Below are positions 1 through 64,000 of a stretch of 64,000 bases of DNA, in pieces (within the stretch, counting starts at the first letter, position 1; every line of letters starts with the position of its first letter). The stretch is taken from assembly GCF_000336385.2 (NCBI RefSeq), contig NZ_HG424443.1:17863-81862 (forward strand), in the 5' to 3' direction. The position numbers and the translations under genes were made by a program. This stretch comes from Lysobacter antibioticus HS124. GTDB lineage: Bacteria; Pseudomonadota; Gammaproteobacteria; Xanthomonadales; Xanthomonadaceae. The notes below the pieces were generated by a model that ran no database searches, was not told the origin of the DNA, and worked only from the letters and a program-made list of their open reading frames with translations.

Positions 1-2186
1 TGGCCGCTGGCGCGCACGCGTTCGAACACGTGCGGCGCGCCGGCGCGCAGGTGGGCGAGGCGGCGCCGCACCTGCTCGTCGATGTCGCCGGGACCGAGTT
101 CGCCGCGTTCGGCGTTCCAGCGGATCAGGTCGCTGACCGGACGGCCGACGTAAAGCATGCCGTCGGGGTAGTCGAGCAGTTCCTGATAGCGCCGGTTCCA
201 GGCCACCAGGCGCATCTCCGGGTCGACCACGCTGACGCCCTGGCTGATGTTTTCCAGGGTGGTCGACAACACCTGCCGATTGAAGCGCAGCTCCTGGTTG
301 GCCTCGTCGAGCAGGGCGACGACTTCGCCCAGCTCCATACCCGAACCGCGCAGCGCGCTGGTCAGGGTCAGGCGCGCCGAGGCGGCGCCGATCGCCGCGG
401 CCAGCAGGCGCTCGGTGAACTGGGCCAGGGCGCGGTCGGCCAATTGTTCGGGCTGCCAGGGGCGGCCCTGTTGCTGGGCGTAGTCCTCGAACGCGCGGCG
501 CGCATGGCGTTCGCCGACGATGCGCTCGGCCAGCGCCAGCAGATCGCCGCTGCGCACGCTGCCGGCCCAGCCGCCGGGGCCGAGCGCCGGACGCCGCACG
601 TACGGGTCGAGGAACGAGGCGGCCAGCAGCTGCTCCTGCAGCCGCGGCCGCTGCCGCGCGGACACGAACAGGAACGCGCCGATATTGGACAGCAGCGACC
701 AGAACGTGCCGTGGGTCAGGCCGTCCCAGCCGACCAGGCCGAACAACTGCTCCGGCCGCAGCCAGCCGATGCCGAGCGGACCGGTGGCGAGCCAGTCGCC
801 GCCGATCCAGCCGCCGCGCGCCAGCGCCGGCAGCAGCAGGGTGTAGCTCCACACCGTCGCGCCGGCGATCAGGCCGGCCAGCGCGCCGGCGCGGCTGGCG
901 CCGCGCCAGTACAAGCCGCCGATCAGCGCCGGTGCGAACTGGGCGACCGCGGCGAAGGCGAGCAGGCCGTGCTGGGCCAGGCCGTTGGCGCCGAGCGAGC
1001 CGCGGTGATAGGCATAGGCCATCAGCGCCAGCACGACGATGGTGAGGCGGCGCACCCACAGCACCTGGCGATCGAGTCCGGCGCTGTCGCGCAACGCGCC
1101 GCTGCGCAGCAGCAAGGGCACGATCAGGTCGTTGCTGACCATGGTCGACAGCGCCACGCTGGAGACGATGACCATGCCGGTCGCGGCCGAGAAACCGCCG
1201 ATGTACACCGCCAGCGCCAGCGCCTGGCGATCGAGCTGCAGCGGCAGCGCCAGCACGTAGGTGTCGGGCGAAACGCCGCTGGAGGCCAGCAGCGATTCGC
1301 CGGTCAGGGTGATCGGCACCACCAGCAGGGTGATCAGCAACAGGTAGCCGCCGAACAGCCAGCGTGCCGGGCGCAGATCGTTGGGGTCCTGGCATTCGAC
1401 CACGGCGACATGGAACTGGCGCGGCAGGCAGACGATCGCGGTGAAGGCGAGCAGGGTCTGGGTGACGAAGCCGGCCGGCAGCCCGGGCTGGATCACGATG
1501 TGCGCGGCATCGCCGATGCGCTGGGCGAGGCTGCCGTCGCCGGGCAGGTGGATCAGCGCGAACACGCCGATGGCGATGAAGGCCAGCAGCTTGACCAGCG
1601 ACTCCAGCGCCACCGCCAGGACCATGCCGTGGTGGTGCTCGGTGGCGTCGATGCGGCGAGTGCCGAACAGGATCGCGAACACCGCCAGCATCATCGCCAC
1701 GTAGAACGCCGGATCGGCGAGCAGGCCGCGGTCGGCCGGCACGCCGGCCAGCACTTCCACGCTCATCGCCACCGCCTTGAACTGCAGCGCCACGTAGGGC
1801 ACCGCCGCGGTCAGTGCGACCGTCGCGACCAGCGCCGCCAGGCCGGGCGCGCGGCCGTAGCGCGAGGACAGGAAGTCGGCGATGGAGACGATGCGGTGTT
1901 CGCCGGAGATCAGCACCAGGCGTTCGAGAATGCGCCAGCCGAAGGCCAGCATCAGCAGCGGGCCGAGGTAGATCGGCAGGAACCCCAGGCCGGTGCGCGC
2001 GGCGGTGCCGACCGCGCCGTAGAAGGTCCACGAGGAGCAGTACACCGCCAGCGCCAGCGAGTACACGGCGGTGCGCAGCCAGCGCGCGCGCGGCGTGCGT
2101 TCGCGCTGATCGCCGTAATAGGCGACCGCGAACAGCAGGCCGACGTAGCCGGCCGATACCAGCAGCAGGATCCAGCCTGGGATCAA
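1..2186 (-). CDS. Hybrid sensor histidine kinase with sodium/solute symporter N-terminus (partial)
   Basis: Read on the minus strand, the protein begins IPGWILLLVSAGYVGLLFAV and runs through about a dozen hydrophobic segments typical of the SSS (PutP-like) family, with motifs such as YCSSWTFYGAVGTAARTG near residues 50-70. After roughly residue 540 a soluble linker leads to a PAS-like stretch (LENISQGVSVVDPEMRLVAWN). This is the architecture of CbrA-type sensors, in which a transporter-like domain is joined to a PAS domain and a histidine kinase. The kinase part lies beyond the left edge, so about 728 residues are seen. The only start codon after the upstream in-frame stop (near 2219) is TTG at 2186. 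It probably senses a nutrient or carbon signal at the inner membrane; the ligand cannot be read from sequence. Confidence 0.85.
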   Translation of the reverse strand, partial: MIPGWILLLVSAGYVGLLFAVAYYGDQRERTPRARWLRTAVYSLALAVYCSSWTFYGAVGTAARTGLGFLPIYLGPLLMLAFGWRILERLVLISGEHRIVSIADFLSSRYGRAPGLAALVATVALTAAVPYVALQFKAVAMSVEVLAGVPADRGLLADPAFYVAMMLAVFAILFGTRRIDATEHHHGMVLAVALESLVKLLAFIAIGVFALIHLPGDGSLAQRIGDAAHIVIQPGLPAGFVTQTLLAFTAIVCLPRQFHVAVVECQDPNDLRPARWLFGGYLLLITLLVVPITLTGESLLASSGVSPDTYVLALPLQLDRQALALAVYIGGFSAATGMVIVSSVALSTMVSNDLIVPLLLRSGALRDSAGLDRQVLWVRRLTIVVLALMAYAYHRGSLGANGLAQHGLLAFAAVAQFAPALIGGLYWRGASRAGALAGLIAGATVWSYTLLLPALARGGWIGGDWLATGPLGIGWLRPEQLFGLVGWDGLTHGTFWSLLSNIGAFLFVSARQRPRLQEQLLAASFLDPYVRRPALGPGGWAGSVRSGDLLALAERIVGERHARRAFEDYAQQQGRPWQPEQLADRALAQFTERLLAAAIGAASARLTLTSALRGSGMELGEVVALLDEANQELRFNRQVLSTTLENISQGVSVVDPEMRLVAWNRRYQELLDYPDGMLYVGRPVSDLIRWNAERGELGPGDIDEQVRRRLAHLRAGAPHVFERVRASG

Positions 2187-2923
2187 GGGCGCGGCGTCGG
2201 GTGGATGATGCGGTCGAGTTTACGGCCTCGGCGGCGGCTACGGACCGCGGCGGGCCTGCGACTTGGGCCGGGCGGTTCGCAGGAACGGCGGCAGCCGGGT
2301 TCGCCGCGGTCGTGGGCCGATTCAGGGCGCCACTCGAGCCGTCGTGTCGGCGTGGGCCGGAGCGCTCGAACGACCTTCAGGCCGTCGCGTCCGCGCAGGC
2401 GGGTCTCCGCAGACTCCGGCGCGATGCCCGGCGCGATGCTGGGTGAAGCCCCGGACTCCCGTTTTCATGGGGAAGACGAGAGGAGGCTTTCGTGGACATG
2501 ACGACAGGCGAGGTGGCGCGGTGGTTTGCGTGCGGGCCGCGTCGGCGCGCCCTGGAGGGCGCATGCACGAGGCGCCGGAGCGCCACCGAGCCGCGCATTG
2601 CTGTCCTGCCGCATCGTGGGATGCCGCGCGCGCAACGTCCTGAACGTTGTCCACCCTCGCCACAGTCGGGTTGAGCCGTCTATCAAGGTTCCGCGCTGCG
2701 TCCGCGCTCCCGCGCCGCGGAGCCTACCGCGATCACGGTTTGCCGCGTCCGCATTTGCCAAGGTCGCCCGCGCACGGCCGGGCCAGGCCGTGCGCCATCC
2801 CAGTCACCCCCGGCGCAGCAACCGCCACGCCTGTCCGCCGCCCGTTGCCGGCGCGGCGGACCGGCGCGCGTCCGCACGCTTCCCTGTTGCCTTCGCGCCA
2901 CCACGCCACAGGAGGATTCGCGA
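2187..2923. other. Intergenic region between sensor kinase and protease genes
   Basis: About 740 bases separate the divergent sensor kinase and first protease gene. The open frames here are short, overlap one another on both strands and have no recognisable protein content, as expected from chance in GC-rich DNA. The region must hold both divergent promoters, but I see no convincing -35/-10 pair. An AGGAGG-like site (caggaggattcgcg) just before 2924 is the ribosome binding site of the protease. Confidence 0.6.
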
Positions 2924-4183
2924 ATGAACCACGGACTGCAGAACCCGCCCGTTTCCAAGTTGCTCGCTGCCAAGTCGCTGGCTCCCGCGGTGCTCGCCGC
3001 GGCCTTGGGCCTGGCGCTGCCCGCCGCGGCGCAGACCGCGCCCGCGCCGCTCAAGATCGCCGACGTGCGCGCGGTCGACCTGCAGTTGGGCGCGCAGCCC
3101 GGCCGCGTGGGCCGCGCCGGTGTCGATGCGGGCGCCAAGGCGGTGGAGATCCGCACCCCCGATGCATCCTTCATCAAGGTGCATTTCGAACACTTCTCGC
3201 TGCCGGCCGGAGTGACCCTGGAAGTCGCCAGCCCGGACGGGCGCGAGGTGTATCGCTACAGCGCCGACCGCCGCGACGGCCACACCGTCGCCGCCGATCT
3301 GGGCGAAGACGGCAAGACCCGCTTCTCGGCGATGTCGATCTCCGGCCCGGTCGCGGTGCTGCGTCTGGTCGGCGCCGCGCGCGAGCCGTGGCGTGCCGAT
3401 CACGGAATCAAGGTGTCGCGCTATCTGGAAGGCTATCCGGAAGACATGCTGCCGGAGCTGCAGAACGAAGGCTTGCTGAGCACCGACGCCGGCGGCAAGT
3501 CGATCTGCGGCACCGACAACAAGCAGGCGGCGGCCTGCTACGTCACCAGCGACCCGTTCGCCTACGCCCGCTCCAAGCCGGTGGCGCGCGCGGTCATGAG
3601 CGGCGGCAGCCTGTGCACCGCCTGGCGGGTGGGCGCGCAGAACCGCATGTTCACCAACAACCATTGCATCAGCACCGCCGCCGGCGTGGCCGGCGCCGAA
3701 TTCTGGTTCAACTACCAGCGCAGCACCTGCACCGGTGCGCAGGCGACGGTGACCAAGGTCGCCGGCGACCAGATGCTCAAGACCAACACCACGCTGGACT
3801 ACACGCTGTTCACGGTGAAGAACTTCGCCAGCATCTCCGGCTTCGGCTATCTCGGCCTGGACCCGCGCGCGGCGGTGGCCAACGAAGGCCTCTTCATCGC
3901 CGGTCATCCGGGCGGGCGGATGAAGGAGCTCAGCATCGCCGACACCCAGAACAGCGGCGGCAAGTGCCGCGCCGATGCGCCCAGCGTCACCGGCAATGCG
4001 CCCAACAGCGACGTGGGCTATTACTGCGATACTGAAGGCGGCAGCTCGGGCTCGCCGGTGATCGCGCGCTCCAGCGGCAAGGTGCTGGCGCTGCACCACT
4101 TCGGCGGCTGCTTCAACTCCGGCGCGAAGATCTCGCTGATCTGGCCGCAGGTGTCGACCTACTTCGGCGGCGTGATTCCCTGA
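2924..4183 (+). CDS. Secreted trypsin-like serine protease (S1 family), copy 1
   Basis: A 419-residue preproprotein. Residues about 12-37 form a signal peptide ending in ALPAAAQ. A propeptide-like beta-rich region follows, and the protease domain begins near residue 190. The catalytic triad is visible: His247 in TNNHC, Asp292 in TLDYTL and Ser375 in EGGSSGSP. Asp369 lies six residues before the serine, where trypsin has its Asp189, so cleavage after Lys or Arg is plausible. Eight cysteines in the mature region suggest disulfides. The ribosome binding site AGGAGG lies just upstream of ATG. Lysyl- and arginyl-endopeptidases of Lysobacter are the likely relatives; the exact specificity is inference. 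It is followed by a close paralogue at 4560. Confidence 0.9.
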   Translation: MNHGLQNPPVSKLLAAKSLAPAVLAAALGLALPAAAQTAPAPLKIADVRAVDLQLGAQPGRVGRAGVDAGAKAVEIRTPDASFIKVHFEHFSLPAGVTLEVASPDGREVYRYSADRRDGHTVAADLGEDGKTRFSAMSISGPVAVLRLVGAAREPWRADHGIKVSRYLEGYPEDMLPELQNEGLLSTDAGGKSICGTDNKQAAACYVTSDPFAYARSKPVARAVMSGGSLCTAWRVGAQNRMFTNNHCISTAAGVAGAEFWFNYQRSTCTGAQATVTKVAGDQMLKTNTTLDYTLFTVKNFASISGFGYLGLDPRAAVANEGLFIAGHPGGRMKELSIADTQNSGGKCRADAPSVTGNAPNSDVGYYCDTEGGSSGSPVIARSSGKVLALHHFGGCFNSGAKISLIWPQVSTYFGGVIP

Positions 4184-4559
4184 TGCGACGCGGCTGAGCG
4201 ACGTGCGGCTCCGGCGCCGATATCGGCGCCGGAGCCGTGCGCACGACGGCGTTCCGGGGCGTCCGCGCGCGATCGGTGCCGCGGTTGCGGAAAGCCGCTG
4301 GCCTGCGGCGCGGCGACGATCTAGGGCTGCTGCGCTCCGCGACGGCGCCGCACGTTCAGCCGATGCGCACACCCGCGTTGCGCGGTGCGTTCAAGTTCCG
4401 GACATCGGCCGACCGAATCTGATGCGGTTCACGTTTATGCGCGCAATCGGCCGCGCCCGGCGCGCCTGTGCGGCGCCGTCGCTGTGCAAGCTCGTGCCCG
4501 GCGCATGCGCGACGATCGACGTCGCGCAGTGAGCGCCGGGTCGTCATCAAGGAGACGAT
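4184..4559. other. Spacer between tandem protease genes
   Basis: 376 bases without a credible gene. Just after the first protease stop there is an inverted repeat, gtgcggctccggcgccgat / atcggcgccggagccgtgc (4203-4240), a strong stem-loop that could terminate or stabilise the upstream transcript although no T-run follows. The second protease therefore probably has its own promoter here; the AAGGAG site at 4549-4554 serves its start codon. Confidence 0.5.
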
Positions 4560-5795
4560 ATGTCCATCGCAAACCTGCCGTTGTGTACGCTCGGCCTGTT
4601 GGTGAGCGCCTGCCTGTCCACCGCATCGGCGTTCGCCGCCGAGCGCCCGGCGCCGCTGCGCGCCGGCGAAACCCGTGCCATCTCCCTCAGTCTGGGGCCG
4701 CAACAGGGCCTGTCGAAGTCGGCCTGGTCCAAGCCGGTGCAGATCCGCGCTGCGGACGCGGCCTACATCAAGGTGCATTTCGAGCACTTCGCTTTGCCCG
4801 CCGGCGTGACCCTGGAAGTGTCGGACCCGCAACGCCGCGAGGTGTACCGTTATAGCCAAGGCGACCTGGGCCGGCACACCGTCGATGCGAGCCTGGGCGA
4901 AGACGGCAAGACCCGTTTCGGCGCGATGTCGGTCGCCGGCGACACCGCGGTGCTGCGCCTGGTCGGAACGCCGACCGAACCGTGGGCGCCGCATCACGGC
5001 GTGCGCATCAGCCGTTACGACGAAGGCTTTCCGCAGCCGCTGATGGGCGAGTTGGGCGAGGCCGGCCTGCTCGGCGGCGATGCATCGTCGAAGTCGATCT
5101 GCGGGGCCAAGGACAGCCGCCCGGTGGCCTGCTACGCCGCCACCGATGCGACGGCGGTCGCGCGCTCCAAGCCGGTCGCATTGATCCTGCTCAACGGCAC
5201 CAAATGGTGCACCGCCTGGCGCGTCGGCGCGGGCAATCGCGTCTTCACCAACAACCACTGCCTCGACAGCGCCGCGGATGTGGCCGCGTCCGAGTACTGG
5301 TTCAACTACCAGGCCACCACCTGCGCCGGCACCGCCAGCGGCGCGGTGACCAAGGTCGCCGGCGACCAGATGCTCAAGACCGACCAAACCCTGGACTACA
5401 CCCTGCTGACGGTGAAGAACGCTGCCGCCATCTCCGGCTTCGGCTATCTCAGCCTGGACGTGCGCAAGCCGGTGGTCGGCGAAGAGATGTACATCAGCGG
5501 CCATCCGGCGACGCGCATGAAAGAGCTGTCGGTGGTCAGCGATCGCGACGGCGGGGGCCGTTGCAAGATCATCGATGCCGATGCGGACGGCTACGGCACC
5601 GATACCGATGCCGGTTACTACTGCGACACCGAGGGCGGCAATTCCGGTTCGCCGGTGTTGGCGCGCTCTTCGCACAAGGCGGTGGCGCTGCACCACTTCG
5701 GCGGCAGCTGCAACCTGCAGGCGCCCAACCGAGGGGTGAAGATGCAATTGATCTGGCCGCAGGTGAAGTCGTTCTTCGGCAACGTGGTGCCTTGA
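4560..5795 (+). CDS. Secreted trypsin-like serine protease (S1 family), copy 2
   Basis: A 411-residue paralogue of the preceding gene with the same plan: signal peptide (residues 1-27, ending SAFAA), propeptide-like segment containing the shared IKVHFEHF motif, then the protease domain. The triad is His233 (TNNHC), Asp279 (TLDYTL) and Ser362 (EGGNSGSP), with Asp356 six residues before the serine. The first copy has SSG around the nucleophile while this one has NSG, and its surface loop before the nucleophile (DADGYGTDTDAG) is acidic and possibly calcium-binding. AAGGAG eight bases upstream supports the start. The pair appears to be a tandem duplication that has diverged, giving two secreted degradative enzymes. 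Confidence 0.9.
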   Translation: MSIANLPLCTLGLLVSACLSTASAFAAERPAPLRAGETRAISLSLGPQQGLSKSAWSKPVQIRAADAAYIKVHFEHFALPAGVTLEVSDPQRREVYRYSQGDLGRHTVDASLGEDGKTRFGAMSVAGDTAVLRLVGTPTEPWAPHHGVRISRYDEGFPQPLMGELGEAGLLGGDASSKSICGAKDSRPVACYAATDATAVARSKPVALILLNGTKWCTAWRVGAGNRVFTNNHCLDSAADVAASEYWFNYQATTCAGTASGAVTKVAGDQMLKTDQTLDYTLLTVKNAAAISGFGYLSLDVRKPVVGEEMYISGHPATRMKELSVVSDRDGGGRCKIIDADADGYGTDTDAGYYCDTEGGNSGSPVLARSSHKAVALHHFGGSCNLQAPNRGVKMQLIWPQVKSFFGNVVP

Positions 5796-6144
5796 TCCGG
5801 GGCCGGTCGCGAGGCCGCGGACCGCGCGGCCTCGCGGCGTCGACTCATGGCGCCGGTGGCGGTGGATACCGGTTTTTTATCGGGTGCCGGGACGGGGAAA
5901 ACCGCGACGCATCCGATTGAACGTCGTCTCCGCGGAAGTGGGCGTCGCTTTACTTCGGCATGAACCCGCGGGGCTTTATCCGGGTATGGCGCTGAAGCCT
6001 TTGGATGCCCGCCTGCGCGGACATGGCGGTTTGGAGAGGTGGCGCCGAGTCCGCCCGTCGCCGTTCCCGCGACGCCGGGAGGCCGGAGTGCTATCCAGGC
6101 GCGGCTTCGGGGCCTCGATCCTCTCTCCAATCCCGAATCCCGAA

Positions 6145-6172
6145 AAGAAAAAACCCGCCACGAGGGCGGGTT
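6145..6172 (-). terminator. Rho-independent terminator of the rpmB-rpmG operon
   Basis: Perfect 8-bp stem AACCCGCC/GGCGGGTT (6152-6159 with 6165-6172) and a five-base loop. Read on the minus strand it is followed directly by TTTTTTCTTTTC, the expected T-rich tail. It sits about 85 bases past the rpmG stop codon. Confidence 0.85.
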
Positions 6173-6185
6173 CTTTCCGAAGGCT

Positions 6186-6210
6186 CTGGATTCCCGCTCT
6201 CGCGGGAATG
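6186..6210. repeat. REP-like palindrome (ttcccgc-tctc-gcgggaa)
   Basis: Perfect inverted repeat TTCCCGC...GCGGGAA at 6191-6208, in the context ggattcccgctctcgcgggaatgag. Elements of the form GGATTCCCGC-N-GCGGGAATGA are common extragenic palindromes in Xanthomonadaceae; related but degenerate versions occur near 6007 and 6063. Confidence 0.6.
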
Positions 6211-6256
6211 AGGCGATGGCAGCGGCGTTCGCGCTGGGCGCGAACGCGCCATGGCC

Positions 6257-6421
6257 TCACTTGATCTTGCCTTCCTTGTAGATCACGTGCTTGCGAACGA
6301 CGGGGTCGTACTTCTTGACCTCCATCTTGTTCGGGGTGTTCTTCTTGTTCTTGTCGGTCGTGTAGAAATGACCGGTGTTGGCCGTCGAGATCAGGCGGAT
6401 CTTGTCGCGCTTGGAAGCCAT
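6257..6421 (-). CDS. rpmG: 50S ribosomal protein L33
   Basis: Too short for many ORF finders but clear on the minus strand: a 54-residue protein starting [20 protein letters not shown] and ending [14 protein letters not shown]. It is a component of the large ribosomal subunit near the tRNA exit site. The length is typical of the family and the family's zinc-ligand cysteines are absent, so this is the C-minus, zinc-independent form. An AGGAGG-like site (gaggaggactgaacc) precedes the ATG at 6421. It is downstream of rpmB by 13 bases and ends at a strong terminator. Confidence 0.97.
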
Positions 6422-6434
6422 GGTTCAGTCCTCC

Positions 6435-6671
6435 TCAGATCTTTTCGCCGCGAGCGCGGAGCTCGGCGAGGACGGCGTCGATGCCGTTCTTGTCGATGGT
6501 GCGCAGGGCATTGGCGGAAACGCGCAGCTTCACCCAACGGTTCTCACTGGCGACCCAGAAGCGGCGCTCGTGCAGGTTGGGGAGGAAACGGCGGCGGGTC
6601 TTGTTCATGGCATGCGAGACGTTGTTGCCAGTCGTCGTTCGCTTGCCCGTTACTTGGCATACGCGGGACAT
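6435..6671 (-). CDS. rpmB: 50S ribosomal protein L28
   Basis: A 78-residue protein beginning [21 protein letters not shown] with the family motifs [17 protein letters not shown] and [13 protein letters not shown]. It belongs to the large ribosomal subunit. The length equals the usual proteobacterial L28. It is followed after 13 bases by rpmG, the standard rpmB-rpmG arrangement, and both share the terminator near 6160. A ribosome binding site (cgaggtgcg) lies before the ATG. Confidence 0.98.
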
Positions 6672-7141
6672 TACGCACCTCGAAAGGAGTCTGTGCTTCC
6701 CTTAGCCAGGGAGGCGGCGGCCCCGGCACCGGCATCGAAAGATGCTTGCGCCACGCGATTCGGGCAGGAATCCGCGCTGCACGTGGCGGCCCGGAATCGC
6801 GTTTCCGGACCGCCCGGTCGTTCCTGGGAACGGGCCGGACGCAGCGAGCCGCGCATTATGCAGGCAAATCCCTATCCGGACAAGCACTTGGCGGGTCGCC
6901 GGCCGAAATGCCCTGCGGTCGCGTGAATCCATGAGATGAAGCGCCCTCCCCGCCGCTAGGAGCGGCGTGAGCCGCGGCCGCCGCAGCGGTGGTCGGCAGC
7001 GCGGTCTCCGCGGCCGGATCGTCCACGGCCTGCCACGTCCGATCTTCGGGGCTAAAGCGGTGGCCTCAGTCCTGTTGCGGGTGGTTGCGGCTCACGCCGC
7101 TCCTACAAGGGCGCGTCGCACCCGCGCAGGTAGCCGAGGCC
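6672..7141. other. Intergenic region with inverted pair of dispersed repeats
   Basis: 470 bases upstream of rpmB and downstream of the gene at 7142. They must hold the rpmB promoter and the end of the 7142 transcript. The main structure is an inverted pair of 25-base repeats at 6957-6981 and 7083-7107. No plausible protein gene is present. Confidence 0.6.
6957..7107. repeat. Inverted pair of TAGGAGCGGCGTGAGCCGC elements
   Basis: Left arm 6957-6981 (taggagcggcgtgagccgc...) and right arm 7083-7107 (its reverse complement with two changes) enclose about 100 bases. Each arm is itself partly palindromic (GCGGCGTGAGCCGC). The same element occurs at 30937-30963, 31072-31098 and 36792-36818, so this is a dispersed extragenic repeat family, here in the doublet form seen for REP/BIME elements. 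Confidence 0.75.
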
Positions 7142-7477
7142 TCAGTGGCTGGCCTTGTCGCGGTGCCAACCGCGGTGCTTGATGTCCAGGTACAGGCTGT
7201 AGGCGGCGGTGAAGGCCGGGAACAGGTTCTGGATCACCCCGACCGAGTCCTGCTTCTGCGAGAACAGGAAGTAGCTCAGGGTCATGGCGCTGCCGACCAG
7301 GCTCATGTACCAGAACAGGCGCGGGATCACCGGCTTGCCCATGCGCTTGCTGGCGACGAACTGGACCAGCCAGCGGCCGCCGAACATCAGCGCGCCGACC
7401 AGGCCGATCAGCTTCCACGGCGACATGTGCAGGCCGGTCCAGGCCAGCCATTCGATCGGCGAATTCATGAAGTCCAT
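7142..7477 (-). CDS. Lipid-A-disaccharide synthase N-terminal-like membrane protein
   Basis: A 111-residue protein with three hydrophobic segments (about residues 20-40, 55-75 and 82-95). Its pattern WKLIGLVGALMFGGRWLVQFVAS...IPRLFWYMSLVGS matches the LAB_N family, small inner-membrane proteins resembling the N-terminal piece of some lipid-A-disaccharide synthases. These are usually coupled to glycosyltransferases that modify lipid A or undecaprenyl-linked sugars, and here the gene lies 10 bases downstream of a GT2 gene. The precise role is not established for the family. Confidence 0.85.
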   Translation of the reverse strand: MDFMNSPIEWLAWTGLHMSPWKLIGLVGALMFGGRWLVQFVASKRMGKPVIPRLFWYMSLVGSAMTLSYFLFSQKQDSVGVIQNLFPAFTAAYSLYLDIKHRGWHRDKASH

Positions 7478-7487
7478 GGCGGCGCCT

Positions 7488-8228
7488 TCAGCGTTCGACC
7501 ACCGCGGTGACCTTGCCGCGGCGGATCAGCCAGGCCACCCCGCGCAGGTCGGCGATGCCGACCAGGGCGCGGTTGAGATTGTTGTACTTGGATACGCCGG
7601 CGCCGCGCGGGCGATGGTTGACCGGCACGCTCAGGGTCTTCCAGCCGGCGCGCTGCATCAGCGCCGGCAGGTAGCGGTGCATGTGGTCGAAGTAGGGCAG
7701 GTCGAGAAAGGCGGCGCGCTCGAACAGCTTGATGCCGCAGCCGGTGTCGGGGGTGTCGTCGCGCAGCATGCGGCGGCGGATCGCATTGGCCCACTTCGAG
7801 GCCCAGCGCTTGCTGCCCGAGTCCTGGCGGTTGACCCGCCAGCCGGCGAACAGCTTCACCTCCGGCGCCGATTCGGCGCGCTTGGCCAGCAGCTTGGGGA
7901 TGTCGGCCGGATCGTTCTGGCCGTCGCCGTCGAGGGTCGCGATCCAGGCGCCGCGCGCGGCCTTGACCCCGGTGCGCACCGCGGTGCTCTGCCCGCTCTG
8001 GGTCACGTGGTGCAGCACCCGCAGCTCGGGCACGCCGGCCTTCAGGGCCTGCAGCGCGGCCAGGGTGCCGTCGCGCGAATGGTCGTCGATGTAGACGATC
8101 TCGAAGTCGCCGCCGTCGGAAGGCGCGCGGCCGCGCAGGGCGGTGGTGATCTCCTGGATCAACGGCGCGACGTTGTCCTGCTCGTTGAACACCGGAACGA
8201 CGACGGACAGCTGGGGCGATTGGGTCAT
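7488..8228 (-). CDS. GT2 family glycosyltransferase (dolichyl/undecaprenyl-phosphate sugar transferase-like)
   Basis: 246 residues. The N-terminal GT-A fold is recognisable from LSVVVPVFNEQDNVAPLI, the metal-site region IVYIDDHSRDGT and TLDGDGQNDP. There are no clear C-terminal membrane helices, as in polyprenyl-phosphate mannose/glucose synthases of the DPM1 type. It probably transfers a sugar from a nucleotide donor to a lipid phosphate carrier at the inner face of the membrane. The downstream LAB_N gene and upstream epimerase suggest modification of lipopolysaccharide or another envelope glycan. The donor sugar cannot be read from sequence. Confidence 0.88.
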   Translation of the reverse strand: MTQSPQLSVVVPVFNEQDNVAPLIQEITTALRGRAPSDGGDFEIVYIDDHSRDGTLAALQALKAGVPELRVLHHVTQSGQSTAVRTGVKAARGAWIATLDGDGQNDPADIPKLLAKRAESAPEVKLFAGWRVNRQDSGSKRWASKWANAIRRRMLRDDTPDTGCGIKLFERAAFLDLPYFDHMHRYLPALMQRAGWKTLSVPVNHRPRGAGVSKYNNLNRALVGIADLRGVAWLIRRGKVTAVVER

Positions 8229-8420
8229 GGCTCGGAAACTCGCGTTGGGCGCTCGGGGCCGGGGCCGTCTACTGCAACGGGAACCGCGGCCGCCGCGGGC
8301 CTTTCTTATGGGCCGCCCGCTCCCGCGAGAGAGGGGCGAATCGTACCGGCGCGGTACGTTGCCGCGCCGTGAGGCGGTCCGGCCGGCGGATCCTTCCGCA
8401 AACGGGGCCGGACCGCGGGT

Positions 8421-9386
8421 TCAGGCATTCTCGCCGAAATAGGTCCGGCACCATTCGACCACAAGCGGCAGGCCGCGTTCGATCGCGGTCGCCGGCTCGA
8501 AACCGAACGCAGCGTGGGCGCGGGCGGTGTCGGCCATGGTCTCGACCATGTCGCCGGGCTGCATCGGCTTGTACACCTTCTGCGCCGGCTTGCCGGCCGC
8601 GGCTTCGATTACGCCGATGAAATGCTCCAGCTCGACCGGGGTGTGGTTGCCGAGGTTGAACACCCGGTGCGGCGGGGTCTCGGCCGGCGGGTGGTCGAGC
8701 GCGCCGAGCACGCCGGCGACGATGTCGTCGATGAAGGTGAAGTCGCGGCGCATCTTGCCGTGGTTGAACACCTCGATCGGGCGTCCGGCCAGGACCGCGC
8801 GCGAGAACAGCAGCGGCGCCATGTCCGGCCGGCCCCAGGGGCCGTAGACGGTGAAGAAGCGCAGGCCGGTGGCGCGCAGGCCGTACAGCTGGGCGTAGGT
8901 GTAGGCCATCAGCTCGTTGGCGGCCTTGGTCGCCGCGTACAGCGAGCGCGGTTTGTCGATGCGCTGGTCTTCCGAGAACGGCGGCACGGCCGAATCGCCG
9001 TACACCGAGGACGAGCTGGCATAGGCCAGGTGCTGCACGCCGCGGTGCCGGCACAGCTCGAGCAGGTTGACGAAGCCGACCAGGTTGCTGTCGACGTAGG
9101 CGTGCGGATGGCTCAGCGAATAGCGCACCCCGGCCTGGGCGGCGAGGTGGATCACCCGCTCGGGACGGACCTCGTCGAACAGCGCGGCCAGGCCGTCGCG
9201 GTCGCCGAGGTCGAGCGCGCGGATATCCACGTCCGGGCACAGCGCGGCGACGCGGTCGCGCTTGAGCTGCGGGTCGTAGTAGTCGTTGTAATTGTCCAGG
9301 CCGACGACGGCGCGGCCCTGGGCGCGCAGCGCGCGGCAGACGTTGGCGCCGATGAAGCCGGCTGCGCCGGTGACGAGGATGGTCAT
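8421..9386 (-). CDS. NAD-dependent epimerase, probably UDP-glucuronate 4-epimerase
   Basis: 321 residues of the extended short-chain dehydrogenase fold. The nucleotide-binding motif TGAAGFIGANVCRAL is at residues 6-20, the catalytic serine region is ASSSSVYG and the Tyr-x-x-x-Lys pair is YAATK. The segment FFTVYGPWGRPDMAPLLF is characteristic of UDP-glucuronate 4-epimerases (UDP-galacturonate formation) rather than GalE. It would supply a uronic acid for envelope polysaccharide. It lies 192 bases upstream of the GT2 gene in the same direction. Confidence 0.88.
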   Translation of the reverse strand: MTILVTGAAGFIGANVCRALRAQGRAVVGLDNYNDYYDPQLKRDRVAALCPDVDIRALDLGDRDGLAALFDEVRPERVIHLAAQAGVRYSLSHPHAYVDSNLVGFVNLLELCRHRGVQHLAYASSSSVYGDSAVPPFSEDQRIDKPRSLYAATKAANELMAYTYAQLYGLRATGLRFFTVYGPWGRPDMAPLLFSRAVLAGRPIEVFNHGKMRRDFTFIDDIVAGVLGALDHPPAETPPHRVFNLGNHTPVELEHFIGVIEAAAGKPAQKVYKPMQPGDMVETMADTARAHAAFGFEPATAIERGLPLVVEWCRTYFGENA

Positions 9387-9527
9387 GGAAGCTGCGGCGA
9401 GAATGGGGAGGGACGGTTTGCAGATTGAGCGAAGCGGCGTCGGAGCCGTGTCGCTGCGCCCGCGGCAGCTTGGCCGCGGGCGCCTGAAGCGCAGTTCACT
9501 GCCGATTGCCGCAGTGCGGCGGGCGAT

Positions 9528-9962
9528 TTACTGCGCCGAGATCTGCCGCGCCAGGCCGAAGGCCTCGTCCAGCTGCTCCTGGCTGGCGGCGTCGATCCAG
9601 ACGTAGACCTTGACCTTGCTCTTGGGCTTCTCGCCCGGCAGGGAGATCACCGTCTCGCGCGAGTAGGGGCGGGCGTTGCCGACGGTGGCCTTCTTGTGCC
9701 AGATCACCGCCTGGCTGCCGACCGTGCCCTTCTCGGCGCGCGCCTTCTTGGCCGGCTTGAAGCTGCGCTGGCCCAGGTACACGCCCAGGCCGGTGCCGGT
9801 GCCGAGGCTGGACGGCAGTTCGAGGTAGCAGATGGTGTAGTTGGCGCCCTGGCGCTGGCCCCATTTCAGACTTGCATCGTTGAGCTCGGGGCAGGTCCCG
9901 TTCGACTGCGCCCAGGCCAGGACCGGTGCCAGCATCAGTGCGGCGGCGGCCATCCATTTCAT
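9528..9962 (-). CDS. Small secreted protein of unknown function
   Basis: A 144-residue protein with a clean signal peptide (MKWMAAAALMLAPVLAWAQ) and a mature domain with two cysteines near its start (TCPELN, TICYLE). The later half is rich in Lys and beta-type residues and ends in a predicted helix (SQEQLDEAFGLARQISAQ). Two in-frame ATGs are possible. I chose 9962 because GAAGGAG abuts the ATG at 9968 but lies six bases from the one at 9962. I do not recognise a family; it probably acts in the periplasm. Confidence 0.75.
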   Translation of the reverse strand: MKWMAAAALMLAPVLAWAQSNGTCPELNDASLKWGQRQGANYTICYLELPSSLGTGTGLGVYLGQRSFKPAKKARAEKGTVGSQAVIWHKKATVGNARPYSRETVISLPGEKPKSKVKVYVWIDAASQEQLDEAFGLARQISAQ

Positions 9963-10137
9963 GTGCATCTCCTTCTCGGTGTCGGGTTCGGGCCGCAGCG
10001 GCGACGCGCAAAGCCCGGCCGGAGGAGTCGGGCTGGGCGGGCGGCGAATGCGGAGACGCCAGTTTAGTGGATAACGCCGGCGGTTCCGGCGTCGGGGTCA
10101 CAAGAAAAGCGGCCGGGACCCAGGCGCGGGGCCCGGC

Positions 10138-10602
10138 TCAGTCGACGGCGGCTGCGCGGTCTTCGTGCGGGTGCCCAGGATAGAAAGCCAGGTCCAGGCC
10201 GATCCCGAGCCGAGCCGCCGCGGCCAGCAGGTCGGGCTCCAGTTCCAGGCCGCAATCGTCGTCGCAGAACAAGCCAATGAAGAACCCGGCGCGGCCGCCT
10301 TCCTCGCGCAAGGCCCGCAAGGCCTCGGCATGCAACGAAAGCCGCCGCAGCCATCCGGCCAGGAATTCTTCCAGGGGCTGCCGTCGCGAGTAGCAGGGCT
10401 GCGGCCCCGCCGTGAGGTCGGCGCTCCAGCTCGATTCGCGGTAGGCCCCGGGCAGGGCCCGGCCGTTCGGGGTCGCGCGAAGATCGCCGGCGCGGCTGTG
10501 CCGACAGATGGCTGGATCGAGCTCGAGACCTTCGGTCCAGGGGCCCAGGTCGGCGTCGGGATGCCGCAGTCGCAGGCTGACCCGGTAGCGGTACGGGTTC
10601 AG
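10138..10602 (-). CDS. DUF4279 domain protein with apparent CTG start overlapping parB stop
   Basis: Translated from 10602 the frame gives a 154-residue protein whose start [19 protein letters not shown] and later ALPGAYRESSWS fit the DUF4279 family pattern (Y-x-V-S-L-R-I-x-H-P-D ... Y-R-E-S-x-W). No ATG, GTG or TTG lies upstream in this frame near the domain boundary. The only candidate is CTG at 10602-10600, which overlaps the parB stop (cTGA). The first ATG (10335) would remove the conserved half. Either a CTG start is used through coupling to parB or the start has been lost. The function of the family is unknown. Confidence 0.6.
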   Translation of the reverse strand: MNPYRYRVSLRLRHPDADLGPWTEGLELDPAICRHSRAGDLRATPNGRALPGAYRESSWSADLTAGPQPCYSRRQPLEEFLAGWLRRLSLHAEALRALREEGGRAGFFIGLFCDDDCGLELEPDLLAAAARLGIGLDLAFYPGHPHEDRAAAVD

Positions 10603-11510
10603 GCCTCGACCTTGCCGCGCAGCTTTTCCAGCACGCCTTCCAGCGAGTCCAGGTCGGTGTAGTGGATCACCAGGCGGCCCTTGCCGCCGCGGCCGTGGAG
10701 CACGTTGACCTTGGCGTTGAGCGATTCCGACAGCTCGCGCTCCAGGGTCAGGATGTCGGCCTGCGGCTTGGCCTTGGCCGGCTTGGGCTTGCCGGCGGTG
10801 GGGATCTTGCCGGCGGCGAGCTGCTGCACCCGGTGTTCGACGTCGCGCACCGACCAGCCGGCCTCGGCGGCCTGGCGGGCCAGGGCGATCGCCGCCTGCG
10901 GGGCCAGGGTCAGCAGGGCGCGGGCGTGGCCCATCTCCAGGGCGCGGGTCTCGACCAGCACCCGGATCTCGGCCGGCAGTTCCAGCAGGCGCAGCAGGTT
11001 GGACACCGCGGCGCGCGAGCGGCCCACGGCCTCGGCGGCCTGAGCGTGGGTCAGGTCGAACTCGTCGATCAGGCGGGTCAGCGCCTGCGCCTCTTCCAGC
11101 GGGTTGAGGTCTTCGCGCTGGATGTTCTCGATCAGCGCCATCGCGACCACGGTGCGGTCGTCGACTTCGCGGATCACCACCGGGATCTCGCTCAGCCCGG
11201 CCAGGCGCGAGGCGCGCCAGCGGCGTTCGCCGGCGATGATTTCGTAGGTCCTGCCGCCGCGTTCGCCGATCTCGCGCACGACGATCGGCTGGATCACGCC
11301 CTGGGCCTTGATCGACTCGGCCAGCTCGGCCAGCTTGTCTTCGTCCCAGTGCTTGCGCGGCTGGTACTTGCCCGCGCTCAGCGAATCCACCGGCAGGTGG
11401 CGCAGCAGGTCGCCGGGCTGGGCCTCGACCAGGGTCGGCGCTTCGGCAGCCGCCTTGGGGCCGAGCAGGGCTTCCAGGCCGCGGCCGAGGCCGCGCTTCT
11501 TGGCGGTCAT
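10599..11510 (-). CDS. parB: Chromosome partitioning protein ParB
   Basis: 303 residues. A short basic N-terminus ([14 protein letters not shown]) is typical of chromosomal ParB. The nuclease-like CTP-binding domain contains [19 protein letters not shown] and the arginine-rich motif [13 protein letters not shown] helix-turn-helix follows ([26 protein letters not shown]), and a C-terminal dimerisation region ends the protein. ParB binds parS sites near the origin and forms the partition complex with ParA. Its ATG overlaps the parA stop by four bases (ATGA), so the two are co-translated. Confidence 0.97.
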
Positions 11511-12325
11511 GCCACGGTCTCCGCGGTGGCGGCGCGCGCGGCGGCCTTGGCGGCCTGCTCGCGTTCGCGCTGACGGCGCAGCACCTCGCCGGCCAGGCCC
11601 ATGTAGGCGATGCCGCCGCGGCTGGCCTTGTCGTAGCCGACGATGCTCTGGCCGTGGCTGGGCGCTTCGGCCAGGCGCACGTTGCGCGGCACGATGGTCC
11701 GGAACACGCGGTCGCCGAAGTGATTGATCAGTTCGGCCGAGACCGCGTTGGCGAGGTTGTTGCGCACGTCGAACATGGTGCGCAACACGCCTTCGATTTC
11801 GAGTGAAGGGTTGAGCCGGGCCTTGAGCGCCTCGATGGTGTCGACCAGCGCGCTCAGGCCTTCCAGGGCGTAGTACTCGCACTGCATCGGCACGATGATC
11901 GAATCGGCCGCGGTCAGCGCGTTCAAGGTCAGCAGCGACAGCGCCGGCGGGCAGTCGATGATGATGAAGTCGTAGCGGTCGGCCAGCGGCGCCAGCGCGC
12001 GCTTGAGCCGCTGTTCGCGCTCGTCCTCGGCCATCAGCCGGATCTCGGCCGCGGTCAGGTCGATGTTGCCGGGCAGCAGGTCGAACTCTTCCGGGGCGCG
12101 CACGATCGCGCTGCCGACCTCGGCTTCGCCGAGCAGGACGTCGCAGACCGAATCCTCGAGCTGGCGCTTGTCGATGCCGCTGCCCATGGTCGCGTTGCCC
12201 TGCGGGTCCAGGTCGACCAGCAGCACGCGCTTGGGCGCGCGCGCCAGCGCGGCGGCCAGGTTGACCGCGGTGGTGGTCTTGCCGACCCCGCCTTTCTGAT
12301 TGGCGACGGCGATGATGCGGGCCAT
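11507..12325 (-). CDS. parA: Chromosome partitioning ATPase ParA (Soj)
   Basis: 272 residues starting MARIIAVANQKGGVGKTTTAVNL, with the deviant Walker A motif KGGVGKTTT of the ParA/MinD family at residues 10-19. DLDPQGNATMGSG, IIIDCPPALSLLTLNAL and VPMQCEYYALEGL are further family signatures. The ATPase forms dynamic DNA-bound dimers that position ParB-parS complexes. I chose the start at 12325 because it gives the canonical N-terminus; upstream in-frame codons extend only into the intergenic region. It sits between rsmG and parB, the usual order near many replication origins. Confidence 0.97.
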   Translation of the reverse strand: MARIIAVANQKGGVGKTTTAVNLAAALARAPKRVLLVDLDPQGNATMGSGIDKRQLEDSVCDVLLGEAEVGSAIVRAPEEFDLLPGNIDLTAAEIRLMAEDEREQRLKRALAPLADRYDFIIIDCPPALSLLTLNALTAADSIIVPMQCEYYALEGLSALVDTIEALKARLNPSLEIEGVLRTMFDVRNNLANAVSAELINHFGDRVFRTIVPRNVRLAEAPSHGQSIVGYDKASRGGIAYMGLAGEVLRRQREREQAAKAAARAATAETVA

Positions 12326-12396
12326 GCGGCTCGTCCCCTGCTGATTCGGTGTGATGACGGGAGACGGCCGGCGCTCGGCGCCGGCCGGACTGGGCA

Positions 12397-13110
12397 TTAT
12401 GCCCCAGGGCGGGTTGCGGGGTTCGCGGCCGCGGCGCCGGCTTCGGCGGCTTCGCCGCGGCGGCCGATCACCACCATGTGGCGCTCGGCGGCCAGGCCGG
12501 GCACGCGCATCGGCTCGACCGCGCGCACTTCCCAGGCCGGCGGCAGGGCGGCGATCTCGTCGTCGGGGCGCACGCCCTTCATCGCCAGCAGCACCCCGCC
12601 GGGCTTGAGCAGGTGGCCGCCGAGTTCGAGGATCAGCGGCAGCGTGGCCAGGGCGCGGGCGGTGATCGCGTCGTAGGCGCCGGGTTCGGCGAAGGCCTCG
12701 ATCCGCGACTCGGCCACACGCGCGTCCTTCAGGCCGAGCTGGCGCAGGGCCTCGCGCATGAACCGGGCTTTCTTGCCGTTGCTCTCGACCAGGGTCACGC
12801 GCAGGCCGGGCTTGACGATGGACAGCGGGATACCGGGCAGGCCGGGGCCGGTGCCCAGGTCGGCCAGGGCGCCGCCGCGGCGCGCCAGCGGGTCGACGTA
12901 GGCGTGCATGGCCAGCGAATCGAGCAGGTGCTTGGCGACCATCTCCTGCGGGTCGCGGACCGCGGTCAGGTTGTAGGTGCGGTTCCAGCGCGCCAGCAGG
13001 GCCAGGTAGTCGAGCAGCGGCGCGGACAGGGCCGGTTCCAGGCCGAGCGCGGACAGGCCGGCTTCGAGCTCGCTGCGCAGCCCGGGCGGCAGAGGGGTGG
13101 GGGTCGTCAT
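12397..13110 (-). CDS. rsmG: 16S rRNA (guanine527-N7)-methyltransferase RsmG
   Basis: 237 residues. The N-terminus ([27 protein letters not shown]) and the SAM-binding motif [19 protein letters not shown] are typical of GidB/RsmG, which methylates G527 of 16S rRNA in the ribosome decoding region. [12 protein letters not shown] and [10 protein letters not shown] complete the family pattern. The start at 13110 gives the usual length. It is 71 bases upstream of parA, the classic rsmG-parA-parB order. Confidence 0.95.
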
Positions 13111-13160
13111 CGGCGACAGTATCGCCGATGCCCGGCGACGGACGGAAACCCGGGCCGGGG

Positions 13161-13757
13161 TCAGGCCGGACGCGGGCGCCAGGCCAGCGCGCCCAGATAG
13201 CCGGGCGCCGGCTCGATCTCGCGCAGGGTCCAGTCCGGCGCCGCGCCCAGGGCCGGGTCGCACTCGACCAGGCGCAGTCCGCCGGCGCCGTCCTCGAAGC
13301 GCAGCTTTTCCAGGCCGAACGACAGGCCGTGGCCGTGCGCCTTGAGCACCGCCTCCTTGGCGCACCACAGGCGCAGGAAGGCGCGGTCGCGGTCGGGGTG
13401 ATCGCGCAGCCAGTCGGCCTCGGCGACGCTGAAGAAGCGTGCCGCGACCTCCAGCGCGCGCGGCCGGCGATGCAGCCGTTCCAGGTCGACCCCGATCCGG
13501 GCCTGCCGCGCCAGCGCCACCAGCAGGCGCTCGCCGCTGTGGCTCCAGTTGCAGTCGTAGCCCTGATGAGGCGGATTCAGGTGCGGGCGCTGGCGCTCGT
13601 CGCGGCTCAGGCTCAGGCCCGGGTCGCCGAGCTGCCCGGCCAGCCAGGCCCGCGCTTCGGGTTCGGCGGGTTGGCCGTGACGATGCGCCAGCCAGGTCCA
13701 ACGCACCGCATGCGGACCGGCTTCGGCATGGACATCGGCGGGAGCGGAGACGGACAT
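13161..13757 (-). CDS. Sfp-type 4'-phosphopantetheinyl transferase
   Basis: 198 residues with the family motifs [19 protein letters not shown] (magnesium-binding Asp and Glu, about residues 88-93) and [16 protein letters not shown] (about 127-142). It transfers the 4'-phosphopantetheine arm from CoA to a serine of a carrier protein. It lies back to back with the AMP-ligase gene at 13928, and the pigment ACP at 46299 is a likely client. Sfp-type enzymes also activate fatty-acid or non-ribosomal peptide carriers, so the partner is inference. Confidence 0.92.
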
Positions 13758-13927
13758 GAACGGCGTGCTTTGGCGTCGGCCGGGCCGGTCAGCGTAAGCT
13801 AAATGCGGGGAACGGACTCAGCCGGCCGGCGTGGCGCGCGACACGCGCCGTCAGCGCAGGATCAGGCGGGTCCGGGCAAGTTGCAGCGCATGAAGCGGCC
13901 TCGGCGGCCGCGGGAAACCACACCAGG

Positions 13928-15316
13928 ATGTCAGCCGTCGTCGATTCCAGCCTCGTTGCGCTCAGCCAGGACGCTGCGCCGCGCGAATGCCAGACGTTCG
14001 CTTTCGTCGCCGGCGATGCGGCCTCCGCGCTCGCGTTCGGCCGCGACGGCGCGATCGACCGTGCCCGCTTCCAGGCCGAAGTGCGCGCGCTCGCGGCGAG
14101 CCTGCCGGCGGCGCGCCATGCGGTGAACCTGTGCGAAGACCGCTACCGCTTCCTGGTCGCGCTGTGCGCGGTGGCGGTGCGCGGGCAGGTCAACCTGCTG
14201 CCTTCCTCGCGCGCGCCGGCGGTGATCGACGACGTGCTCGGCCGCTATCCCGACAGCTATTGCCTCGGCGATCTGGCCCTGGACCCTTTGCCGCCGCGCT
14301 ACGTCCGCCTCGACGCCGAGTTGGCGCGCGCCGACGCCGCGCCGGCGCTGCAGGCCGATGCCTCGGCGCTGCTGGCGATCGGCTTCACCTCCGGCAGCAC
14401 CGGCCAGCCCAAGCCCAATCCCAAGACCTGGAGCGCGTTCCGTACCAGCACCGCGCAGAACCTCGCCGCGCTGCACGACCTGCTGCGCGAGGACGGCACC
14501 ACCTGCGTGGTCGCCACGGTGCCGCCGCAGCACATGTACGGCATGGAGATGTCGGTGCTGCTGCCCTTGCTCGGCCCGGTCGCGGTGCACGCCGGCCGGC
14601 CGTTCTTCCCCGACGATGTCGCCCGCGCGCTGGCCGACGCGCCCACGCCGCCGCTGCTGGTGACCACGCCGGTGCATCTGCGCGCGCTGGTCGAGTCCGG
14701 CGTGGACCTGCCGCCGCTGGCCGGGGTGGTCTCGGCCACCGCGCCCTTGCCGGTGGAGCTGGCCGTCGCCGCCGAGGCGCGTTACCGCTGCGAAGTGCGC
14801 GAGGTGTTCGGTTCCACCGAGACCTGCGTGTTCGCGCGCCGCCGCACCGCGCGCGAAACCGCGTGGACGCCGTTGCCCGGCGTGCGCGTGTCGCCGCAGC
14901 CGGACGGCACCGCCGTGCATGCGCCGCACCTGCCCGAGCCGGTGGTGCTGGCCGACCTGATGGAGGTCGACGCCGACGGCCGCTTCGTCCTGCGCGGGCG
15001 CAGCGCCGATCTGTTGGAAATCGCCGGCAAGCGCGCCTCGCTCGGCGATCTCACCCGCAAACTGCTGGCGATCGAGGGCGTGCGCGACGGCGCGGTGTTC
15101 CAGCTCGACGCCGCCGACGCGTTCGGCGTGCGCCGCATCGCCGCTCTGGTGGTCGCTCCGGATCTGGACGAAGCGACGATCCTGCAGGCGCTGCGGCAAA
15201 GCATCGATCCGGTGTTCCTGCCGCGTCCGCTGCGCCGGGTCGCGGCCTTGCCGCGCAACGAGACCGGCAAGCTGCCGCGCAGCGCGTTGGAAGCGATGCT
15301 GCACGCCGCCGGTTGA
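13928..15316 (+). CDS. Acyl/aryl-AMP ligase of the aryl-polyene pigment pathway
   Basis: 462 residues of the ANL adenylating superfamily. The phosphate-binding loop FTSGSTGQPKP is near residue 155, the aromatic/ATP motif EVFGSTET near 295, the hinge region LRGRSADLLEIAGKR near 357 and the C-terminal lysine segment LPRNETGKLPRSAL near 440. It would activate an aryl or acyl acid as AMP ester and load it on an ACP. Similar ligases occur in xanthomonadin and aryl-polyene clusters, where 3-hydroxybenzoate is the likely starter. Here it is about 30 kb from the main cluster but beside a phosphopantetheinyl transferase. Substrate assignment is inference. Confidence 0.85.
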   Translation: MSAVVDSSLVALSQDAAPRECQTFAFVAGDAASALAFGRDGAIDRARFQAEVRALAASLPAARHAVNLCEDRYRFLVALCAVAVRGQVNLLPSSRAPAVIDDVLGRYPDSYCLGDLALDPLPPRYVRLDAELARADAAPALQADASALLAIGFTSGSTGQPKPNPKTWSAFRTSTAQNLAALHDLLREDGTTCVVATVPPQHMYGMEMSVLLPLLGPVAVHAGRPFFPDDVARALADAPTPPLLVTTPVHLRALVESGVDLPPLAGVVSATAPLPVELAVAAEARYRCEVREVFGSTETCVFARRRTARETAWTPLPGVRVSPQPDGTAVHAPHLPEPVVLADLMEVDADGRFVLRGRSADLLEIAGKRASLGDLTRKLLAIEGVRDGAVFQLDAADAFGVRRIAALVVAPDLDEATILQALRQSIDPVFLPRPLRRVAALPRNETGKLPRSALEAMLHAAG

Positions 15317-15808
15317 GCGATGCGGCGGCCGGCCGTCGCTTCGCCGATTCGATTCGAGCGGCGCATGTGGCGGATGAGCGGGTGAACATAGCCGTTCAGT
15401 GCGGATCATTGGGTGCGTTTCCTGCACCGCGCGCACTTCGCGACCGACGGTCGCAACCGGCCGCCGACCGGCGAGGTCGAGGCGCGAATAGCGCGGTTCG
15501 CAAAATCGCCGAGCCAGTCGCGGGCGCGCGGCCGCTTCGTTGCCGCCGACGCTCCCGGGGCGGCGGAAACCCGTCCGCAGGTCGGCCGAAACCGACCGTT
15601 CGCGCGGCCCTCGCGAACGGCTGCGCACCGATCTTCACGACGCGAAAACACCTTGTTTTCGCGGTTACTGTGCTTCACGCGACACTGATATCGCTCTGAC
15701 GCAACCATCACGGTGCGCGATTCAGACTGCGAGCGTCCCCTTTGAAAGGGACGACGGCGGCGCTGCCGCCGCCTCGCGCATCACCCGTGAATCGCTAGGA
15801 GAACGCAC
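15317..15808. other. Intergenic region upstream of GlsB-like gene
   Basis: 492 bases, with stretches less GC-rich than the genes on either side (for example 15640-15720). It contains the hairpin gtcccctttgaaagggac at 15735-15752, related to the 'cccctttgaaa' pieces at 28348. The promoter of the stress-type membrane protein gene should be here; I see no certain core promoter. Confidence 0.5.
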
Positions 15809-16084
15809 ATGCTCGGTATCATCATTTGGCTGGTCGTAGGCGGTGTCATCGGCTGGATCGCCAGCATGATCATGAGGACCGACGGTCAGCAGGGTATCTT
15901 CCTCAACATCATCGTCGGCATCGTCGGCGCGTTCCTCGGCGGTTGGCTGGGCGGCGTGCTCGGCATCGGTTCGGGCACCATCAACAGCGGCGCTTTCAGC
16001 CTCTCGGGCCTGTTGCTGTCGCTGGTCGGCGCGGTGGTGCTGCTGGCCATCGTCAATCTGTTCCGCCGCGGTCGCGTGCGCTGA
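15809..16084 (+). CDS. GlsB/YeaQ/YmgE family stress-response membrane protein
   Basis: 91 residues, nearly all hydrophobic. The start MLGIIIWLVVGGVIGWIASMIM, the central GIFLNIIVGIVGAFLGGWL and the C-terminal GLLLSLVGAVVLLAIVNLF are the three transmembrane segments of this family, which has the transglycosylase-associated-protein fold name in databases. Members are small inner-membrane proteins often induced by general stress; their biochemical role is unknown. CTAGGAG precedes the ATG by a good distance and a bidirectional terminator follows at 16101, so it is a single-gene unit. Confidence 0.93.
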   Translation: MLGIIIWLVVGGVIGWIASMIMRTDGQQGIFLNIIVGIVGAFLGGWLGGVLGIGSGTINSGAFSLSGLLLSLVGAVVLLAIVNLFRRGRVR

Positions 16085-16100
16085 CGCGCCGCGTTGCCGC

Positions 16101-16137
16101 AACGAAAAAAGCCCGGCTTCGGCCGGGCTTTTTCGTT
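16101..16137 (+). terminator. Bidirectional Rho-independent terminator
   Basis: Inverted repeat AACGAAAAAAGCCCGGC-TTCG-GCCGGGC followed by TTTTTCGTT. The GC stem (16111-16117 with 16122-16128) carries a TTCG tetraloop with A and T runs on the two sides, so it can stop both the GlsB-like transcript and the convergent exonuclease III transcript. Confidence 0.9.
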
Positions 16138-16142
16138 GCGGC

Positions 16143-16250
16143 GGGGATTGGGGATTAGAGATTCGTCAAAGCAAGAGCGATCTCGCTCTTTCGAATCCCG
16201 AAGCTCTAATCCCGGCTTTTTACCAATCCCGAATCCCTAATCCCCGCTCA
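16143..16250. repeat. Clustered GGGATTNGGG / CCCNAATCCC short repeats
   Basis: Between the terminator and the exonuclease III stop, several copies of a GGGATTNGGGATT-like unit (near 16144) face CCCGAATCCC-like and CCTAATCCC-like copies (16193-16248), with the palindrome gagcgatctcgctc between. Similar units occur at 6128-6141 and 58597-58624. This is a low-complexity extragenic repeat family of unknown role. Confidence 0.55.
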
Positions 16251-17010
16251 AAGCCACCCACGCCGGCGCATGATCGCTGGGGCGGTCCCAGGTGCGCGGT
16301 TCGCGGTCGATGCCGGAGGCGACGCAGCGGGCGCGCAGGGCGTCGGAGACCAGGTTGAGGTCGATGCGCAGGCCGAGGTTGCGGCGGAAGCCGGCCTGGC
16401 GGTAGTCCCACCACGAGAACTGGCCTTCGTCTTGGTTGTGCAGGCGGTAGCCGTCGTGCAGGCCGAGCGCGAACAGGCGGCGCAGCGCGTCGCGTTCGGC
16501 GGTCGAGGTCAGGATGTGGTCGTCGTTCCACACCGCCGGGTCGTGGGTGTCGCGCGCTTCCGGGGCGATGTTGAAGTCGCCGAGCACGATCATGTCCGGG
16601 TAGCGCTGCAGTTCCTGCTGCAGCCAGGCGTGCACGGCATCGAGCCAGCGCAGCTTGTAGGCGTACTTCTCGGTGCCCACGTCCTGGCCGTTGACCACGT
16701 ACAGGTTGACGATGCGCAGGCCGCCGACGGTGGCGGCGATGACGCGCTTTTGCTCGTCCTCGAAACCGGGGATGCCGACCTGCACGTCCTCGGCGCTGTC
16801 GCGCGAGAGGATGGCCACGCCGTTGTAGGTCTTCTGCCCGGCGAACACGCTGCGATAGCCGGCCTCGGCCAGGGCGGTGTCGGGGAAGCGGTTGTCTTCG
16901 AGCTTGGTTTCCTGCAGCGCGACGATGTCCGGCGCGAAGCCGGCCAGCCACTGTTGCAGGTGCGGCAAGCGCACGTTGAGCGAGTTGACGTTCCAGCTGA
17001 CGATTTTCAT
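16237..17010 (-). CDS. xth: Exodeoxyribonuclease III
   Basis: 257 residues of the endonuclease/exonuclease/phosphatase fold. MKIVSWNVNSLNVRLPHLQQWL carries the metal-site Asn, LQETKLED the catalytic Glu, LGDFNIAP the Asp-Asn pair and PSDHAPAWV the terminal Asp-His. The enzyme cuts abasic sites in base excision repair and removes 3' blocking groups. The length matches bacterial XthA. It converges on the GlsB-like gene and shares the bidirectional terminator. Confidence 0.96.
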   Translation of the reverse strand: MKIVSWNVNSLNVRLPHLQQWLAGFAPDIVALQETKLEDNRFPDTALAEAGYRSVFAGQKTYNGVAILSRDSAEDVQVGIPGFEDEQKRVIAATVGGLRIVNLYVVNGQDVGTEKYAYKLRWLDAVHAWLQQELQRYPDMIVLGDFNIAPEARDTHDPAVWNDDHILTSTAERDALRRLFALGLHDGYRLHNQDEGQFSWWDYRQAGFRRNLGLRIDLNLVSDALRARCVASGIDREPRTWDRPSDHAPAWVALSGD

Positions 17011-17026
17011 GCGGGGCAGTGTAGCG

Positions 17027-18274
17027 TCAGCGCCGGCCGCTGTCGGCCCGCCCGGCCGCCGGCGCGGCCGGCTTGCCGGACGGGCACAGCGCGGCGCGGA
17101 TGCGTTCGGCCGCCGCGTTGCGCTCGGCGGTCCCGATCGCGTCCGCCTCGCTGTTGCGCTCGTCGTCGAGGAAGCGGTCGCAGGGCGTCCACGTGCCGCC
17201 GTTGCCCGCCGGGTCGGCGCCCGCGGCGCGCAGCGCCTCGACGGTCTCGGCCAGCGCTGCCGGTTGCGGCGCCTGATCCAGGCGCTTGGACAGCCCGTCG
17301 GCCTGCGCCGACAGCGCCCGCGCGCCCAGCACCGGATCTTCGCGCAGTTGCGCGGCGATCGCCGGCGCGGCGTCCAGCAGGCGCGCGAGTTGCTGCTTGG
17401 ATTCCACTGCGCGCAGGGCGGCCAGCGACTGCCCGGGGCCGAAGCCGATACCGGCGTCGAGCCAGGCCTGCAGGCCCGGGCCGCGCCATTGCTGCAGCAC
17501 GCGTTCGGCCGGGTCGCCGATCCGGCAGTGCTCCGGGTCGGCGTCGTCTTCGAACAGCAGCGGCGCCGCGGCCGTCGCCGTCGGTAAGGTTGCGCGCCAC
17601 AACTGCGCCCATCGCGCGAAATGCGCGGCGTCGGTTTCGTGTTCGGTCAGTGCGCGCAACACCACCCGCAGCGCGCTTTGCTTGGCTTCGCGGGTGGCCG
17701 GTCCGGCGACCACGGCTGCGGCGGCGGTCAACAGCTCCGCGCCGTCCTGGCGCGGTCCGTAAGCCTGTTCGTCGAACCACAGCCAGCGCACGTAGCGGTA
17801 GCTGGGGCCGCCGCTGAGCGCGCACAGCGCCTGCGCCGGCGTCGGCTGTTCGGGCAGGGTCGCCAGGCCGGCGCGGATGCGCGCCGGGTCGCCGCCGCGT
17901 ACGGTCGCCGCGAACGCCTCCAGTCGCGCCTGCTTGGCCTGGAAGTCGCGTTCGCGCAGATCGACGATCGCCTGGCGGCCGAGCAGGGCCAGGGCCAGCG
18001 CGGCGATGCCGCCCAGGGCCAAGCCGAGCAGGGCCGGGCCCAGGCGGCGGCCGCGTCCGGCCCAGACCAGCAACGGCAGCGGAGCGAGCGCGGCCACGGC
18101 GGCCGCGACCCAGCTGCCCTCGTAGGCCACCCACCCGCTCACGTCGGAGCGATGCAGGCGATAGGCCAGCCAACTCATCCAGACCGCGACGATCGCCGGC
18201 CAGGCCGCGAAGGCGATCAGGCCGACGCGGCGCGCGGAAGGCGCGGCGTCCGACGCGGGAGCGGCGTGGGTCAT
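17027..18274 (-). CDS. Membrane protein of unknown function
   Basis: 415 residues. Three hydrophobic segments lie in the first 115 residues (around 20-40, 50-75 and 85-105), followed by a roughly 300-residue soluble domain rich in Ala and Arg with several CxxG/CD-type cysteines (CALSGG, HCRIGDP, WTPCDRF). I do not recognise the family. I chose the start at 18274 because GAAGGAA lies six bases upstream and it yields a compact charged N-terminus. It is 17 bases upstream of xth, so the two may share a transcript. Confidence 0.75.
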   Translation of the reverse strand: MTHAAPASDAAPSARRVGLIAFAAWPAIVAVWMSWLAYRLHRSDVSGWVAYEGSWVAAAVAALAPLPLLVWAGRGRRLGPALLGLALGGIAALALALLGRQAIVDLRERDFQAKQARLEAFAATVRGGDPARIRAGLATLPEQPTPAQALCALSGGPSYRYVRWLWFDEQAYGPRQDGAELLTAAAAVVAGPATREAKQSALRVVLRALTEHETDAAHFARWAQLWRATLPTATAAAPLLFEDDADPEHCRIGDPAERVLQQWRGPGLQAWLDAGIGFGPGQSLAALRAVESKQQLARLLDAAPAIAAQLREDPVLGARALSAQADGLSKRLDQAPQPAALAETVEALRAAGADPAGNGGTWTPCDRFLDDERNSEADAIGTAERNAAAERIRAALCPSGKPAAPAAGRADSGRR

Positions 18275-18356
18275 GGGCGAGTTCCTTCTCGATGGGCGAT
18301 GCGATGCGCCGATCATCATCGCATCGCCGGCACAAGCGGTGCGCCCGCCGTGTCCG

Positions 18357-19787
18357 CTACTTCGCCAGCCAGCGGATCATCGCGTCGATCTTGCCGCGGT
18401 ACGGCGGCTTGAGCAGGTCGCTGGCGGCGAGCCGGCGCTGGTGGAACACCGGCAGCAGCTTGCTGAAGGTGTCGAAGCCGTTGCGGCCGTGGATGGCGCC
18501 GATGCCGCTCGGGCCGATGCCGCCGAACGGCAGGTCGTGGGCGCCGAAATGCAGCAGGGTGTCGTTGACGGTGACGCCGCCGGCCAGGGTTTGGGCCAGG
18601 ATCTTGTCGATCTGGGCGCGGTCGTGGCCGAACGGATACAGCGCCAGCGGCCGGTCGAGCGCGTTGATGCGCGCGATCGCCTCGTCCAGGCTGCGGTAGG
18701 AAATCACCGGCAGGATCGGGCCGAAGATCTCGTGCTGCATCACCTGCGCCTGCGGGTCGGGTTCGACCACCAGCGCCGGCGGGAACAGCCGCTCGGCCTG
18801 GCGCTGCGCCTGCGCCGCCGGATCGGCGAAGGGCTCGATCACCTGCAACCCGCGCTGACGCGCGTCGTCGAGGTAGGAGGCCAGCCGCGCGTACTGGCTG
18901 GCGTTGATGATCCGGGTGTAGTCGCGGCTGGCGCCCAGGTCGGCGCCGTAGCGCGCGCGCAGTTGCGCCAGCAGGGCCTGGACCAGTTCGTCGCGGCGCG
19001 ACGCGTCGACCAGCACGTAATCCACGCCGATGCAGGTCTGGCCGGCGTTGAACCACTTGCCGCTGGCGATGCGCGCGGCGGCGCGCTCGATCGGGTAATC
19101 CGGGCACACCAGTGCCGGCGCCTTGCCGCCCAGTTCCAGGGTCACCGGGGTCAGGTTCGGCGCCGCCGCGGCCATGACCTTGCGTCCGACCGCGGTCGAG
19201 CCGGTGAACAGCAGATGGTCGAAGGGCAGGGCCGAGAACGCCGCGCCGAGTTCGGCGCCGCCCAGCGCGACCGCGACCCGGTCGTCGGGGAAGACGTCGG
19301 CGAGCAGCTCGCGCAGGAACTGCGACGTGCGCGGGGTGTGTTCGGACGGCTTCAGATAGACGTGGTTGCCGGCGGCGATGGCCGAGGCCAGCGGCACCAG
19401 GGCCAGGTTCACCGGGTAGTTCCACGGCGACAGGATGCCGACCACGCCGACCGGCTCGGGGCGGATCTCGGCCCGCGCCGGCCAGAAGCGCCAGCCGACC
19501 GCGGCCCGGCGCGGCTTCATCCAGCGCCGCAGCTGGGCCAGGGCGTGGTCGATTTCGGCCAACACGATCATCGCTTCGGACAGCAGGTTCTCGTGGCTGG
19601 AGCGATGGCCGAAGTCGGCGCGGATGGCCGCGTCCATCTCCGCGCTGCGGGCGCGGAAGGCGTCGCGCAGGCGGATCAGGTCGGCGCGGCGCTGGGCGTA
19701 GTCCGGCTTGCGCGCCTGCCAGGCGGTGCGCAGGCGTTCGCGGGTCGCGGCCAGATCGGCGATGGGCGTGTCGGCGAGGATGTCCAT
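18357..19787 (-). CDS. calB: Coniferyl aldehyde dehydrogenase
   Basis: 476 residues of the aldehyde dehydrogenase superfamily. The signature motifs are visible: LSPWNYPVNLALVPLASAIAAGN (cofactor site), FTGSTAVGRKVM, LELGGKAPAL (catalytic Glu, about residue 210) and FNAGQTCIGVDYVLV (catalytic Cys, about residue 244). The N-terminus and the HDLPFGGIGPSG segment match the coniferyl aldehyde dehydrogenase branch. It oxidises coniferyl and related phenylpropanoid or fatty aldehydes to acids with NAD(P). The substrate name follows family annotation and may be broader here. Confidence 0.88.
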   Translation of the reverse strand: MDILADTPIADLAATRERLRTAWQARKPDYAQRRADLIRLRDAFRARSAEMDAAIRADFGHRSSHENLLSEAMIVLAEIDHALAQLRRWMKPRRAAVGWRFWPARAEIRPEPVGVVGILSPWNYPVNLALVPLASAIAAGNHVYLKPSEHTPRTSQFLRELLADVFPDDRVAVALGGAELGAAFSALPFDHLLFTGSTAVGRKVMAAAAPNLTPVTLELGGKAPALVCPDYPIERAAARIASGKWFNAGQTCIGVDYVLVDASRRDELVQALLAQLRARYGADLGASRDYTRIINASQYARLASYLDDARQRGLQVIEPFADPAAQAQRQAERLFPPALVVEPDPQAQVMQHEIFGPILPVISYRSLDEAIARINALDRPLALYPFGHDRAQIDKILAQTLAGGVTVNDTLLHFGAHDLPFGGIGPSGIGAIHGRNGFDTFSKLLPVFHQRRLAASDLLKPPYRGKIDAMIRWLAK

Positions 19788-19981
19788 ACGCGGCAGTGTA
19801 GTCGCGTCCGTGGCCGTGGAGCGTGACCGCGGTGGGGCGAGCGAGGCCAGGCGAGGGGGGCGTGGCGGCCGATCTGCGCGCGCCGGTCGCGCACCGGTCC
19901 CGGCCCGACGGGGGGCGGACCATGCGACGACCGGGCCGACCCGAGCAAGCCAGAACCGGTGCCGCGGACTACAATGGGCGC

Positions 19982-20527
19982 ATGAGCTTGCGCCCCTACC
20001 TCGATGCCTTCCCCAACCTCGGTGAGCGCGTCTACGTCGACCCCGCCGCGACCGTGATCGGCGCGGTCGACCTGGGCGACGACGTGTCGATCTGGCCCGG
20101 TTGCGTGGTGCGCGGCGACGTCAACACGATCTCGATCGGCGCCCGCACTAATGTCCAGGACGGCACCATCGTCCACGTCACCCACGAGGGGCCGTTCACC
20201 CGTCCCGGCGGCCTGCCGACCGTGATCGGCAACGACGTGACCATCGGCCATGCCGCGATCGTCCATGCCTGCACCATCGAGGAATTCGCCCTGATCGGCA
20301 TGGGCGCCAAGATCCTCGACGGCGCGCGCGTGTCGCGCTTCGGTTTCGTCGGTGCCGGCGCGGTGATCGCGCCGGGCAAGACGGTCGGCGAAGGCGAGCT
20401 GTGGCTGGGCAATCCGGCGCGCTGCGTGCGCAAGCTCAGCGAGCGCGAAATCGAACAGTTGCGCTACAGCGCGCAACATTACGTTCGCCTCAAGGACCGT
20501 TATCTGGGCATGCTCTCGTCGGGCTAG
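19982..20527 (+). CDS. Gamma-carbonic anhydrase-family hexapeptide protein (YrdA/CaiE-like)
   Basis: 181 residues built of left-handed beta-helix hexapeptide repeats. The metal-binding histidines typical of the gamma class are seen in IVHVTHEG, TIGHAAIVHACTI. These cytoplasmic trimers bind zinc or iron; some hydrate CO2 but many family members have no measured activity. I chose the start at 19982 (MSLRPYLDAFPNLGERVY) because it gives the family's usual N-terminus. The gene is divergent from calB. Confidence 0.92.
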   Translation: MSLRPYLDAFPNLGERVYVDPAATVIGAVDLGDDVSIWPGCVVRGDVNTISIGARTNVQDGTIVHVTHEGPFTRPGGLPTVIGNDVTIGHAAIVHACTIEEFALIGMGAKILDGARVSRFGFVGAGAVIAPGKTVGEGELWLGNPARCVRKLSEREIEQLRYSAQHYVRLKDRYLGMLSSG

Positions 20528-20591
20528 TCACGGAATCGGGCGGCGTTTACAGTCGCGCAGGGGAAAAGCGCGACTCAGGAGTCGGGGCAAC

Positions 20592-21089
20592 ATGGAAGAA
20601 CCGCAGAATCCGTACGCCGCACCGTCGGCACTGCCCGTGGCGGGCGAAGACTACAGCGTGCGCGCCGACCGCGGCACACGCCTGATCGCGCGTCTGATCG
20701 ACGGCGCCCTGTACATGGTGTGCATGGCGCCGGTGTTCGTCGCCGTGGCGGTCGATCCCAACAGCGAACAACCCTCGCCCCTGCAGCTGGGCATCATGAG
20801 CCTGGGCTTGCTGTTCGCCCTGGCACTGTTCGCCTACAACCTGGTGCTGCTGGCGCAAAGCGGGCAGACCCTGGGCAAGCGCTGGCTGAAGATCAAGATC
20901 GTGCGCCTGGACGGCAGCCCGGCCTCGCTGGGCCGCATCCTCGGCCTGCGCATGATCGTGATCGGCCTGATCGAGTCGGTGCCTTGCCTGGGCGCGCTCT
21001 TCAGTCTGGCCAACGCACTGTGGATCTTCGGCGACGAAAGCCGTTGCCTGCACGATCTGCTCGCCGACACCAAGGTGATCAACGCCTGA
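20592..21089 (+). CDS. RDD family membrane protein 1
   Basis: 165 residues. The RDD motif region is RGTRLIARLIDGALYMVCMAP with Arg and Asp in the first helix; two more hydrophobic segments follow (LGIMSLGLLFALALFAYNLV and ILGLRMIVIGLIESV), and QTLGKRWLKIKIVRLDG is the conserved loop. Function of RDD proteins is mostly unknown; some take part in sodium or osmolyte transport. It is the first gene of a tightly packed operon and its stop overlaps the next start (ATGA). Confidence 0.88.
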   Translation: MEEPQNPYAAPSALPVAGEDYSVRADRGTRLIARLIDGALYMVCMAPVFVAVAVDPNSEQPSPLQLGIMSLGLLFALALFAYNLVLLAQSGQTLGKRWLKIKIVRLDGSPASLGRILGLRMIVIGLIESVPCLGALFSLANALWIFGDESRCLHDLLADTKVINA

Positions 21090-21772
21090 TGCTCGACACC
21101 TACCGCCAGGTGGTGACGCCCGAAGGCGTCGCGCTGCACCTGCGCGCTGCCGGGCCGGTGCCGCGCGCGCTGGCCTGGCTGCTCGATCTGGCGTTGCGCG
21201 CGGTGATCTACGCCGCGCTGTTCCGCGCCCTGGTCGGCCTGTTCGGCGAGGCCGGCTACGCCGTGCTCGCGCTGGTGGTGTTCGTGATGACCTGGTTCTA
21301 CCAGGTGCTGTTCGAAGTGCTGATGCAAGGCCGCACGCCCGGCAAGTGGGCGCTGGGGCTGCGCGTGGTCGCCGCCGACGGCGCGCCGGTGGGCTGGATG
21401 GCCTCGTTCACCCGCAATCTGCTGCGGGTGGTGGACGCGTTGCCGGTGGGTTACGCCGTCGGTCTGGTCGCCTGCCTGTTCGATCCCTGGGGCCGCCGGC
21501 TCGGCGACATGGTGGCCGGCACCCTGGTGGTGCACGCGCCGCGGCATACGCCGCAGACCGCGGCGGCGGTGGTCCCGCCGCTGGCGCCGTCGTCGCCGCT
21601 GTTGCCGCACGAGCAGGCGGCGATGGTCGCCTTCGCCGAACGCGCGCCGCGTCTGACCCTGGCGCGCCAGATCGAGCTGGCCGAACTGACCGAGCCGCTG
21701 ACCCGCAGCCGCGGCGAGCAGGCGGTCGACCGGGTCTACGGCATCGCCAACTGGCTGTTGGGGCGGCGATGA
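21089..21772 (+). CDS. RDD family membrane protein 2
   Basis: 227 residues starting MLDTYRQVVTPEGVALHLRAAGPVPRALAWLLDLALR. The RDD domain has three to four membrane segments and the loop GRTPGKWALGLRVVAADG, then a C-terminal tail of about 80 residues outside the membrane. This form (YckC-like) is repeatedly found upstream of spoIIM-DUF4129-DUF4350-moxR-DUF58 genes. The start overlaps the preceding stop by one base and its stop overlaps the next start. Confidence 0.9.
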   Translation: MLDTYRQVVTPEGVALHLRAAGPVPRALAWLLDLALRAVIYAALFRALVGLFGEAGYAVLALVVFVMTWFYQVLFEVLMQGRTPGKWALGLRVVAADGAPVGWMASFTRNLLRVVDALPVGYAVGLVACLFDPWGRRLGDMVAGTLVVHAPRHTPQTAAAVVPPLAPSSPLLPHEQAAMVAFAERAPRLTLARQIELAELTEPLTRSRGEQAVDRVYGIANWLLGRR

Positions 21773-22782
21773 GACAAGAGCACTTCGTCGCCCGCCACGA
21801 GTACGAATGGCGCGAGTTCGAGCGCTGGCTGGAGCATCGTTCCGCCAGCGCCCGCCACGCTCGCGGCCACCGCCGCGAGTGGAACGGGCTCAGCGACGAT
21901 CAGTTGCCCGAACGCCACCGCCGGCTGTGCCAGCAACTGGCGCTGGCGCGCCGGCGCGGCTACAGCGCGGTGGTCACCGATCGTCTGCAACAACTGATGC
22001 AGCGCGGCCACAGCGTGCTGTACCGGACCAAGCCGGTGCATTGGCGGCGGGCGATCGAGTTCCTGTTGGCCGGTTTTCCGCGCCTGGTCCGGGCCGAGCG
22101 CCATTGCATGCTGGCCGCGGCGCTGCTGTTCGTGCTGCCGCTGGCGAGCATTTTCGTCGCCATCCAGATCAAGCCCGATCTCGCCGCCGGCCTGTTCGAC
22201 GTGCAGAGCCTGGCGCGCTTCGAGCAGATGTACGACCCGGCCGGCAAGAGCGACCTGGGCCGCACCGACGAAGACGATCTGCAGATGTTCGCCCATTACA
22301 TCGGCAACAACGTCGGCATCGGCTTCCAGACCTTCGCCAGCGGCCTGGTCGCCGGCCTCGGCACGGTGTTCGTGTTGATCTTCAACGGCGTGATGATCGG
22401 CGGGGTCGCCGGGCATCTGCAGGCGGTCGGCCACGGCGACCCGTTCTGGCGCTTCGTCGCCGGCCATTCGGCGCCGGAACTGACCGCGATCGTGATCGCC
22501 GGCGGCGCCGGCCTGCGCCTGGGGTTGAGCCTGATCGCCCCCGGCCAGCGGCGACGGATCGATTCGCTGATCCACGGCGGCCGGCGCGGCGCCAAGATCT
22601 GCATCGGCGTGTTCGCCATGCTGGTGTTCGCCGCCTTCGTCGAGGCGTTCTGGTCGTCGATCGCCGGGGTGCCGGCGCCGGTCAAGTACGCGGTCGGCGC
22701 GGCGCTGTGGGTGCTGGTCGGGCTGTGGCTGCTGCGCGGCGGCCGCAACGCCGCCTATCGCGACGACGAAGACGCCGCATGA
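21769..22782 (+). CDS. SpoIIM/DUF95 family membrane protein
   Basis: 337 residues. An N-terminal helical cytosolic part (to about residue 100) precedes five or six membrane helices; YIGNNVGIGFQTFASGLVAGLGTVFVLIFNGVMIGG is the DUF95/SpoIIM core, with HSAPELTAIVIAGGAGLRLG following. Despite the name, in non-sporulating bacteria this family travels with MoxR-type operons and its role is unknown. Start ATG overlaps the previous stop (ATGA) and its own stop overlaps the next gene in the same way. Confidence 0.9.
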   Translation: MRQEHFVARHEYEWREFERWLEHRSASARHARGHRREWNGLSDDQLPERHRRLCQQLALARRRGYSAVVTDRLQQLMQRGHSVLYRTKPVHWRRAIEFLLAGFPRLVRAERHCMLAAALLFVLPLASIFVAIQIKPDLAAGLFDVQSLARFEQMYDPAGKSDLGRTDEDDLQMFAHYIGNNVGIGFQTFASGLVAGLGTVFVLIFNGVMIGGVAGHLQAVGHGDPFWRFVAGHSAPELTAIVIAGGAGLRLGLSLIAPGQRRRIDSLIHGGRRGAKICIGVFAMLVFAAFVEAFWSSIAGVPAPVKYAVGAALWVLVGLWLLRGGRNAAYRDDEDAA

Positions 22783-24467
22783 GGCTGGAAGCGCTCACCG
22801 TCGCGCTGCGCCCGCGCAGCGCCTGGGAGGCCGCCGAACTCGGCATGGCCCTGGTGCGGCGCCATGCCGGCGCGATCTGGAAGCCGTGGCTGCTGACTTC
22901 GCTGCCGTTGCTGGTCGCGCTCAACGCCGTGGGCTGGGCCCTGGATCTGCTGTGGCTGGCCGGCCTGCTGATGTGGTGGCTCAAGCCCTGGTTCGACCGC
23001 ATCCCGCTGTTCGTGCTGTCGCGCGCGGTGTTCGGCGAAACCCCGGACACGCGCCAGACCGTGCGCGCGGCGCTGCGCTGGGGCGCACGCTGGTGGTTGC
23101 CGTATCTGACCTGGCGCCGGCTCGGTCCGGCGCGTTCGCTGTACCTGCCGGTGGATCTGCTCGAGGGCGGCAGCGGCAGCGAGGCCCGTCATCGCCGCGG
23201 CGCGCTCGGCGCGCCCGTGTACGGCGTCGGGTCGCTGCTGACCCTGACCTGCGTCCACTTCGAAATCGTGATCGTGCTCGGCGCCCTGCTCGGCGCGCTG
23301 ATGTTCGTGCCGTTCGATTACCTGCCGGACACGTTCAAGGCCCTGTTCGAAGCGGTCGCGGCCCAGCCGCAATGGTTCGACGCCACCCTCAACGGCCTGG
23401 CCTGGCTGGCGACCGCGCTGATCGAACCGTTCTACGTCGGCGCCGGCTTCGGCCTGTACCTCAATCGCCGCACCGAGATCGAGGGCTGGGACATCGAGAT
23501 CGTGTTCCGTCGCCTGCGCGCGCGCCTGACCGCGGCCGCGGCGCCGTTGTTGCTGGTGTTGTGCGCGATGGTCGGTTTCGCGCCGGACGCGGCAGCGCAG
23601 GCGGCGGACGCGTCTTCCGCGGCGCAAGCGCAGGCCGCGGCGGCCGTCGAAGAAGAGGCCGCCGGCGACGAGACGGTGGGCGAAGCGGCGGCCGAAGCAG
23701 CGGCCGAAGAAACGGCAAGCGACGAAGAATCCGCACCGCCGTACGCGCCGATCCGCGACTACGTCGACGACAGCCGCAAGAGCCGCCGCTTGCCATCGAC
23801 CCTGGGCGAGGTGTTCGGCGAGGACCGCCGCGACGACCGCGCGCTGCGCGAGGCGGTGGCCAAGGCGATGCAGGACCCGACGGTATCGCCCAAGCGCACC
23901 CAGACGGTGTGGAAACCCAAGGCCGAGCGCAAGGACCAGGAAAAAGAGCGCAAGCCGTCCAGCCTGGAGATGTTCGACGGCCTCGGCGGCAATCTCGCCG
24001 CGGTGGTGCAGTGGCTGCTGTGGGGCGTGGTCGCGGCGATCGCGATCGCCCTGCTGTGGAGCGCCTCGCGCTGGCTGGGCTGGTTCCGCGGCGGCGAGGA
24101 AGAGGAGCCGTCGCCGGGCGAGGTGCGGGTCGGCGCCGCGGCCGAGCCCGAGCCCCTGCCCGACGACATTCCGACGGCGATCCGCCGCCTGTGGCGCGCC
24201 GGCCGCGCCCGCGATGCGTTGGCGCTGATGTACCGCGCCGCGGTCGAATCGATGGCGCAGCGCGCCGATATCGTGTTGGTGCCGGGTGCGACCGAGGCGC
24301 AATGCCTGCGCGCCTCGCGCAAGCTGGCCCTGGCCGACGACCGCGAGGCCTTCGCCCGCGCCGTGCGCACCTGGCAGTACGCGGCCTATGCCGACGTCCT
24401 GCCGGACGACGAAGAGTTCGACGATCTGGTCGGCCTGCTCGGCCGTCGTTTCGGGTGGACCGCATGA
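22779..24467 (+). CDS. DUF4129 domain membrane protein
   Basis: 562 residues. The N-terminal two-thirds has several membrane helices, an Ala/Glu-rich low-complexity linker (about residues 270-320) and a charged segment, then one more helix (VVQWLLWGVVAAIAIALLW, around residue 410). The C-terminal PTAIRRLWRAGRARDALALMYRAA ... FARAVRTWQYAAYADVLPDDEEFDDLV fits DUF4129, which in related bacteria sits between SpoIIM and MoxR genes. Start at 22779 overlaps the spoIIM-like stop; the stop overlaps the next start. Function unknown. Confidence 0.85.
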   Translation: MRLEALTVALRPRSAWEAAELGMALVRRHAGAIWKPWLLTSLPLLVALNAVGWALDLLWLAGLLMWWLKPWFDRIPLFVLSRAVFGETPDTRQTVRAALRWGARWWLPYLTWRRLGPARSLYLPVDLLEGGSGSEARHRRGALGAPVYGVGSLLTLTCVHFEIVIVLGALLGALMFVPFDYLPDTFKALFEAVAAQPQWFDATLNGLAWLATALIEPFYVGAGFGLYLNRRTEIEGWDIEIVFRRLRARLTAAAAPLLLVLCAMVGFAPDAAAQAADASSAAQAQAAAAVEEEAAGDETVGEAAAEAAAEETASDEESAPPYAPIRDYVDDSRKSRRLPSTLGEVFGEDRRDDRALREAVAKAMQDPTVSPKRTQTVWKPKAERKDQEKERKPSSLEMFDGLGGNLAAVVQWLLWGVVAAIAIALLWSASRWLGWFRGGEEEEPSPGEVRVGAAAEPEPLPDDIPTAIRRLWRAGRARDALALMYRAAVESMAQRADIVLVPGATEAQCLRASRKLALADDREAFARAVRTWQYAAYADVLPDDEEFDDLVGLLGRRFGWTA

Positions 24468-25687
24468 GCCGCGCCCGTCTGGCGATCGGCGCGCTGCTGG
24501 TGGTCGCAGTGGCGGTCGTGGCCGCAGTCGGCGTCGCGGTCTGGCGCGACGGCTACACCCGGGTCGAGGAGAGCGTCGACGCGCCGCGCAGCGGCGAAGC
24601 GGCCAGTAACCCGTTGTACGTGCTCAAGCTGGCCCTGCAACGCGATCGGGTCCAGGTCCAGGCGCGACAGCGTCTGGCGCTGGGCCTGCACCCGCTGAAG
24701 CCGCGCGACACGGTGCTGATCTTCCGCGACCCGCGCACCTTGAGCGCCGACGACGCCAAGGCCTTGCTGGCCTGGGCCGAGCGCGGCGGTCATCTGATCG
24801 TGCGCACGCCGCCGCTGCACGAACAGCTCGGCGAATCGCCGGTGCCGGTGTTGACCGAACTCGGCGTGACCTTGCTCGACCGCAGCGACGTCGCCGACGA
24901 GGAGGAGCTGCGTTCCGGCTGCGTCGGCGTGTACGAGCGCGGCCTGGAGGCGCAGGGCCAGTTCTGCGGCGGACGCCGGTTCTATTTCTACAACAGCGAC
25001 AGCGCGCCCGAGCGCGCCTGGGGCGACGAGGACAGCGCCTACGTCTACGCCCGTTTCGCCCACGGCCAGGGCCATGTCGACGTGGTCTCGGACCTGGACT
25101 TCCTGTCCAACGACACCGGCTCGGGCAATCCCTTGTTGCGCGGCCTGCGCTTCTCCGACGACAAGATCGCCCAGCCCGCCAACGCCGCCCTGGCCCGCCA
25201 GCTGTTGGCGCCGAACTACCGCGCCGGCACCGTGCACCTGATCTATGCGGCGGAAGTGCCGTCGCTGTGGAAGACCCTGATCGAACGCAGCTGGATGGCC
25301 TGGCTGCCGCTGCTGCTGTGGCTGCTGGGCTGGCTGTGGCTGCGCATGCAGCGTTTCGGCCCGCTGCGGCCGGCGCCGGCGTTGGAGCGGCGCTCGCTGC
25401 TCGAACACATCGTCGCCAGCGGCGAGCACGTTTACCGTTACGGCTACGGCCCGCGCCTGTACGAGGCCGCGCGCCGCGCCTTCCTGGCCCGCCTGCGCCG
25501 GCGCGACCCCTACGCCGCCGGCCTCGACGGCGAGCCGCGCGTGGCGCTGCTCGCCGAACGCTTCAAGAGCGCGCCGGCCTTGTCCGCCGACGAGATTCGC
25601 GACGCGCTGACTCCGCCGCTGGCGCGCGAACACACCGCGTTCCGCACCCGCATCGCCACTTTGATCCGCATGAGAAACCGCTTATGA
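24464..25687 (+). CDS. DUF4350 domain membrane-anchored protein
   Basis: 407 residues. A single N-terminal membrane anchor (LAIGALLVVAVAVVAAVGVAVW) leads into a DUF4350-type domain with KLALQRDRVQVQARQRL and the recognisable LIFRDPRTLSADDAKALLAWAERGGHLIVRTP, resembling GATase/ThuA-like folds. A second membrane segment (MAWLPLLLWLLGWLWL, about residue 283) is followed by a cytosolic tail. Members lie beside MoxR ATPases; no function is proven. Start and stop overlap the neighbouring genes by four bases. Confidence 0.85.
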   Translation: MSRARLAIGALLVVAVAVVAAVGVAVWRDGYTRVEESVDAPRSGEAASNPLYVLKLALQRDRVQVQARQRLALGLHPLKPRDTVLIFRDPRTLSADDAKALLAWAERGGHLIVRTPPLHEQLGESPVPVLTELGVTLLDRSDVADEEELRSGCVGVYERGLEAQGQFCGGRRFYFYNSDSAPERAWGDEDSAYVYARFAHGQGHVDVVSDLDFLSNDTGSGNPLLRGLRFSDDKIAQPANAALARQLLAPNYRAGTVHLIYAAEVPSLWKTLIERSWMAWLPLLLWLLGWLWLRMQRFGPLRPAPALERRSLLEHIVASGEHVYRYGYGPRLYEAARRAFLARLRRRDPYAAGLDGEPRVALLAERFKSAPALSADEIRDALTPPLAREHTAFRTRIATLIRMRNRL

Positions 25688-26673
25688 CCCTCGACGCCGC
25701 TCCGCTCGTCCCGATCACCGGCGCCGCGCTGGCGCAACGCGCCGCCGACGTGCGCGAGGAAGTCGGCAAGGCCTTCATCGGCCAGGCCGAGGTGCTCGAC
25801 CAGATCCTGATCGCCCTGCTCGCCGGCGGCCACGCCCTGCTCGAAGGCGTGCCCGGCCTGGGCAAGACCTTGGTGGTGCGCGCCCTGTCCAAGGCGCTGG
25901 ACTGCGGCTACGCCCGGGTCCAGTTCACCCCCGACCTGATGCCCAGCGACATCAGCGGCCACGCGGTGTACGACCCGAAGACGGAGAGCTTCAACATCCG
26001 CCGGGGCCCGGTGTTCACCAATCTGCTGTTGGCCGACGAAATCAACCGCGCCCCGGCCAAGACCCAGTCGGCGCTGCTGGAGGCGATGCAGGAGCAGCAG
26101 GTCACCATCGAAGGCCACAGCTTCGAACTGCCGCCGCCGTTCCTGACCCTGGCCACGCAGAACCCGGTCGAGCAGGAAGGCACCTATCCCCTGCCCGAAG
26201 CGCAGCTCGACCGCTTCCTGCTCAAGATCCTGATCGGCTATCCCAGCCGCGCCGACGAGAAGCGCATGGTCAGCGCGGTCAGCCTGGGCCGCAGCGCGTC
26301 GGACTTCGACCTGTCGCAGGTGCGGCGCGTGCTCGGCCCGGAGGAGATCGTGGCGATGCAGCAGGGCACGGCGCTGGTGCGGGTCGACGAGGCGGTAATC
26401 GACTACGTGGTGCGGATCGTCGGCACCACTCGCGATTGGGCCGGCATCGCCCTCGGCGCCGGTCCGCGCGGCAGCCTGGCTCTGGTGCGCGCCGCGCGCG
26501 CCCAGGCGGTGCTGTCCGGGCGCGACTTCGTCACTCCCGACGACGTGCGCGAGATCGCCAAGCCGGCGCTGCGCCATCGCATCGCGCTGGCGCCGGAGCT
26601 GCAGATCGAAGGCCAGTCGCCGGACGACGTGCTGCACGCGCTGTTGGCCAAGGTCGAAGCGCCGCGGCAATGA
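25684..26673 (+). CDS. MoxR family AAA+ ATPase
   Basis: 329 residues. Walker A is GVPGLGKT (about residue 58), Walker B LLLADEINRAPAKTQSALLEAM, sensor 1 ATQNPVEQEGTYPLPEAQLDRF, and the lid region contains GAGPRGSLALVRAARAQAVLSGRDFVTPDDV. MoxR ATPases act as chaperone-like assembly or activation factors, usually with partners carrying von Willebrand A domains. The downstream DUF58 gene is the standard partner. Start overlaps the DUF4350 stop by four bases. Confidence 0.95.
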   Translation: MTLDAAPLVPITGAALAQRAADVREEVGKAFIGQAEVLDQILIALLAGGHALLEGVPGLGKTLVVRALSKALDCGYARVQFTPDLMPSDISGHAVYDPKTESFNIRRGPVFTNLLLADEINRAPAKTQSALLEAMQEQQVTIEGHSFELPPPFLTLATQNPVEQEGTYPLPEAQLDRFLLKILIGYPSRADEKRMVSAVSLGRSASDFDLSQVRRVLGPEEIVAMQQGTALVRVDEAVIDYVVRIVGTTRDWAGIALGAGPRGSLALVRAARAQAVLSGRDFVTPDDVREIAKPALRHRIALAPELQIEGQSPDDVLHALLAKVEAPRQ

Positions 26674-28055
26674 GTCGGGCCGTCCCGCCGCCGTTGCCGG
26701 TCCATGCCGCCGCACCGCCGGTGCCGCGCGAGCGTGCGCTGGCGCGGCGCAGCTGGCTGCGGCCGGCGCCGCGGGTGGGCGCACTGGCGCTGGCCTGGTC
26801 GGCGCTGGGCCTGGCGGCGAGCGCCGGCTGGGCGCCGGCCTCGGCCTGGTGGCTGGCCAGTGCGGCCTTGTTCGCGTTGCTGCTGATCGACGGCCTGCGC
26901 CTGCGCGGCGCGCCCACGCCGCAGGTCGTGCGGCAGATGCACGACACCTGGGCGATCGGCGTCGAACGCCCGGTCACCCTGGTCGTAGAGACCCTGCGGC
27001 GTCAGCGCCTGGACCTGTTCGATCTGCATCCGGGCGAGTGGGCGATGCGCGATCTGCCGCGCCGGGTCGAGTTGCGGCGTGGCGAAAGCGCGAGCTTCGA
27101 ATATCAGCTGCGTCCCGACCGGCGCGGCGATTTCCAGTTCGACGGCGTGCAACTGCGCCTGCATTCGCCGTGGGGGCTGTGGTGGCAGTCGCGCCTGGGC
27201 GGCGAGGTGCAGCGGGTGCGCGTGTTTCCCAATTTCGCGCCGCTGGCCAAGTTCGCGATGTTCAGCGCCGAACAGGCTTCGCGCCTGGTCGGCGCGCACG
27301 TCAAGCGGCGCCGCGGCGAGGGCACCGATTTCCATCAGATGCGCGAGTACCGGGTCGGCGACAGCCTGCGCCAGATCGACTGGAAGGCCACGGCGCGCGC
27401 GCGCCGGCTGATCTCGCGCGAATACCAGGACGAGCGCAACCAGCAACTGGTACTGATGCTCGACACCGGCCGCCGGCTGATGGCCCGCGACGGCGCGCTG
27501 TCGCATTTCGACCACGTGCTGGATGCGGCGCTGGTGGTGGCCTATCTGGCCCTGCGCCAGGGCGACGGCGTCGGCCTGCTGGCCAGCGGCGGCGAAAGTC
27601 GCTGGGTGCCGCCGCAGCGCGGCGTCGGCGCGATCGACAACCTGCTGCGCGCCAGTTACGCCTTGCAGCCGCAGGCGGTGGCGACCGATTTCCTGGCGGC
27701 GGCGACCGAGCTGTCGCTGCGCCAGCGCCGGCGTTCGCTGGTGATGCTGGTGACCAACCTGCGCGACGAAGACATGGACGACCTGCTTGCCGCGGTGCGC
27801 ATGCTGCGCGGGCGCCATCTGGTATGCGTGGCCAGTCTGCGCGAGGGCTCGCTGGATCAGGCCTTGGGCGACGAGGTCGTCGACCTGTCCGGCGCGATCC
27901 GCGCCGGCGCGACCGCGCAGTACCTGGAGCAGCGTGCCGCCGCGCACGACGCGCTGCGCAACCACGGGGTGATGGTGCTGGACGTGAGCTGCGAGCAACT
28001 GGCGGCGTCGCTGGTCGAGAAGTATCTGGCGGTCAAGCGCGACGGTTTGCTTTGA
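26670..28055 (+). CDS. DUF58 domain protein, MoxR partner
   Basis: 461 residues. Two membrane segments near the N-terminus (about 35-75) are followed by an extracytoplasmic/soluble beta region, then the DUF58 core GTDFHQMREYRVGDSLRQIDWKATAR (about residues 225-250). A von Willebrand A-like part follows (LVLMLDTGRRLMARDGALSHFDHVLDAALVVAYL). DUF58 proteins are the usual companion of MoxR. Last gene of the seven-gene overlapping operon; all junctions are ATGA-type except for the exact first boundary, so translation is coupled. Confidence 0.9.
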   Translation: MSRAVPPPLPVHAAAPPVPRERALARRSWLRPAPRVGALALAWSALGLAASAGWAPASAWWLASAALFALLLIDGLRLRGAPTPQVVRQMHDTWAIGVERPVTLVVETLRRQRLDLFDLHPGEWAMRDLPRRVELRRGESASFEYQLRPDRRGDFQFDGVQLRLHSPWGLWWQSRLGGEVQRVRVFPNFAPLAKFAMFSAEQASRLVGAHVKRRRGEGTDFHQMREYRVGDSLRQIDWKATARARRLISREYQDERNQQLVLMLDTGRRLMARDGALSHFDHVLDAALVVAYLALRQGDGVGLLASGGESRWVPPQRGVGAIDNLLRASYALQPQAVATDFLAAATELSLRQRRRSLVMLVTNLRDEDMDDLLAAVRMLRGRHLVCVASLREGSLDQALGDEVVDLSGAIRAGATAQYLEQRAAAHDALRNHGVMVLDVSCEQLAASLVEKYLAVKRDGLL

Positions 28056-28419
28056 GGCGCCGCGCCGGCGGCAGCGGCAACTCCTCCACTTTCGCTGCGC
28101 GATCGTCGCCCCCTGGGTCGAAGGGGGCAGCGGCAAGGTCGTACGCTGGTCAGGCCTCGGTAGCGCGCAAGGAAACTGCCGGCGTCATGCCCGCCATCGG
28201 GTCGTTCGCCGACGAGTCGTCCTACCGCTCGTGCCATGCGATCACAAAGCGCAGTTCGCCCGGCGTCCCGCTGCGACCCCGTCAAACGGCGCACACCGCC
28301 GGTCGCCCTGTCGCTAGACGACCCAACGGCGTAGCCGCCTGCCGGTCCCCCTTTGAAAAAGACAGGGGGAACTCCGTTCCTGCTTGGCCTGAGTGCTGGT
28401 CGATGCAAGGCATCGCGCC
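28056..28419. other. Intergenic region with palindromic remnants
   Basis: 364 bases between convergent genes. It has the imperfect palindrome tccccctttgaaaaagacaggggga (28347-28371), related to the hairpin at 15735, and less regular sequence. I see no gene. Confidence 0.5.
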
Positions 28420-28683
28420 TCATCCCGGCCGGGTTTGCTCTTCCAGCCAGCCCAGCCACTGCATCGCCTGTGCGCGGTCTTGCCCGCACATCTCGCCGGT
28501 CGGTTGCAGCGAGCCGCAGAACGCCGGGCGCTCCGGTCGGCCGAACAAGCGGCAGCGCAGCTCGTCGTCGAGTTGCACGCAGGGTATGCCGGCCGGCTTG
28601 CCGTGCGGCATGCCCGGGATCGGGCTGTTGATCGACGGCGCGATGCAACAGGCGCCGCAGCGGTCGCGGCAGGCCTGGCTCAT
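28420..28683 (-). CDS. YkgJ family cysteine cluster protein
   Basis: 87 residues. The cysteine spacing is CRDRCGACC (residues 5-13), then single cysteines in GIPCVQL, LRCRLF, AFCGSL and MCGQD: eight cysteines of the UPF0153/YkgJ zinc- or iron-sulfur-binding cluster family. The segment [18 protein letters not shown] is the family signature. I chose the start at 28683 because it puts the first cysteine where homologues have it; longer frames add only basic low-complexity sequence. The function is unknown. Confidence 0.88.
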
Positions 28684-28711
28684 GCCGGCCCGCGTGCGAG
28701 ACGCAAGTCGC

Positions 28712-29068
28712 TCATGGCGCTTCGAACGGTTCGACCGCGCGCACCGCATGCAGCGGAATCGGGCCGTAGACGTGCGGGTAGTGATCGCCGCTGCGCGCGC
28801 TCCAGTCGTAACGCAGCGCCGCGCCGAGCGCGGCCGCGTCCAGGCTCAAGCGCAGCAGCGCGCCGCGGCCGCGCTGGTGGCGCTCGATCACGCCGGCCAG
28901 CTGCGCCTGCGTCGCGCAATGCAGGAAGCCCTCGCGCGCCAGCGACTCCGGCGCGTACTCGCCGCGCGCCTGCGCCGCGGTCCAGTCGGCCGGTGCGGCG
29001 AAGTGATAGACGAGGGCGGGCGCGGGCCCGGCGAACGCAGGCGTGGGCGCGGGACCGGCGTTCGCCAT
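28712..29068 (-). CDS. DUF952 family protein
   Basis: 118 residues. The core [40 protein letters not shown] and [17 protein letters not shown] is the DUF952 pattern (conserved W, FIH/FLHC and HxYGPI). Function unknown, sometimes mislabelled as glutathione S-transferase. It is four bases downstream of aroE and very probably co-transcribed with it. Confidence 0.85.
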
Positions 29069-29072
29069 GCGC

Positions 29073-29942
29073 TCAGTCCGCCGTGACCAGAGCGTCGTCG
29101 CGCTCGCGCAGCATCGCGTACACCGGATCGGTATCCGGACGCTTGCGGTGCCAGCGTTCGAAGCTTTCCGCGGCCTGTTCGACCAGCATGCCCAGGCCGT
29201 CGACGCGGTCGTGCGCGCCGGCGACCTTGGCCCAGGCCAGGAACGGAATCGCCGCTTCGCCGTAGCTCAGGTCGACCGCGGCGGTGCGCGGCGTGGCCAG
29301 GCTCATCGGCAGCGAAGGCATGCCGTCCTCGCGCGCGGCCGAGGTCGCGTTGACGATCAGGTCGAAGTTGCCCAGCGTGCCGACGTCGGCGAGGTAGCGC
29401 GGATGCACCCGGCCCGGCATGCCCAGCGCGTCGGCCAGCGCGTCGGCGCGCTCGCCGGTGCGGTTGACGATGTACAGCTCGCCGATGCCGGCGTCGAGCA
29501 GCGCCGGAGCGACGCCGCGCGCGGCGCCGCCGGCGCCGATCAGCAGAGTACGGCGCGCGCGCAGGTCCAGCCCGTGGCGGTCGGTGAGGTCGCGGATCAG
29601 GCCGACGCCGTCGGTGTTGTCGCCCTCCCAGCCGGTGGCGGTGCGGATCAGGGTATTGACCGCGCCGGCGCGTTGGGCGCGCTCGCTCAGATGGGTGCAG
29701 ATGCTGGCCGCGCGGGTCTTCAACGGCAGGGTGATGTTGGCGCCGAGGCCGCCCTCGGCGGCGAACTCGGCCAGGGCCACGTCGAACTGCTCCGGCGCGG
29801 CGTCGATCGCGCGGTACTCCAGGGCGATGCCGAACTGACGCGCGAACGCAGCGTGGATGCGCGGCGACAACGAATGGGCGACCGGATGGCCGAACACGGC
29901 GTAACGCAGGACGGGACTGGACGAACTGGAATCGATCGACAT
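29073..29942 (-). CDS. aroE: Shikimate dehydrogenase
   Basis: 289 residues. Substrate-domain motifs [21 protein letters not shown] and [12 protein letters not shown] (catalytic Lys) are followed by the NADP-binding loop [16 protein letters not shown] and [11 protein letters not shown]. The enzyme reduces 3-dehydroshikimate to shikimate in the cytosolic chorismate pathway, which also feeds the 3-hydroxybenzoate starter of the pigment. The ATG at 29942 is 49 bases from the divergent start of the PD40 gene. Confidence 0.95.
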
Positions 29943-29991
29943 GGACGCGCCTCGTTCTAGACTGGAGACCTTTCCTGTTGGGAGACGCACG

Positions 29992-30903
29992 ATGCGGCAC
30001 GCCAGGGTCCGGTTCGGCTCCAGTCTACTCCTCGCCTGCGTACTGGGCGTCCCGGTCCAGGCCGGTTTGGCCGAATTCGGCATAGAAGGCATGGGCGTGG
30101 TGTCCACCCCCGACAGCGAGGTGCGAGCCACGGTGAGTCCCGACGGACGGCGTATCGTCTGGGGCAGCGATCGCCCGGGCGGTCCGGGCGGCCGCGATCT
30201 GTGGCAGGCGGAACGGGTCGACGGTCGTTGGCAGAACCCGCAGCCGCTGGCCCTGAACGGCCCGCACAAAGACTACGACCCGATGTTCAGCGGCGACGGC
30301 CGCTGGCTGTATTTCTTCTCCGACCGTCCCGGCGGTCAGGGCGCCGAAGACCTCTATCGCGCCGCGGTGCGCGCCGACGGCTTTGGTCCGGCCGAGAATC
30401 TCGGCCCCGGGGTCAACACCGCCGGCCGCGAATGGGCGCCCGCGCCGAGCCGCGACGGCCGCTATCTGTTGTTCGCCAGCGACGGCCGCGGCGGCGCCGG
30501 CGGCCAGGATCTGTGGATCGCGAGCTGGAACGGCCGCGCCTTCGCCGATCCGAAGCCGGCGCCGGGCCTCAACACCGCCGCCGACGAATTCGATGCGACT
30601 TGGCTCGGCGACGGCCGCGCGATCGTGTTCGCGCGTTCGCGGGACGTCGATGGCGACGGCGACGTGCGTGTGTACCTGGCCCAGTGCGACGGCGCGCGCT
30701 ACGGCGAAGCGACGCCGCTGGCGCTGTCGTTCAACGCGGCCGGCGCCTACACCTACGGCCCGGTGATCGATTGGAACAAGCCCGGCGAGCTGCTGCTCAA
30801 CGGCACCGCCAAGGCGCCCAAGGCCGGCAAGCAGGACATCTACCGGATGAAGGCGCCGACGGTCACCGGTCAGGACGGTTGCGTCGGCCCAGGCAAGGGC
30901 TGA
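29992..30903 (+). CDS. Exported PD40/WD40-like beta-propeller protein
   Basis: 303 residues with a signal peptide ([21 protein letters not shown]). Repeats of the PD40 type follow: [55 protein letters not shown] and [27 protein letters not shown], spaced about 50 residues, the pattern of TolB-like propellers in OmpA/TolB-associated proteins. It probably binds protein or glycan in the periplasm; no catalytic motif is visible. I chose the ATG at 29992 because GGGAGA lies six bases upstream; the earlier ATG (29941) lies over the aroE start. Confidence 0.8.
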
Positions 30904-31354
30904 AGCGCTGCGCCCAGCCGCTCGCCGTCGAACTTTTGTAGGAGCGGCGTAAGCCGCGACCGCTCAAGCGCTGGACGCAAGCGCCAGGGCCGTAGTCCGG
31001 CCGTGCGGCGCCTCTGCCTTGGCGCACGGTTCTATCGGTGTCGAACACGAACGTGGCGCGACACCGCTTCGGTGGTCGCGGCTTACGCCGCTCCTACAGA
31101 AAGCAAGCTGCTGCCGTTGGAGTGGGAGAGGTTTCCCACGGGGATGCCCTCCGGGCGCAGGCCGCGTCCGCGCTGGCCGACGTAAGCGCCGAAAAAAACG
31201 GCCAGCCTCCGGTCGCGGACGGGCGGCGCCGGCATTTCCGCCGATACCGGTCGAACCGCCGCCCATCGGAACCGTTCCGCAGCCGGGCGGGCGCGCGCCG
31301 TCGCGTGGCTATGCTGCGCCGGCCACGCTGTGTGGCCTATGAAAAGGACTTTTC
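30904..31354. other. Intergenic region carrying a repeat doublet
   Basis: 451 bases. Besides the repeat pair at 30937-31098 there is only GC-rich sequence without a credible frame. The AAGGAC site at 31343-31348 belongs to the next gene. Confidence 0.6.
30937..31098. repeat. Second inverted pair of TAGGAGCGGCGTAAGCCGC elements
   Basis: Left arm 30937-30963 (tgtaggagcggcgtaagccg...) and right arm 31072-31098 as its near-perfect reverse complement, 108 bases apart. The arrangement and arm sequence match the doublet at 6957-7107, while the enclosed sequences look unrelated, so the arms are the mobile or conserved part. Confidence 0.8.
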
Positions 31355-31672
31355 ATGAACGTCTCGAAAGCCAAGTTGGGGGGACTGCTGTTCGGGTTCG
31401 TGTTGTCGCTCGCCGCTTTGCCGTCGCTCGCCGCCAGTTCCGGCGGCGCGACGCCGGTGCCGTCGGATCCGGCCCGCTTCGGCGAATGGAAGGCATCGGT
31501 GCGCTGGCTGCAGCCGCACCGCGTCGACGGTCCGGGCGGTTCGATGGTGTATTCCTGGACTTACGCCCACATCACCGCGCTGAGCCAGAGCGAGTGCGAA
31601 ACCCAGCTCTATGGCTACGCCAGCCAGCTCAATGTCCAAGTGGTGAACTACTGCGCCTTCTACCCGTACTGA
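31355..31672 (+). CDS. Small exported protein of unknown function
   Basis: 105 residues with a signal peptide (KLGGLLFGFVLSLAALPSLAAS). The mature part is about 75 residues with two cysteines (SECETQ, YCAFYPY) that could form one disulfide, and several aromatic residues. AAGGAC with five-base spacing precedes the ATG. I do not recognise a family. The gene is alone between the repeat region and a convergent gene. Confidence 0.7.
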   Translation: MNVSKAKLGGLLFGFVLSLAALPSLAASSGGATPVPSDPARFGEWKASVRWLQPHRVDGPGGSMVYSWTYAHITALSQSECETQLYGYASQLNVQVVNYCAFYPY

Positions 31673-31720
31673 TGCACGCTGCGGAGCCGCCGTGCGCGGC
31701 TCCGCAGTTCTTTCATGCGC

Positions 31721-33528
<1,808 letters not shown>

Positions 33529-33721
33529 CTAGTCTACTCCCGCGGCCGGCGCGGGCCTGCGACCGCGGGTCGCGGCGGGCGGGGACGCAGCGTTCCGGGC
33601 ACGACGGGCAAGCTCGCGTCGCAACCGACCCGTGTCGCAGCCGACCAAGCCCGGCACCCGCATTGCACCCTTTCCCGCAAGCCAGAGAGGGGGCCGCCGG
33701 CCTTCAGGACTGCGCTCGGTG

Positions 33722-34765
33722 TCAGTCGGAATACACCCGGTAGCGCAGCGGCCGCACGTGCACGGTGCTGCCGGCGGCCGGGATGACCGCGTCCGGGGTC
33801 GCGGCCAGGTCCAGTTCCAGCGGCCGGTGCTGGCTTTCGATCGCCAGTTCCAGGGTGATCCGCTCGGCCAGCCGGTGGGTCGAGACCACCCGCGCCGGCA
33901 GGCCGTCGTCGCCGTCGACCAGGGCCATGTCGTGCGGGCGTACGTACAGCTTGGCGCGGCTGCGGCTGTGGCTGTCGACCGGCAAGCGCATGGCGTGGCC
34001 GTTGACCGACAGCTCGCCGCCCTCGGTCTGGCCTTCGATCACGTTGGCGCGGCCGATGAAATCGAACACGTAGGCCGAGGCCGGCGTGCTGTAGATCTCG
34101 TCGGGAGTGCCGATCTGTTCGATCCGGCCGTCCTTGAGCACCACCACCCGGTCGGCCAGTTCCAGCGCTTCTTCCTGGTCGTGGGTGACGAACAGGGTGG
34201 TCTGCCCGGTCTGGTCGTGCAGTCGGCGCAGCCAGCGGCGCAGCTCGACCCGGACCTTGGCGTCGAGCGCGCCGAAGGGCTCGTCGAGCAGCAGCACGGT
34301 CGGGTCGATCGCCAGCGCGCGGGCCAGGGCGACGCGCTGCTTCTGCCCGCCGGACAACTGTTCGGGATAGCGCGCGCCCAGTTCCGGCAGTTGGATCAGG
34401 CCGAGCAGTTCCTGCACGCGCTTGGCGATCGTCGCCTTGTCCGGGCGCCGCGCGCGCGGCCGGCTGCGCAGGCCGAAGGCGATGTTCTCGGCCACGGTCA
34501 TGTGCTTGAACAAGGCGTAGTGCTGGAACACGAAACCGACGTTGCGTTCGCGCAGGCTCAGCCGGGTGGCGTCCTGTTCGCCGAACAGCAGTCGGCCCGA
34601 ATCGGGCTGCAGCAGGCCGGCGATGACCCGCAGCAGGGTGGTCTTGCCCGAGCCCGAGGGGCCGAGCAGGGCGACCAGTTCGCCGGAGGCGACCTGCAGG
34701 TCGACCGCGTCGAGCGCGGCGACGCCGGCGTAGCGCTTGGCGATGGCGTGGAGATGCAGGTCCAT
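33722..34765 (-). CDS. cysA: Sulfate/thiosulfate ABC transporter ATPase CysA
   Basis: 347 residues. Walker A LLGPSGSGKTTLLRVIAG, signature LSGGQKQRVALARALA, Walker B VLLLDEPFGALDAKVR and the switch His FVTHDQEEAL form the nucleotide-binding domain; a C-terminal TOBE-like regulatory part follows from about residue 240. It powers sulfate/thiosulfate uptake with CysT and CysW. It is 15 bases downstream of cysW in the same operon. Confidence 0.95.
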   Translation of the reverse strand: MDLHLHAIAKRYAGVAALDAVDLQVASGELVALLGPSGSGKTTLLRVIAGLLQPDSGRLLFGEQDATRLSLRERNVGFVFQHYALFKHMTVAENIAFGLRSRPRARRPDKATIAKRVQELLGLIQLPELGARYPEQLSGGQKQRVALARALAIDPTVLLLDEPFGALDAKVRVELRRWLRRLHDQTGQTTLFVTHDQEEALELADRVVVLKDGRIEQIGTPDEIYSTPASAYVFDFIGRANVIEGQTEGGELSVNGHAMRLPVDSHSRSRAKLYVRPHDMALVDGDDGLPARVVSTHRLAERITLELAIESQHRPLELDLAATPDAVIPAAGSTVHVRPLRYRVYSD

Positions 34766-34780
34766 GTACGAAGCCTTGAG

Positions 34781-35641
34781 TCAGTGCCGGCGGTGCGAAC
34801 GTGCGAGCGCGTCGCCGTGGCGCGCTTCGAGCCAGATCTTGATCACCAGGGTGACCAGGGCCAGGCCGGCGAGCAGGGAGGCGACCGCGAACGCCGCGGC
34901 GCCTTCGCCGCCGAGCTGCTTGTACAGCACCTCGACATGCAGGGAGAGGGTATTGGTGCTGCCCATGACGTTGCCCGACACCACGGTGACCGCGCCGAAC
35001 TCGCCCATCGCCCGCGCGCTGCACAGCAGCACGCCGTACAGCAGGCCCCATTTGATGTTGGGCAGGGTGACGCGGAAGAACATGCTCCAGGCGTTGGCGC
35101 CGAGCGAGCGCGCGGCCAGTTCCTCGTCGCTGCCCTGCTGCTCCATCAGCGGAATCAGCTCGCGCACCACGAACGGAAAGGTCACGAACAAGGTCGCCAG
35201 GACGATGCCCGGCGTGGCGAACAGAATCTTGAGGTCGTAGCGGTTGAGCAGGTCGGCGAAGAACCCGTGGGTGGGGCTGAACAACAGCACCAGGCACAGG
35301 CCGGCGACCACCGGCGAGACCGCGAACGGCAGGTCGATCAGGGCCAGCAGGGTGCGCTTGCCGCGGAATTCGAAGCGGGTCAGCGCCCAGGCCATGAACA
35401 CGCCGCAGACCGCGTTGACCGGGACCACTATCGCGGTGGTGATCAGGGTCAGGCGCAGCGCCGACACGGTGTGCGGGTCGCGCACCGCGGCCAGCCACAC
35501 GTCCAGGCCGCTGCCGAACGCGGTGCCGAGCAGCATCAGCAGCGGCAGCACCACGACCAGCAGCATGATCGCCACCGCCGCGCCGATCAGCGCCCAGCGC
35601 ACCCAGGCCGGTTCCTGCAACTGGTCGCGCGCCTCAGCCAT
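34781..35641 (-). CDS. cysW: Sulfate ABC transporter permease CysW
   Basis: 286 residues with six predicted membrane helices. The permease EAA loop is seen as EEELAARSLGANAWSMFFRVTLPNIKWGLLYG, and DLPFAVSPVVAGLCLVLLF is typical of CysW/CysT. Forms the membrane channel with CysT. Its start overlaps the cysT stop by eight bases, indicating coupled translation. Confidence 0.95.
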   Translation of the reverse strand: MAEARDQLQEPAWVRWALIGAAVAIMLLVVVLPLLMLLGTAFGSGLDVWLAAVRDPHTVSALRLTLITTAIVVPVNAVCGVFMAWALTRFEFRGKRTLLALIDLPFAVSPVVAGLCLVLLFSPTHGFFADLLNRYDLKILFATPGIVLATLFVTFPFVVRELIPLMEQQGSDEELAARSLGANAWSMFFRVTLPNIKWGLLYGVLLCSARAMGEFGAVTVVSGNVMGSTNTLSLHVEVLYKQLGGEGAAAFAVASLLAGLALVTLVIKIWLEARHGDALARSHRRH

Positions 35642-36500
35642 CGGCGCGGCTTCCGTGCGAGAGCCAGCGCGAGCCGGCGTTGATCGCGACCAGGCACAGG
35701 AACGACATCAGCAGCAGCAAGGTCGCCAGCACGATCGCCGCGGTCACCCCGCCTTCCTCTTCCAGGCGGATGGTGATCAGCAGCGGCGCGATCTCGGTCT
35801 TCATCGGCAGGTTGCCGGCGATGAAGATCACCGAGCCGAACTCGCCCAGGCCGCGGGCGAAGGCGAGCGAGAACCCGGTCAGCAGCGCCGGCAACAGCTC
35901 GGGCAGGATCACCCGGCGCAGGGTGGTCAGGCGCGAGGCGCCAAGCGAGGCGGCGGCTTCTTCCTGCTCGCGGCCCAGGGTTTCCAGCACCGGCTGCACG
36001 GTGCGCACGGCGAACGGCAGGCCGATGAAGATCAGGGCGATGACGATGCCGGTGAGGTTGTTGACCAGTTGGATGCCGAACGGCTGCAGCAGGCCGCCGA
36101 CCCAGCCGTTCTGGCCGTAGATCGCCGCCAGGGTGATGCCGGCGACCGCGGTCGGCAGGGCGAAGGGCAGGTCGACCAGGGCGTCGAGCAGGCGCCGGCC
36201 GGGGAAGCGGTAGCGCACCAGCACCCAGGCCACCACCGCGCCGAACACCAGGGCGATCAGGGCGGCGACGAAGGCGGTGCCGAAGCTGACCTTGAGCGAG
36301 GCGACCACGCGCGGGTCGGAAATCGCGCGCAGCCAGCCGGCCAGGCCGAGGCCGCCGGAGCGCAGCACCAGGGCGGCCAGCGGCAACAGCACCACCACCC
36401 CCAGCCAGGTCAGGCCGAGGCCCAGGCCGAGGCCGAAGCCGGGGAGCGGCTTGCGCCAACGCGTGGCGGAAGCCGGCAGGGTCAACGCGTGCTCGCTCAT
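35634..36500 (-). CDS. cysT: Sulfate ABC transporter permease CysT
   Basis: 288 residues with six membrane helices (first at about residues 25-50). Characteristic segments are VDLPFALPTAVAGITLAAIYG and the EAA loop EEAAASLGASRLTTLRRVILPELLPALLTG. Partner of CysW in the sulfate/thiosulfate importer. A gap of 434 bases separates it from sbp upstream, so it may be served by read-through or by its own promoter. Confidence 0.95.
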   Translation of the reverse strand: MSEHALTLPASATRWRKPLPGFGLGLGLGLTWLGVVVLLPLAALVLRSGGLGLAGWLRAISDPRVVASLKVSFGTAFVAALIALVFGAVVAWVLVRYRFPGRRLLDALVDLPFALPTAVAGITLAAIYGQNGWVGGLLQPFGIQLVNNLTGIVIALIFIGLPFAVRTVQPVLETLGREQEEAAASLGASRLTTLRRVILPELLPALLTGFSLAFARGLGEFGSVIFIAGNLPMKTEIAPLLITIRLEEEGGVTAAIVLATLLLLMSFLCLVAINAGSRWLSHGSRADG

Positions 36501-36934
36501 GTGGCGGTGGGCGGCCGGTGGCGGGGGACAGAGGGGTGTGACGCTATCGTGGGTTTGCGGTCCTGGGGAAATGCGCGTTGGTTGTTAGCTAGTGCGCGAT
36601 GGCGATATCGGGCCGGGCCACGATGACCGCGGGCGGGTTCGCGGGCGGTGAACGCGGGCCCGGAGACGGGGCGGCGGCGAACCGGACCGGACCGCCGGGA
36701 GGGAGCGACCAGTCCCCCGATCGCCGGGGACAGGAGCAACGCAAACCGAGATCGCCATGCCCGGAACTCGTCGCGTCGGCTGGCCGCCCCCTGTAGGAGC
36801 GGCGCAAGCCGCGACCGCACTGCATCCGTCTCGCGTCGTCCGTGTCCGACGGCTGCGAAGCCACGTGGCCGCCCCTAAGCGGGGGGCCGAGGGCGGCGGA
36901 TCAAGCGCGCTTGCCCCCCGCCGCCCCAGCGCGA
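36501..36934. other. Long gap inside the sulfate locus, with dispersed repeat
   Basis: 434 bases between sbp and cysT, unusually long for an operon otherwise closely packed. It contains one copy of the tgtaggagcggcg element (36792-36818). No gene is evident; the small frames here have no recognisable content. Confidence 0.6.
36792..36818. repeat. Single copy of TAGGAGCGGCGCAAGCCGC element
   Basis: Fifth copy of the dispersed repeat seen at 6957, 7083, 30937 and 31072. Here it is solitary, with the same GCGGC...GCCGC half-palindrome and the trailing GCGACCGC. Confidence 0.75.
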
Positions 36935-37951
36935 TCACTTCGGCAGATAGATCTTGTCGAAGAACCCGCCGTCGGAGAAATGCGCGGCCTGGGCCTTCTT
37001 CCAGCCGCCGAAGGCGTTGTCGATGGTCACCTGCTTGACCGCCGGGAACTTGGCCAGCTCCGCCGCCGGCACTTTGTCCGGCTCGGCGGGGCGATAGCCG
37101 TGCTTGGCCGCCAAGCGTTGGCCTTGCGGGGTGTAGAGGAAACGCAGATAGGCCTCGGCCTGCTTGCGCGTGCCGTGCTTGTCGACGTTCTTGTCGACCC
37201 AGGCCACCGGCGGCTCGGCCTTGATGCTCAGGCTCGGCACGACGATCTCGAACTGGTTGCGGCTGGCCGGTTCCTGCAAGGTCAGCAGGGCCTCGTTTTC
37301 CCAGGCCAGCAGCACGTCGCCGATCTTGCGGTCGACGAAGGTGGTGGTCGAGCCGCGTGCGCCGGTGTCGAGCACGGGCACGTTCTTGAACAAGCGGGTC
37401 AGATAGTCGACCACCTTGCCGCCGTCGCGGTACTGGGTCGAGGCCCAGGCCCAGGCGGCGAGGTAGTTCCAGCGCGCGCCGCCGGAGGTCTTGGGATTGG
37501 GGGTGATCACCGACACGCCCGGCTTGGCCAGGTCGTCCCAGTCCTTGATGCCCTTCGGGTTGCCCTTGCGCACCAGGAACACGATGGTCGAGGTGTAGGG
37601 CGAGCTCTGGTGCGGCAGGCGGCTCTGCCAGTTGGCCGGCAATTGCTTGGCGTTGGCGATGGTGTCGATGTCGCCGGCCAGGGCCAGGGTCACCACGTCG
37701 GCCTCCAGGCCGTCGACCACCGCGCGCGCCTGCTTGCCCGAGCCGCCATGCGAGGCGCGCAGGTTGAGGGTTTCGCCGGTCTGCTGTTTCCATTGCGCGG
37801 CGAACACCTGGTTGACCTCGGCGTAGAACTCGCGGGTCGGGTCGTAGGACACGTTGAGCAATTCGGCGTCCTTGGCCGCGGCGGCGCCGGCGGCCAGGGC
37901 CAACGCGAGCAGGGCCCATCGCAACGGCGTCTCTCGGAAAATGTTCTTCAT
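36935..37951 (-). CDS. sbp: Periplasmic sulfate-binding protein
   Basis: 338 residues. The signal peptide [17 protein letters not shown] is followed by a type-II solute-binding fold: [61 protein letters not shown] contains the sulfate-site glycine/serine loop (SHGGSGKQ) typical of Sbp/CysP. It delivers sulfate to the CysTWA importer. The AAGGAGG-like site (gaaaggagg) is upstream, and the porin gene stops 29 bases before its start. Confidence 0.93.
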
Positions 37952-37980
37952 GGTTCGGTCCTGTACGAAAGGAGGAAAAG

Positions 37981-39453
37981 TCAGAAGGCGAGTTGGGCGC
38001 GGGTGAAGAAGGCTTTTTCGTCTTCGCGGTCGCGGCCGGCGGCGGCGCCGCCGTCGAACGCGGTCTGGGTGTAGTTGGCGACCAGCTTGAGATTGCCGGT
38101 CAGGTACCAGTTCAGGCCCAAGCCCCAGGAGCGCGCCGCCGCGGCCACCGCGTTGCGGTCGGCATAACGCGGGAACGCGGCCTCGTCGATCTCCAGGCGG
38201 CCGTAGCGCGCGACCAGTTCGAACGCGCCCCAGCCTGCGCCACCGACCGTAAAAGGTTGGTTAGGCCGGGCCACGCCCTTGTAGCCCGCGTCTTCGCCGG
38301 TGAGCACGTAGCCGGCGGTGACCTGCCAGGCGCGATGGTCGAGTTCGCCGGCGAAGGCGCCATTGCGCACTTCCTGGCTGGAGCCGACGTATTCGCCGAT
38401 CACGCCGAAGGCGTTGCGATAGAACCACGCCTGCGGCGACCAGCGGCTGTGCGCGCCGTCGGCCAGCACCGCGCTGCGGTAATTGAAGAACTGCACCTGG
38501 CCGGGCGTGCGGTAACGCGGCAAGGCGTTGTTGCCGCCGCCGCGCTTGTCGCCGCGGCTGCCGGCGAGGCCGAAGCCCAACCCCGACAGCGCGCCGCCGT
38601 CGTTCTTCCACGGTTCGACGAACACCCGCCCGGCCAGTTCGAACTCGTTGTCGGGATTGACCGTCGGGCTGTCGCGGCCGTCGACCGCGCCGTTGAACAC
38701 GCCCAGGGCGTACGACACGGTGGCGCCGGCGAGTTCGCCCTGCAGCTGCACGCCGAGGTCGCGGTTCGGGGTCAGCTCCGAGGCCAGGCCGAGCTCGATC
38801 AGCGCATTGGAGCCGCTGGACTGCAGCCGTTCCAGGCCGACCGGGCTTTTGAACTTGCCGATCCGCACGGTCGCGCGCGGATCGAACTTGAGATCCAGGT
38901 AGGCGTCGTTGACCGTCGCGCTGTCGCCGGCGAATTCGGGCGTCAAGCGGAAGCCGACCAGCGAACCCCAGGTGCCTTCCAGGGTCGGCTGGATGCGCCG
39001 GAACAGGAACGTGTCGTTTTGCGGCGAGCGCTCGTCGCCGATGAAGAAGCGGCCGTCGGCCTGGACCAGCGCCTTGAGCTTGACCTCGACATCGCCGGGC
39101 GGCGGCGATTTGATCGCCAGGCCCTTGCTCGCGCTCAGCGACACGCTCGGCGTACTCGCGGCCTTGGCCGCGGCCTCTTCGGCCTGCAGCTCCAGCTTGC
39201 GTTCGATGATCCGCAAGCGCTGGTCGAGCTCGGCCAGGCTGCCGCTGTCGGCCGAGGCGCCGGCGATCGCGTCGCCGCCGCCGAGGCGTTGCTCGATCGC
39301 GCGTAGGCGCTCGGCCAGCGCCTGGACCGTGAGTTCGCCGGCGGGCGGCGGCGTTTGCGCTTGCGTCGGCAGCGCCAGGGCGCAGGCGATCGCGCCGCAC
39401 AGCCAGACGGTCGCGGCGCGGGCCGCATGCGGAGGTCGAACCCGGATATGCAT
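37981..39453 (-). CDS. Outer-membrane porin (OprO/OprP-like)
   Basis: 490 residues. A signal peptide (to TQAQ, about residue 33) precedes a short coiled-coil stretch ([43 protein letters not shown]), then a beta-barrel rich in alternating hydrophobic strands that ends in Phe (TRAQLAF), as expected for an outer-membrane protein. Similar to phosphate-selective porins O and P. Its place directly before sbp suggests a role in sulfate or organosulfur passage across the outer membrane; this is inference. Confidence 0.88.
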
Positions 39454-39639
39454 GATGTGCTCCTACGAACGGGCGGAACGGTGAGGCGATCCGGGTGGCG
39501 CGGAAACGCGGTGGAGGTGACGTGATGCGTCGGCCCGGTCGCGGCCGCGCCTGCGCGCGTTGGCAGGAGGGCGACCCGGCCGTTCGGCGTCGCCCGCCGC
39601 CGGCCCCTGGGCCCGGATCGGCGGCGAAGCCGGTGCGGC

Positions 39640-39891
39640 TCAGCCCCAGGATTCGGCCGCGGCCGCGACCGGCAGGCGCTGGCTGCGGACGATCTCGACG
39701 ATCCGCGCCTGGCTGACCCGCACTTCGATCCGGCCCTCTTCCAGCCCGCGCAAAGCCTGCAGCAGGGCGAACTCGGTATCGCTGAGGTTGACGATGTTGA
39801 TGTCCGGTTCGCGGTCGCGGGGCGCGGTCGCGGCTCTGTCCGCGCGCTGTGCGGCGCTGCGTTTTCCGGCCTCCGCCGCGTTGCGGTTCAT
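39640..39891 (-). CDS. YezD-like DUF2292 small protein
   Basis: 83 residues. The C-terminal half DTEFALLQALRGLEEGRIEVRVSQARIVEIVRSQR fits the DUF2292/YezD family, small proteins repeatedly found next to sulfate or cysteine genes and thought to be linked to sulfur metabolism. Too short to have an independent catalytic role. Its ATG overlaps the stop of the Rrf2 regulator (ATGA), so they are co-translated. Function is unknown. Confidence 0.8.
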   Translation of the reverse strand: MNRNAAEAGKRSAAQRADRAATAPRDREPDINIVNLSDTEFALLQALRGLEEGRIEVRVSQARIVEIVRSQRLPVAAAAESWG

Positions 39892-40367
39892 CGGGCGTCT
39901 CCTTCCAGGTTCAGCAACGCCGGCGTCGACGACGCGCGGGCGAATTCGGCCAGGCTGCGTCGATCGAGCACGTCGGAAATGGCGTCGCGCGCCTCGCGCA
40001 TCAGCGCGCGCAGGGTGCAGCCGTCGGGGTCGCGGCAGTCGGAGCAGGGCCGGTAGGCGCTGACGCTGGCGCACAACACCGCGGCCAGCGGTCCGTCGAT
40101 GGCGCGGATCAGGTCGCCGACCATGATGTGCTCGGGCGGCCGGGCCAGGGTATGGCCGCCCTTTTGCCCGCGCCGGCTGTCGATGAAGCCGGCCTCGCGC
40201 AGGTCGACCAGGATCGACTCCAGGAACTTGCCCGGCGCGCCGCTGTGTTGGGCGATGGTGCGGGCCTGCAGGCGCGGGCCATCGGCGCGATCCGCCCCGG
40301 GCCGGCCGTGGGCGCGCGCCAGCGCGCACATCGCGCGCAGGGCGTACTTGGCCTTCATCGTCAGCAT
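39888..40367 (-). CDS. Rrf2 family transcriptional regulator
   Basis: 159 residues. The winged-helix start MLTMKAKYALRAMCALARAHG and the recognition part LQARTIAQHSGAPGKFLESILVDLREAGFIDSRRGQKGGHTLARPPEHIMVGDLIRAIDGP are typical of Rrf2. Four cysteines (LCASVSAYRPCSDCRDPDGC) are placed like the iron-sulfur ligands of IscR/NsrR, although the spacing differs, so cluster sensing is possible but unproven. Gene order suggests that it controls the sulfate locus downstream. A GGAG site lies eight bases before the ATG. Confidence 0.9.
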   Translation of the reverse strand: MLTMKAKYALRAMCALARAHGRPGADRADGPRLQARTIAQHSGAPGKFLESILVDLREAGFIDSRRGQKGGHTLARPPEHIMVGDLIRAIDGPLAAVLCASVSAYRPCSDCRDPDGCTLRALMREARDAISDVLDRRSLAEFARASSTPALLNLEGDAR

Positions 40368-40883
40368 TTCCCAGTCTCCATGTAGGAAATGTGGCCGGGG
40401 CCGGGGGCGGAGGGAAAAGGTTTTGCCTCATCTGCATATGACGGGGCGGTATGTGGCGTGCGGGGCAGCGGGCGCGCGCTGTGCGGCCGTGTCGGATGGG
40501 CGGCGGACGTCCGTGGCGCCGGGTGCGGCGGGGATTGCGCGGTGGTCTTGGCGGCGCGGGGAAAGCCAAAAGGCCCAGCCGAAGCCGCTCCCCCCTGACC
40601 TGCCCTTTTCAACGGGGGGGGAAGCCGCGCCGCGGCGGCTTGGGCACGCGCCGGGAACCGTGTCCTCGTCCGCGCCGAGCGGCAGCGGCTGTTCCCTGCC
40701 TTCCGAAAAAGGCGGGCTAGGGGATTCGCCGTCGCGCTTGCTCCGCTCGGGAACGGCTTCGGCGATGCGCCGTGCCGACGCCGCAGAACGGCGAACGGCG
40801 GCCCCGCCGTGGCCGGACATCGGGCGGGTCGACCCCGGTCTGCGCGAACCTGTGCGCGGACGAAGCCGTTACGATGAGCGCCA
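40368..40883. other. Intergenic region with GC-rich palindromes
   Basis: 516 bases between the divergent Rrf2 regulator and the permease gene. It contains a C-run/G-run hairpin, ccccctgacctgcccttttcaac ggggg-type (40600-40620), and the piece gaaaaaggcggg near 40704. It must hold both promoters. No open frame here resembles a protein. Confidence 0.5.
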
Positions 40884-41732
40884 ATGCGTTCTCTCGCCTC
40901 GCTTCCGCCGCTCGCCCGCACCTGTCTGTCGGTTCTCGCCGTTCTTGCCGCCGTGTGTTGGCTGGCGCCCGGGATGAGCCGTTACGGGCCGATCCTGCCC
41001 GACTGGGACGCGTTGTCGGCCGCGCCGGGCACGGCCGGGCATTGGTTCGGCACCGATGCGATCGGCCGCGACGTGTTCGCGCGCACGCTCGCCGGCGGGC
41101 GCCTGTCGCTCGGCATCGGCTTGTTGGCCAGCGTGGTCGCGCTGGCGATCGGGCTGGGCTACGGCGCGATCGCCGGCCTGGCCGGCGGCCGCACCGAGCG
41201 CGCGATGCTGCGCGTGCTGGACGTGTTCTCGGCGCTGCCGTTCCTGCTGGTGGTGATCTTGCTGCTGACCTTGTTCGAACGCTCGCTGTGGCTGTTGCTG
41301 GTCGCGATCGGCGGCTACGTCTGGATCGACCTGGCGCGGGTCATGCGCGCCGAGGCCGCGCGCCTGCGCGAAGCGCCGTTCGTGCTCGCCGCGCAGGCGG
41401 CGGGGGCGAGCTTCGGCCAGCGCCTGCGCTGGCACGTGTTGCCGAACCTGCTGCCGCTGGCCTTCGTCTACCTCGGCCTGATCCTGCCGCAGGCCATCCT
41501 GGTCGAGAGCTTTCTCGGTTTTCTCGGCCTGTCGATCGACGAGCCGTCGTCCAGTTGGGGCGGTCTGCTCGCCGAAGGCGTGCAGGAGCTCGACAGCGCG
41601 CCGTGGACGCTGTTGTTTCCGGCCGGCTTCCTGGTGACCACGCTGGCCGCGTTCCAATTCCTCGGCGACGGCCTGCGCGACTGGCTCGACGTCAAGCGCA
41701 GCGCGCCGCGCGGCGAAGAGGCCGCGGCATGA
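40884..41732 (+). CDS. Peptide-type ABC transporter permease (DppC/OppC-like)
   Basis: 282 residues. An N-terminal helix (LARTCLSVLAVLAAVCWLA) and the motif HWFGTDAIGRDVFARTLAGGRLSLGIGLLAS are typical of DppC/OppC permeases; five or six membrane helices and the EAA loop EAPFVLAAQAAGASFGQRLRWHVLPNLLPL follow. With the ATPase below it would import a peptide, nickel or similar substrate. No partner permease (DppB type) and no binding protein are in the neighbourhood. The start overlaps no upstream gene. Confidence 0.9.
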   Translation: MRSLASLPPLARTCLSVLAVLAAVCWLAPGMSRYGPILPDWDALSAAPGTAGHWFGTDAIGRDVFARTLAGGRLSLGIGLLASVVALAIGLGYGAIAGLAGGRTERAMLRVLDVFSALPFLLVVILLLTLFERSLWLLLVAIGGYVWIDLARVMRAEAARLREAPFVLAAQAAGASFGQRLRWHVLPNLLPLAFVYLGLILPQAILVESFLGFLGLSIDEPSSSWGGLLAEGVQELDSAPWTLLFPAGFLVTTLAAFQFLGDGLRDWLDVKRSAPRGEEAAA

Positions 41733-43279
41733 ACTCGGTCGCCTTGCGCGGCCTGCACGTGAGCGCGAACGGCGGCGCGCGAGCGCTGCTCGGCCCGGTC
41801 GACCTGGAGTTGCACGCCGGCCAATGCCTGGGCGTGGTCGGCGAAAGCGGCAGCGGCAAAAGCCTGACCGCGCTGTCCCTGCTCGGCCTGCTGCCGCCGG
41901 GGCTGCAGGCGCGCGGCGAGCTGCGGGTCGACGGCGAAACCCTCGGCCTCGGCGACGCGGCGCATGCGCGCCTGCGCGGCCGCGGCCTGGCCTGGGTGCC
42001 GCAGGACCCGCTGGCGGCGCTGCATCCGCTGCGCCGGGTCGGTGCGCAGCTGATCGAAACCCTGCGCACGGTACGCGGACTCGGCAAGGACGAGGCACGG
42101 GCCCGGGCGCAGCATCTGTTCGAGCGCGTGCAATTGCCGGAGCCGGCGACGGCGTTGCAGCGCTACCCGCATCAGTTCTCCGGCGGCCAGCGTCAGCGCA
42201 TCGCCATCGCGCTGGCCCTGGCCACCGCGCCGCGGGCATTGATCGCCGACGAACCGACTTCGGCGCTGGACGCGCGCATCGCCCGCGACATCCTCGATCT
42301 GCTCGACCGGCTGCGCCGCGAGGATGGCCTGGCCTTGCTGCTGATCAGCCACGACCTGCCCCTGGTCGGCGCCTACGCGCAGCGGTTGTTGGTGCTGCAG
42401 CGCGGCGTCGTGGTCGAGCAGGGCGAGGCCGCGCGCGTGTTCGCCGCGCCGGCGCAGGCCTACACGCGCGAACTGCTGGCCGCCGACCGCATCGAGGCGT
42501 TGCCGGAGGCGAGCTCGGACGCGCCGGTGTGGCTGCGCGGCGAAGGTTTGCGCATGCACTATCCGCGCGCGCCGCGGCCGGCCTTGGACGCGGTCGATAT
42601 CGAGCTGCGCCGCGGCGAAGGGCTGGCGCTGGTCGGCGAAAGCGGCAGCGGCAAGAGCACGCTCGGCCGCGCCTTGCTGCGTTTGCTGCGCGGCGCGCAA
42701 GGCCGGGTCTGCGTCGACGGCGCGGATCTGGCCGGGTTGGACGCGGCCGCGCTGCGCCGCTGGCGCGCGCAGACCGGCGTGGTGTTCCAGGATCCGTATG
42801 CCTCGCTCGATCCGCGCCTGCGCGTGGCGCAGATCGTCGCCGAGCCCTTGCGCATCCACACCCGCTCGGACGCGGCGGCGCGCCGCGCGCGCGCCGCCGA
42901 GCTGCTGGCCGCGGTCGGGCTGGACGCTGCGATGCTGGACCGCTATCCGCACCAGTTCTCCGGCGGCCAGCGCCAGCGCATCGCGATCGCGCGCGCGTTG
43001 GCGACCGAGCCCAAACTGCTGGTCTGCGACGAAGCGGTGTCGGCGCTGGACGCGCACCATCGCGCCGCGATCCTCGCCCTGTTGGCGCGTCTCAAGCGCG
43101 AGCGCGGTCTGGCCCTGTTGTTCGTGACCCACGACCTGTCCGCGGCCGCGGCGGTGGCCGAGCGCATCGCCGTGCTCGAAGCCGGGCGCATCGTCGAAAC
43201 CGGACCCACCGCCCAGGTGCTGCGCGCGCCGCAGCACGCGCATACCCGCGCCCTGCTCGCGGCACGACCGCAGGCCTGA
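41729..43279 (+). CDS. Double ATPase subunit of peptide-type ABC transporter (DppD-DppF fusion)
   Basis: 516 residues with two complete nucleotide-binding domains. Domain 1 has GVVGESGSGKSLTALSLLG, FSGGQRQRIAIALALA and LIADEPTSALD; domain 2 (from about residue 275) has LVGESGSGKSTLGRALLRLL, FSGGQRQRIAIARALA and LVCDEAVSALD. The second Walker B has Glu replaced by the family's usual DEAVSALD form, still catalytic. The plan equals YejF/GsiA-type fused ATPases. Start overlaps the permease stop (ATGA), so they form one transcript. Confidence 0.93.
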   Translation: MNSVALRGLHVSANGGARALLGPVDLELHAGQCLGVVGESGSGKSLTALSLLGLLPPGLQARGELRVDGETLGLGDAAHARLRGRGLAWVPQDPLAALHPLRRVGAQLIETLRTVRGLGKDEARARAQHLFERVQLPEPATALQRYPHQFSGGQRQRIAIALALATAPRALIADEPTSALDARIARDILDLLDRLRREDGLALLLISHDLPLVGAYAQRLLVLQRGVVVEQGEAARVFAAPAQAYTRELLAADRIEALPEASSDAPVWLRGEGLRMHYPRAPRPALDAVDIELRRGEGLALVGESGSGKSTLGRALLRLLRGAQGRVCVDGADLAGLDAAALRRWRAQTGVVFQDPYASLDPRLRVAQIVAEPLRIHTRSDAAARRARAAELLAAVGLDAAMLDRYPHQFSGGQRQRIAIARALATEPKLLVCDEAVSALDAHHRAAILALLARLKRERGLALLFVTHDLSAAAAVAERIAVLEAGRIVETGPTAQVLRAPQHAHTRALLAARPQA

Positions 43280-43327
43280 CGCCGGGATCGGCGCGCGTGC
43301 GCCGATGCGGCGTCTATCCGGCGGCGT

Positions 43328-43576
43328 TCAGATGAAACCGCCGCCGAGGCCGAGCCGGACCACGCCGACCAGGATGGCGATGCCGTTGAGCCACAGCCCG
43401 GCCTTGGCGCGGGCGTTGTGCTCGCTGCGGGTGAACAGCAGGCCGATCGCGGCGATCACCGCGCCGATCGCGGCGAACGGGATCATGAACCAGTTGCCCC
43501 AGCCCAGGAACGGGATCAGGGCGGCGATCATCCACAGCACGGCGACGATGCCCCAGAGCAGACTGATCAAACCCAT
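43328..43576 (-). CDS. Small membrane protein of unknown function
   Basis: 82 residues with three hydrophobic segments (LISLLWGIVAVLWMIAALIPFL, FMIPFAAIGAVIAAIGLLF and AKAGLWLNGIAILVGVVRLGL). I chose the start at 43576, with GGAG about eight bases upstream, over an ATG at 43609 that would add a polar tail. Such proteins are common in Xanthomonadaceae and mostly unannotated. The gene converges on the ABC operon and sits in the 400-base gap before the pigment locus. Confidence 0.75.
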   Translation of the reverse strand: MGLISLLWGIVAVLWMIAALIPFLGWGNWFMIPFAAIGAVIAAIGLLFTRSEHNARAKAGLWLNGIAILVGVVRLGLGGGFI

Positions 43577-43674
43577 CGACGTGGCTCCGCAAGCGGCCGG
43601 ATCGGCCATGCCTGCAACGTAATGTCTGTCCGGACGATTGCAAGTGCCGCAGGTCGGCGTGACCGACGGCGCGC

Positions 43675-44694
43675 TCAGCCGCCGTGCACGCCGTCGATCT
43701 CGACCCGCAGCTCGTGGCGGCAGATCGCCGCGTGCACCAGAATCCGCGGCACGCGCTCGCCGAAGCGCCGGTCCAGCGCTTCGGCCACCGGCGCCATGTC
43801 CTCGGCGTCGCGCACGTAGACCTTCAGTCGGGTGCCGGCGCCGAACGCGGCCGGCAACTGCGGCCGGCGCTGGCGCGCCGCCGCGAGCAGGCTGTCGAAA
43901 TTGGCCAGGGTTTCCTCGAGCTGGGCCAGCACCGAGTCGGCGTGGCGCGACTCGTGGCCGACCACCGCCGCGGTGCCCGACAGCAGCAGCGGCATCGCCG
44001 CCGGCTGCGGCGGCAGCATCGCCCGGGCGAAACTTGGCGATTGCGGACCGTATTGGCGCGGGTAGCGGTAGGCGCTGACCTGGCGCGGATTCTCCAGCGG
44101 CGTACCGGCGCTGCGCGCGGCCAGCCAGTAGACCTGCAGCCGGCGCGCGCCGTCGACGCGGCCGATCGCGGTCGCCGCCGGCAGCTGCGCGGTGTCGAAG
44201 TCGCCCAGTCCGCGCGCGCGGCCGACGCAGAACACGCGATAACGTTCTTCGTCGCCGTGACCGAGGGTGATGCCGTCGAGGTAGTTCCAGATCCGCAGCA
44301 AATGCGGATAGCCGCGCTCGGCGGTGAAGGCGAGCAGCTTGCGGTACAGGTACTCGGCGGCGCGCGCGATCTCGCCGTTGGCGGCTTCGCCCGGCAGCGG
44401 CTCGGGTTCGTCGAACTCGATCACGCCGAACTGCAGCGCGCCGTCCTCGGACCAGGCCAGGTCGCCGTCGCGGCCCTTGCTGACCGGGCCGGTGCCGCGC
44501 CAGCGCTCCAGGCGGGCGTCGCCGAACGGCTCCAAGGCCACGCGCAGGTAACGCGGATCGTCGTGATGCGGGGCGCCCCCGCCGAAGCCGAACACCGCCA
44601 GGGTGTCGTCCTGCGCCAGCAGCGTCTCGGGCGCGGCGTCCAGATAGTCGACCTGCAGGCGCGGGCCGGCCAGCATCGTGGCGGCCGCGCTCAC
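43675..44694 (-). CDS. xanB2: Chorismatase, 3-hydroxybenzoate synthase (XanB2-like)
   Basis: 339 residues. The protein resembles FkbO/Hyg5/XanB2-type chorismatases: PGEAANGEIARAAEYLYRKLLAF, HLLRIWNYLDGITLGHGDEERYRVFCVGRARGLG and LPAATAIGRVDGARRLQVYWLAA are recognisable. XanB2 of Xanthomonas cleaves chorismate to 3- and 4-hydroxybenzoate, and 3-hydroxybenzoate is the starter of xanthomonadin pigment. The start codon GTG at 44694 overlaps the upstream gene stop (GTGA); an ATG six codons later is a possible alternative. It is the last gene of the left block. Confidence 0.88.
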   Translation of the reverse strand: MSAAATMLAGPRLQVDYLDAAPETLLAQDDTLAVFGFGGGAPHHDDPRYLRVALEPFGDARLERWRGTGPVSKGRDGDLAWSEDGALQFGVIEFDEPEPLPGEAANGEIARAAEYLYRKLLAFTAERGYPHLLRIWNYLDGITLGHGDEERYRVFCVGRARGLGDFDTAQLPAATAIGRVDGARRLQVYWLAARSAGTPLENPRQVSAYRYPRQYGPQSPSFARAMLPPQPAAMPLLLSGTAAVVGHESRHADSVLAQLEETLANFDSLLAAARQRRPQLPAAFGAGTRLKVYVRDAEDMAPVAEALDRRFGERVPRILVHAAICRHELRVEIDGVHGG

Positions 44695-46079
44695 GGGTTG
44701 CCCCGCTGCAGCGTGTCGCCGCGGAAGTCGACGCCGACCTGGCGCTTGCGCCGCAGCCAGCCGCGCAGCGCCTGCGGCGCCATGCGCACCGCGGTCAGGG
44801 CGTAGATGAAACGAAACAGCCGCAAGCGGTTGAGCACCGCGCGGTTGTCGAAAACGTCGCCGGCGAGCATCGAGATGACCGCCTGCTCGACTTGCCAGAA
44901 GTTGCGTGGAGCGTTGAACAATTCGCGCATGACCGGGGTGGTGAAGCGATAGATGAACCACTGGAAATGTTTCAGGCCGCGCTTGAGCCGCACGGTCATT
45001 TCGTCCTGCAGCGCGGCCTCGCGGGCCGGTTCGCGCAGCGCGCCGTCGACCACGGCCGCGGCCTGCTCGCCGCTGTTCATGCCGAGGTAGACGCCGGAGG
45101 AAAACACCGGATCGACGAAGGCGTAGGCGTCGCCGACCATGACCCAGCCGGGGCCGGTCATGCGGCTGCAGGTGTAGGAATAGTTGCCGGTGACGTGGAC
45201 CTCGCCGCAGCGCTGCGCGCCCTGCATGCGCGCCCACACCGAGGGCTCGGACTCCAGGGTCCGCATCAGGAAGGCTTCGCTGTCGCCGCGACGCTGCTTG
45301 AGGTACTCGGGGAAGCACACCGCGCCCACGCTCATCACTCCGCGCTGCAGCGGGATCAGCCACATCCAGCCGTGGGCGAAGCGCTGCACGGTGATGTTGC
45401 CGGCGTCTTCGCCCTCGCGGCGCTGGACGCCGGTGAAATGGCTGAAGATCGCCGCCGACTGGTGCAGCGGATTCTTGCGCTTGAGCTTGAGCTGGCTGCC
45501 GAGGACGGTGTCGCGCCCGCTGCCGTCGACCAGATAGCGCATGCGCACCTGCAGCGCGGCGCCGTCGGCGCTGCGGGCATGGGCGAGGGCGGGGCGGCCG
45601 TCGGCGCCGAATTCGATCCGCTCGACCTTGACCTGCTCGCGTGCGTCGACGCCGTTGCCCTGGGCGTGACGGAACAGCAGTTGATCGAACTCTTCGCGCT
45701 TGACCTGGAAGGCGTAGCCGAACACCGGATCGAGCGCGCGTTCGAAACGGAAAGTGTTGTAGCGCTCGGCGTCGATCGGAAACTCGGCCCCGGGCTTGTG
45801 CACGCCGATCGCGCGCACCTGCTCGAGCACGCCGAGGCGTTCGAGGATGGCGAGGTTCATCGGCAGCAGGGATTCGCCGATGTGGAAACGCGGGTGCCGG
45901 TCCTTTTCCAGCAACAGCACCTTCCAGCCCTTGCGCGCCAGCAGGGTCGCCGCGGTGGTGCCCGCCGGGCCGCCGCCGATCACCAGCACGTCGACCTCGA
46001 GGGTCTGCGCGGGCGCCTGGGCGGGGGCGGAAGCGGGGGCCGTGGCGGTCGCGCCAAGCGCGGATTCGGACGGAGTCAT
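44691..46079 (-). CDS. Tryptophan-halogenase-like FAD-dependent oxidoreductase of pigment cluster
   Basis: 462 residues. The FAD-binding motif VDVLVIGGGPAGTTAATLLARKG is near residue 30; the second motif GPGWVMVGDAYAFVDPVFSSGVYLGM is near 300. Overall it resembles flavin-dependent halogenases and related geranylgeranyl-reductase-like proteins. Genes of this type occur in xanthomonadin clusters, where halogenation of the aryl ring (bromine in Xanthomonas) has been proposed. Whether this copy halogenates cannot be read from sequence. It precedes xanB2 in the same transcript and is divergent from the ACP gene. Confidence 0.85.
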   Translation of the reverse strand: MTPSESALGATATAPASAPAQAPAQTLEVDVLVIGGGPAGTTAATLLARKGWKVLLLEKDRHPRFHIGESLLPMNLAILERLGVLEQVRAIGVHKPGAEFPIDAERYNTFRFERALDPVFGYAFQVKREEFDQLLFRHAQGNGVDAREQVKVERIEFGADGRPALAHARSADGAALQVRMRYLVDGSGRDTVLGSQLKLKRKNPLHQSAAIFSHFTGVQRREGEDAGNITVQRFAHGWMWLIPLQRGVMSVGAVCFPEYLKQRRGDSEAFLMRTLESEPSVWARMQGAQRCGEVHVTGNYSYTCSRMTGPGWVMVGDAYAFVDPVFSSGVYLGMNSGEQAAAVVDGALREPAREAALQDEMTVRLKRGLKHFQWFIYRFTTPVMRELFNAPRNFWQVEQAVISMLAGDVFDNRAVLNRLRLFRFIYALTAVRMAPQALRGWLRRKRQVGVDFRGDTLQRGNP

Positions 46080-46298
46080 GCGCAAATCATAGCCTGCCGC
46101 CTCTGCCGGCTGTGCAGTCTGCGGCGTCGGGCCGCGCCGGTGGACCGCGTGCCCATGGGCTGCAAGTGCTTGATATGACAGGGACTGTCGCGCCATCGGC
46201 GGAGGGGTCGGGACGGCGGACGGCGCCGCCCGGTTGCGCCTGCGGCGCCGATGGCGGATCGTGACCGCCCTTCGTCATAGCCCCACCGGATCGTCCCG

Positions 46299-46568
46299 AT
46301 GTCTGAACAAAACCCTGCCGAACGCGAACTGGCGCAGCTGCTGGTCGAGAGCCTGAACCTGGAAGACGTGGCGCCGGAGCAGATCGATCCGGAAGCGGCG
46401 CTGTTCAACGACGGCCTGGGCCTGGACTCGATCGACGCGCTCGAACTGGCGCTGGCGATCAGCAAGCGCTACGGCTTCCAGCTGCGTTCGGACAACGACG
46501 AGAACCGGCGCATCTTCGCATCGCTGCGCGCCCTGTCGGGCCACATCGAACAACACCGCGCCGCCTGA
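46299..46568 (+). CDS. Acyl carrier protein of the aryl-polyene cluster
   Basis: 89 residues. The motif GLGLDSIDALELALAI contains the attachment serine (Ser44) for phosphopantetheine. It carries the growing polyene chain between ligase, synthases, reductase and dehydratases. The phosphopantetheinyl transferase at 13161 may activate it. First gene of the plus-strand block; the 219-base divergent spacer to the halogenase-like gene holds the promoters. Confidence 0.95.
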   Translation: MSEQNPAERELAQLLVESLNLEDVAPEQIDPEAALFNDGLGLDSIDALELALAISKRYGFQLRSDNDENRRIFASLRALSGHIEQHRAA

Positions 46569-46630
46569 GCGGCGCCGCGGCCGCTTCGTTTGCGTTCCCC
46601 GTTTCCGTTCCGGCCGCGCGCCGCCGTCCC

Positions 46631-47332
46631 GTGACCGTCTCTTCGTTCAGCGCCCCGGCGCGCTTGCTGCTTGCCGTCGCCTATCCGCTGCTGGCGCACT
46701 GGGCCAGCCACGACGGCGGCGGCGCGGTCGCGGCCCTGGCCCTGGCCGACCTGGTGCTGTTCGTCGCCATCGACGGCCTGTTGGGGCTGCGGGCGGCGGC
46801 GTGGGCGGCGGTGCTGGCGCTGTGCGCCGGCCTGGCCCTGGCGGCGCGCACGCCGTTGGCGCAGATGCTGTTGCTGGCGCCGCCGATGCTGTTCAACGCC
46901 TGGCTGGGCTGGTGGTTCGGGCGCAGCCTGCGCGCGCCGCGCGAGGCGCTGATCACCCGCATCGTCGCCGCCCTGCACGAACGTGCGCCGGCGGCGCTGG
47001 ACCCGCCGCTGTACCGCTATACGCGCCGGCTGACCGCGCTGTGGGCGGCGGTGTTGCTGCTGTTGGCGTTGGTCAACGGCGCGCTGGCGACGATCGCCGT
47101 GCCCGACGGGCTGCTCGCCCGGCTCGGCCACCCGCCGGCGTTCGCGATCACCCAGGAGCAATGGTCCTGGTTCGCCAACCTGCTGAACTACGGCATCGTC
47201 GGCGGCCTGTTCGCCGGCGAGTACCTGGTCCGGCGGCGCTTGTTCACTCAGCGTCCGGAGACCGGCTTCTTCGACTTCCTGCAGCGCATGGCCCGGCTCG
47301 GTCCGCGCTTCTGGCGCGACCTGTTTTCCTGA
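46631..47332 (+). CDS. COG4648 family membrane protein of aryl-polyene cluster
   Basis: 233 residues beginning at a GTG codon, with about six hydrophobic segments (PARLLLAVAYPLLAHW, VAALALADLVLFVAIDGLLGL, LFNAWLGWWFGRSL and others). The C-terminal LNYGIVGGLFAGEYLVRRRLFTQRPETGFFDFLQRM is a family signature of COG4648, which is found almost only in aryl-polyene-type clusters. Its role is unknown, probably in the inner-membrane part of lipid attachment or export. Confidence 0.88.
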   Translation: MTVSSFSAPARLLLAVAYPLLAHWASHDGGGAVAALALADLVLFVAIDGLLGLRAAAWAAVLALCAGLALAARTPLAQMLLLAPPMLFNAWLGWWFGRSLRAPREALITRIVAALHERAPAALDPPLYRYTRRLTALWAAVLLLLALVNGALATIAVPDGLLARLGHPPAFAITQEQWSWFANLLNYGIVGGLFAGEYLVRRRLFTQRPETGFFDFLQRMARLGPRFWRDLFS

Positions 47333-47499
47333 GTTCCGGCGTTGAACGCAGCGGGCCGGGCCCGCGCCGCCGACCGCTTCAGCGCCGCCACACAACCGGG
47401 CGCACGGCCAGCGGCGGCGGTCGCAGTTCCACACGGCCGTAGCGGCCGGTGCTTTATCCTTTCCCTACGATCCATCGCTCGCCGCCGCTCCGATCCCGC

Positions 47500-47793
47500 A
47501 TGCGCTTCGTCATCGATTCCGACCATCCCTGCCTGCCGGGCCATTTCCCGGGCCGGCCGCTGGTGCCCGGCGTGGTGGTGCTGGAGCGGGTGATCGCAGC
47601 GATCGAGGCCGAGCACGGCCCGCTGCCGGGCCTGCGCCTGCCGCAGGTCAAGTTCGTGCAGCCCCTGTTGCCGCAGCAGAGCGCGCAGATCGAACTGGAC
47701 GCGCTGGGCGCGGGGCGCTGGCGGTTCCGGGTGATGCGCGAAGCCGAACTGATCGCCAGCGGCGAAGCCGTCGCCGACGGGGCCGGCGCATGA
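47500..47793 (+). CDS. Hotdog beta-hydroxyacyl-ACP dehydratase (FabA/FabZ-like)
   Basis: 97 residues. CLPGHFPGRPLVPGVVVLE is the dehydratase signature with catalytic His15 and Glu29. It removes water from the 3-hydroxyacyl intermediate during chain extension. The length is shorter than usual FabZ (about 140), like the ApeI-type members. ATG at 47500 gives the canonical N-terminus; its last bases overlap the acyltransferase start. Confidence 0.88.
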   Translation: MRFVIDSDHPCLPGHFPGRPLVPGVVVLERVIAAIEAEHGPLPGLRLPQVKFVQPLLPQQSAQIELDALGAGRWRFRVMREAELIASGEAVADGAGA

Positions 47794-48761
47794 GCGCGCA
47801 CTGGAAGCAGCGCCCCGAGGGCGGCGGCCGGTTCGCGTTCCGATTGATCGCGTTCGTCGCCCGACGCGGCGGGCGGGTCCTGGCGCGCCTGACCCTGTAT
47901 CCGATCGTGGCTTATTTCCTGGCCGTGCGCGGGCCGGAGCGGCGCGCCTCGCGCGCGTACCTGAGGCGTGTGCTCGACCGCCGGCCGGGCCTGCTCGACA
48001 TCGCCCGCCACATCCACACCTTCGCCGCGACCATCCTCGACCGGCTGTACCTGCTGGGTGGGCGCATGCAGCCGTTCGACATCCGGGTCAGCGGCCTGGA
48101 GGCGCTGGAACGGCATCTCGACCGCGGCCAGGGCCTGCTGCTGTTCGGTTCGCACCTGGGCAGCTTCGAAGCGTTGCGGGTGCTGTCGCGGCAGCGGCCC
48201 GGGCTGAAGCTGCGGGTGTTGCTCGACCGCGGCCACAACCCGGCCCTGACCGAACTGCTGGACACGCTCGACCCGCAGATCGCGAGCACCGTGATCGACG
48301 CCGGCCAGGACGGGCCTTCGATCGTGCTGGCGATCAAGCAGGCCACCGACGAAGGCGCGATCGTGGCTCTATTGGTCGATCGCGTCGGCCCGGGCGAGCC
48401 CAGCGTCGCCGTCTCTTTCCTCGGCGCCAGCGCGGCGTTCCCGAGCGCGCCGTGGCTGATCGCGGCCGCGCTCAAGGTGCCGGTGGTGCTGGCCTTCGGC
48501 CTGTACCGGGGCGGTCCGCGCTACGACCTGATATTCGAAGCGTTCAGCGACGGTGTGGCGATCGAGCGGCCTAACCGCCCGGCTATCCTGGCCGCGCTGA
48601 TCCAGCGCTATGCCGAGCGGCTGCAACTGCACACCCGCAGCGCGCCCTACAACTGGTTCAACTTCTACGATTTCTGGCATGCCGATGACGATCAAGCCCT
48701 GCCTGTGGACGCTGACGCTGCTGTGCGGCGCGGCGTCGCTGCACGCCGCTCCGGTTACTGA
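47790..48761 (+). CDS. LpxL/HtrB-like acyltransferase of aryl-polyene cluster
   Basis: 323 residues. One N-terminal hydrophobic segment is followed by the acyltransferase block GLLLFGSHLGSFEALRVL (His-x4-Glu-type motif), IVALLVDRVGPGEPSVAVSFLG and GAPFPSAPWLIA-like APSAPWLIAAALKVPV. It would join an acyl or aryl-polyene chain to a lipid head group at the inner membrane. Start overlaps the dehydratase stop by four bases. Its last 83 bases overlap the next gene, an unusually long overlap. Confidence 0.88.
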   Translation: MSAHWKQRPEGGGRFAFRLIAFVARRGGRVLARLTLYPIVAYFLAVRGPERRASRAYLRRVLDRRPGLLDIARHIHTFAATILDRLYLLGGRMQPFDIRVSGLEALERHLDRGQGLLLFGSHLGSFEALRVLSRQRPGLKLRVLLDRGHNPALTELLDTLDPQIASTVIDAGQDGPSIVLAIKQATDEGAIVALLVDRVGPGEPSVAVSFLGASAAFPSAPWLIAAALKVPVVLAFGLYRGGPRYDLIFEAFSDGVAIERPNRPAILAALIQRYAERLQLHTRSAPYNWFNFYDFWHADDDQALPVDADAAVRRGVAARRSGY

Positions 48762-49419
48762 GCCGGCCGCCGCGCAGTCCGCGCCCGCGGGCGCGGCGAC
48801 CGCCGTGCCGGGCGAAGCCGCAGCCGCCGATCCGGCCTGGATCTTGCCGCGCCTGGCGCAGCCGGTGCCGGCGCGCACCGATTTCGTCGAAGTGCGCGGC
48901 TCGGCCCTGCTGAAGGCGCCGCTGCGCCTGTCGGGCGAATACCGCCGGCCCGACGCGGCGACCCTGGTGCGGGAAGTGCGCGCGCCCTACGCGGAAACCA
49001 CCACCATCCGCGCCGGCGCCAAGCCGGGCCAGGGCGAGGTCAGCATCGTCCGCCCGAACAAGCCGGCCAAGCGCTTCTCGCTGGCGCGCGCGCCCGAGCT
49101 GGTCGCGTTGCAGGCTAGTTTCGGCGCCCTGCTCGGCGGCGATCGCGCCCTGCTCGAGCAGCATTACCGCCTGGCTGCGGAGGGCACGCGCCGGCAGTGG
49201 GCGATCAGCCTGACCCCGAAAGACGCCGGCTTGGCGGCGCGCGTACGCGAGATCGTCCTGCTCGGCCGCGACGACGAATTGCGTTGCATCGAAACCCGGC
49301 CCGCGCGCGGCAGCGAACAGCAACGCACCTTGTTGGCGAGCGCGGCGCGCGCCGCCGCCAACGTCGCCGACGCCAGCCAGCTCGCGGCGCTGTGCCGCGG
49401 CCACGGCGCGGCGCGTTGA
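48679..49419 (+). CDS. LolA-like outer-membrane carrier protein of aryl-polyene cluster
   Basis: 246 residues. The signal peptide (IKPCLWTLTLLCGAASLHAA) is followed by a LolA-like fold: FVEVRGSALLKAPLRLSGEYRRPDAATLVREV and SIVRPNKPAKRFSLARAPELVALQASFGALLGG resemble LolA/ApeF-type carriers. It probably ferries the finished pigment lipid across the periplasm. The start at 48679 (or 48685) lies 83 bases inside the acyltransferase gene; there is no later start that would keep the signal peptide. Confidence 0.82.
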   Translation: MPMTIKPCLWTLTLLCGAASLHAAPVTEPAAAQSAPAGAATAVPGEAAAADPAWILPRLAQPVPARTDFVEVRGSALLKAPLRLSGEYRRPDAATLVREVRAPYAETTTIRAGAKPGQGEVSIVRPNKPAKRFSLARAPELVALQASFGALLGGDRALLEQHYRLAAEGTRRQWAISLTPKDAGLAARVREIVLLGRDDELRCIETRPARGSEQQRTLLASAARAAANVADASQLAALCRGHGAAR

Positions 49420-51767
49420 TGACGCCCGCGCGCCGTATCGCGCTGGCCCTGCTGTGGCTGGCGGCGCTCGCCGTCGCCGGATGGGTGATCGGCCAGCGCC
49501 TGCAGCTCAGCGGCGACCTGCGCCGGTTCATGCCCACGGCGCAGACGCCGGCGCAGAAACTGCTGATCGACGAGCTCGGCGAAGGCCCGGGTTCGCGCTT
49601 GCTGCTATTGGCGATCGGCGGCGACGCGCCGCAGGCGCTGGCGGCGCAATCGCAGGCGCTGGGCCAGGCGTTGGCGGCGCAGGATGTGTTCAAGTTGGTC
49701 GCCAACGGTGCCGGGCAGGGCCTGGACGCCGTGCCCGAGCGCTTGCGTCCCTACCGCTATCTGTTGTCGCCGACGTTGGACGAGCAGACCTTCGACGCCG
49801 ACTACTTGCGCGAACAGCTCGATCAGCGCGTGCAGGACCTGGGCTCGCCCGCCGGCGAGCTGATCGAGCCCTTGCTGCCCGGCGATCCGACCCTGGAGAT
49901 GCTGCGCCTGGCCGAGGCCTGGCAGCCGGCGCAGGCGCCGCAGACCTTGCACGGGGTGTGGTTCGACCGCGCCGGCCGGCAGGCGCTGCTGGCGGTGGAA
50001 ACCCGCGCCGCCGGCTTCGACCCCACCGGCCAGCACAGCGCGATCGAGGCGATCCGCAGCGCATTCGCAAGCGCCCGCGGCGCCAGCCCGGCGCAACTGA
50101 CGATCAGCGGCCCGGGCGCGTTCTCGGTCGAGATCGGCGGCCGCACTCAGCGCGAGGCCAGCCTGATCGGGACCATCGACGGCATCGTCTTCGCCCTGCT
50201 GCTGTGGCTGGCCTACCGCAGCTGGAAAGTACCGCTGCTCGGCGGCCTGCCGCTGGCGACCGCCGGGCTGGCCGGCCTGGGCGCGGTGGCGGCGCTGTTC
50301 GACGGCGTGCACGGCATCACCGTCGCGTTCGGCTTCACCCTGATCGGCGTGGTCCAGGACTATCCGATCCATTTGTTCAGCCATCAGCGGCCCGGACTGT
50401 CGCCATGGGCCAGCGCGCGCAGCCTGTGGCCGACGCTCGGCACCGGCGTGGCCTCGACCTGCATCGCTTACCTGACCTTCTTCGTCTCCGGCGTCGACGG
50501 CCTGCAGCAGTTGGCGGTGTTCACCATCGTCGGCCTGGCGACCGCGGCGCTGGCCACGCGCTTCGTGCTGCCGGCGCTGATCGACCCGGCACCGCGCGAC
50601 GCCGCCGGCTCGCCCTGGCTGGCGCGGGCCTGGACGCGGCTGGCGCGCTGGCCGCGGATCGGCCTGGCCGGCAGCGCCTCGATCGCGGCGCTGGCGCTGG
50701 CGGCGATCGTGTTCGTGCCGGGGCCGTTCTGGCAGAACGACCTGGCCAAGCTGACCCCGGTGCCGGCCGACGCGCTGGCGCGCGACGCGCAGCTGCGCGA
50801 GGAACTCGGTGCGCCCGACGTGCGCTACGTGATCGCGATCGAACGCGGCGACGCCGAAGCCGCGCTGCAGGCGTCCGAAGCGCTGATGGCCGAGCTGCCG
50901 GCGCTGCGCCGGCGCGGCGCGATCGCCGGCTACGACCTCGCGGCGCGCTACCTGCCCAGCGCCAAGACCCAGCGCGAGCGCCAGCGTCGCCTGCCCGACG
51001 CCGCGGCGCTGCGCGGTGCGCTCGCCGCGGCGGTCGCCGACACGCCGTTCCGCAGCGATGCGTTCGGCGATTTTCTCGCCGACGTCGAGCGCGCCCGCGC
51101 GGCGCCGCCGCTGAGCGCGCGCGACCTCGCCGGTACGCCGTTGGCCGTCAGCGTCGACGGTCTGCTGCTGCAGCGCGCCGGCCATGCCACCGCGTTGGTG
51201 TCGCTGACCGGGCTGGCCGACCCGGCCGCGGTGGAGGCCGCCGCTCGCCGCCACGGCGGCCGACTGCTCGATCTCAAGCAGGCGTCCGAATCGTTGGTCG
51301 CCGACTACCGCGGCCGGGTGCTGATGGCGTTGGCGCTGGCCGCGGTGCTGTTGGCGGCGGCGGTGTGGATCGCGCTGCGCTCGCCACGGCGGGTGCTGCG
51401 GGTGCTGGCGCCGATGGCGTTGACCACGCTGTTGATCCTGGCCGTGCTGCGCCTGGCCGGGGTCGAGCTCAATCTGTTCCATCTGGTCTCGCTGATCCTC
51501 GCCGCCGGCCTGGGCCTGGACTACGCGCTGTTCTTCGATCACGCCGGCGACGACCGCGCCGAGCAATTGCGCACCCTGCATGCGGTGATCGTGTGCAGCC
51601 TGACCACGCTGCTGGTGTTCGCCCTGCTGGCGCTGTCGTCGATACCGGTGTTGCGCGCGATCGGCGTCACCGTCGCGCTGGGCGTGGCCGCGAACTTCGC
51701 GCTCGCGCTGTTGATCGTGCGCGCGCCGGCGGCGGCCGCGACGGAGGGCGCGCATGCGCACGCGTGA
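49419..51767 (+). CDS. MMPL/RND family exporter of aryl-polyene cluster
   Basis: 782 residues. Two repeated halves each contain one N-terminal helix, a periplasmic loop and five more helices; QREASLIGTIDGIVFALLLWLAYRS, ITVAFGFTLIGVVQDYPIHLFSHQ and LFHLVSLILAAGLGLDYALFFDH are typical of the MMPL branch. Such proteins export lipids or the aryl polyene from the inner membrane. The start ATG overlaps the preceding stop (TGATG), and the stop overlaps the next gene by 14 bases. Confidence 0.9.
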   Translation: MTPARRIALALLWLAALAVAGWVIGQRLQLSGDLRRFMPTAQTPAQKLLIDELGEGPGSRLLLLAIGGDAPQALAAQSQALGQALAAQDVFKLVANGAGQGLDAVPERLRPYRYLLSPTLDEQTFDADYLREQLDQRVQDLGSPAGELIEPLLPGDPTLEMLRLAEAWQPAQAPQTLHGVWFDRAGRQALLAVETRAAGFDPTGQHSAIEAIRSAFASARGASPAQLTISGPGAFSVEIGGRTQREASLIGTIDGIVFALLLWLAYRSWKVPLLGGLPLATAGLAGLGAVAALFDGVHGITVAFGFTLIGVVQDYPIHLFSHQRPGLSPWASARSLWPTLGTGVASTCIAYLTFFVSGVDGLQQLAVFTIVGLATAALATRFVLPALIDPAPRDAAGSPWLARAWTRLARWPRIGLAGSASIAALALAAIVFVPGPFWQNDLAKLTPVPADALARDAQLREELGAPDVRYVIAIERGDAEAALQASEALMAELPALRRRGAIAGYDLAARYLPSAKTQRERQRRLPDAAALRGALAAAVADTPFRSDAFGDFLADVERARAAPPLSARDLAGTPLAVSVDGLLLQRAGHATALVSLTGLADPAAVEAAARRHGGRLLDLKQASESLVADYRGRVLMALALAAVLLAAAVWIALRSPRRVLRVLAPMALTTLLILAVLRLAGVELNLFHLVSLILAAGLGLDYALFFDHAGDDRAEQLRTLHAVIVCSLTTLLVFALLALSSIPVLRAIGVTVALGVAANFALALLIVRAPAAAATEGAHAHA

Positions 51768-52185
51768 GGCCATCGCCGCGTTGATCCCGCACCAAGGATC
51801 GATGTGCCTGTGGGAAGAAGTGGCCGAATGGGACGAGGCTTCCATCGTCCTGCTCAGCCACGGCCACCGCGATCCCGCGCATCCGCTGCGCCGCGACGGT
51901 CGCCTGCACGCCGTGCATCTGTGCGAGTACGGCGCCCAAGCCATGGCCGTGCACGGCGGGCTGCTCGCCGTGCGAGCCGGCGGGGCGGCCAAGCCCGGCG
52001 TACTGGTGGCGCTGCGCGGCGTACGCTTGCATCGGGCGCGGATCGACGACCTGGCCGGCGCGCTGGAAGGGCGCGCGCGGCAACTCGCGGCCGGCGCCGA
52101 CAGTTGGCAGTACGAGTTCGAGATCGCGCACCAGGGCCGGCTCGTCGCCAGCGGCCGCGCCGCGGTGATGGCGCGCGGCGACTGA
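51754..52185 (+). CDS. Hotdog dehydratase/thioesterase-like protein (ApeP-type)
   Basis: 143 residues. IPHQGSMCLWEEVAEWDEASIVLLSHGHRDPAHPLR and LHAVHLCEYGAQAMAVHGGLLA match the second dehydratase-like hotdog protein of aryl-polyene clusters. The His at residue 13 and the Glu-Tyr pair in LCEYGAQ are candidate active-site residues. It overlaps the MMPL gene by 14 bases. Confidence 0.85.
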   Translation: MRTREAIAALIPHQGSMCLWEEVAEWDEASIVLLSHGHRDPAHPLRRDGRLHAVHLCEYGAQAMAVHGGLLAVRAGGAAKPGVLVALRGVRLHRARIDDLAGALEGRARQLAAGADSWQYEFEIAHQGRLVASGRAAVMARGD

Positions 52186-52262
52186 GCGCCGCACGCGAGG
52201 ACCGGTTCACGGCCGCGGCGCGGCCGCGTTTGCGTGGGTAACCTCGCCCCAGACGCGCGCCG

Positions 52263-52772
52263 ATGCCGTTCCAGTTTCACTTCGAAAACCCGCATGCGCT
52301 GCACGAGGACGGCCGGATCGGCCACGAGTTCCGCCTGCGCCTGGCGTTCGCGCACCGCGAGGGCGCGCGGCTGCACTGGATCGAGCGCAGCGACCGGCCT
52401 TACGACGAGGACATGCTGGCCGGCCGTTGGGTCGACATGCATGCGGTCGCCGGCGCGCGGCTGGCGACGTTCCTGCCGTGGCTGGAAACCTCGGCCGCGA
52501 GCGGCGCGGTGGAGCTGGACTTCGTCCATCGCGTCGGCCTGCGGCGCCGGCCGCTGGCGCAGCGTCGGCTGGAATGGTGGGTGCTGGCGTTGGACGGCCC
52601 GGACCCGGACGACCCCGACGATGAGGAGCGCGACTGGGCGCTGTGGTGCGGCGAGCAACGTCTGCAGTGCGACGGCGCCGGCATCGCGATCGCGCACGAT
52701 CTCGAGGAAGTCGAGCGTCGGCACGGTCGCGGCCGGCCGCCGTATCCGCCCGGGTTCGCGCCGCCGGATTGA
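52263..52772 (+). CDS. Protein of unknown function inside aryl-polyene cluster
   Basis: 169 residues, no signal peptide or membrane segment. The sequence is rich in Trp, Arg and acidic residues (RLEWWVLALDGPDPDDPDDEERDWALWC) and ends in a proline-rich tail. I do not recognise a family and do not recall it as a normal member of aryl-polyene clusters. It sits between the ApeP-like gene and the FabG-like gene in the same direction, with gaps of 77 and 150 bases, so it may be an insertion with its own function. Confidence 0.7.
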   Translation: MPFQFHFENPHALHEDGRIGHEFRLRLAFAHREGARLHWIERSDRPYDEDMLAGRWVDMHAVAGARLATFLPWLETSAASGAVELDFVHRVGLRRRPLAQRRLEWWVLALDGPDPDDPDDEERDWALWCGEQRLQCDGAGIAIAHDLEEVERRHGRGRPPYPPGFAPPD

Positions 52773-52922
52773 ATGCGTCGGAAACCGGAGGCGAGAAGCG
52801 AAGAACGAGCGTCGAGCGCAGCCGGCGATCCACGACGGGACTCGCCGCTGGCATCGTTGCGCTCGCTTCCCGTTCCGCCCGCATCCGGGGACAATCGGGC
52901 TTTGCCGATCGGAGCCGCCCGC

Positions 52923-53663
52923 ATGTCCCAGCCGCTTTCCGCGCCGCGCCGCGTCCTGGTCACCGGCGGCAGCGGCGATCTCGGCGGCGCGATCTGCCGT
53001 CGTCTGGCCGGCGCCGGCTGGCAGGTGATCGTGCACGCCAACGCCGGCCTGGAACGCGCCGAAGCGCTGGCCGCGCAGATCCGCGCCGGCGGGGGCGCGG
53101 CCGAGGCGGCGGCGTTCGACGTCGCCGACGGCGAGGCCGCGCGCGCGGCGCTGGAGCGTCTGCTCGAGGCCGGGCCGATCCAGGGCGTGGTCAACAACGC
53201 CGGCATCCACGACGACGCGCCGATGGCGGGCATGAGCGCGGCGCAATGGACGCGGGTGATCGACGTGTCCCTGCACGGTTTCTTCCACGTCACTCAGCCC
53301 TTGTTGCTGCCGATGGCGCGCACGCGCTGGGGACGCATCGTCAGCGTGTCGTCGGTCGCGGCGGTGCTCGGCAATCGCGGCCAGACCAACTACGCTGCGG
53401 CCAAGGCGGCGCTGCACGGCGCGTCGAAATCGCTGGCGCGCGAGATGGCCAGCCGCGGCATCACCGTCAACGTGGTCGCGCCGGGCGTGATCGAGGGGCG
53501 GATGGCGGCCGGGGCTTTTCCGCCCGAGGCGATCAAGCAGATGGTGCCGGCCGGCCGCGCCGGCCGCGCCGACGAGGTCGCCGCGCTGGTCGCGTTCCTG
53601 TGTTCGGACGATGCCGGTTACATCAACGGCCAGGTGATCGGCGTCAACGGCGGCATGGGCTGA
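52923..53663 (+). CDS. FabG-like 3-ketoacyl-ACP reductase of aryl-polyene cluster
   Basis: 246 residues of the classical short-chain dehydrogenase fold. NADPH motif VLVTGGSGDLGGAICRRL is near residue 11, VVNNAGI near 85, catalytic Ser in SVSSVAAV near 138, and YAAAK (Tyr and Lys) near 150. It reduces 3-ketoacyl-ACP intermediates of the polyene. I chose the start at 52923, which gives the normal length; the upstream frame from 52773 adds 50 residues with no homology. Confidence 0.93.
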   Translation: MSQPLSAPRRVLVTGGSGDLGGAICRRLAGAGWQVIVHANAGLERAEALAAQIRAGGGAAEAAAFDVADGEAARAALERLLEAGPIQGVVNNAGIHDDAPMAGMSAAQWTRVIDVSLHGFFHVTQPLLLPMARTRWGRIVSVSSVAAVLGNRGQTNYAAAKAALHGASKSLAREMASRGITVNVVAPGVIEGRMAAGAFPPEAIKQMVPAGRAGRADEVAALVAFLCSDDAGYINGQVIGVNGGMG

Positions 53664-53727
53664 GTCGCGAGCGGTGGGCGCGCCGCCGCCCGCGGCGGAC
53701 GGCGCGCGATCGCGTGGCCGCGACGGA

Positions 53728-54060
53728 TCAGAAGCCGGTTTGCCAGGTCACCGACAGATTGCTCAGGTACAAGGTGTAATCGCGGTTCGATGTGGTCGAG
53801 GGCGCGATGTAGTAGCCGGTTTTGTTCGGGTAGCCGGCCAAGCCGCCGGGGTAATGCGCGGCCGCGTTGTAGGTCTGGCCCTGGATCGGCGCCAGCGTGG
53901 CGCTGTCGGTCACTTGGTACTGGATCGCCCCGGCATCGGAGACCTTCACCGTCACCCGATAGGAAAGGTTGTTCTGCATCGGGATCGGGTCTTGGAACTT
54001 GTCGTTCGGATCGTAGCTGCGACCGAGGCTCTCCATTGAGACGCATGAATTCGGGACGGA
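53728..54060 (-). pseudogene. Fragment of an exported or carbohydrate-active protein
   Basis: The minus-strand frame of about 110 residues, SMESLGRSYDPNDKFQDPIP ... LSYRVTVKVSDAGAIQYQVT ... TGYYIAPSTTSNRDYTLYLSNLSVTWQTGF, has the alternating polar/hydrophobic beta pattern of a C-terminal domain of a secreted protein. Codon use is more AT-rich than in all neighbours and no good start codon or ribosome binding site precedes it; a GTG at 54150 only adds GC-rich unrelated sequence. It is best read as the 3' remnant of a lost gene. Parent family unknown. Confidence 0.45.
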
Positions 54061-54315
54061 TGCGTGGTTCCGCGCCGCTTGGCCTTGGACGAGCCGGACG
54101 GCGTGCGGCGCGGACGCGCGCGCATCAGACCATGCCGCGGACGCAGGCACGGTGACCGGCGTCGGAATGCGCGACGCGGCGCATCTGCCGGGCGCGTCGC
54201 AGGTGCGGCTGCGCCGGCCGTCGCCGGTCGGCGACCGCTCGCCGGGCCCTCACCCGGCGCTGCGCCGCGCGGCGTAGCATGGGCCGTCCGCCGCGCAATC
54301 CGCCGGGAGATCTCC

Positions 54316-54786
54316 ATGCCGCGCACCCTGCTTGTCGTCCTGTCCGCGCTTGTGCTGTCCGCCTGCGCCAGTTCCCATGTCCTGACCGGGCGGCCGCGGC
54401 CGCCGGTGCCGGTCTCGCAGGTGCGGGTGTACTTCGCGCCGCCGCCGGGCCGCTACGAGGAAATCGCCCTGTTGCAGAGCAATAGCGGCCCGTTCACCTA
54501 CGGCGAACAGAACAAGATGGACTCGGTGATCGGCAAGCTGCGCAACGAGGCCGCCAAGCTCGGCGCCAACGGGGTGCTGTTCCAGGGCACCGAAGACGGT
54601 TACGGCGGCGGCGGGGTCAGCGTCGGCGCCGGCGGCGGCCGCATCGGCGGGCGCAGCTACACCGGCGGCGGGGTCGGCATCGACATCAGCCCGCGGCAGA
54701 AATTCGCCCACGGCGTGGCGATCTACGTGCTGGATCCGCCGCCGCTCAGCGATCCGGGACCGCAAGGCCCGCCGCCGCGTCCCTGA
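54316..54786 (+). CDS. Lipoprotein of unknown function
   Basis: 156 residues. The lipobox LVVLSALVLSACASS gives a lipidated Cys at residue 17. The mature part has RYEEIALLQSNSGPFTYGEQNKMDSVIGKLRNEAAKLGANGVLFQGTEDG, resembling small outer-membrane lipoproteins with a helix-strand domain, and a glycine-rich stretch (GGGGVSVGAGGGRIGGRSYTGGGVG). GGGAGA is a plausible ribosome binding site. It stands alone between the two blocks of the pigment cluster, converging on the GT2 gene. Confidence 0.82.
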   Translation: MPRTLLVVLSALVLSACASSHVLTGRPRPPVPVSQVRVYFAPPPGRYEEIALLQSNSGPFTYGEQNKMDSVIGKLRNEAAKLGANGVLFQGTEDGYGGGGVSVGAGGGRIGGRSYTGGGVGIDISPRQKFAHGVAIYVLDPPPLSDPGPQGPPPRP

Positions 54787-54805
54787 GTCAGGCAGGCGCC
54801 GGGGA

Positions 54806-55690
54806 TCAGCGCAGGTGGGTCTGCGGCTTGGCCGGCGCGGAGGCGAATTCGCCGCTGGGATCGTCGATCAGCGGCGGATTGGCGCGGATGCTGCGGTACA
54901 TCGCCGGTACGCCGCCGCGGCGCAGGCACTGCAGCACGATGTGCGAAGTGATGCGGGTGAAGTCGCGCAGCGGCTTGAAATGGCTGGCGCGGAACTGCTC
55001 GTCCGAATCCTGGCTCCGGTAGCGCGATTCGATCGGCACCGAGACGCAGCGCGTGCCCAACTGCTGCGCCGCCGACATCAGGATCTGCGCCTCGAACACG
55101 AAGTCTTCGCCGGGCACCTCGCGCAAGGCCATGACTTCGGCCGGGTACAACCGCTGCCCGCTCTGGCTGTCGGCGATCTGGTAGCCGGTGCCCCAGGCCA
55201 CGCCCCAATCGCCGAAATTGTTGGCCAGCCGGCGGTAGGTCGGTTGCGCCGCGCGCTTGCGCAGGCGCGCGCCGATGACGATGTGGCCGGGATGGCGATT
55301 GGCGCTGTCGATCAGGCGCGCGATGTCGCTGGCCGAATGCTGGCCGTCACCGTCCATGGTGACCGCGGCCAGAAAGCCGCGGCGCAAGGCTTCGGCGAAA
55401 CCGTCGCGCAGGCTGGCGCCCTTGCCCTGGCGCTGGGCGTGGCGCAACACGGTCACCGGCAGATCGGCGATGCGCTCGCCGGTGCCGTCGTCGGAGCCGT
55501 CGTCGATCACGATCACGTGCGGGCACTGCGCCAGCGCGCCTTCCACGACCTCGCGGATGCGCAGGGCTTCGTTGAGCGCGGGAATCACCACGGCGACGTT
55601 GTTGCGGTCCAGCCGCGCGGCGCGCGGTCGGTCGGCGGTGTTGCCCGGGGCTGCTGCGTCGCGTCGCGGCGACCCGGCGAGATCAGTCAT
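54806..55690 (-). CDS. GT2 glycosyltransferase of aryl-polyene cluster
   Basis: 294 residues. VAVVIPALNEALRIREVVEGAL starts the GT-A domain and VIVIDDGSDDGTGERIADL and AVTMDGDGQHSASDI contain the metal-binding acidic residues; DTDSGQRLYP-like QIADSQSGQRLYP follows. It probably adds a sugar to the lipid to which the polyene is attached. Its ATG overlaps the stop of the chain-length-factor-like gene by eight bases, so it belongs to that transcript. Confidence 0.88.
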   Translation of the reverse strand: MTDLAGSPRRDAAAPGNTADRPRAARLDRNNVAVVIPALNEALRIREVVEGALAQCPHVIVIDDGSDDGTGERIADLPVTVLRHAQRQGKGASLRDGFAEALRRGFLAAVTMDGDGQHSASDIARLIDSANRHPGHIVIGARLRKRAAQPTYRRLANNFGDWGVAWGTGYQIADSQSGQRLYPAEVMALREVPGEDFVFEAQILMSAAQQLGTRCVSVPIESRYRSQDSDEQFRASHFKPLRDFTRITSHIVLQCLRRGGVPAMYRSIRANPPLIDDPSGEFASAPAKPQTHLR

Positions 55691-56516
55691 GGGCGAACTC
55701 CACCCGCAGAATCCGGCCGGCGCCCGCCGGCAGTGCGAGCCGATCATGGCCCGAGGCCAGGGCGTCGAACAAGGCCAACATCGGCGCGCCGGCGTTGCCG
55801 GTTTCGCGTCCAGACAGCTTGCCGCCGTTGGGCCAAGCGGGCTCGCCATCGGCGTCGTCCATCCACGCGGACAGGCGCGGCCCGTGCGCCGCGGACGACA
55901 CGTGCGCCAGCACCAGCGCGGCGCCCAGCAGGCCGCGGCTCGGCGCCACTTCCTGCAGCGGGCCGGTGGCTGCGCCGTCGTAGCCGACCAGCAGCACCGC
56001 TTCGTCGCCGGCGGCGAGTTGCGCCAGCGCTTCGATCAGGCCCTGGGCGAAGCTGGCTTCGAGCGCGCTGATCGCGGTCGCCGGGCGCATCGCGCCGGCG
56101 CCGATGGTCCAGTAGCCGGCGGCGGCGTTGTGCACCGAGTTGTGGAAGCGGGTCGGCGAGATCGTGCGCGGCTCGCGGGCAAGGGTGGCGCACATGTAGT
56201 CGGTGATGGCGATGTCGCCGTGGCTGGAGGCGAACACCGACGGCAGGCTGGCCGGATCGCGGCCGGCGTCCTGGCAGGCCGCTAGGGCCACTTCCAGCGC
56301 CACCGCGACCGTATCCGGCGCGCGCCGGCGCTCGTTCGGCGCCAGCAACTGCGGCGAGGGCCGGCTCGGCGCCGCTTCGGCGTCGCTGCCGTGGGCGACG
56401 AACTCGCGCGCCGCCGCCCACGAGGGCAGGCCGCGACTCCAGTAACCGATGCCTTCGACGATGGCGCTCAGGCCGGCGGACGCGCCGGTGCGGGGTTGCG
56501 TGACGGCGGAACTCAT
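55683..56516 (-). CDS. Beta-ketoacyl synthase-like protein (chain-length-factor type)
   Basis: 277 residues, shorter than a complete ketoacyl synthase. ALEVALAACQDAGRDPASLPSVFASSHGD and NSVHNAAAGYWTIGAGAMRPATAISALEASFAQGLIEAL match the N-terminal ketoacyl-synthase-2 family (PF13723-like) of aryl-polyene clusters. The usual active-site Cys of the nucleophilic elbow is not visible, so it probably acts as a partner of the synthase at 56513. Its start overlaps the stop of that gene by four bases. Confidence 0.85.
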   Translation of the reverse strand: MSSAVTQPRTGASAGLSAIVEGIGYWSRGLPSWAAAREFVAHGSDAEAAPSRPSPQLLAPNERRRAPDTVAVALEVALAACQDAGRDPASLPSVFASSHGDIAITDYMCATLAREPRTISPTRFHNSVHNAAAGYWTIGAGAMRPATAISALEASFAQGLIEALAQLAAGDEAVLLVGYDGAATGPLQEVAPSRGLLGAALVLAHVSSAAHGPRLSAWMDDADGEPAWPNGGKLSGRETGNAGAPMLALFDALASGHDRLALPAGAGRILRVEFAHD

Positions 56517-57712
56517 GCGCGGCCGAACACCAGCGAGCAATTGTTGCCGCCGAAGCCGAAGGAATTGTTCATGGCGTAGCGGATCTCGGTGCGGGCGTCG
56601 GCGAAACGGATCTGCGGGCCGTTGCCCGGGTCCGGCGCGACGCTGTTGAGCGTGCCCGGCAGATGACCGCGCTCGAGCGCGAGCAGGGCGATCGCCGATT
56701 CGACGATGCCGGCCGCCCCGAGGGTATGCCCGGTCCAGCCCTTGGTCGAACTGGCGTGCAGGCCGGGCGGGAACAGCCCGGCCACCGCCAGCGCCTCGAT
56801 CGAATCGTTGGCCGGCGTGGCGGTGCCGTGCAGGTTGAGATAGCCGACCTGGCCGGCGTCGATGCCGGCGCGGGCGAGAGCGTCGCGCATCGCCAGCCGC
56901 GCGCCCAGGCCTTGCGGATGCGGCGAGGACATGTGGTGGGCGTCGCTGGACTCGCCGTAGCCGCACAGTTGCAGCGCGGCCTCGTCGCCGGCGTCGAGGC
57001 GTTCGAGCACGGCGAAGCCGCCGGCCTCGCCCAGCGACAACCCGTCGCGCTGCGCGTCGAACGGGCGGCAGGGCGCAGTCGACACCAACTGCAGCGAGTT
57101 GAAGCCGAACAGCACGCTGCCGCACAAGGTGTCGACGCCGCCGACCAGGGCCGCGTCGGCGAGCCCGGCGCCGATCAGGCGCGCGGCCTGGGCGAACACT
57201 TTGGCGCTGGACGAGCAGGCCGTCGCCACGGTCACGCAGGGGCCGCGCAGGCCGGTGGCCGCGGCGACGAAGGCGCCGAGCGAATGCGGGGTATGCAGGG
57301 ACGGCCGTGCCAGGTCCTCGGGAAAGCGACCGTCGTCGCCGAGCCGCGCATAGGCCTCCTCGGTGGCGCCGATGCTCGAGGTCGAGGTGCCGACGATCAC
57401 CGCGACCCGCTCGGCACCGTGGCGCGCGACGGCGGCGGCGATCGCCGTTTCCATGCCGTCGGCCTGCAGGCTCAGCCAGGCCAGGCGATTGTTGCGGCAG
57501 TCCCAGCCGGCCAGAGGCGCCGGCAGGGCGGCCTCCTCCAGCCCCTCGACCCGACCGATCCAGCAGTCCAGCGGCGCTTCGCCCGGCGCCAGCGGCACCA
57601 GATCGTTGCGGCGCAGGCCGCTGCGGCGCTCGCGCAGGGCCTGAGCCTGGGCCTCCAGGCCGCGGCCGAGCGCGGTGGTGGCGGTATAGGCGCGGACCGC
57701 CAACGGCGGCAT
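56513..57712 (-). CDS. Beta-ketoacyl-ACP synthase of aryl-polyene cluster
   Basis: 399 residues of the FabF type. The nucleophile Cys166 is in VATACSSSAKV, His295 in NLHGTATPANDS and His329 in TKGWTGHTLGAAG, and the family end NNSFGFGGNNCSLVF is present. It performs the condensation that lengthens the chain, presumably together with the chain-length-factor-like protein downstream. I chose the ATG at 57712; an in-frame GTG at 57733 is possible. No strong ribosome binding site is seen for either. Confidence 0.92.
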   Translation of the reverse strand: MPPLAVRAYTATTALGRGLEAQAQALRERRSGLRRNDLVPLAPGEAPLDCWIGRVEGLEEAALPAPLAGWDCRNNRLAWLSLQADGMETAIAAAVARHGAERVAVIVGTSTSSIGATEEAYARLGDDGRFPEDLARPSLHTPHSLGAFVAAATGLRGPCVTVATACSSSAKVFAQAARLIGAGLADAALVGGVDTLCGSVLFGFNSLQLVSTAPCRPFDAQRDGLSLGEAGGFAVLERLDAGDEAALQLCGYGESSDAHHMSSPHPQGLGARLAMRDALARAGIDAGQVGYLNLHGTATPANDSIEALAVAGLFPPGLHASSTKGWTGHTLGAAGIVESAIALLALERGHLPGTLNSVAPDPGNGPQIRFADARTEIRYAMNNSFGFGGNNCSLVFGRA

Positions 57713-57897
57713 CGGAGCGGGTGCGGACGTCACGTAGTCGGTAGAATCGGGCGAGGGGAACCGCCGGCAGTATAGCGAGGGGGCCGCGGGGCCCGCCGGG
57801 CCGCCCCGGCGGGGCGCGCTGAACGCTTCATCGGCCGCCGCCGCGCGCACCCGGGTTTTCGTCCACACAGGTCGCCGAGGTTTTCGCGCCGCATCGC

Positions 57898-58581
57898 ATG
57901 AGCAGTCGCCTGTCCCATCGCCTGTCGTTGTTCGGCGACCGCGACGTGCTGCACGTCGCGGCGGTGGCGTCGGCCGCCTGCGTGCTCAGCGCCGGCCTGG
58001 TCTACGTCGGTTACTTCGTCCATGTCCTGCGGGTGGCGCGCAATGCGCCCTGTCAGCCCGAGCGCGGCGAGTGCGTGTTGCTGTTCGGCAAGCACGCGCC
58101 GGGCGGACGCCTGGACCACGATTTCGAAGCGCGCCTGGACCGTGCGGTGTCGTTGTGGCGCGAACGGCCGCCGGCCAGCGTGGTCCTGCTCGGCGGCGGC
58201 GCCGACGACGAGCCCACCGAAGCCGAGCTGGCCCGTTCCGGGCTGCTCGCGCGGGGGCTGTCCGCCGATGCGCCGTTGCGTCTGGAGGCCGAATCGCGCG
58301 ACACCCTGCAGAACCTGCGCAACGCCCGCGCACTGCTCGGCGAGGGCATGCGCTCGCGGGTGACCCTGCTCAGCAGCCGCTACCATTTGGCGCGTTGCGC
58401 CTTGTTCGCGCGCCAGCTCGGCTACGACTGGGAACTGTGCGCGGCCGAGCCGCGGCTGCAGCTGAGCCCGCGCATGCTGTTGCGCCTGGCCGGCGAAGCG
58501 GCCTACGTGTGCATGAGCGACATCGGCGCGCGCTGGGCGCGGCTGATCGGCAACCGGCGCATGCTCGAGCGGATTCGCTGA
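57898..58581 (+). CDS. YdcF/DUF218 family membrane protein
   Basis: 227 residues. One membrane segment (LHVAAVASAACVLSAGLVYVGYFVHVL) is followed by the DUF218 pattern: CVLLFGKHAPGGRLDHDFEARLDRAVSLW, VVLLGGGADDEPTEAELARSGLLARG, LRLEAESRDTLQNLRNARALL and VTLLSSRYHLARCALFARQLG. Members are thought to act in envelope or cell-wall metabolism (SanA/ElyC type). It is divergent from the ketoacyl synthase and may not belong to the pigment pathway. Its stop codon lies within an ATTCGCTG tandem repeat. Confidence 0.85.
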   Translation: MSSRLSHRLSLFGDRDVLHVAAVASAACVLSAGLVYVGYFVHVLRVARNAPCQPERGECVLLFGKHAPGGRLDHDFEARLDRAVSLWRERPPASVVLLGGGADDEPTEAELARSGLLARGLSADAPLRLEAESRDTLQNLRNARALLGEGMRSRVTLLSSRYHLARCALFARQLGYDWELCAAEPRLQLSPRMLLRLAGEAAYVCMSDIGARWARLIGNRRMLERIR

Positions 58582-58624
58582 TTCGCTGATTCGCTGATTC
58601 GGGATTGGGGATTGGGGATTGGGG
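58573..58624. repeat. Tandem ATTCGCTG (x3) then ATTGGGG (x3)
   Basis: ATTCGCTG occurs three times in a row from 58573 to 58596 and includes the YdcF stop codon. A partial copy is then followed by ATTGGGG three times (58604-58624). The second unit resembles the GGGATT repeats at 16143. Such tracts can vary in copy number by slippage. Confidence 0.8.
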
Positions 58625-58939
58625 CGATGCTGCGGGCGCACATCGCCGGGGCGGTCCGTGCGGGGGCGACGGATGTCGTTTTTCCTTGTTTTCGAGGCTT
58701 TTTACGGGTCCCGGACGGTACGGCGGCGGCGTCGCCCGATTCCGGGGCGGGGGCCGCGTTGCGAAGCCGCTCACGGTTTGCGTGCGTGGCGGCGAAGGCC
58801 GCGCGGGCATGGGCTAGAGTCGGGGCAGCTTCGCTGCGGGCGTACGGAGGTACGCGCGGTACGCCGCGAAGCGCTCGTGCGCGGAGTCGCCGTCGGTGTC
58901 TCTCCGCGCGTCGCAACGCGTCGTTCAAGGAGAGCCATC
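58625..58939. other. Leader region upstream of RiPP peptide genes
   Basis: 315 bases with no protein-like frame of its own, although a longer frame passes through it. Short hairpins occur at 58825-58837 (gcagcttcgctgc) and around 58850-58868 (gcgcggtacgccgcg-type). The gctagagt at 58813-58820 resembles a -10 region but I find no -35 at a proper distance, so the promoter is unproven. AAGGAG lies at 58927-58932 before the first peptide. Confidence 0.5.
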
Positions 58940-59095
58940 GTGAAGCAATCCAGTACCGCGAAAGCGTCCGCACCGGTCGTCGCACCGGTCCCGCGCGTCA
59001 AGCTGCAACCGACTTCGGCGCCGCTGAGCAAGCACGCGCCGGCCTCGGCCTCGTACGCGCCGCGTTCGTGCAGTCGTTTCATCTACTGCGTCTGA
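58940..59095 (+). CDS. RiPP precursor peptide A
   Basis: A 51-residue peptide starting at GTG (VKQSSTAKASAPVVAPVPRV) and ending ASASYAPRSCSRFIYCV. AAGGAG lies seven bases before the GTG. The front part is basic, Pro/Ala-rich and without Cys, as expected for a leader; the only cysteines (44 and 50) are in the last eight residues. The C-terminus aligns with that of peptide B as S-[YF]-x-P-x-[ST]-C-x-R-I-Y-C after a one-residue gap. A LanM-like enzyme and two JmjC-like genes follow, which makes a precursor role likely. It is below usual annotation size; no homologue is known to me. Confidence 0.8.
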   Translation: MKQSSTAKASAPVVAPVPRVKLQPTSAPLSKHAPASASYAPRSCSRFIYCV

Positions 59096-59159
59096 TCCTG
59101 CGTCCCTGGCTGCGGCGCATCCGCGCTGCGGCTCGCCAACCGTCGAAGGAGATGGTCCG

Positions 59160-59312
59160 ATGAAGATGAAGAAGTCCAAGCCCGCCCCGACCACCGCGTC
59201 CAAGCAGCGCCAGGCCGTACCGGCGCTGGCGATCGGCGAACTGCGCAAGCAGGCCGCTTCCGGCGCGAGCTTCGTGCCGGCCACCTGCCGCCGCATCTAT
59301 TGCATTCCGTGA
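59160..59312 (+). CDS. RiPP precursor peptide B
   Basis: A 50-residue peptide (start MKMKKSKPAPTTASKQRQAV, end SGASFVPATCRRIYCIP). AAGGAG lies eight bases before ATG. The front half is very basic with no Cys; cysteines 43 and 48 are the only ones. Its C-terminus matches peptide A (S-F-V-P-A-T-C-R-R-I-Y-C against S-Y-A-P-R-S-C-S-R-F-I-Y-C) although the front halves share little. The conserved [ST]-C pair and final Y-C are candidate sites of modification. Two precursors in tandem suggest a two-component or alternative-product system. Confidence 0.82.
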   Translation: MKMKKSKPAPTTASKQRQAVPALAIGELRKQAASGASFVPATCRRIYCIP

Positions 59313-59320
59313 GCGGCACC

Positions 59321-59345
59321 GCGGCCGGCGCCTCGCGCCGGCCGC
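59321..59345 (+). terminator. Perfect 11-bp hairpin between precursor and modification genes
   Basis: GCGGCCGGCGC at 59321-59331 pairs with GCGCCGGCCGC at 59335-59345 around a three-base CTC loop. There is no T-run after it, so it is more likely an attenuator or a 3'-end stabiliser than a full terminator. In lanthipeptide operons a hairpin between precursor and enzyme genes keeps precursor mRNA in excess; the same role is inferred here. Confidence 0.7.
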
Positions 59346-59370
59346 GCCGTTGCGAGGGCGACGCGGCGCG

Positions 59371-61746
59371 ATGAGCGAATCCCTGCTGGACCTCGCGCCC
59401 GCGCCTGCGCGTGCGGCGCCGCCCGCTTCGCCTGCCGCCCGTCGTCTGCTGGCGGCTGTGGCCGGCGGCGGCTCGGCCTGGTGGTGGCCGCGGCGCGCGC
59501 GTATCGGCGAGGACGGTTTGCTCGTCCCTTTGCGCGCATGGCGCGGCGCGCGTGCGGCGCGCCGCATCGGCGCGGCCTTGCACGACGCGCGTCTGGCGCC
59601 CTGGCTGCGTTTTCTCGATGCGCTCGATCGCGATTGCGCCGCGCTGGCGCGCGCGCATGCGCGACGCGTGGCGCCGTCCGCACTGGCGCTCGACAACGGC
59701 GAGTTGCATGCGCCGGTGCTCGACCTCGCCCTGCATTGGTGCCTGGCGCCGCGCCGCCCGCGCCTGGAAGCGCGCCTGCGCGCTCTGCGCGAGCGCCACC
59801 GTGAGTTCCTGGCCTTGTTCCTGCGCCGGCTGCGGCGCGATCTGCGCAGCGGCGCGCTGCAGCGGCAGGCCGGGGCCGACGGCCGCGTCGCGGCGTTGTG
59901 GGCGCATCCGGAAGAAACCCACCACGGTGGCCAGCGGGTGCTGCGTGCGACCTGGGACAACGGCGTCGCCCTGGCCTACAAGCCGCGGCCGGCCGATGCC
60001 GAAATCGCCTTCCTCGGCGCCGACGGCGTATTCGCCTGGATCAATGGCCTGCGCGGCGGCCCCGCTGCGCTGCGGCTGCCGACACTGAACAGTTTTCATG
60101 GCGATGGCCGCGATCGCGACTATCTGTGGCAGGAGTGGATCGGCGCGCCGCCCGGCTACGGCCGCGTGCGCGGCGGGCCGCTGCGCGCCGTACGCTTGAG
60201 CCGGTCCCGGGCGCGACGTCTGTGGCGCGACGCCGGCGCATTGGCCGGTGCCTGCTTCGGCTTCGGCCTGGTCGACCTGGGGCCGGGCAATGTGGTCTGC
60301 GGCCTGCGCCGCGGTCGCCCGCAGTTGTTACCGGTCGACCTGGAGGTCTGTCTGTTTCCGGTCCAGGGCCTGGAGGACACCGGCCTGACCGTCGGCGACC
60401 GCGACCGCGGCCGCTATCCGGCCGGGTTCGAGCGCGATCCCGGGCGCGGCGACAGCGAAGGCCCGGACTGGGCGTTCTTCGATGCCGACGACGGCTCGGC
60501 GCGATTGTGCGCGGTGGCGCGGCCCTGGCGGCGCGAGAGCGCGCCGGGGCTGGTCGCCGATCGCGACGGCCGGGTCGGCTACGGCGCCTATGCGCTCGAT
60601 TTCCTGCGCGGCTTGTTCGATCTGTGGATGCGCATCCATTGTCATCGGGACGCGCTGGGCGCCGCCGTGGGGGGACGATTGCGCGGGCGCCTTACCCGGG
60701 TGTTGTTGCGGCCGACCCCGGCGTACGCCGAGGCCTTGGATCCGTTCGCCGGTGCCGCACCGGACCTGCGCGGCTATGTCGCCGCCGAGCGCGCGCAGCT
60801 GCGCCGCGGCGACGTGCCGTACTTCTACACCCGGCTCGACCGGCCGGCGCCGTTGCTGACCTTGCCGCCGCCCCGCGGGACGCCGCACGCCGTCGCCGGG
60901 CGCTTGCCGCATCCGCGCGCGCAGCTCAATCCGCAGCCGGCGCGCGCGCGCGGCGAGGGGTTCGGGTTGCTCGATCTGGCGGTCGCGGCGCGCGACGCGA
61001 TCGCCCACGTGATGGCCGATCTGAGCGCGGCGCACGGCGTCTGCGGCGAATTGCACGAACCGCGCCTGGGCGTGCGCCTGCAATGGTGGGGGGCGCAGGA
61101 CGGCGAGGCGTGTTTCGACTGGGCCCGGCAGGACCGCCGGGTGATCTGCCGCTGGCAGGGCGAGCAGGTCGGCCTGCGGGTGGAGGCCTTGTCGGCGCCG
61201 GCCGAGCCCGCTGCGCCGCAAGACGACGCCGAGGCGATGGCCGCGCGCCTGCTGCGCATCGACCGCATCGACGCGGCCCTGCGCACGCCCTGGACCGACG
61301 GCGGTTTCGCCGATCCGGCATTGGAGGCCAGGCTGGACGCGCATGTGCGGGAATCGATGGCATGGTTGCAGGCGGTGGTCGATCGTCACGGTTGGCCCGG
61401 ACGCACCCTGGTCGGCGAGGCCGCGGCCGCGGCGGCCTGCCGCCTGCTGCAACATGCCGACGGACCGCGGGCGTTTCAGGACCGTTGCCTGCGGCTGATC
61501 GCGGCGGCCGCGCGCGCCGGCGACATGGCACTGCGCGAACTGGCCTATCTGACCGACGCCCTGCGCGTGCAGCGCGGGCGCAAGCAGCGCTACGGCACCA
61601 AGTTCCGGCGGCGCGGGCAGGGGTTCGAGCCTTGTCCGATCGAGCGCCCGGGCCAGGTCGACCACCGCCGCCTGGCGATGGGACTGGAGCCGTTGGCCGA
61701 GTACGCCGAGCGCATCCGGCGCCAGTTCGCGGCGGCGCGCGGATGA
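59371..61746 (+). CDS. LanM-like DUF4135 dehydratase with C-terminal DUF6624-like domain
   Basis: 791 residues. The central part (about 185-430) matches the lanthipeptide dehydratase domain: ALAYKPRPADAEIAF (Lys204), VDLGPGNVVCGL (Asp302, Asn307, but Gly304 where LanM has His in D-x-H-x-x-N) and LLPVDLEVCLF (Asp323). Instead of a LanC cyclase domain the C-terminal part (about 625-790) contains RIDRIDAALRTPW, VDRHGWPGRTLVGEAAAAAACRLLQHAD and KQRYGTKF ... DHRRLAMGLEPLAEY, a DUF6624-like domain. It probably phosphorylates or dehydrates Ser/Thr of the upstream peptides. ATG 59371 is chosen; a TTG at 59350 would add seven residues. Its stop overlaps the next start. Confidence 0.82.
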   Translation: MSESLLDLAPAPARAAPPASPAARRLLAAVAGGGSAWWWPRRARIGEDGLLVPLRAWRGARAARRIGAALHDARLAPWLRFLDALDRDCAALARAHARRVAPSALALDNGELHAPVLDLALHWCLAPRRPRLEARLRALRERHREFLALFLRRLRRDLRSGALQRQAGADGRVAALWAHPEETHHGGQRVLRATWDNGVALAYKPRPADAEIAFLGADGVFAWINGLRGGPAALRLPTLNSFHGDGRDRDYLWQEWIGAPPGYGRVRGGPLRAVRLSRSRARRLWRDAGALAGACFGFGLVDLGPGNVVCGLRRGRPQLLPVDLEVCLFPVQGLEDTGLTVGDRDRGRYPAGFERDPGRGDSEGPDWAFFDADDGSARLCAVARPWRRESAPGLVADRDGRVGYGAYALDFLRGLFDLWMRIHCHRDALGAAVGGRLRGRLTRVLLRPTPAYAEALDPFAGAAPDLRGYVAAERAQLRRGDVPYFYTRLDRPAPLLTLPPPRGTPHAVAGRLPHPRAQLNPQPARARGEGFGLLDLAVAARDAIAHVMADLSAAHGVCGELHEPRLGVRLQWWGAQDGEACFDWARQDRRVICRWQGEQVGLRVEALSAPAEPAAPQDDAEAMAARLLRIDRIDAALRTPWTDGGFADPALEARLDAHVRESMAWLQAVVDRHGWPGRTLVGEAAAAAACRLLQHADGPRAFQDRCLRLIAAAARAGDMALRELAYLTDALRVQRGRKQRYGTKFRRRGQGFEPCPIERPGQVDHRRLAMGLEPLAEYAERIRRQFAAARG

Positions 61747-62936
61747 GCGCGCCGATCGACTGGAGCGGCTTGCGCGCGCACTGGGGGCGTCGCGCCTGCC
61801 GCTTGCCGGGCGCTGCGCCGGCGTTGGATCCGGTCCGGGCCTACGCGCTGGTGCGCCGCGCGGCGCAGCCGTTCCGCGCGGGCACGCGCTTTCTGGCCTT
61901 GCCGGACGTGCGTTTCTACGTAGACGGCGGTTGGATGCGCGCGCCGGGCGATCTGTTGCCCGGCGCCGAAGACGCCGATCCGGCCGGATACGCGCAGCGG
62001 GTGCGGGCGCGGCTGGACGGGCGCCGATTCCAGTTGCGGGTGACCCAGCCGCTGTTTCTCGATTACGAACTCTGGGCGCAGGCGCGCGCGACCCTGGCCG
62101 GTTTGTTCGCGCAGGTCGGTCAGCCGAGTCTGGCGTTGACCGCGACCTTGTGGCTGGGCGACGCCGATGCCGCCACGCGCGGGCCGCAAGTCGAGCCGGC
62201 CGCGGCGAGTCTGCGCCTGCCGCTGTTGGGCGGTTGCCTGGCGCGTTGCCGCCGCACCCGTCCGCGCGCGGCAGGCGCGGCGGGGCGGACGCTGTGCGCC
62301 GATGCGGGCGAGGCGCTGTACTGGCCGGCGGGCCATTGGGTCGAAGAGGCCGATCGGGGCACGACGCTCGGACTGGCGGTGAGCATTCCGGTCGGCGGCG
62401 AAGAAGCGGCGGTAGCGGTCAAGGACCTGTTGGCCGACCTGGTCGACGCCGAACTCGGCGCGCAGGCCGAAGTCGCCATGCTCGACTATCCGCCACGTGC
62501 GCGCGGCCGCGATGCGATCGCGCCCTTGCGCGCGGTCGCCGCGCAGATGCGCAGCGCGGTGGCCGGCGGCGCGCTGGAGCGCGCGTTGCGCGCCAGTTGG
62601 GCTGCGCGCGCCAGCGCGGCCGGCCTGGAACCGCCACCGCCGCCGCGCGCGGACGATGCGCTGAGGCCGGACGACCGCGTCCGCCTGGACCGGCGCAGCC
62701 CTCTGCTGCGGCTGGCCGAGGGCGCGCAAGAGTGGTGGGCCGTCAACGGCCATGTGTTCTCGGTGCCGGTGCATCCGCGGGCGCAGGCGCTGTGGCGGGC
62801 GTTGCGCGAGCCGGCCGCGGCGACGGTCGCGCAGCTGTGCGCAGGGCCGCGCCGGCGCATCGACCCGGGGGCGCTGGCCTTGTTGCAGCGCTTGCACGAT
62901 CTGCGTGCGCTGCAGTGCGAGCGGGCATCGGCATGA
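61743..62936 (+). CDS. JmjC/cupin-like protein with degenerate metal site (RiPP operon)
   Basis: 397 residues. The fold resembles the downstream JmjC gene: LFLDYELWAQARATLAGLF, TATLWLGDADAATRGPQV and GEALYWPAGHWVEEADRG align with it by eye. Where the partner has His-Arg-Asp this protein has Glu151-Pro-Ala153, and where the partner has its second His this one has PAGHWV with the His shifted. It is therefore unlikely to be an iron dioxygenase in the normal way. The C-terminal part (about 318-395), LRLAEGAQEWWAVNGHVFSVPVHPRAQALWRAL, looks like a winged helix. It may bind or present the peptide. ATGA overlap with the LanM-like gene; overlap with the next. Confidence 0.7.
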   Translation: MSAPIDWSGLRAHWGRRACRLPGAAPALDPVRAYALVRRAAQPFRAGTRFLALPDVRFYVDGGWMRAPGDLLPGAEDADPAGYAQRVRARLDGRRFQLRVTQPLFLDYELWAQARATLAGLFAQVGQPSLALTATLWLGDADAATRGPQVEPAAASLRLPLLGGCLARCRRTRPRAAGAAGRTLCADAGEALYWPAGHWVEEADRGTTLGLAVSIPVGGEEAAVAVKDLLADLVDAELGAQAEVAMLDYPPRARGRDAIAPLRAVAAQMRSAVAGGALERALRASWAARASAAGLEPPPPPRADDALRPDDRVRLDRRSPLLRLAEGAQEWWAVNGHVFSVPVHPRAQALWRALREPAAATVAQLCAGPRRRIDPGALALLQRLHDLRALQCERASA

Positions 62937-64000
62937 ACGGCCCCTTCGTGCTGCCGCCGCAGGCGCCGATCGAGCGCGACGCGCTGGACTGGGACACGTT
63001 CGCGCGCGAGGACTGGGACCGGCGCCCGGTGCTGTTCAAGGGCGTGCTCGATCGCGCGGGCCCGTTTCGCCTCGACGAGGTCTATCGCAGCGCCCTGGTG
63101 GCGACCCGGCGCAGCCGCGCGCGCCTGCCGGGCGATCCGGACAATGCGGTGGTGACCTTGGACCGCTTGCAGCAACTCGATCCTGCGCCGTGGATGCCGC
63201 AGGCCGCGGACGGTTCGTTGGCCGGCTATCGGCGGCGCATGCTCGACGCGCTCGGCGCGCGCCGCTACGCCCTGGTGATCAGCGCCTTTCATTCCTTCCA
63301 CCGGCCGTTGTGGCGGCGCGAGCGCGCATTCTTCGCGCCGCTGTGGCGACGCACCGGCTTGCCGTTGACCGGGGCGATCACGACCTTGTTCCACGGCAAC
63401 TACGAGTCGACGCCGGTCGGCGTGCACCGCGATCGCTTCGCCACCTTCATGGTGCCGGTGGAAGGCCGCAAGCGCATGCGCTTCTGGGCGCAAAAGCCGT
63501 GGACTGAAGCGGTGTCGACCTTGCCCGACTACCGCGCGCATCTGGCGACCTCGTTCCTGGTCGAGGCCGGCCCCGGCGACCTGCTGTACTGGCCGGCCGA
63601 CTATTACCACGTCGGCGAGAGCGTCGGCGGCGGCGTCTCGACCAGCGTCAACATCGGCATACCGCGCACCGAGCACCGGCCGGTCTACGACCTGGAGGAC
63701 CTGCTGGTCGAGATAGGCGACGCCGCATCCCTGGTCGATCCGGCCGCGCCGCTGCTGCGCGCGCGCATGCCGGCCGGGGTGGCGGCGCTGTGGGACGCTG
63801 CCGCGCCCGCGCCGGGGCATTTGCCGCCGCGGTTGCCGCCGGCCCTGGAGGCGGCGCTGGGCTTGCTTCGCGCCGCGGCGCAGGCGCCGGCGCTGGCCGC
63901 GCGGGTGGGCGCGGTGTCGCTGCAGCGCTGGTCGGCCGGCGGTTTCGAGCCGGTGCCGCCGTTGCGGCGCGTCGCTCGGCCGCCGGCATCGGCGCGGCTG
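62933..64000 (+). CDS. JmjC-domain 2-oxoglutarate/Fe(II) hydroxylase, probable RiPP tailoring enzyme (partial)
   Basis: 356 residues seen; the gene continues past the right edge. The iron triad is intact: H165-R-D167 in VGVHRDRFATFMVPVEG and H226 in GDLLYWPADYYHVGES, and downstream basic residues could bind 2-oxoglutarate. Overall it matches cupin_8/JmjC bacterial hydroxylases. Such enzymes hydroxylate amino-acid side chains of proteins; here the likely substrate is the C-terminal segment of the peptides (Arg, Tyr, Ile or Pro). Its start overlaps the stop of the degenerate paralogue by four bases, so all three enzyme genes are co-translated. Confidence 0.8.
   Translation, partial: MNGPFVLPPQAPIERDALDWDTFAREDWDRRPVLFKGVLDRAGPFRLDEVYRSALVATRRSRARLPGDPDNAVVTLDRLQQLDPAPWMPQAADGSLAGYRRRMLDALGARRYALVISAFHSFHRPLWRRERAFFAPLWRRTGLPLTGAITTLFHGNYESTPVGVHRDRFATFMVPVEGRKRMRFWAQKPWTEAVSTLPDYRAHLATSFLVEAGPGDLLYWPADYYHVGESVGGGVSTSVNIGIPRTEHRPVYDLEDLLVEIGDAASLVDPAAPLLRARMPAGVAALWDAAAPAPGHLPPRLPPALEAALGLLRAAAQAPALAARVGAVSLQRWSAGGFEPVPPLRRVARPPASARL

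Follow-up and report, generated by a model that had tools for sequence, protein, structure and literature searches.

LanM synthetases, represented by CylM (PDB 5dzt), join a DUF4135 kinase-lyase domain to a LanC half and are encoded beside precursor genes whose core regions carry Ser/Thr and Cys. In the CylM mutant series described in PMC4550811, Ala replacement of D252, H254, R506, or T512 gave phosphorylated intermediates, and the T512A enzyme carried out no elimination. A divergent DUF4135 protein of the LanMbC type, CcaM, takes part in the biosynthesis of the dehydrazole carnazolamide, a product without a lanthionine ring; according to PMC10676384, the cyclase domain of CcaM is of the class III type, and the enzyme accepts only peptides bearing azoles made by a YcaO enzyme. 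JmjC proteins have also been placed in RiPP clusters, including BpmG of the biphenomycin cluster, in which the other core enzymes are an MNIO and a B12-radical SAM enzyme (PMC12257519). RRE-JmjC fusions also occur in fish and algae, and their closest homologues among bacteria are reported to lie in RiPP-like contexts (PMC12710340). Neither account, in its available text, mentions DUF4135 or an active/inactive JmjC pair. In graspetide groups, where the chemistry is of the ATP-grasp type, DUF6624 has been pointed out as perhaps representing a class of biosynthetic enzyme still undiscovered in RiPP clusters (PMC13097080).

The operon described here shares features with each of these systems. It lies on the + strand at the end of the window, the whole 64,000-nucleotide stretch of Lysobacter antibioticus HS124 DNA that was analyzed, and runs in the order A1, A2, B, C, D, with an ORF check of the window confirming the coordinates given by an earlier, sequence-only reading of the same DNA:

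58940-59095, + strand: precursor A1, 51 aa, GTG start, tail SCSRFIYCV with a spacer of 4
59160-59312, + strand: precursor A2, 50 aa, leader ALAIGEL, tail TCRRIYCIP with a spacer of 3
59313-59353, + strand: predicted stem-loop after the precursors and before B, with 12 pairs in its inner stem
59371-61746, + strand: B, 791 aa, DUF4135 kinase-lyase (dehydratase) domain and C-terminal DUF6624, without LanC
61743-62936, + strand: C, 397 aa, ribosomal-oxygenase/JmjC fold without HxD iron ligands, with an RRE/winged-helix-like region
62933-64000 (contig end), + strand: D, JmjC_2 oxygenase with H165, D167, H226, and K180

This gene set is a RiPP-like operon conserved far beyond the HS124 genome, and the [ST]C...YC tail of its peptides is probably dehydrated, and likely hydroxylated, by B, C, and D, with no LanC in the operon; each chemical step of the proposed pathway is predicted from sequence. 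No description of the gene set was found in the open-access PMC papers searched, a direct search for DUF4135 with JmjC included, nor was a function for DUF6624 found there. Four-base overlaps, which the sequence-only reading had reported for the operon, occur at B/C and C/D and are absent among A1, A2, and B. D is incomplete here, since the end of the window is also the end of the contig.

The two tiny precursors proposed earlier do share a Cys-bearing C-terminus: A1 ends in APRSCSRFIYCV and A2 in PATCRRIYCIP, and the last 12 residues of A1 are identical in loci L003 (= L059), L035, and L058 and in the same-species locus L060. Six-frame translations of 50 related loci, 966,849 bases in total, were searched for the tail, defined as [ST]C-x(2,5)-YC-x(0,4)-stop. 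All 60 matches lay at the operon, with no match in other parts of the loci, while one first-order Markov randomization of the loci sequence gave none, so that the count exceeds chance. A precursor ending in [ST]-C-x(3-5)-Y-C-x(1-4) accompanies the enzymes in 49 of the 50 loci, which supports a RiPP-type operon; conservation of the enzymes without the peptides, the outcome named beforehand as refuting it, is thus not what the loci display. The precursors have a conserved LxIGELE-like leader, and when small ORFs near the operon were chosen by the leader motif only, as a control against circularity, 45 of 46 bore the tail, the leader pattern missing 15 of the 60 tail-bearing precursors. Ser/Thr adjoins Cys in all 60 tails, but the search pattern itself requires this.

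The description of B as a LanM-like enzyme holds for its DUF4135 half (64 bits, Pfam cut-off 29). The LanC half is absent, with no PF05147 match in B, and its place is taken by DUF6624 (residues 626-780, 50 bits, cut-off 27), which had previously gone unnoticed; against the NCBIfam LanM model, B scores 35 bits with a cut-off of 304. The kinase and elimination residues of CylM are kept in B, including R506 and T/S512, whose role in CylM lies in elimination, except for H349, whose position is occupied by I, G, and other residues in B homologues and has no counterpart, and D252, whose position is Glu in all 49 B rows having a residue there. The T512 position is Ser in 5 of 50 rows. Because H349 is lost and D252 is Glu, B might phosphorylate without eliminating. 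Compared with CcaM, B likewise has a divergent DUF4135 domain, but it carries DUF6624 where CcaM has its cyclase domain, and its partners are of the JmjC type rather than azole-forming YcaO enzymes (PMC10676384). No YcaO match was obtained in the genome of the window or in the same-species genome, and two same-genus genomes have three each.

DUF6624 is common to the operon and the graspetide groups, and no ATP-grasp ligase was matched among B, C, and D (Pfam, NCBIfam). The domain may be accessory within B, because it is absent from B in L041, L046, L052, and apparently L107. It had no matched fold, and its genomic context gave no role: in a further 18 stretches from Lysobacteraceae, each of 3.4-3.7 kb, it stands in unrelated settings with no match to C or D. 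Some DUF6624 proteins in those stretches begin like secreted proteins when read by eye, and DUF6624 was also matched in one of 14 control genomes.

The earlier claim of two JmjC enzymes applies fully to D and, for C, to the fold only. D matches JmjC_2 (PF08007; 31 bits, Pfam cut-off 22), retains the HxD...H iron triad in 47 of 47 rows, and reaches a full length of 441 aa in a same-species genome (L082). C, which like A1 and A2 has no Pfam or NCBIfam match at E <= 1, has the fold of the ribosomal oxygenases YcfD, NO66, and MINA53 along its full length, with JmjC, helical, and winged-helix parts; its HxD iron ligands are missing in nearly all 48 rows, the first His being kept in 1 and the Asp in 2. 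D alone is expected to be an active oxygenase, as C lacks HxD. The second iron His position is His in 25 of the 48 rows, so C may still bind metal. Although C shares the fold of the ribosomal oxygenases and D belongs to JmjC_2, the two differ from those enzymes in being a pair, one member of which lacks the HxD ligands, encoded beside peptide precursors.

The 50 related loci come from Lysobacter, Luteimonas, several actinobacterial genera, and Myxococcus. B, C, and D are all held by 48, the remaining two being cut by contig ends, and C and D are present in these B-led loci wherever the contig reaches. The distribution is patchy: near-full B was matched in 7 of the 247 genomes of the family, and G093, G073, and G092 among these are the genomes of L003, L005, and L033, which already belong to the locus set; 30 more match the DUF6624 part only. 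Of the 13 same-genus genomes listed, the own and same-species genomes being counted, 4 have near-full B and 9 lack it. When 369 genomes of the class were sampled, C was found in one, the own genome, and among 150 genomes from the family of one streptomycete it was found in 10, one of them remote. The operon occupies the same place in each of the five Luteimonas loci, among common genes that appear by eye to be housekeeping.

Further genes such as a transporter had been suspected beyond the right edge. In the same-species genome, however, the ORF following D points the opposite way and is regulator-like by eye, with relatives at the same place in L003 and L035, and when the neighbors up to 3 kb away were clustered, some of them also being family-scanned, no transporter-like cluster recurred in 4 or more of the 50 loci. 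Clusters reaching that level were LanC, a 5'-nucleotidase, a few genes common to close Streptomyces relatives, and the Luteimonas flanks; an ABC-permease-like cluster lies within 3 kb in L031 only. A separate LanC gene adjoins 17 loci, all of them with two extra Cys, and contains both WCYG and CHG in 16, the split gene of L044 having CHG only. These loci belong to Streptomyces and Nonomuraea and have similar precursors, so the correlation between LanC and extra Cys may reflect a single event. No LanC-cluster gene was seen beside 32 of the 49 precursor-bearing loci, some of which lie on short contigs. The genome of the window encodes a single LanC domain away from the operon, within an open frame of 1,019 aa, and two other genomes of the genus each contain five, so a LanC cyclase may act in trans.

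In the proposed pathway, the RRE-like C-terminal region of C, and perhaps also that of D, would bind the leader, and B would phosphorylate the Ser/Thr adjoining the first Cys and then eliminate the phosphate to give Dha/Dhb. Ribosomal oxygenases form homodimers, and by analogy C and D would assemble as a heterodimer, with D hydroxylating the tail at a side-chain carbon, most probably on the invariant Tyr, a site predicted solely from residue invariance. A thioether ring may then form between the last Cys thiol and Dha/Dhb, unaided or with the help of DUF6624; in the Streptomyces/Nonomuraea branch, the separate LanC would act on the two extra Cys.

In a possible, though doubtful, alternative, a class II lanthipeptide pathway has lost its fused cyclase: B dehydrates Ser/Thr, the Cys thiols form (methyl)lanthionine rings spontaneously, with DUF6624 as a new cyclase, or with a LanC acting in trans, and C and D provide late decoration. 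The DUF4135 homology and conserved CylM residues of B point this way, as do the Ser/Thr beside Cys, demanded by the pattern in the 60 tails and present in 45 of the 46 leader-picked ORFs, and the LanC genes or domains at 17 loci and elsewhere in the HS124 genome. Against it, C and D are constant whereas a LanC cluster goes unseen at most precursor-bearing loci, so that C and D look more central than a cyclase; the low score of B on the LanM model also counts against it. The very short, invariant tail is a further difference from LanM systems. It is unlikely that B is a kinase only, yielding a phosphorylated and hydroxylated peptide for intracellular use, for example as a signal. The Glu at D252, the occasional Ser at T512, and the behavior of the CylM mutants (PMC4550811) are consistent with such a product, and so are the lack of a transporter cluster recurring within 3 kb in four or more loci and the Luteimonas setting, but the elimination residues R506 and T/S512 are retained, and Glu is a mild change.

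A reading in which the small ORFs play no part and the substrate is some other cellular protein, as with ribosomal oxygenases, is highly improbable: the JmjC_2 membership of D and the fold of C would suit it, but the tail occurs at the operon in nearly every locus and nowhere else in the loci, and in almost all leader-picked ORFs. A bolder form of the pathway, also unlikely, would have the active/inactive JmjC pair prepare the substrate of the dehydratase by beta-hydroxylating the invariant Tyr (or Cys), and B phosphorylate and eliminate the new hydroxyl together with Ser/Thr, giving dehydro residues beyond Dha/Dhb, with DUF6624 as a LanC-independent Cys-ring catalyst and the whole a new RiPP class.

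If dehydration and hydroxylation of the tail by B, C, and D are correct, a RiPP family would extend across gammaproteobacteria, actinobacteria, and myxobacteria, with a minimal cassette of precursor, dehydratase, and paired JmjC proteins, and LanC-based mining would probably miss it wherever no LanC gene is nearby. The operon offers a tractable substrate for DUF6624, flagged in PMC13097080 as a possible undiscovered enzyme class, and a test of the role of a JmjC partner without HxD ligands, and with so short and invariant a code, [ST]C...YC, co-expression can test the chemistry directly.

Inspection by eye showed AAGGAGA-like ribosome sites ahead of both A1 and A2. Four further distinct Lysobacter-type loci likewise have a long GC stem predicted between precursors and B, from single-sequence RNA folds without shuffle control and with L003 and L059 counted as one locus; a scan for RNA families gave none at the gathering threshold. 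The promoter scan upstream of A1 found none (0.1 expected), and two terminator-like sites lie at 58662-58697 (0.6 expected). Plasmid-borne spread was considered and set aside, the plasmid collection giving one record only, an 11.85 Mb Nonomuraea replicon. Locus L108 has neither B nor a precursor. Three Myxococcus-type genomes contain further DUF4135 stretches in addition to the operon's own, most in LanM-sized frames, and these extra stretches are candidate trans partners for the second locus.

Gene calls in the window recovered all five genes of the operon at the positions where the sequence-only reading, which proposed a new RiPP operon with a LanM-like enzyme and two JmjC-like proteins, had placed them. 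These are the precursor genes A1 (51 aa, GTG start) and A2 (50 aa), followed by B, a DUF4135-DUF6624 protein, C, a JmjC homologue lacking HxD, and D, a JmjC_2 protein, with a four-base overlap at each junction among B, C and D. D is truncated at 356 residues because the window stops at the contig end; in a same-species genome it comprises 441 aa, and the next open reading frame past it lies on the opposite strand and is regulator-like by eye, with relatives at the same position in L003 and L035, two loci from other genomes. No transporter cluster recurred in at least four loci within 3 kb of the operon. Between A2 and B, a long GC stem is predicted in six sequences representing five distinct Lysobacter-type loci (the window, L003 (= L059), L035, L058 and L060), and these stems, which differ in sequence, could hold precursor expression above enzyme expression.

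A profile search with B found 50 loci in named genome records, including Lysobacter, Luteimonas, a Lysobacterales MAG and Myxococcus, as well as the actinobacterial Streptomyces, Kitasatospora, Sphaerisporangium, a Nocardiopsaceae MAG, Nonomuraea, Kribbella, Plantactinospora and Catenulispora MAGs. B, C and D are all present in 48 of them, the remaining two (L027, L043) being cut by contig ends, and the order is B-C-D in 40, C-B-D in five and C-D-B in three. A second route, a search led by C, matched 10 of 150 genomes from the family of one streptomycete. Two of these were the known loci L010 and L016, and four of the other eight share sequence with loci already in the set; L106 and L107 are operons not found before, each having B, C and D along with a precursor that fits. 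L108, possibly a decaying or rebuilt operon, retains D and part of C, with neither B nor a precursor found, and L113 yielded remote JmjC-like matches only. Since the window's own genome was the sole match to C among 369 genomes sampled from its class, the gene set is rare and patchy in Gammaproteobacteria; near-full B occurs in 7 of 247 genomes of the window's family. All five Luteimonas loci (L005, L022, L025, L028, L037) have the order A-C-B-D at one shared site, by eye between nuo-like genes and rimP-nusA-infB, where a natural-product operon is unusual. The record of L046 is titled Comamonas sp., and its operon is flanked by matching genes in the same order as in Myxococcus vastator (L052); this genome is probably mislabelled.

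The precursors are united by a C-terminal tail. Searched in six frames through the 966,849 bases of the 50 loci, the pattern [ST]-C-x(2,5)-Y-C-x(0,4)-stop gave 60 matches, every one at the operon, in 49 loci; the exception, L047, starts within B. The spacer has a length of 3 (37 matches), 4 (21) or 5 (2). The tail opens with Thr in 43 cases and with Ser in 17, and Ile, Val or Leu stands just ahead of the Tyr in 50 of the 60. Because the pattern presupposes its four residues, small operon-near ORFs picked by leader motif alone served as a control, and 45 of 46 carried the tail; 15 of the 60 tail-bearing precursors escape this leader pattern. The typical actinobacterial leader is ELDLVIGDLEQEIP; by eye, Lysobacter and Luteimonas have shorter relatives of this leader, and A1 at best a weak one. 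Two or three precursors occur in nine of the 49 loci, the window among them, and six of these nine mix spacers of 3 and 4. In the genomes of the C search, a looser tail pattern gave three extra matches that do not conform to the strict tail.

B (791 aa) carries DUF4135 in its first part and, by family search, DUF6624 at residues 626-780, in the position of the LanC cyclase of a LanM; its score on the NCBI LanM model is 35 bits, where the cut-off demands 304. The B profile aligned to the LanM CylM (PDB 5dzt) with an E-value of 1.9e-5 over the whole sequence, the two aligned pieces being weak singly. CylM K274, D347, N352 and D364 fall on B K204, D302, N307 and D323, the placement of D364 being the least certain because the aligned pieces are gapped there, and the elimination residues D252, H254, R506 and T512 fall on E182, H184, R443 and T449, with R506 and T512 placed through the R-x5-T spacing. 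In 50 rows (L047 fragment left out), the mapped residues are invariant except for a fixed D-to-E change at E182, one gap at E182/H184, and T449, which is Thr in 45 and Ser in 5; CylM H349 is not conserved. Given the near-invariance of these residues, whose roles follow the passages of PMC4550811 on CylM catalysis, phosphorylation by B looks intact and elimination is likely.

The model of DUF6624 (pLDDT 94) is compact and helical and includes a beta hairpin. His, Asp, Gln and Arg residues are conserved in the domain, which gave no clear match in the PDB; in PMC13097080, DUF6624 near graspetides is named as a possible undiscovered enzyme class. In L041 it is encoded by its own gene, adjoining C and D. 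Another two genomes of Myxococcus type each have two separate loci: one reads C-D-precursor-DUF4135, the other DUF6624-C-D-precursor, and the 15-18 kb examined around the latter showed no DUF4135 match. In these genomes the parts may therefore work in trans; each of them also has other DUF4135 stretches, mostly in LanM-sized frames. DUF6624 may be accessory, since it is apparently missing from B of L107. Stand-alone DUF6624 proteins also occur in Lysobacteraceae (L064-L081) in unrelated gene settings, several with secreted-like N-termini by eye.

No Pfam or NCBIfam family matched C at E <= 1; the model of C (pLDDT 91) matches YcfD, NO66 and MINA53 across nearly its full length. With short fragments left out, one of 48 C rows has the first His of the iron site, two have the Asp and 25 have the second His, and D, which matches JmjC_2, has HxD...H plus a Lys in all 47. 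C is most simply a binding partner of D. PMC12710340 reports fish and algal proteins in which RRE/winged-helix-like elements are joined to JmjC domains, the nearest bacterial homologues lying in RiPP-like contexts.

The operon would resemble a lanthipeptide dehydratase working with a tailoring oxygenase. The Ser or Thr beside the first Cys would be dehydrated by B, as its conserved catalytic residues and the invariant substrate site suggest; the Tyr-Cys tail would be hydroxylated by D paired with C, a step proposed from the intact triad and invariant residues alone; and, by analogy with general lanthipeptide chemistry, the dehydro residue may be attacked by the last Cys. As the LanC half of a LanM was sought in B and not found, the operon is not assigned to the class II lanthipeptides. 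Dehydrazoles (PMC10676384) illustrate that a divergent DUF4135 can act on the way to a product lacking lanthionine rings. A literature search returned no paper joining DUF4135 with JmjC, and nothing recognisable as this gene set.

A LanC-like gene lies on the same strand within 3 kb in 17 loci, all Streptomyces or Nonomuraea; 16 of these genes have both WCYG and CHG motifs, and three were confirmed as PF05147. The other, in L044, has CHG alone and is called in two pieces (L044:5387-6479), the split being due to a frameshift or else to an error in the sequence. All 17 loci encode four-Cys cores resembling TACGTCAGIYCC, and 31 of the remaining 32 have two Cys in the core, the exception being L027, a four-Cys locus that ends early. 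We therefore read LanC as serving the extra Cys, with the shared tail handled without it. Their precursors being near-identical, the correlation may represent a single event. LanC domains elsewhere in the genomes count against a reading that does wholly without LanC: there is one in the window's genome and one in its same-species relative, each within a 1,019-aa frame, and there are five in each of two genomes of the same genus. The domain in the window's genome (G000:C95:46230-47270) probably belongs to a separate lanthipeptide synthetase. YcaO is absent from the window's genome and the same-species relative, and was found in both genomes with five LanC domains. In eight Streptomyces loci (L008, L017, L026, L030, L032, L040, L044 and L050), LanC is followed by a same-strand gene for a 5'-nucleotidase, assigned to PF06189 from a test of one member.

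Ahead of the window's precursors, a DUF218 (ElyC-like) gene occupies 57898-58581, with a relative at the same position in L003 and L035. Glycosyltransferase-like and ketosynthase-like genes, by eye, lie on the minus strand at 54806-57868, and may belong to an aryl polyene/xanthomonadin type; at the corresponding position, L003 and L035 carry three genes from shared clusters, likewise on the minus strand. In the gap separating the DUF218 gene from the precursors, 58574-58625 contains, by eye, short tandem runs of GATTCGCT and GGGATTG.
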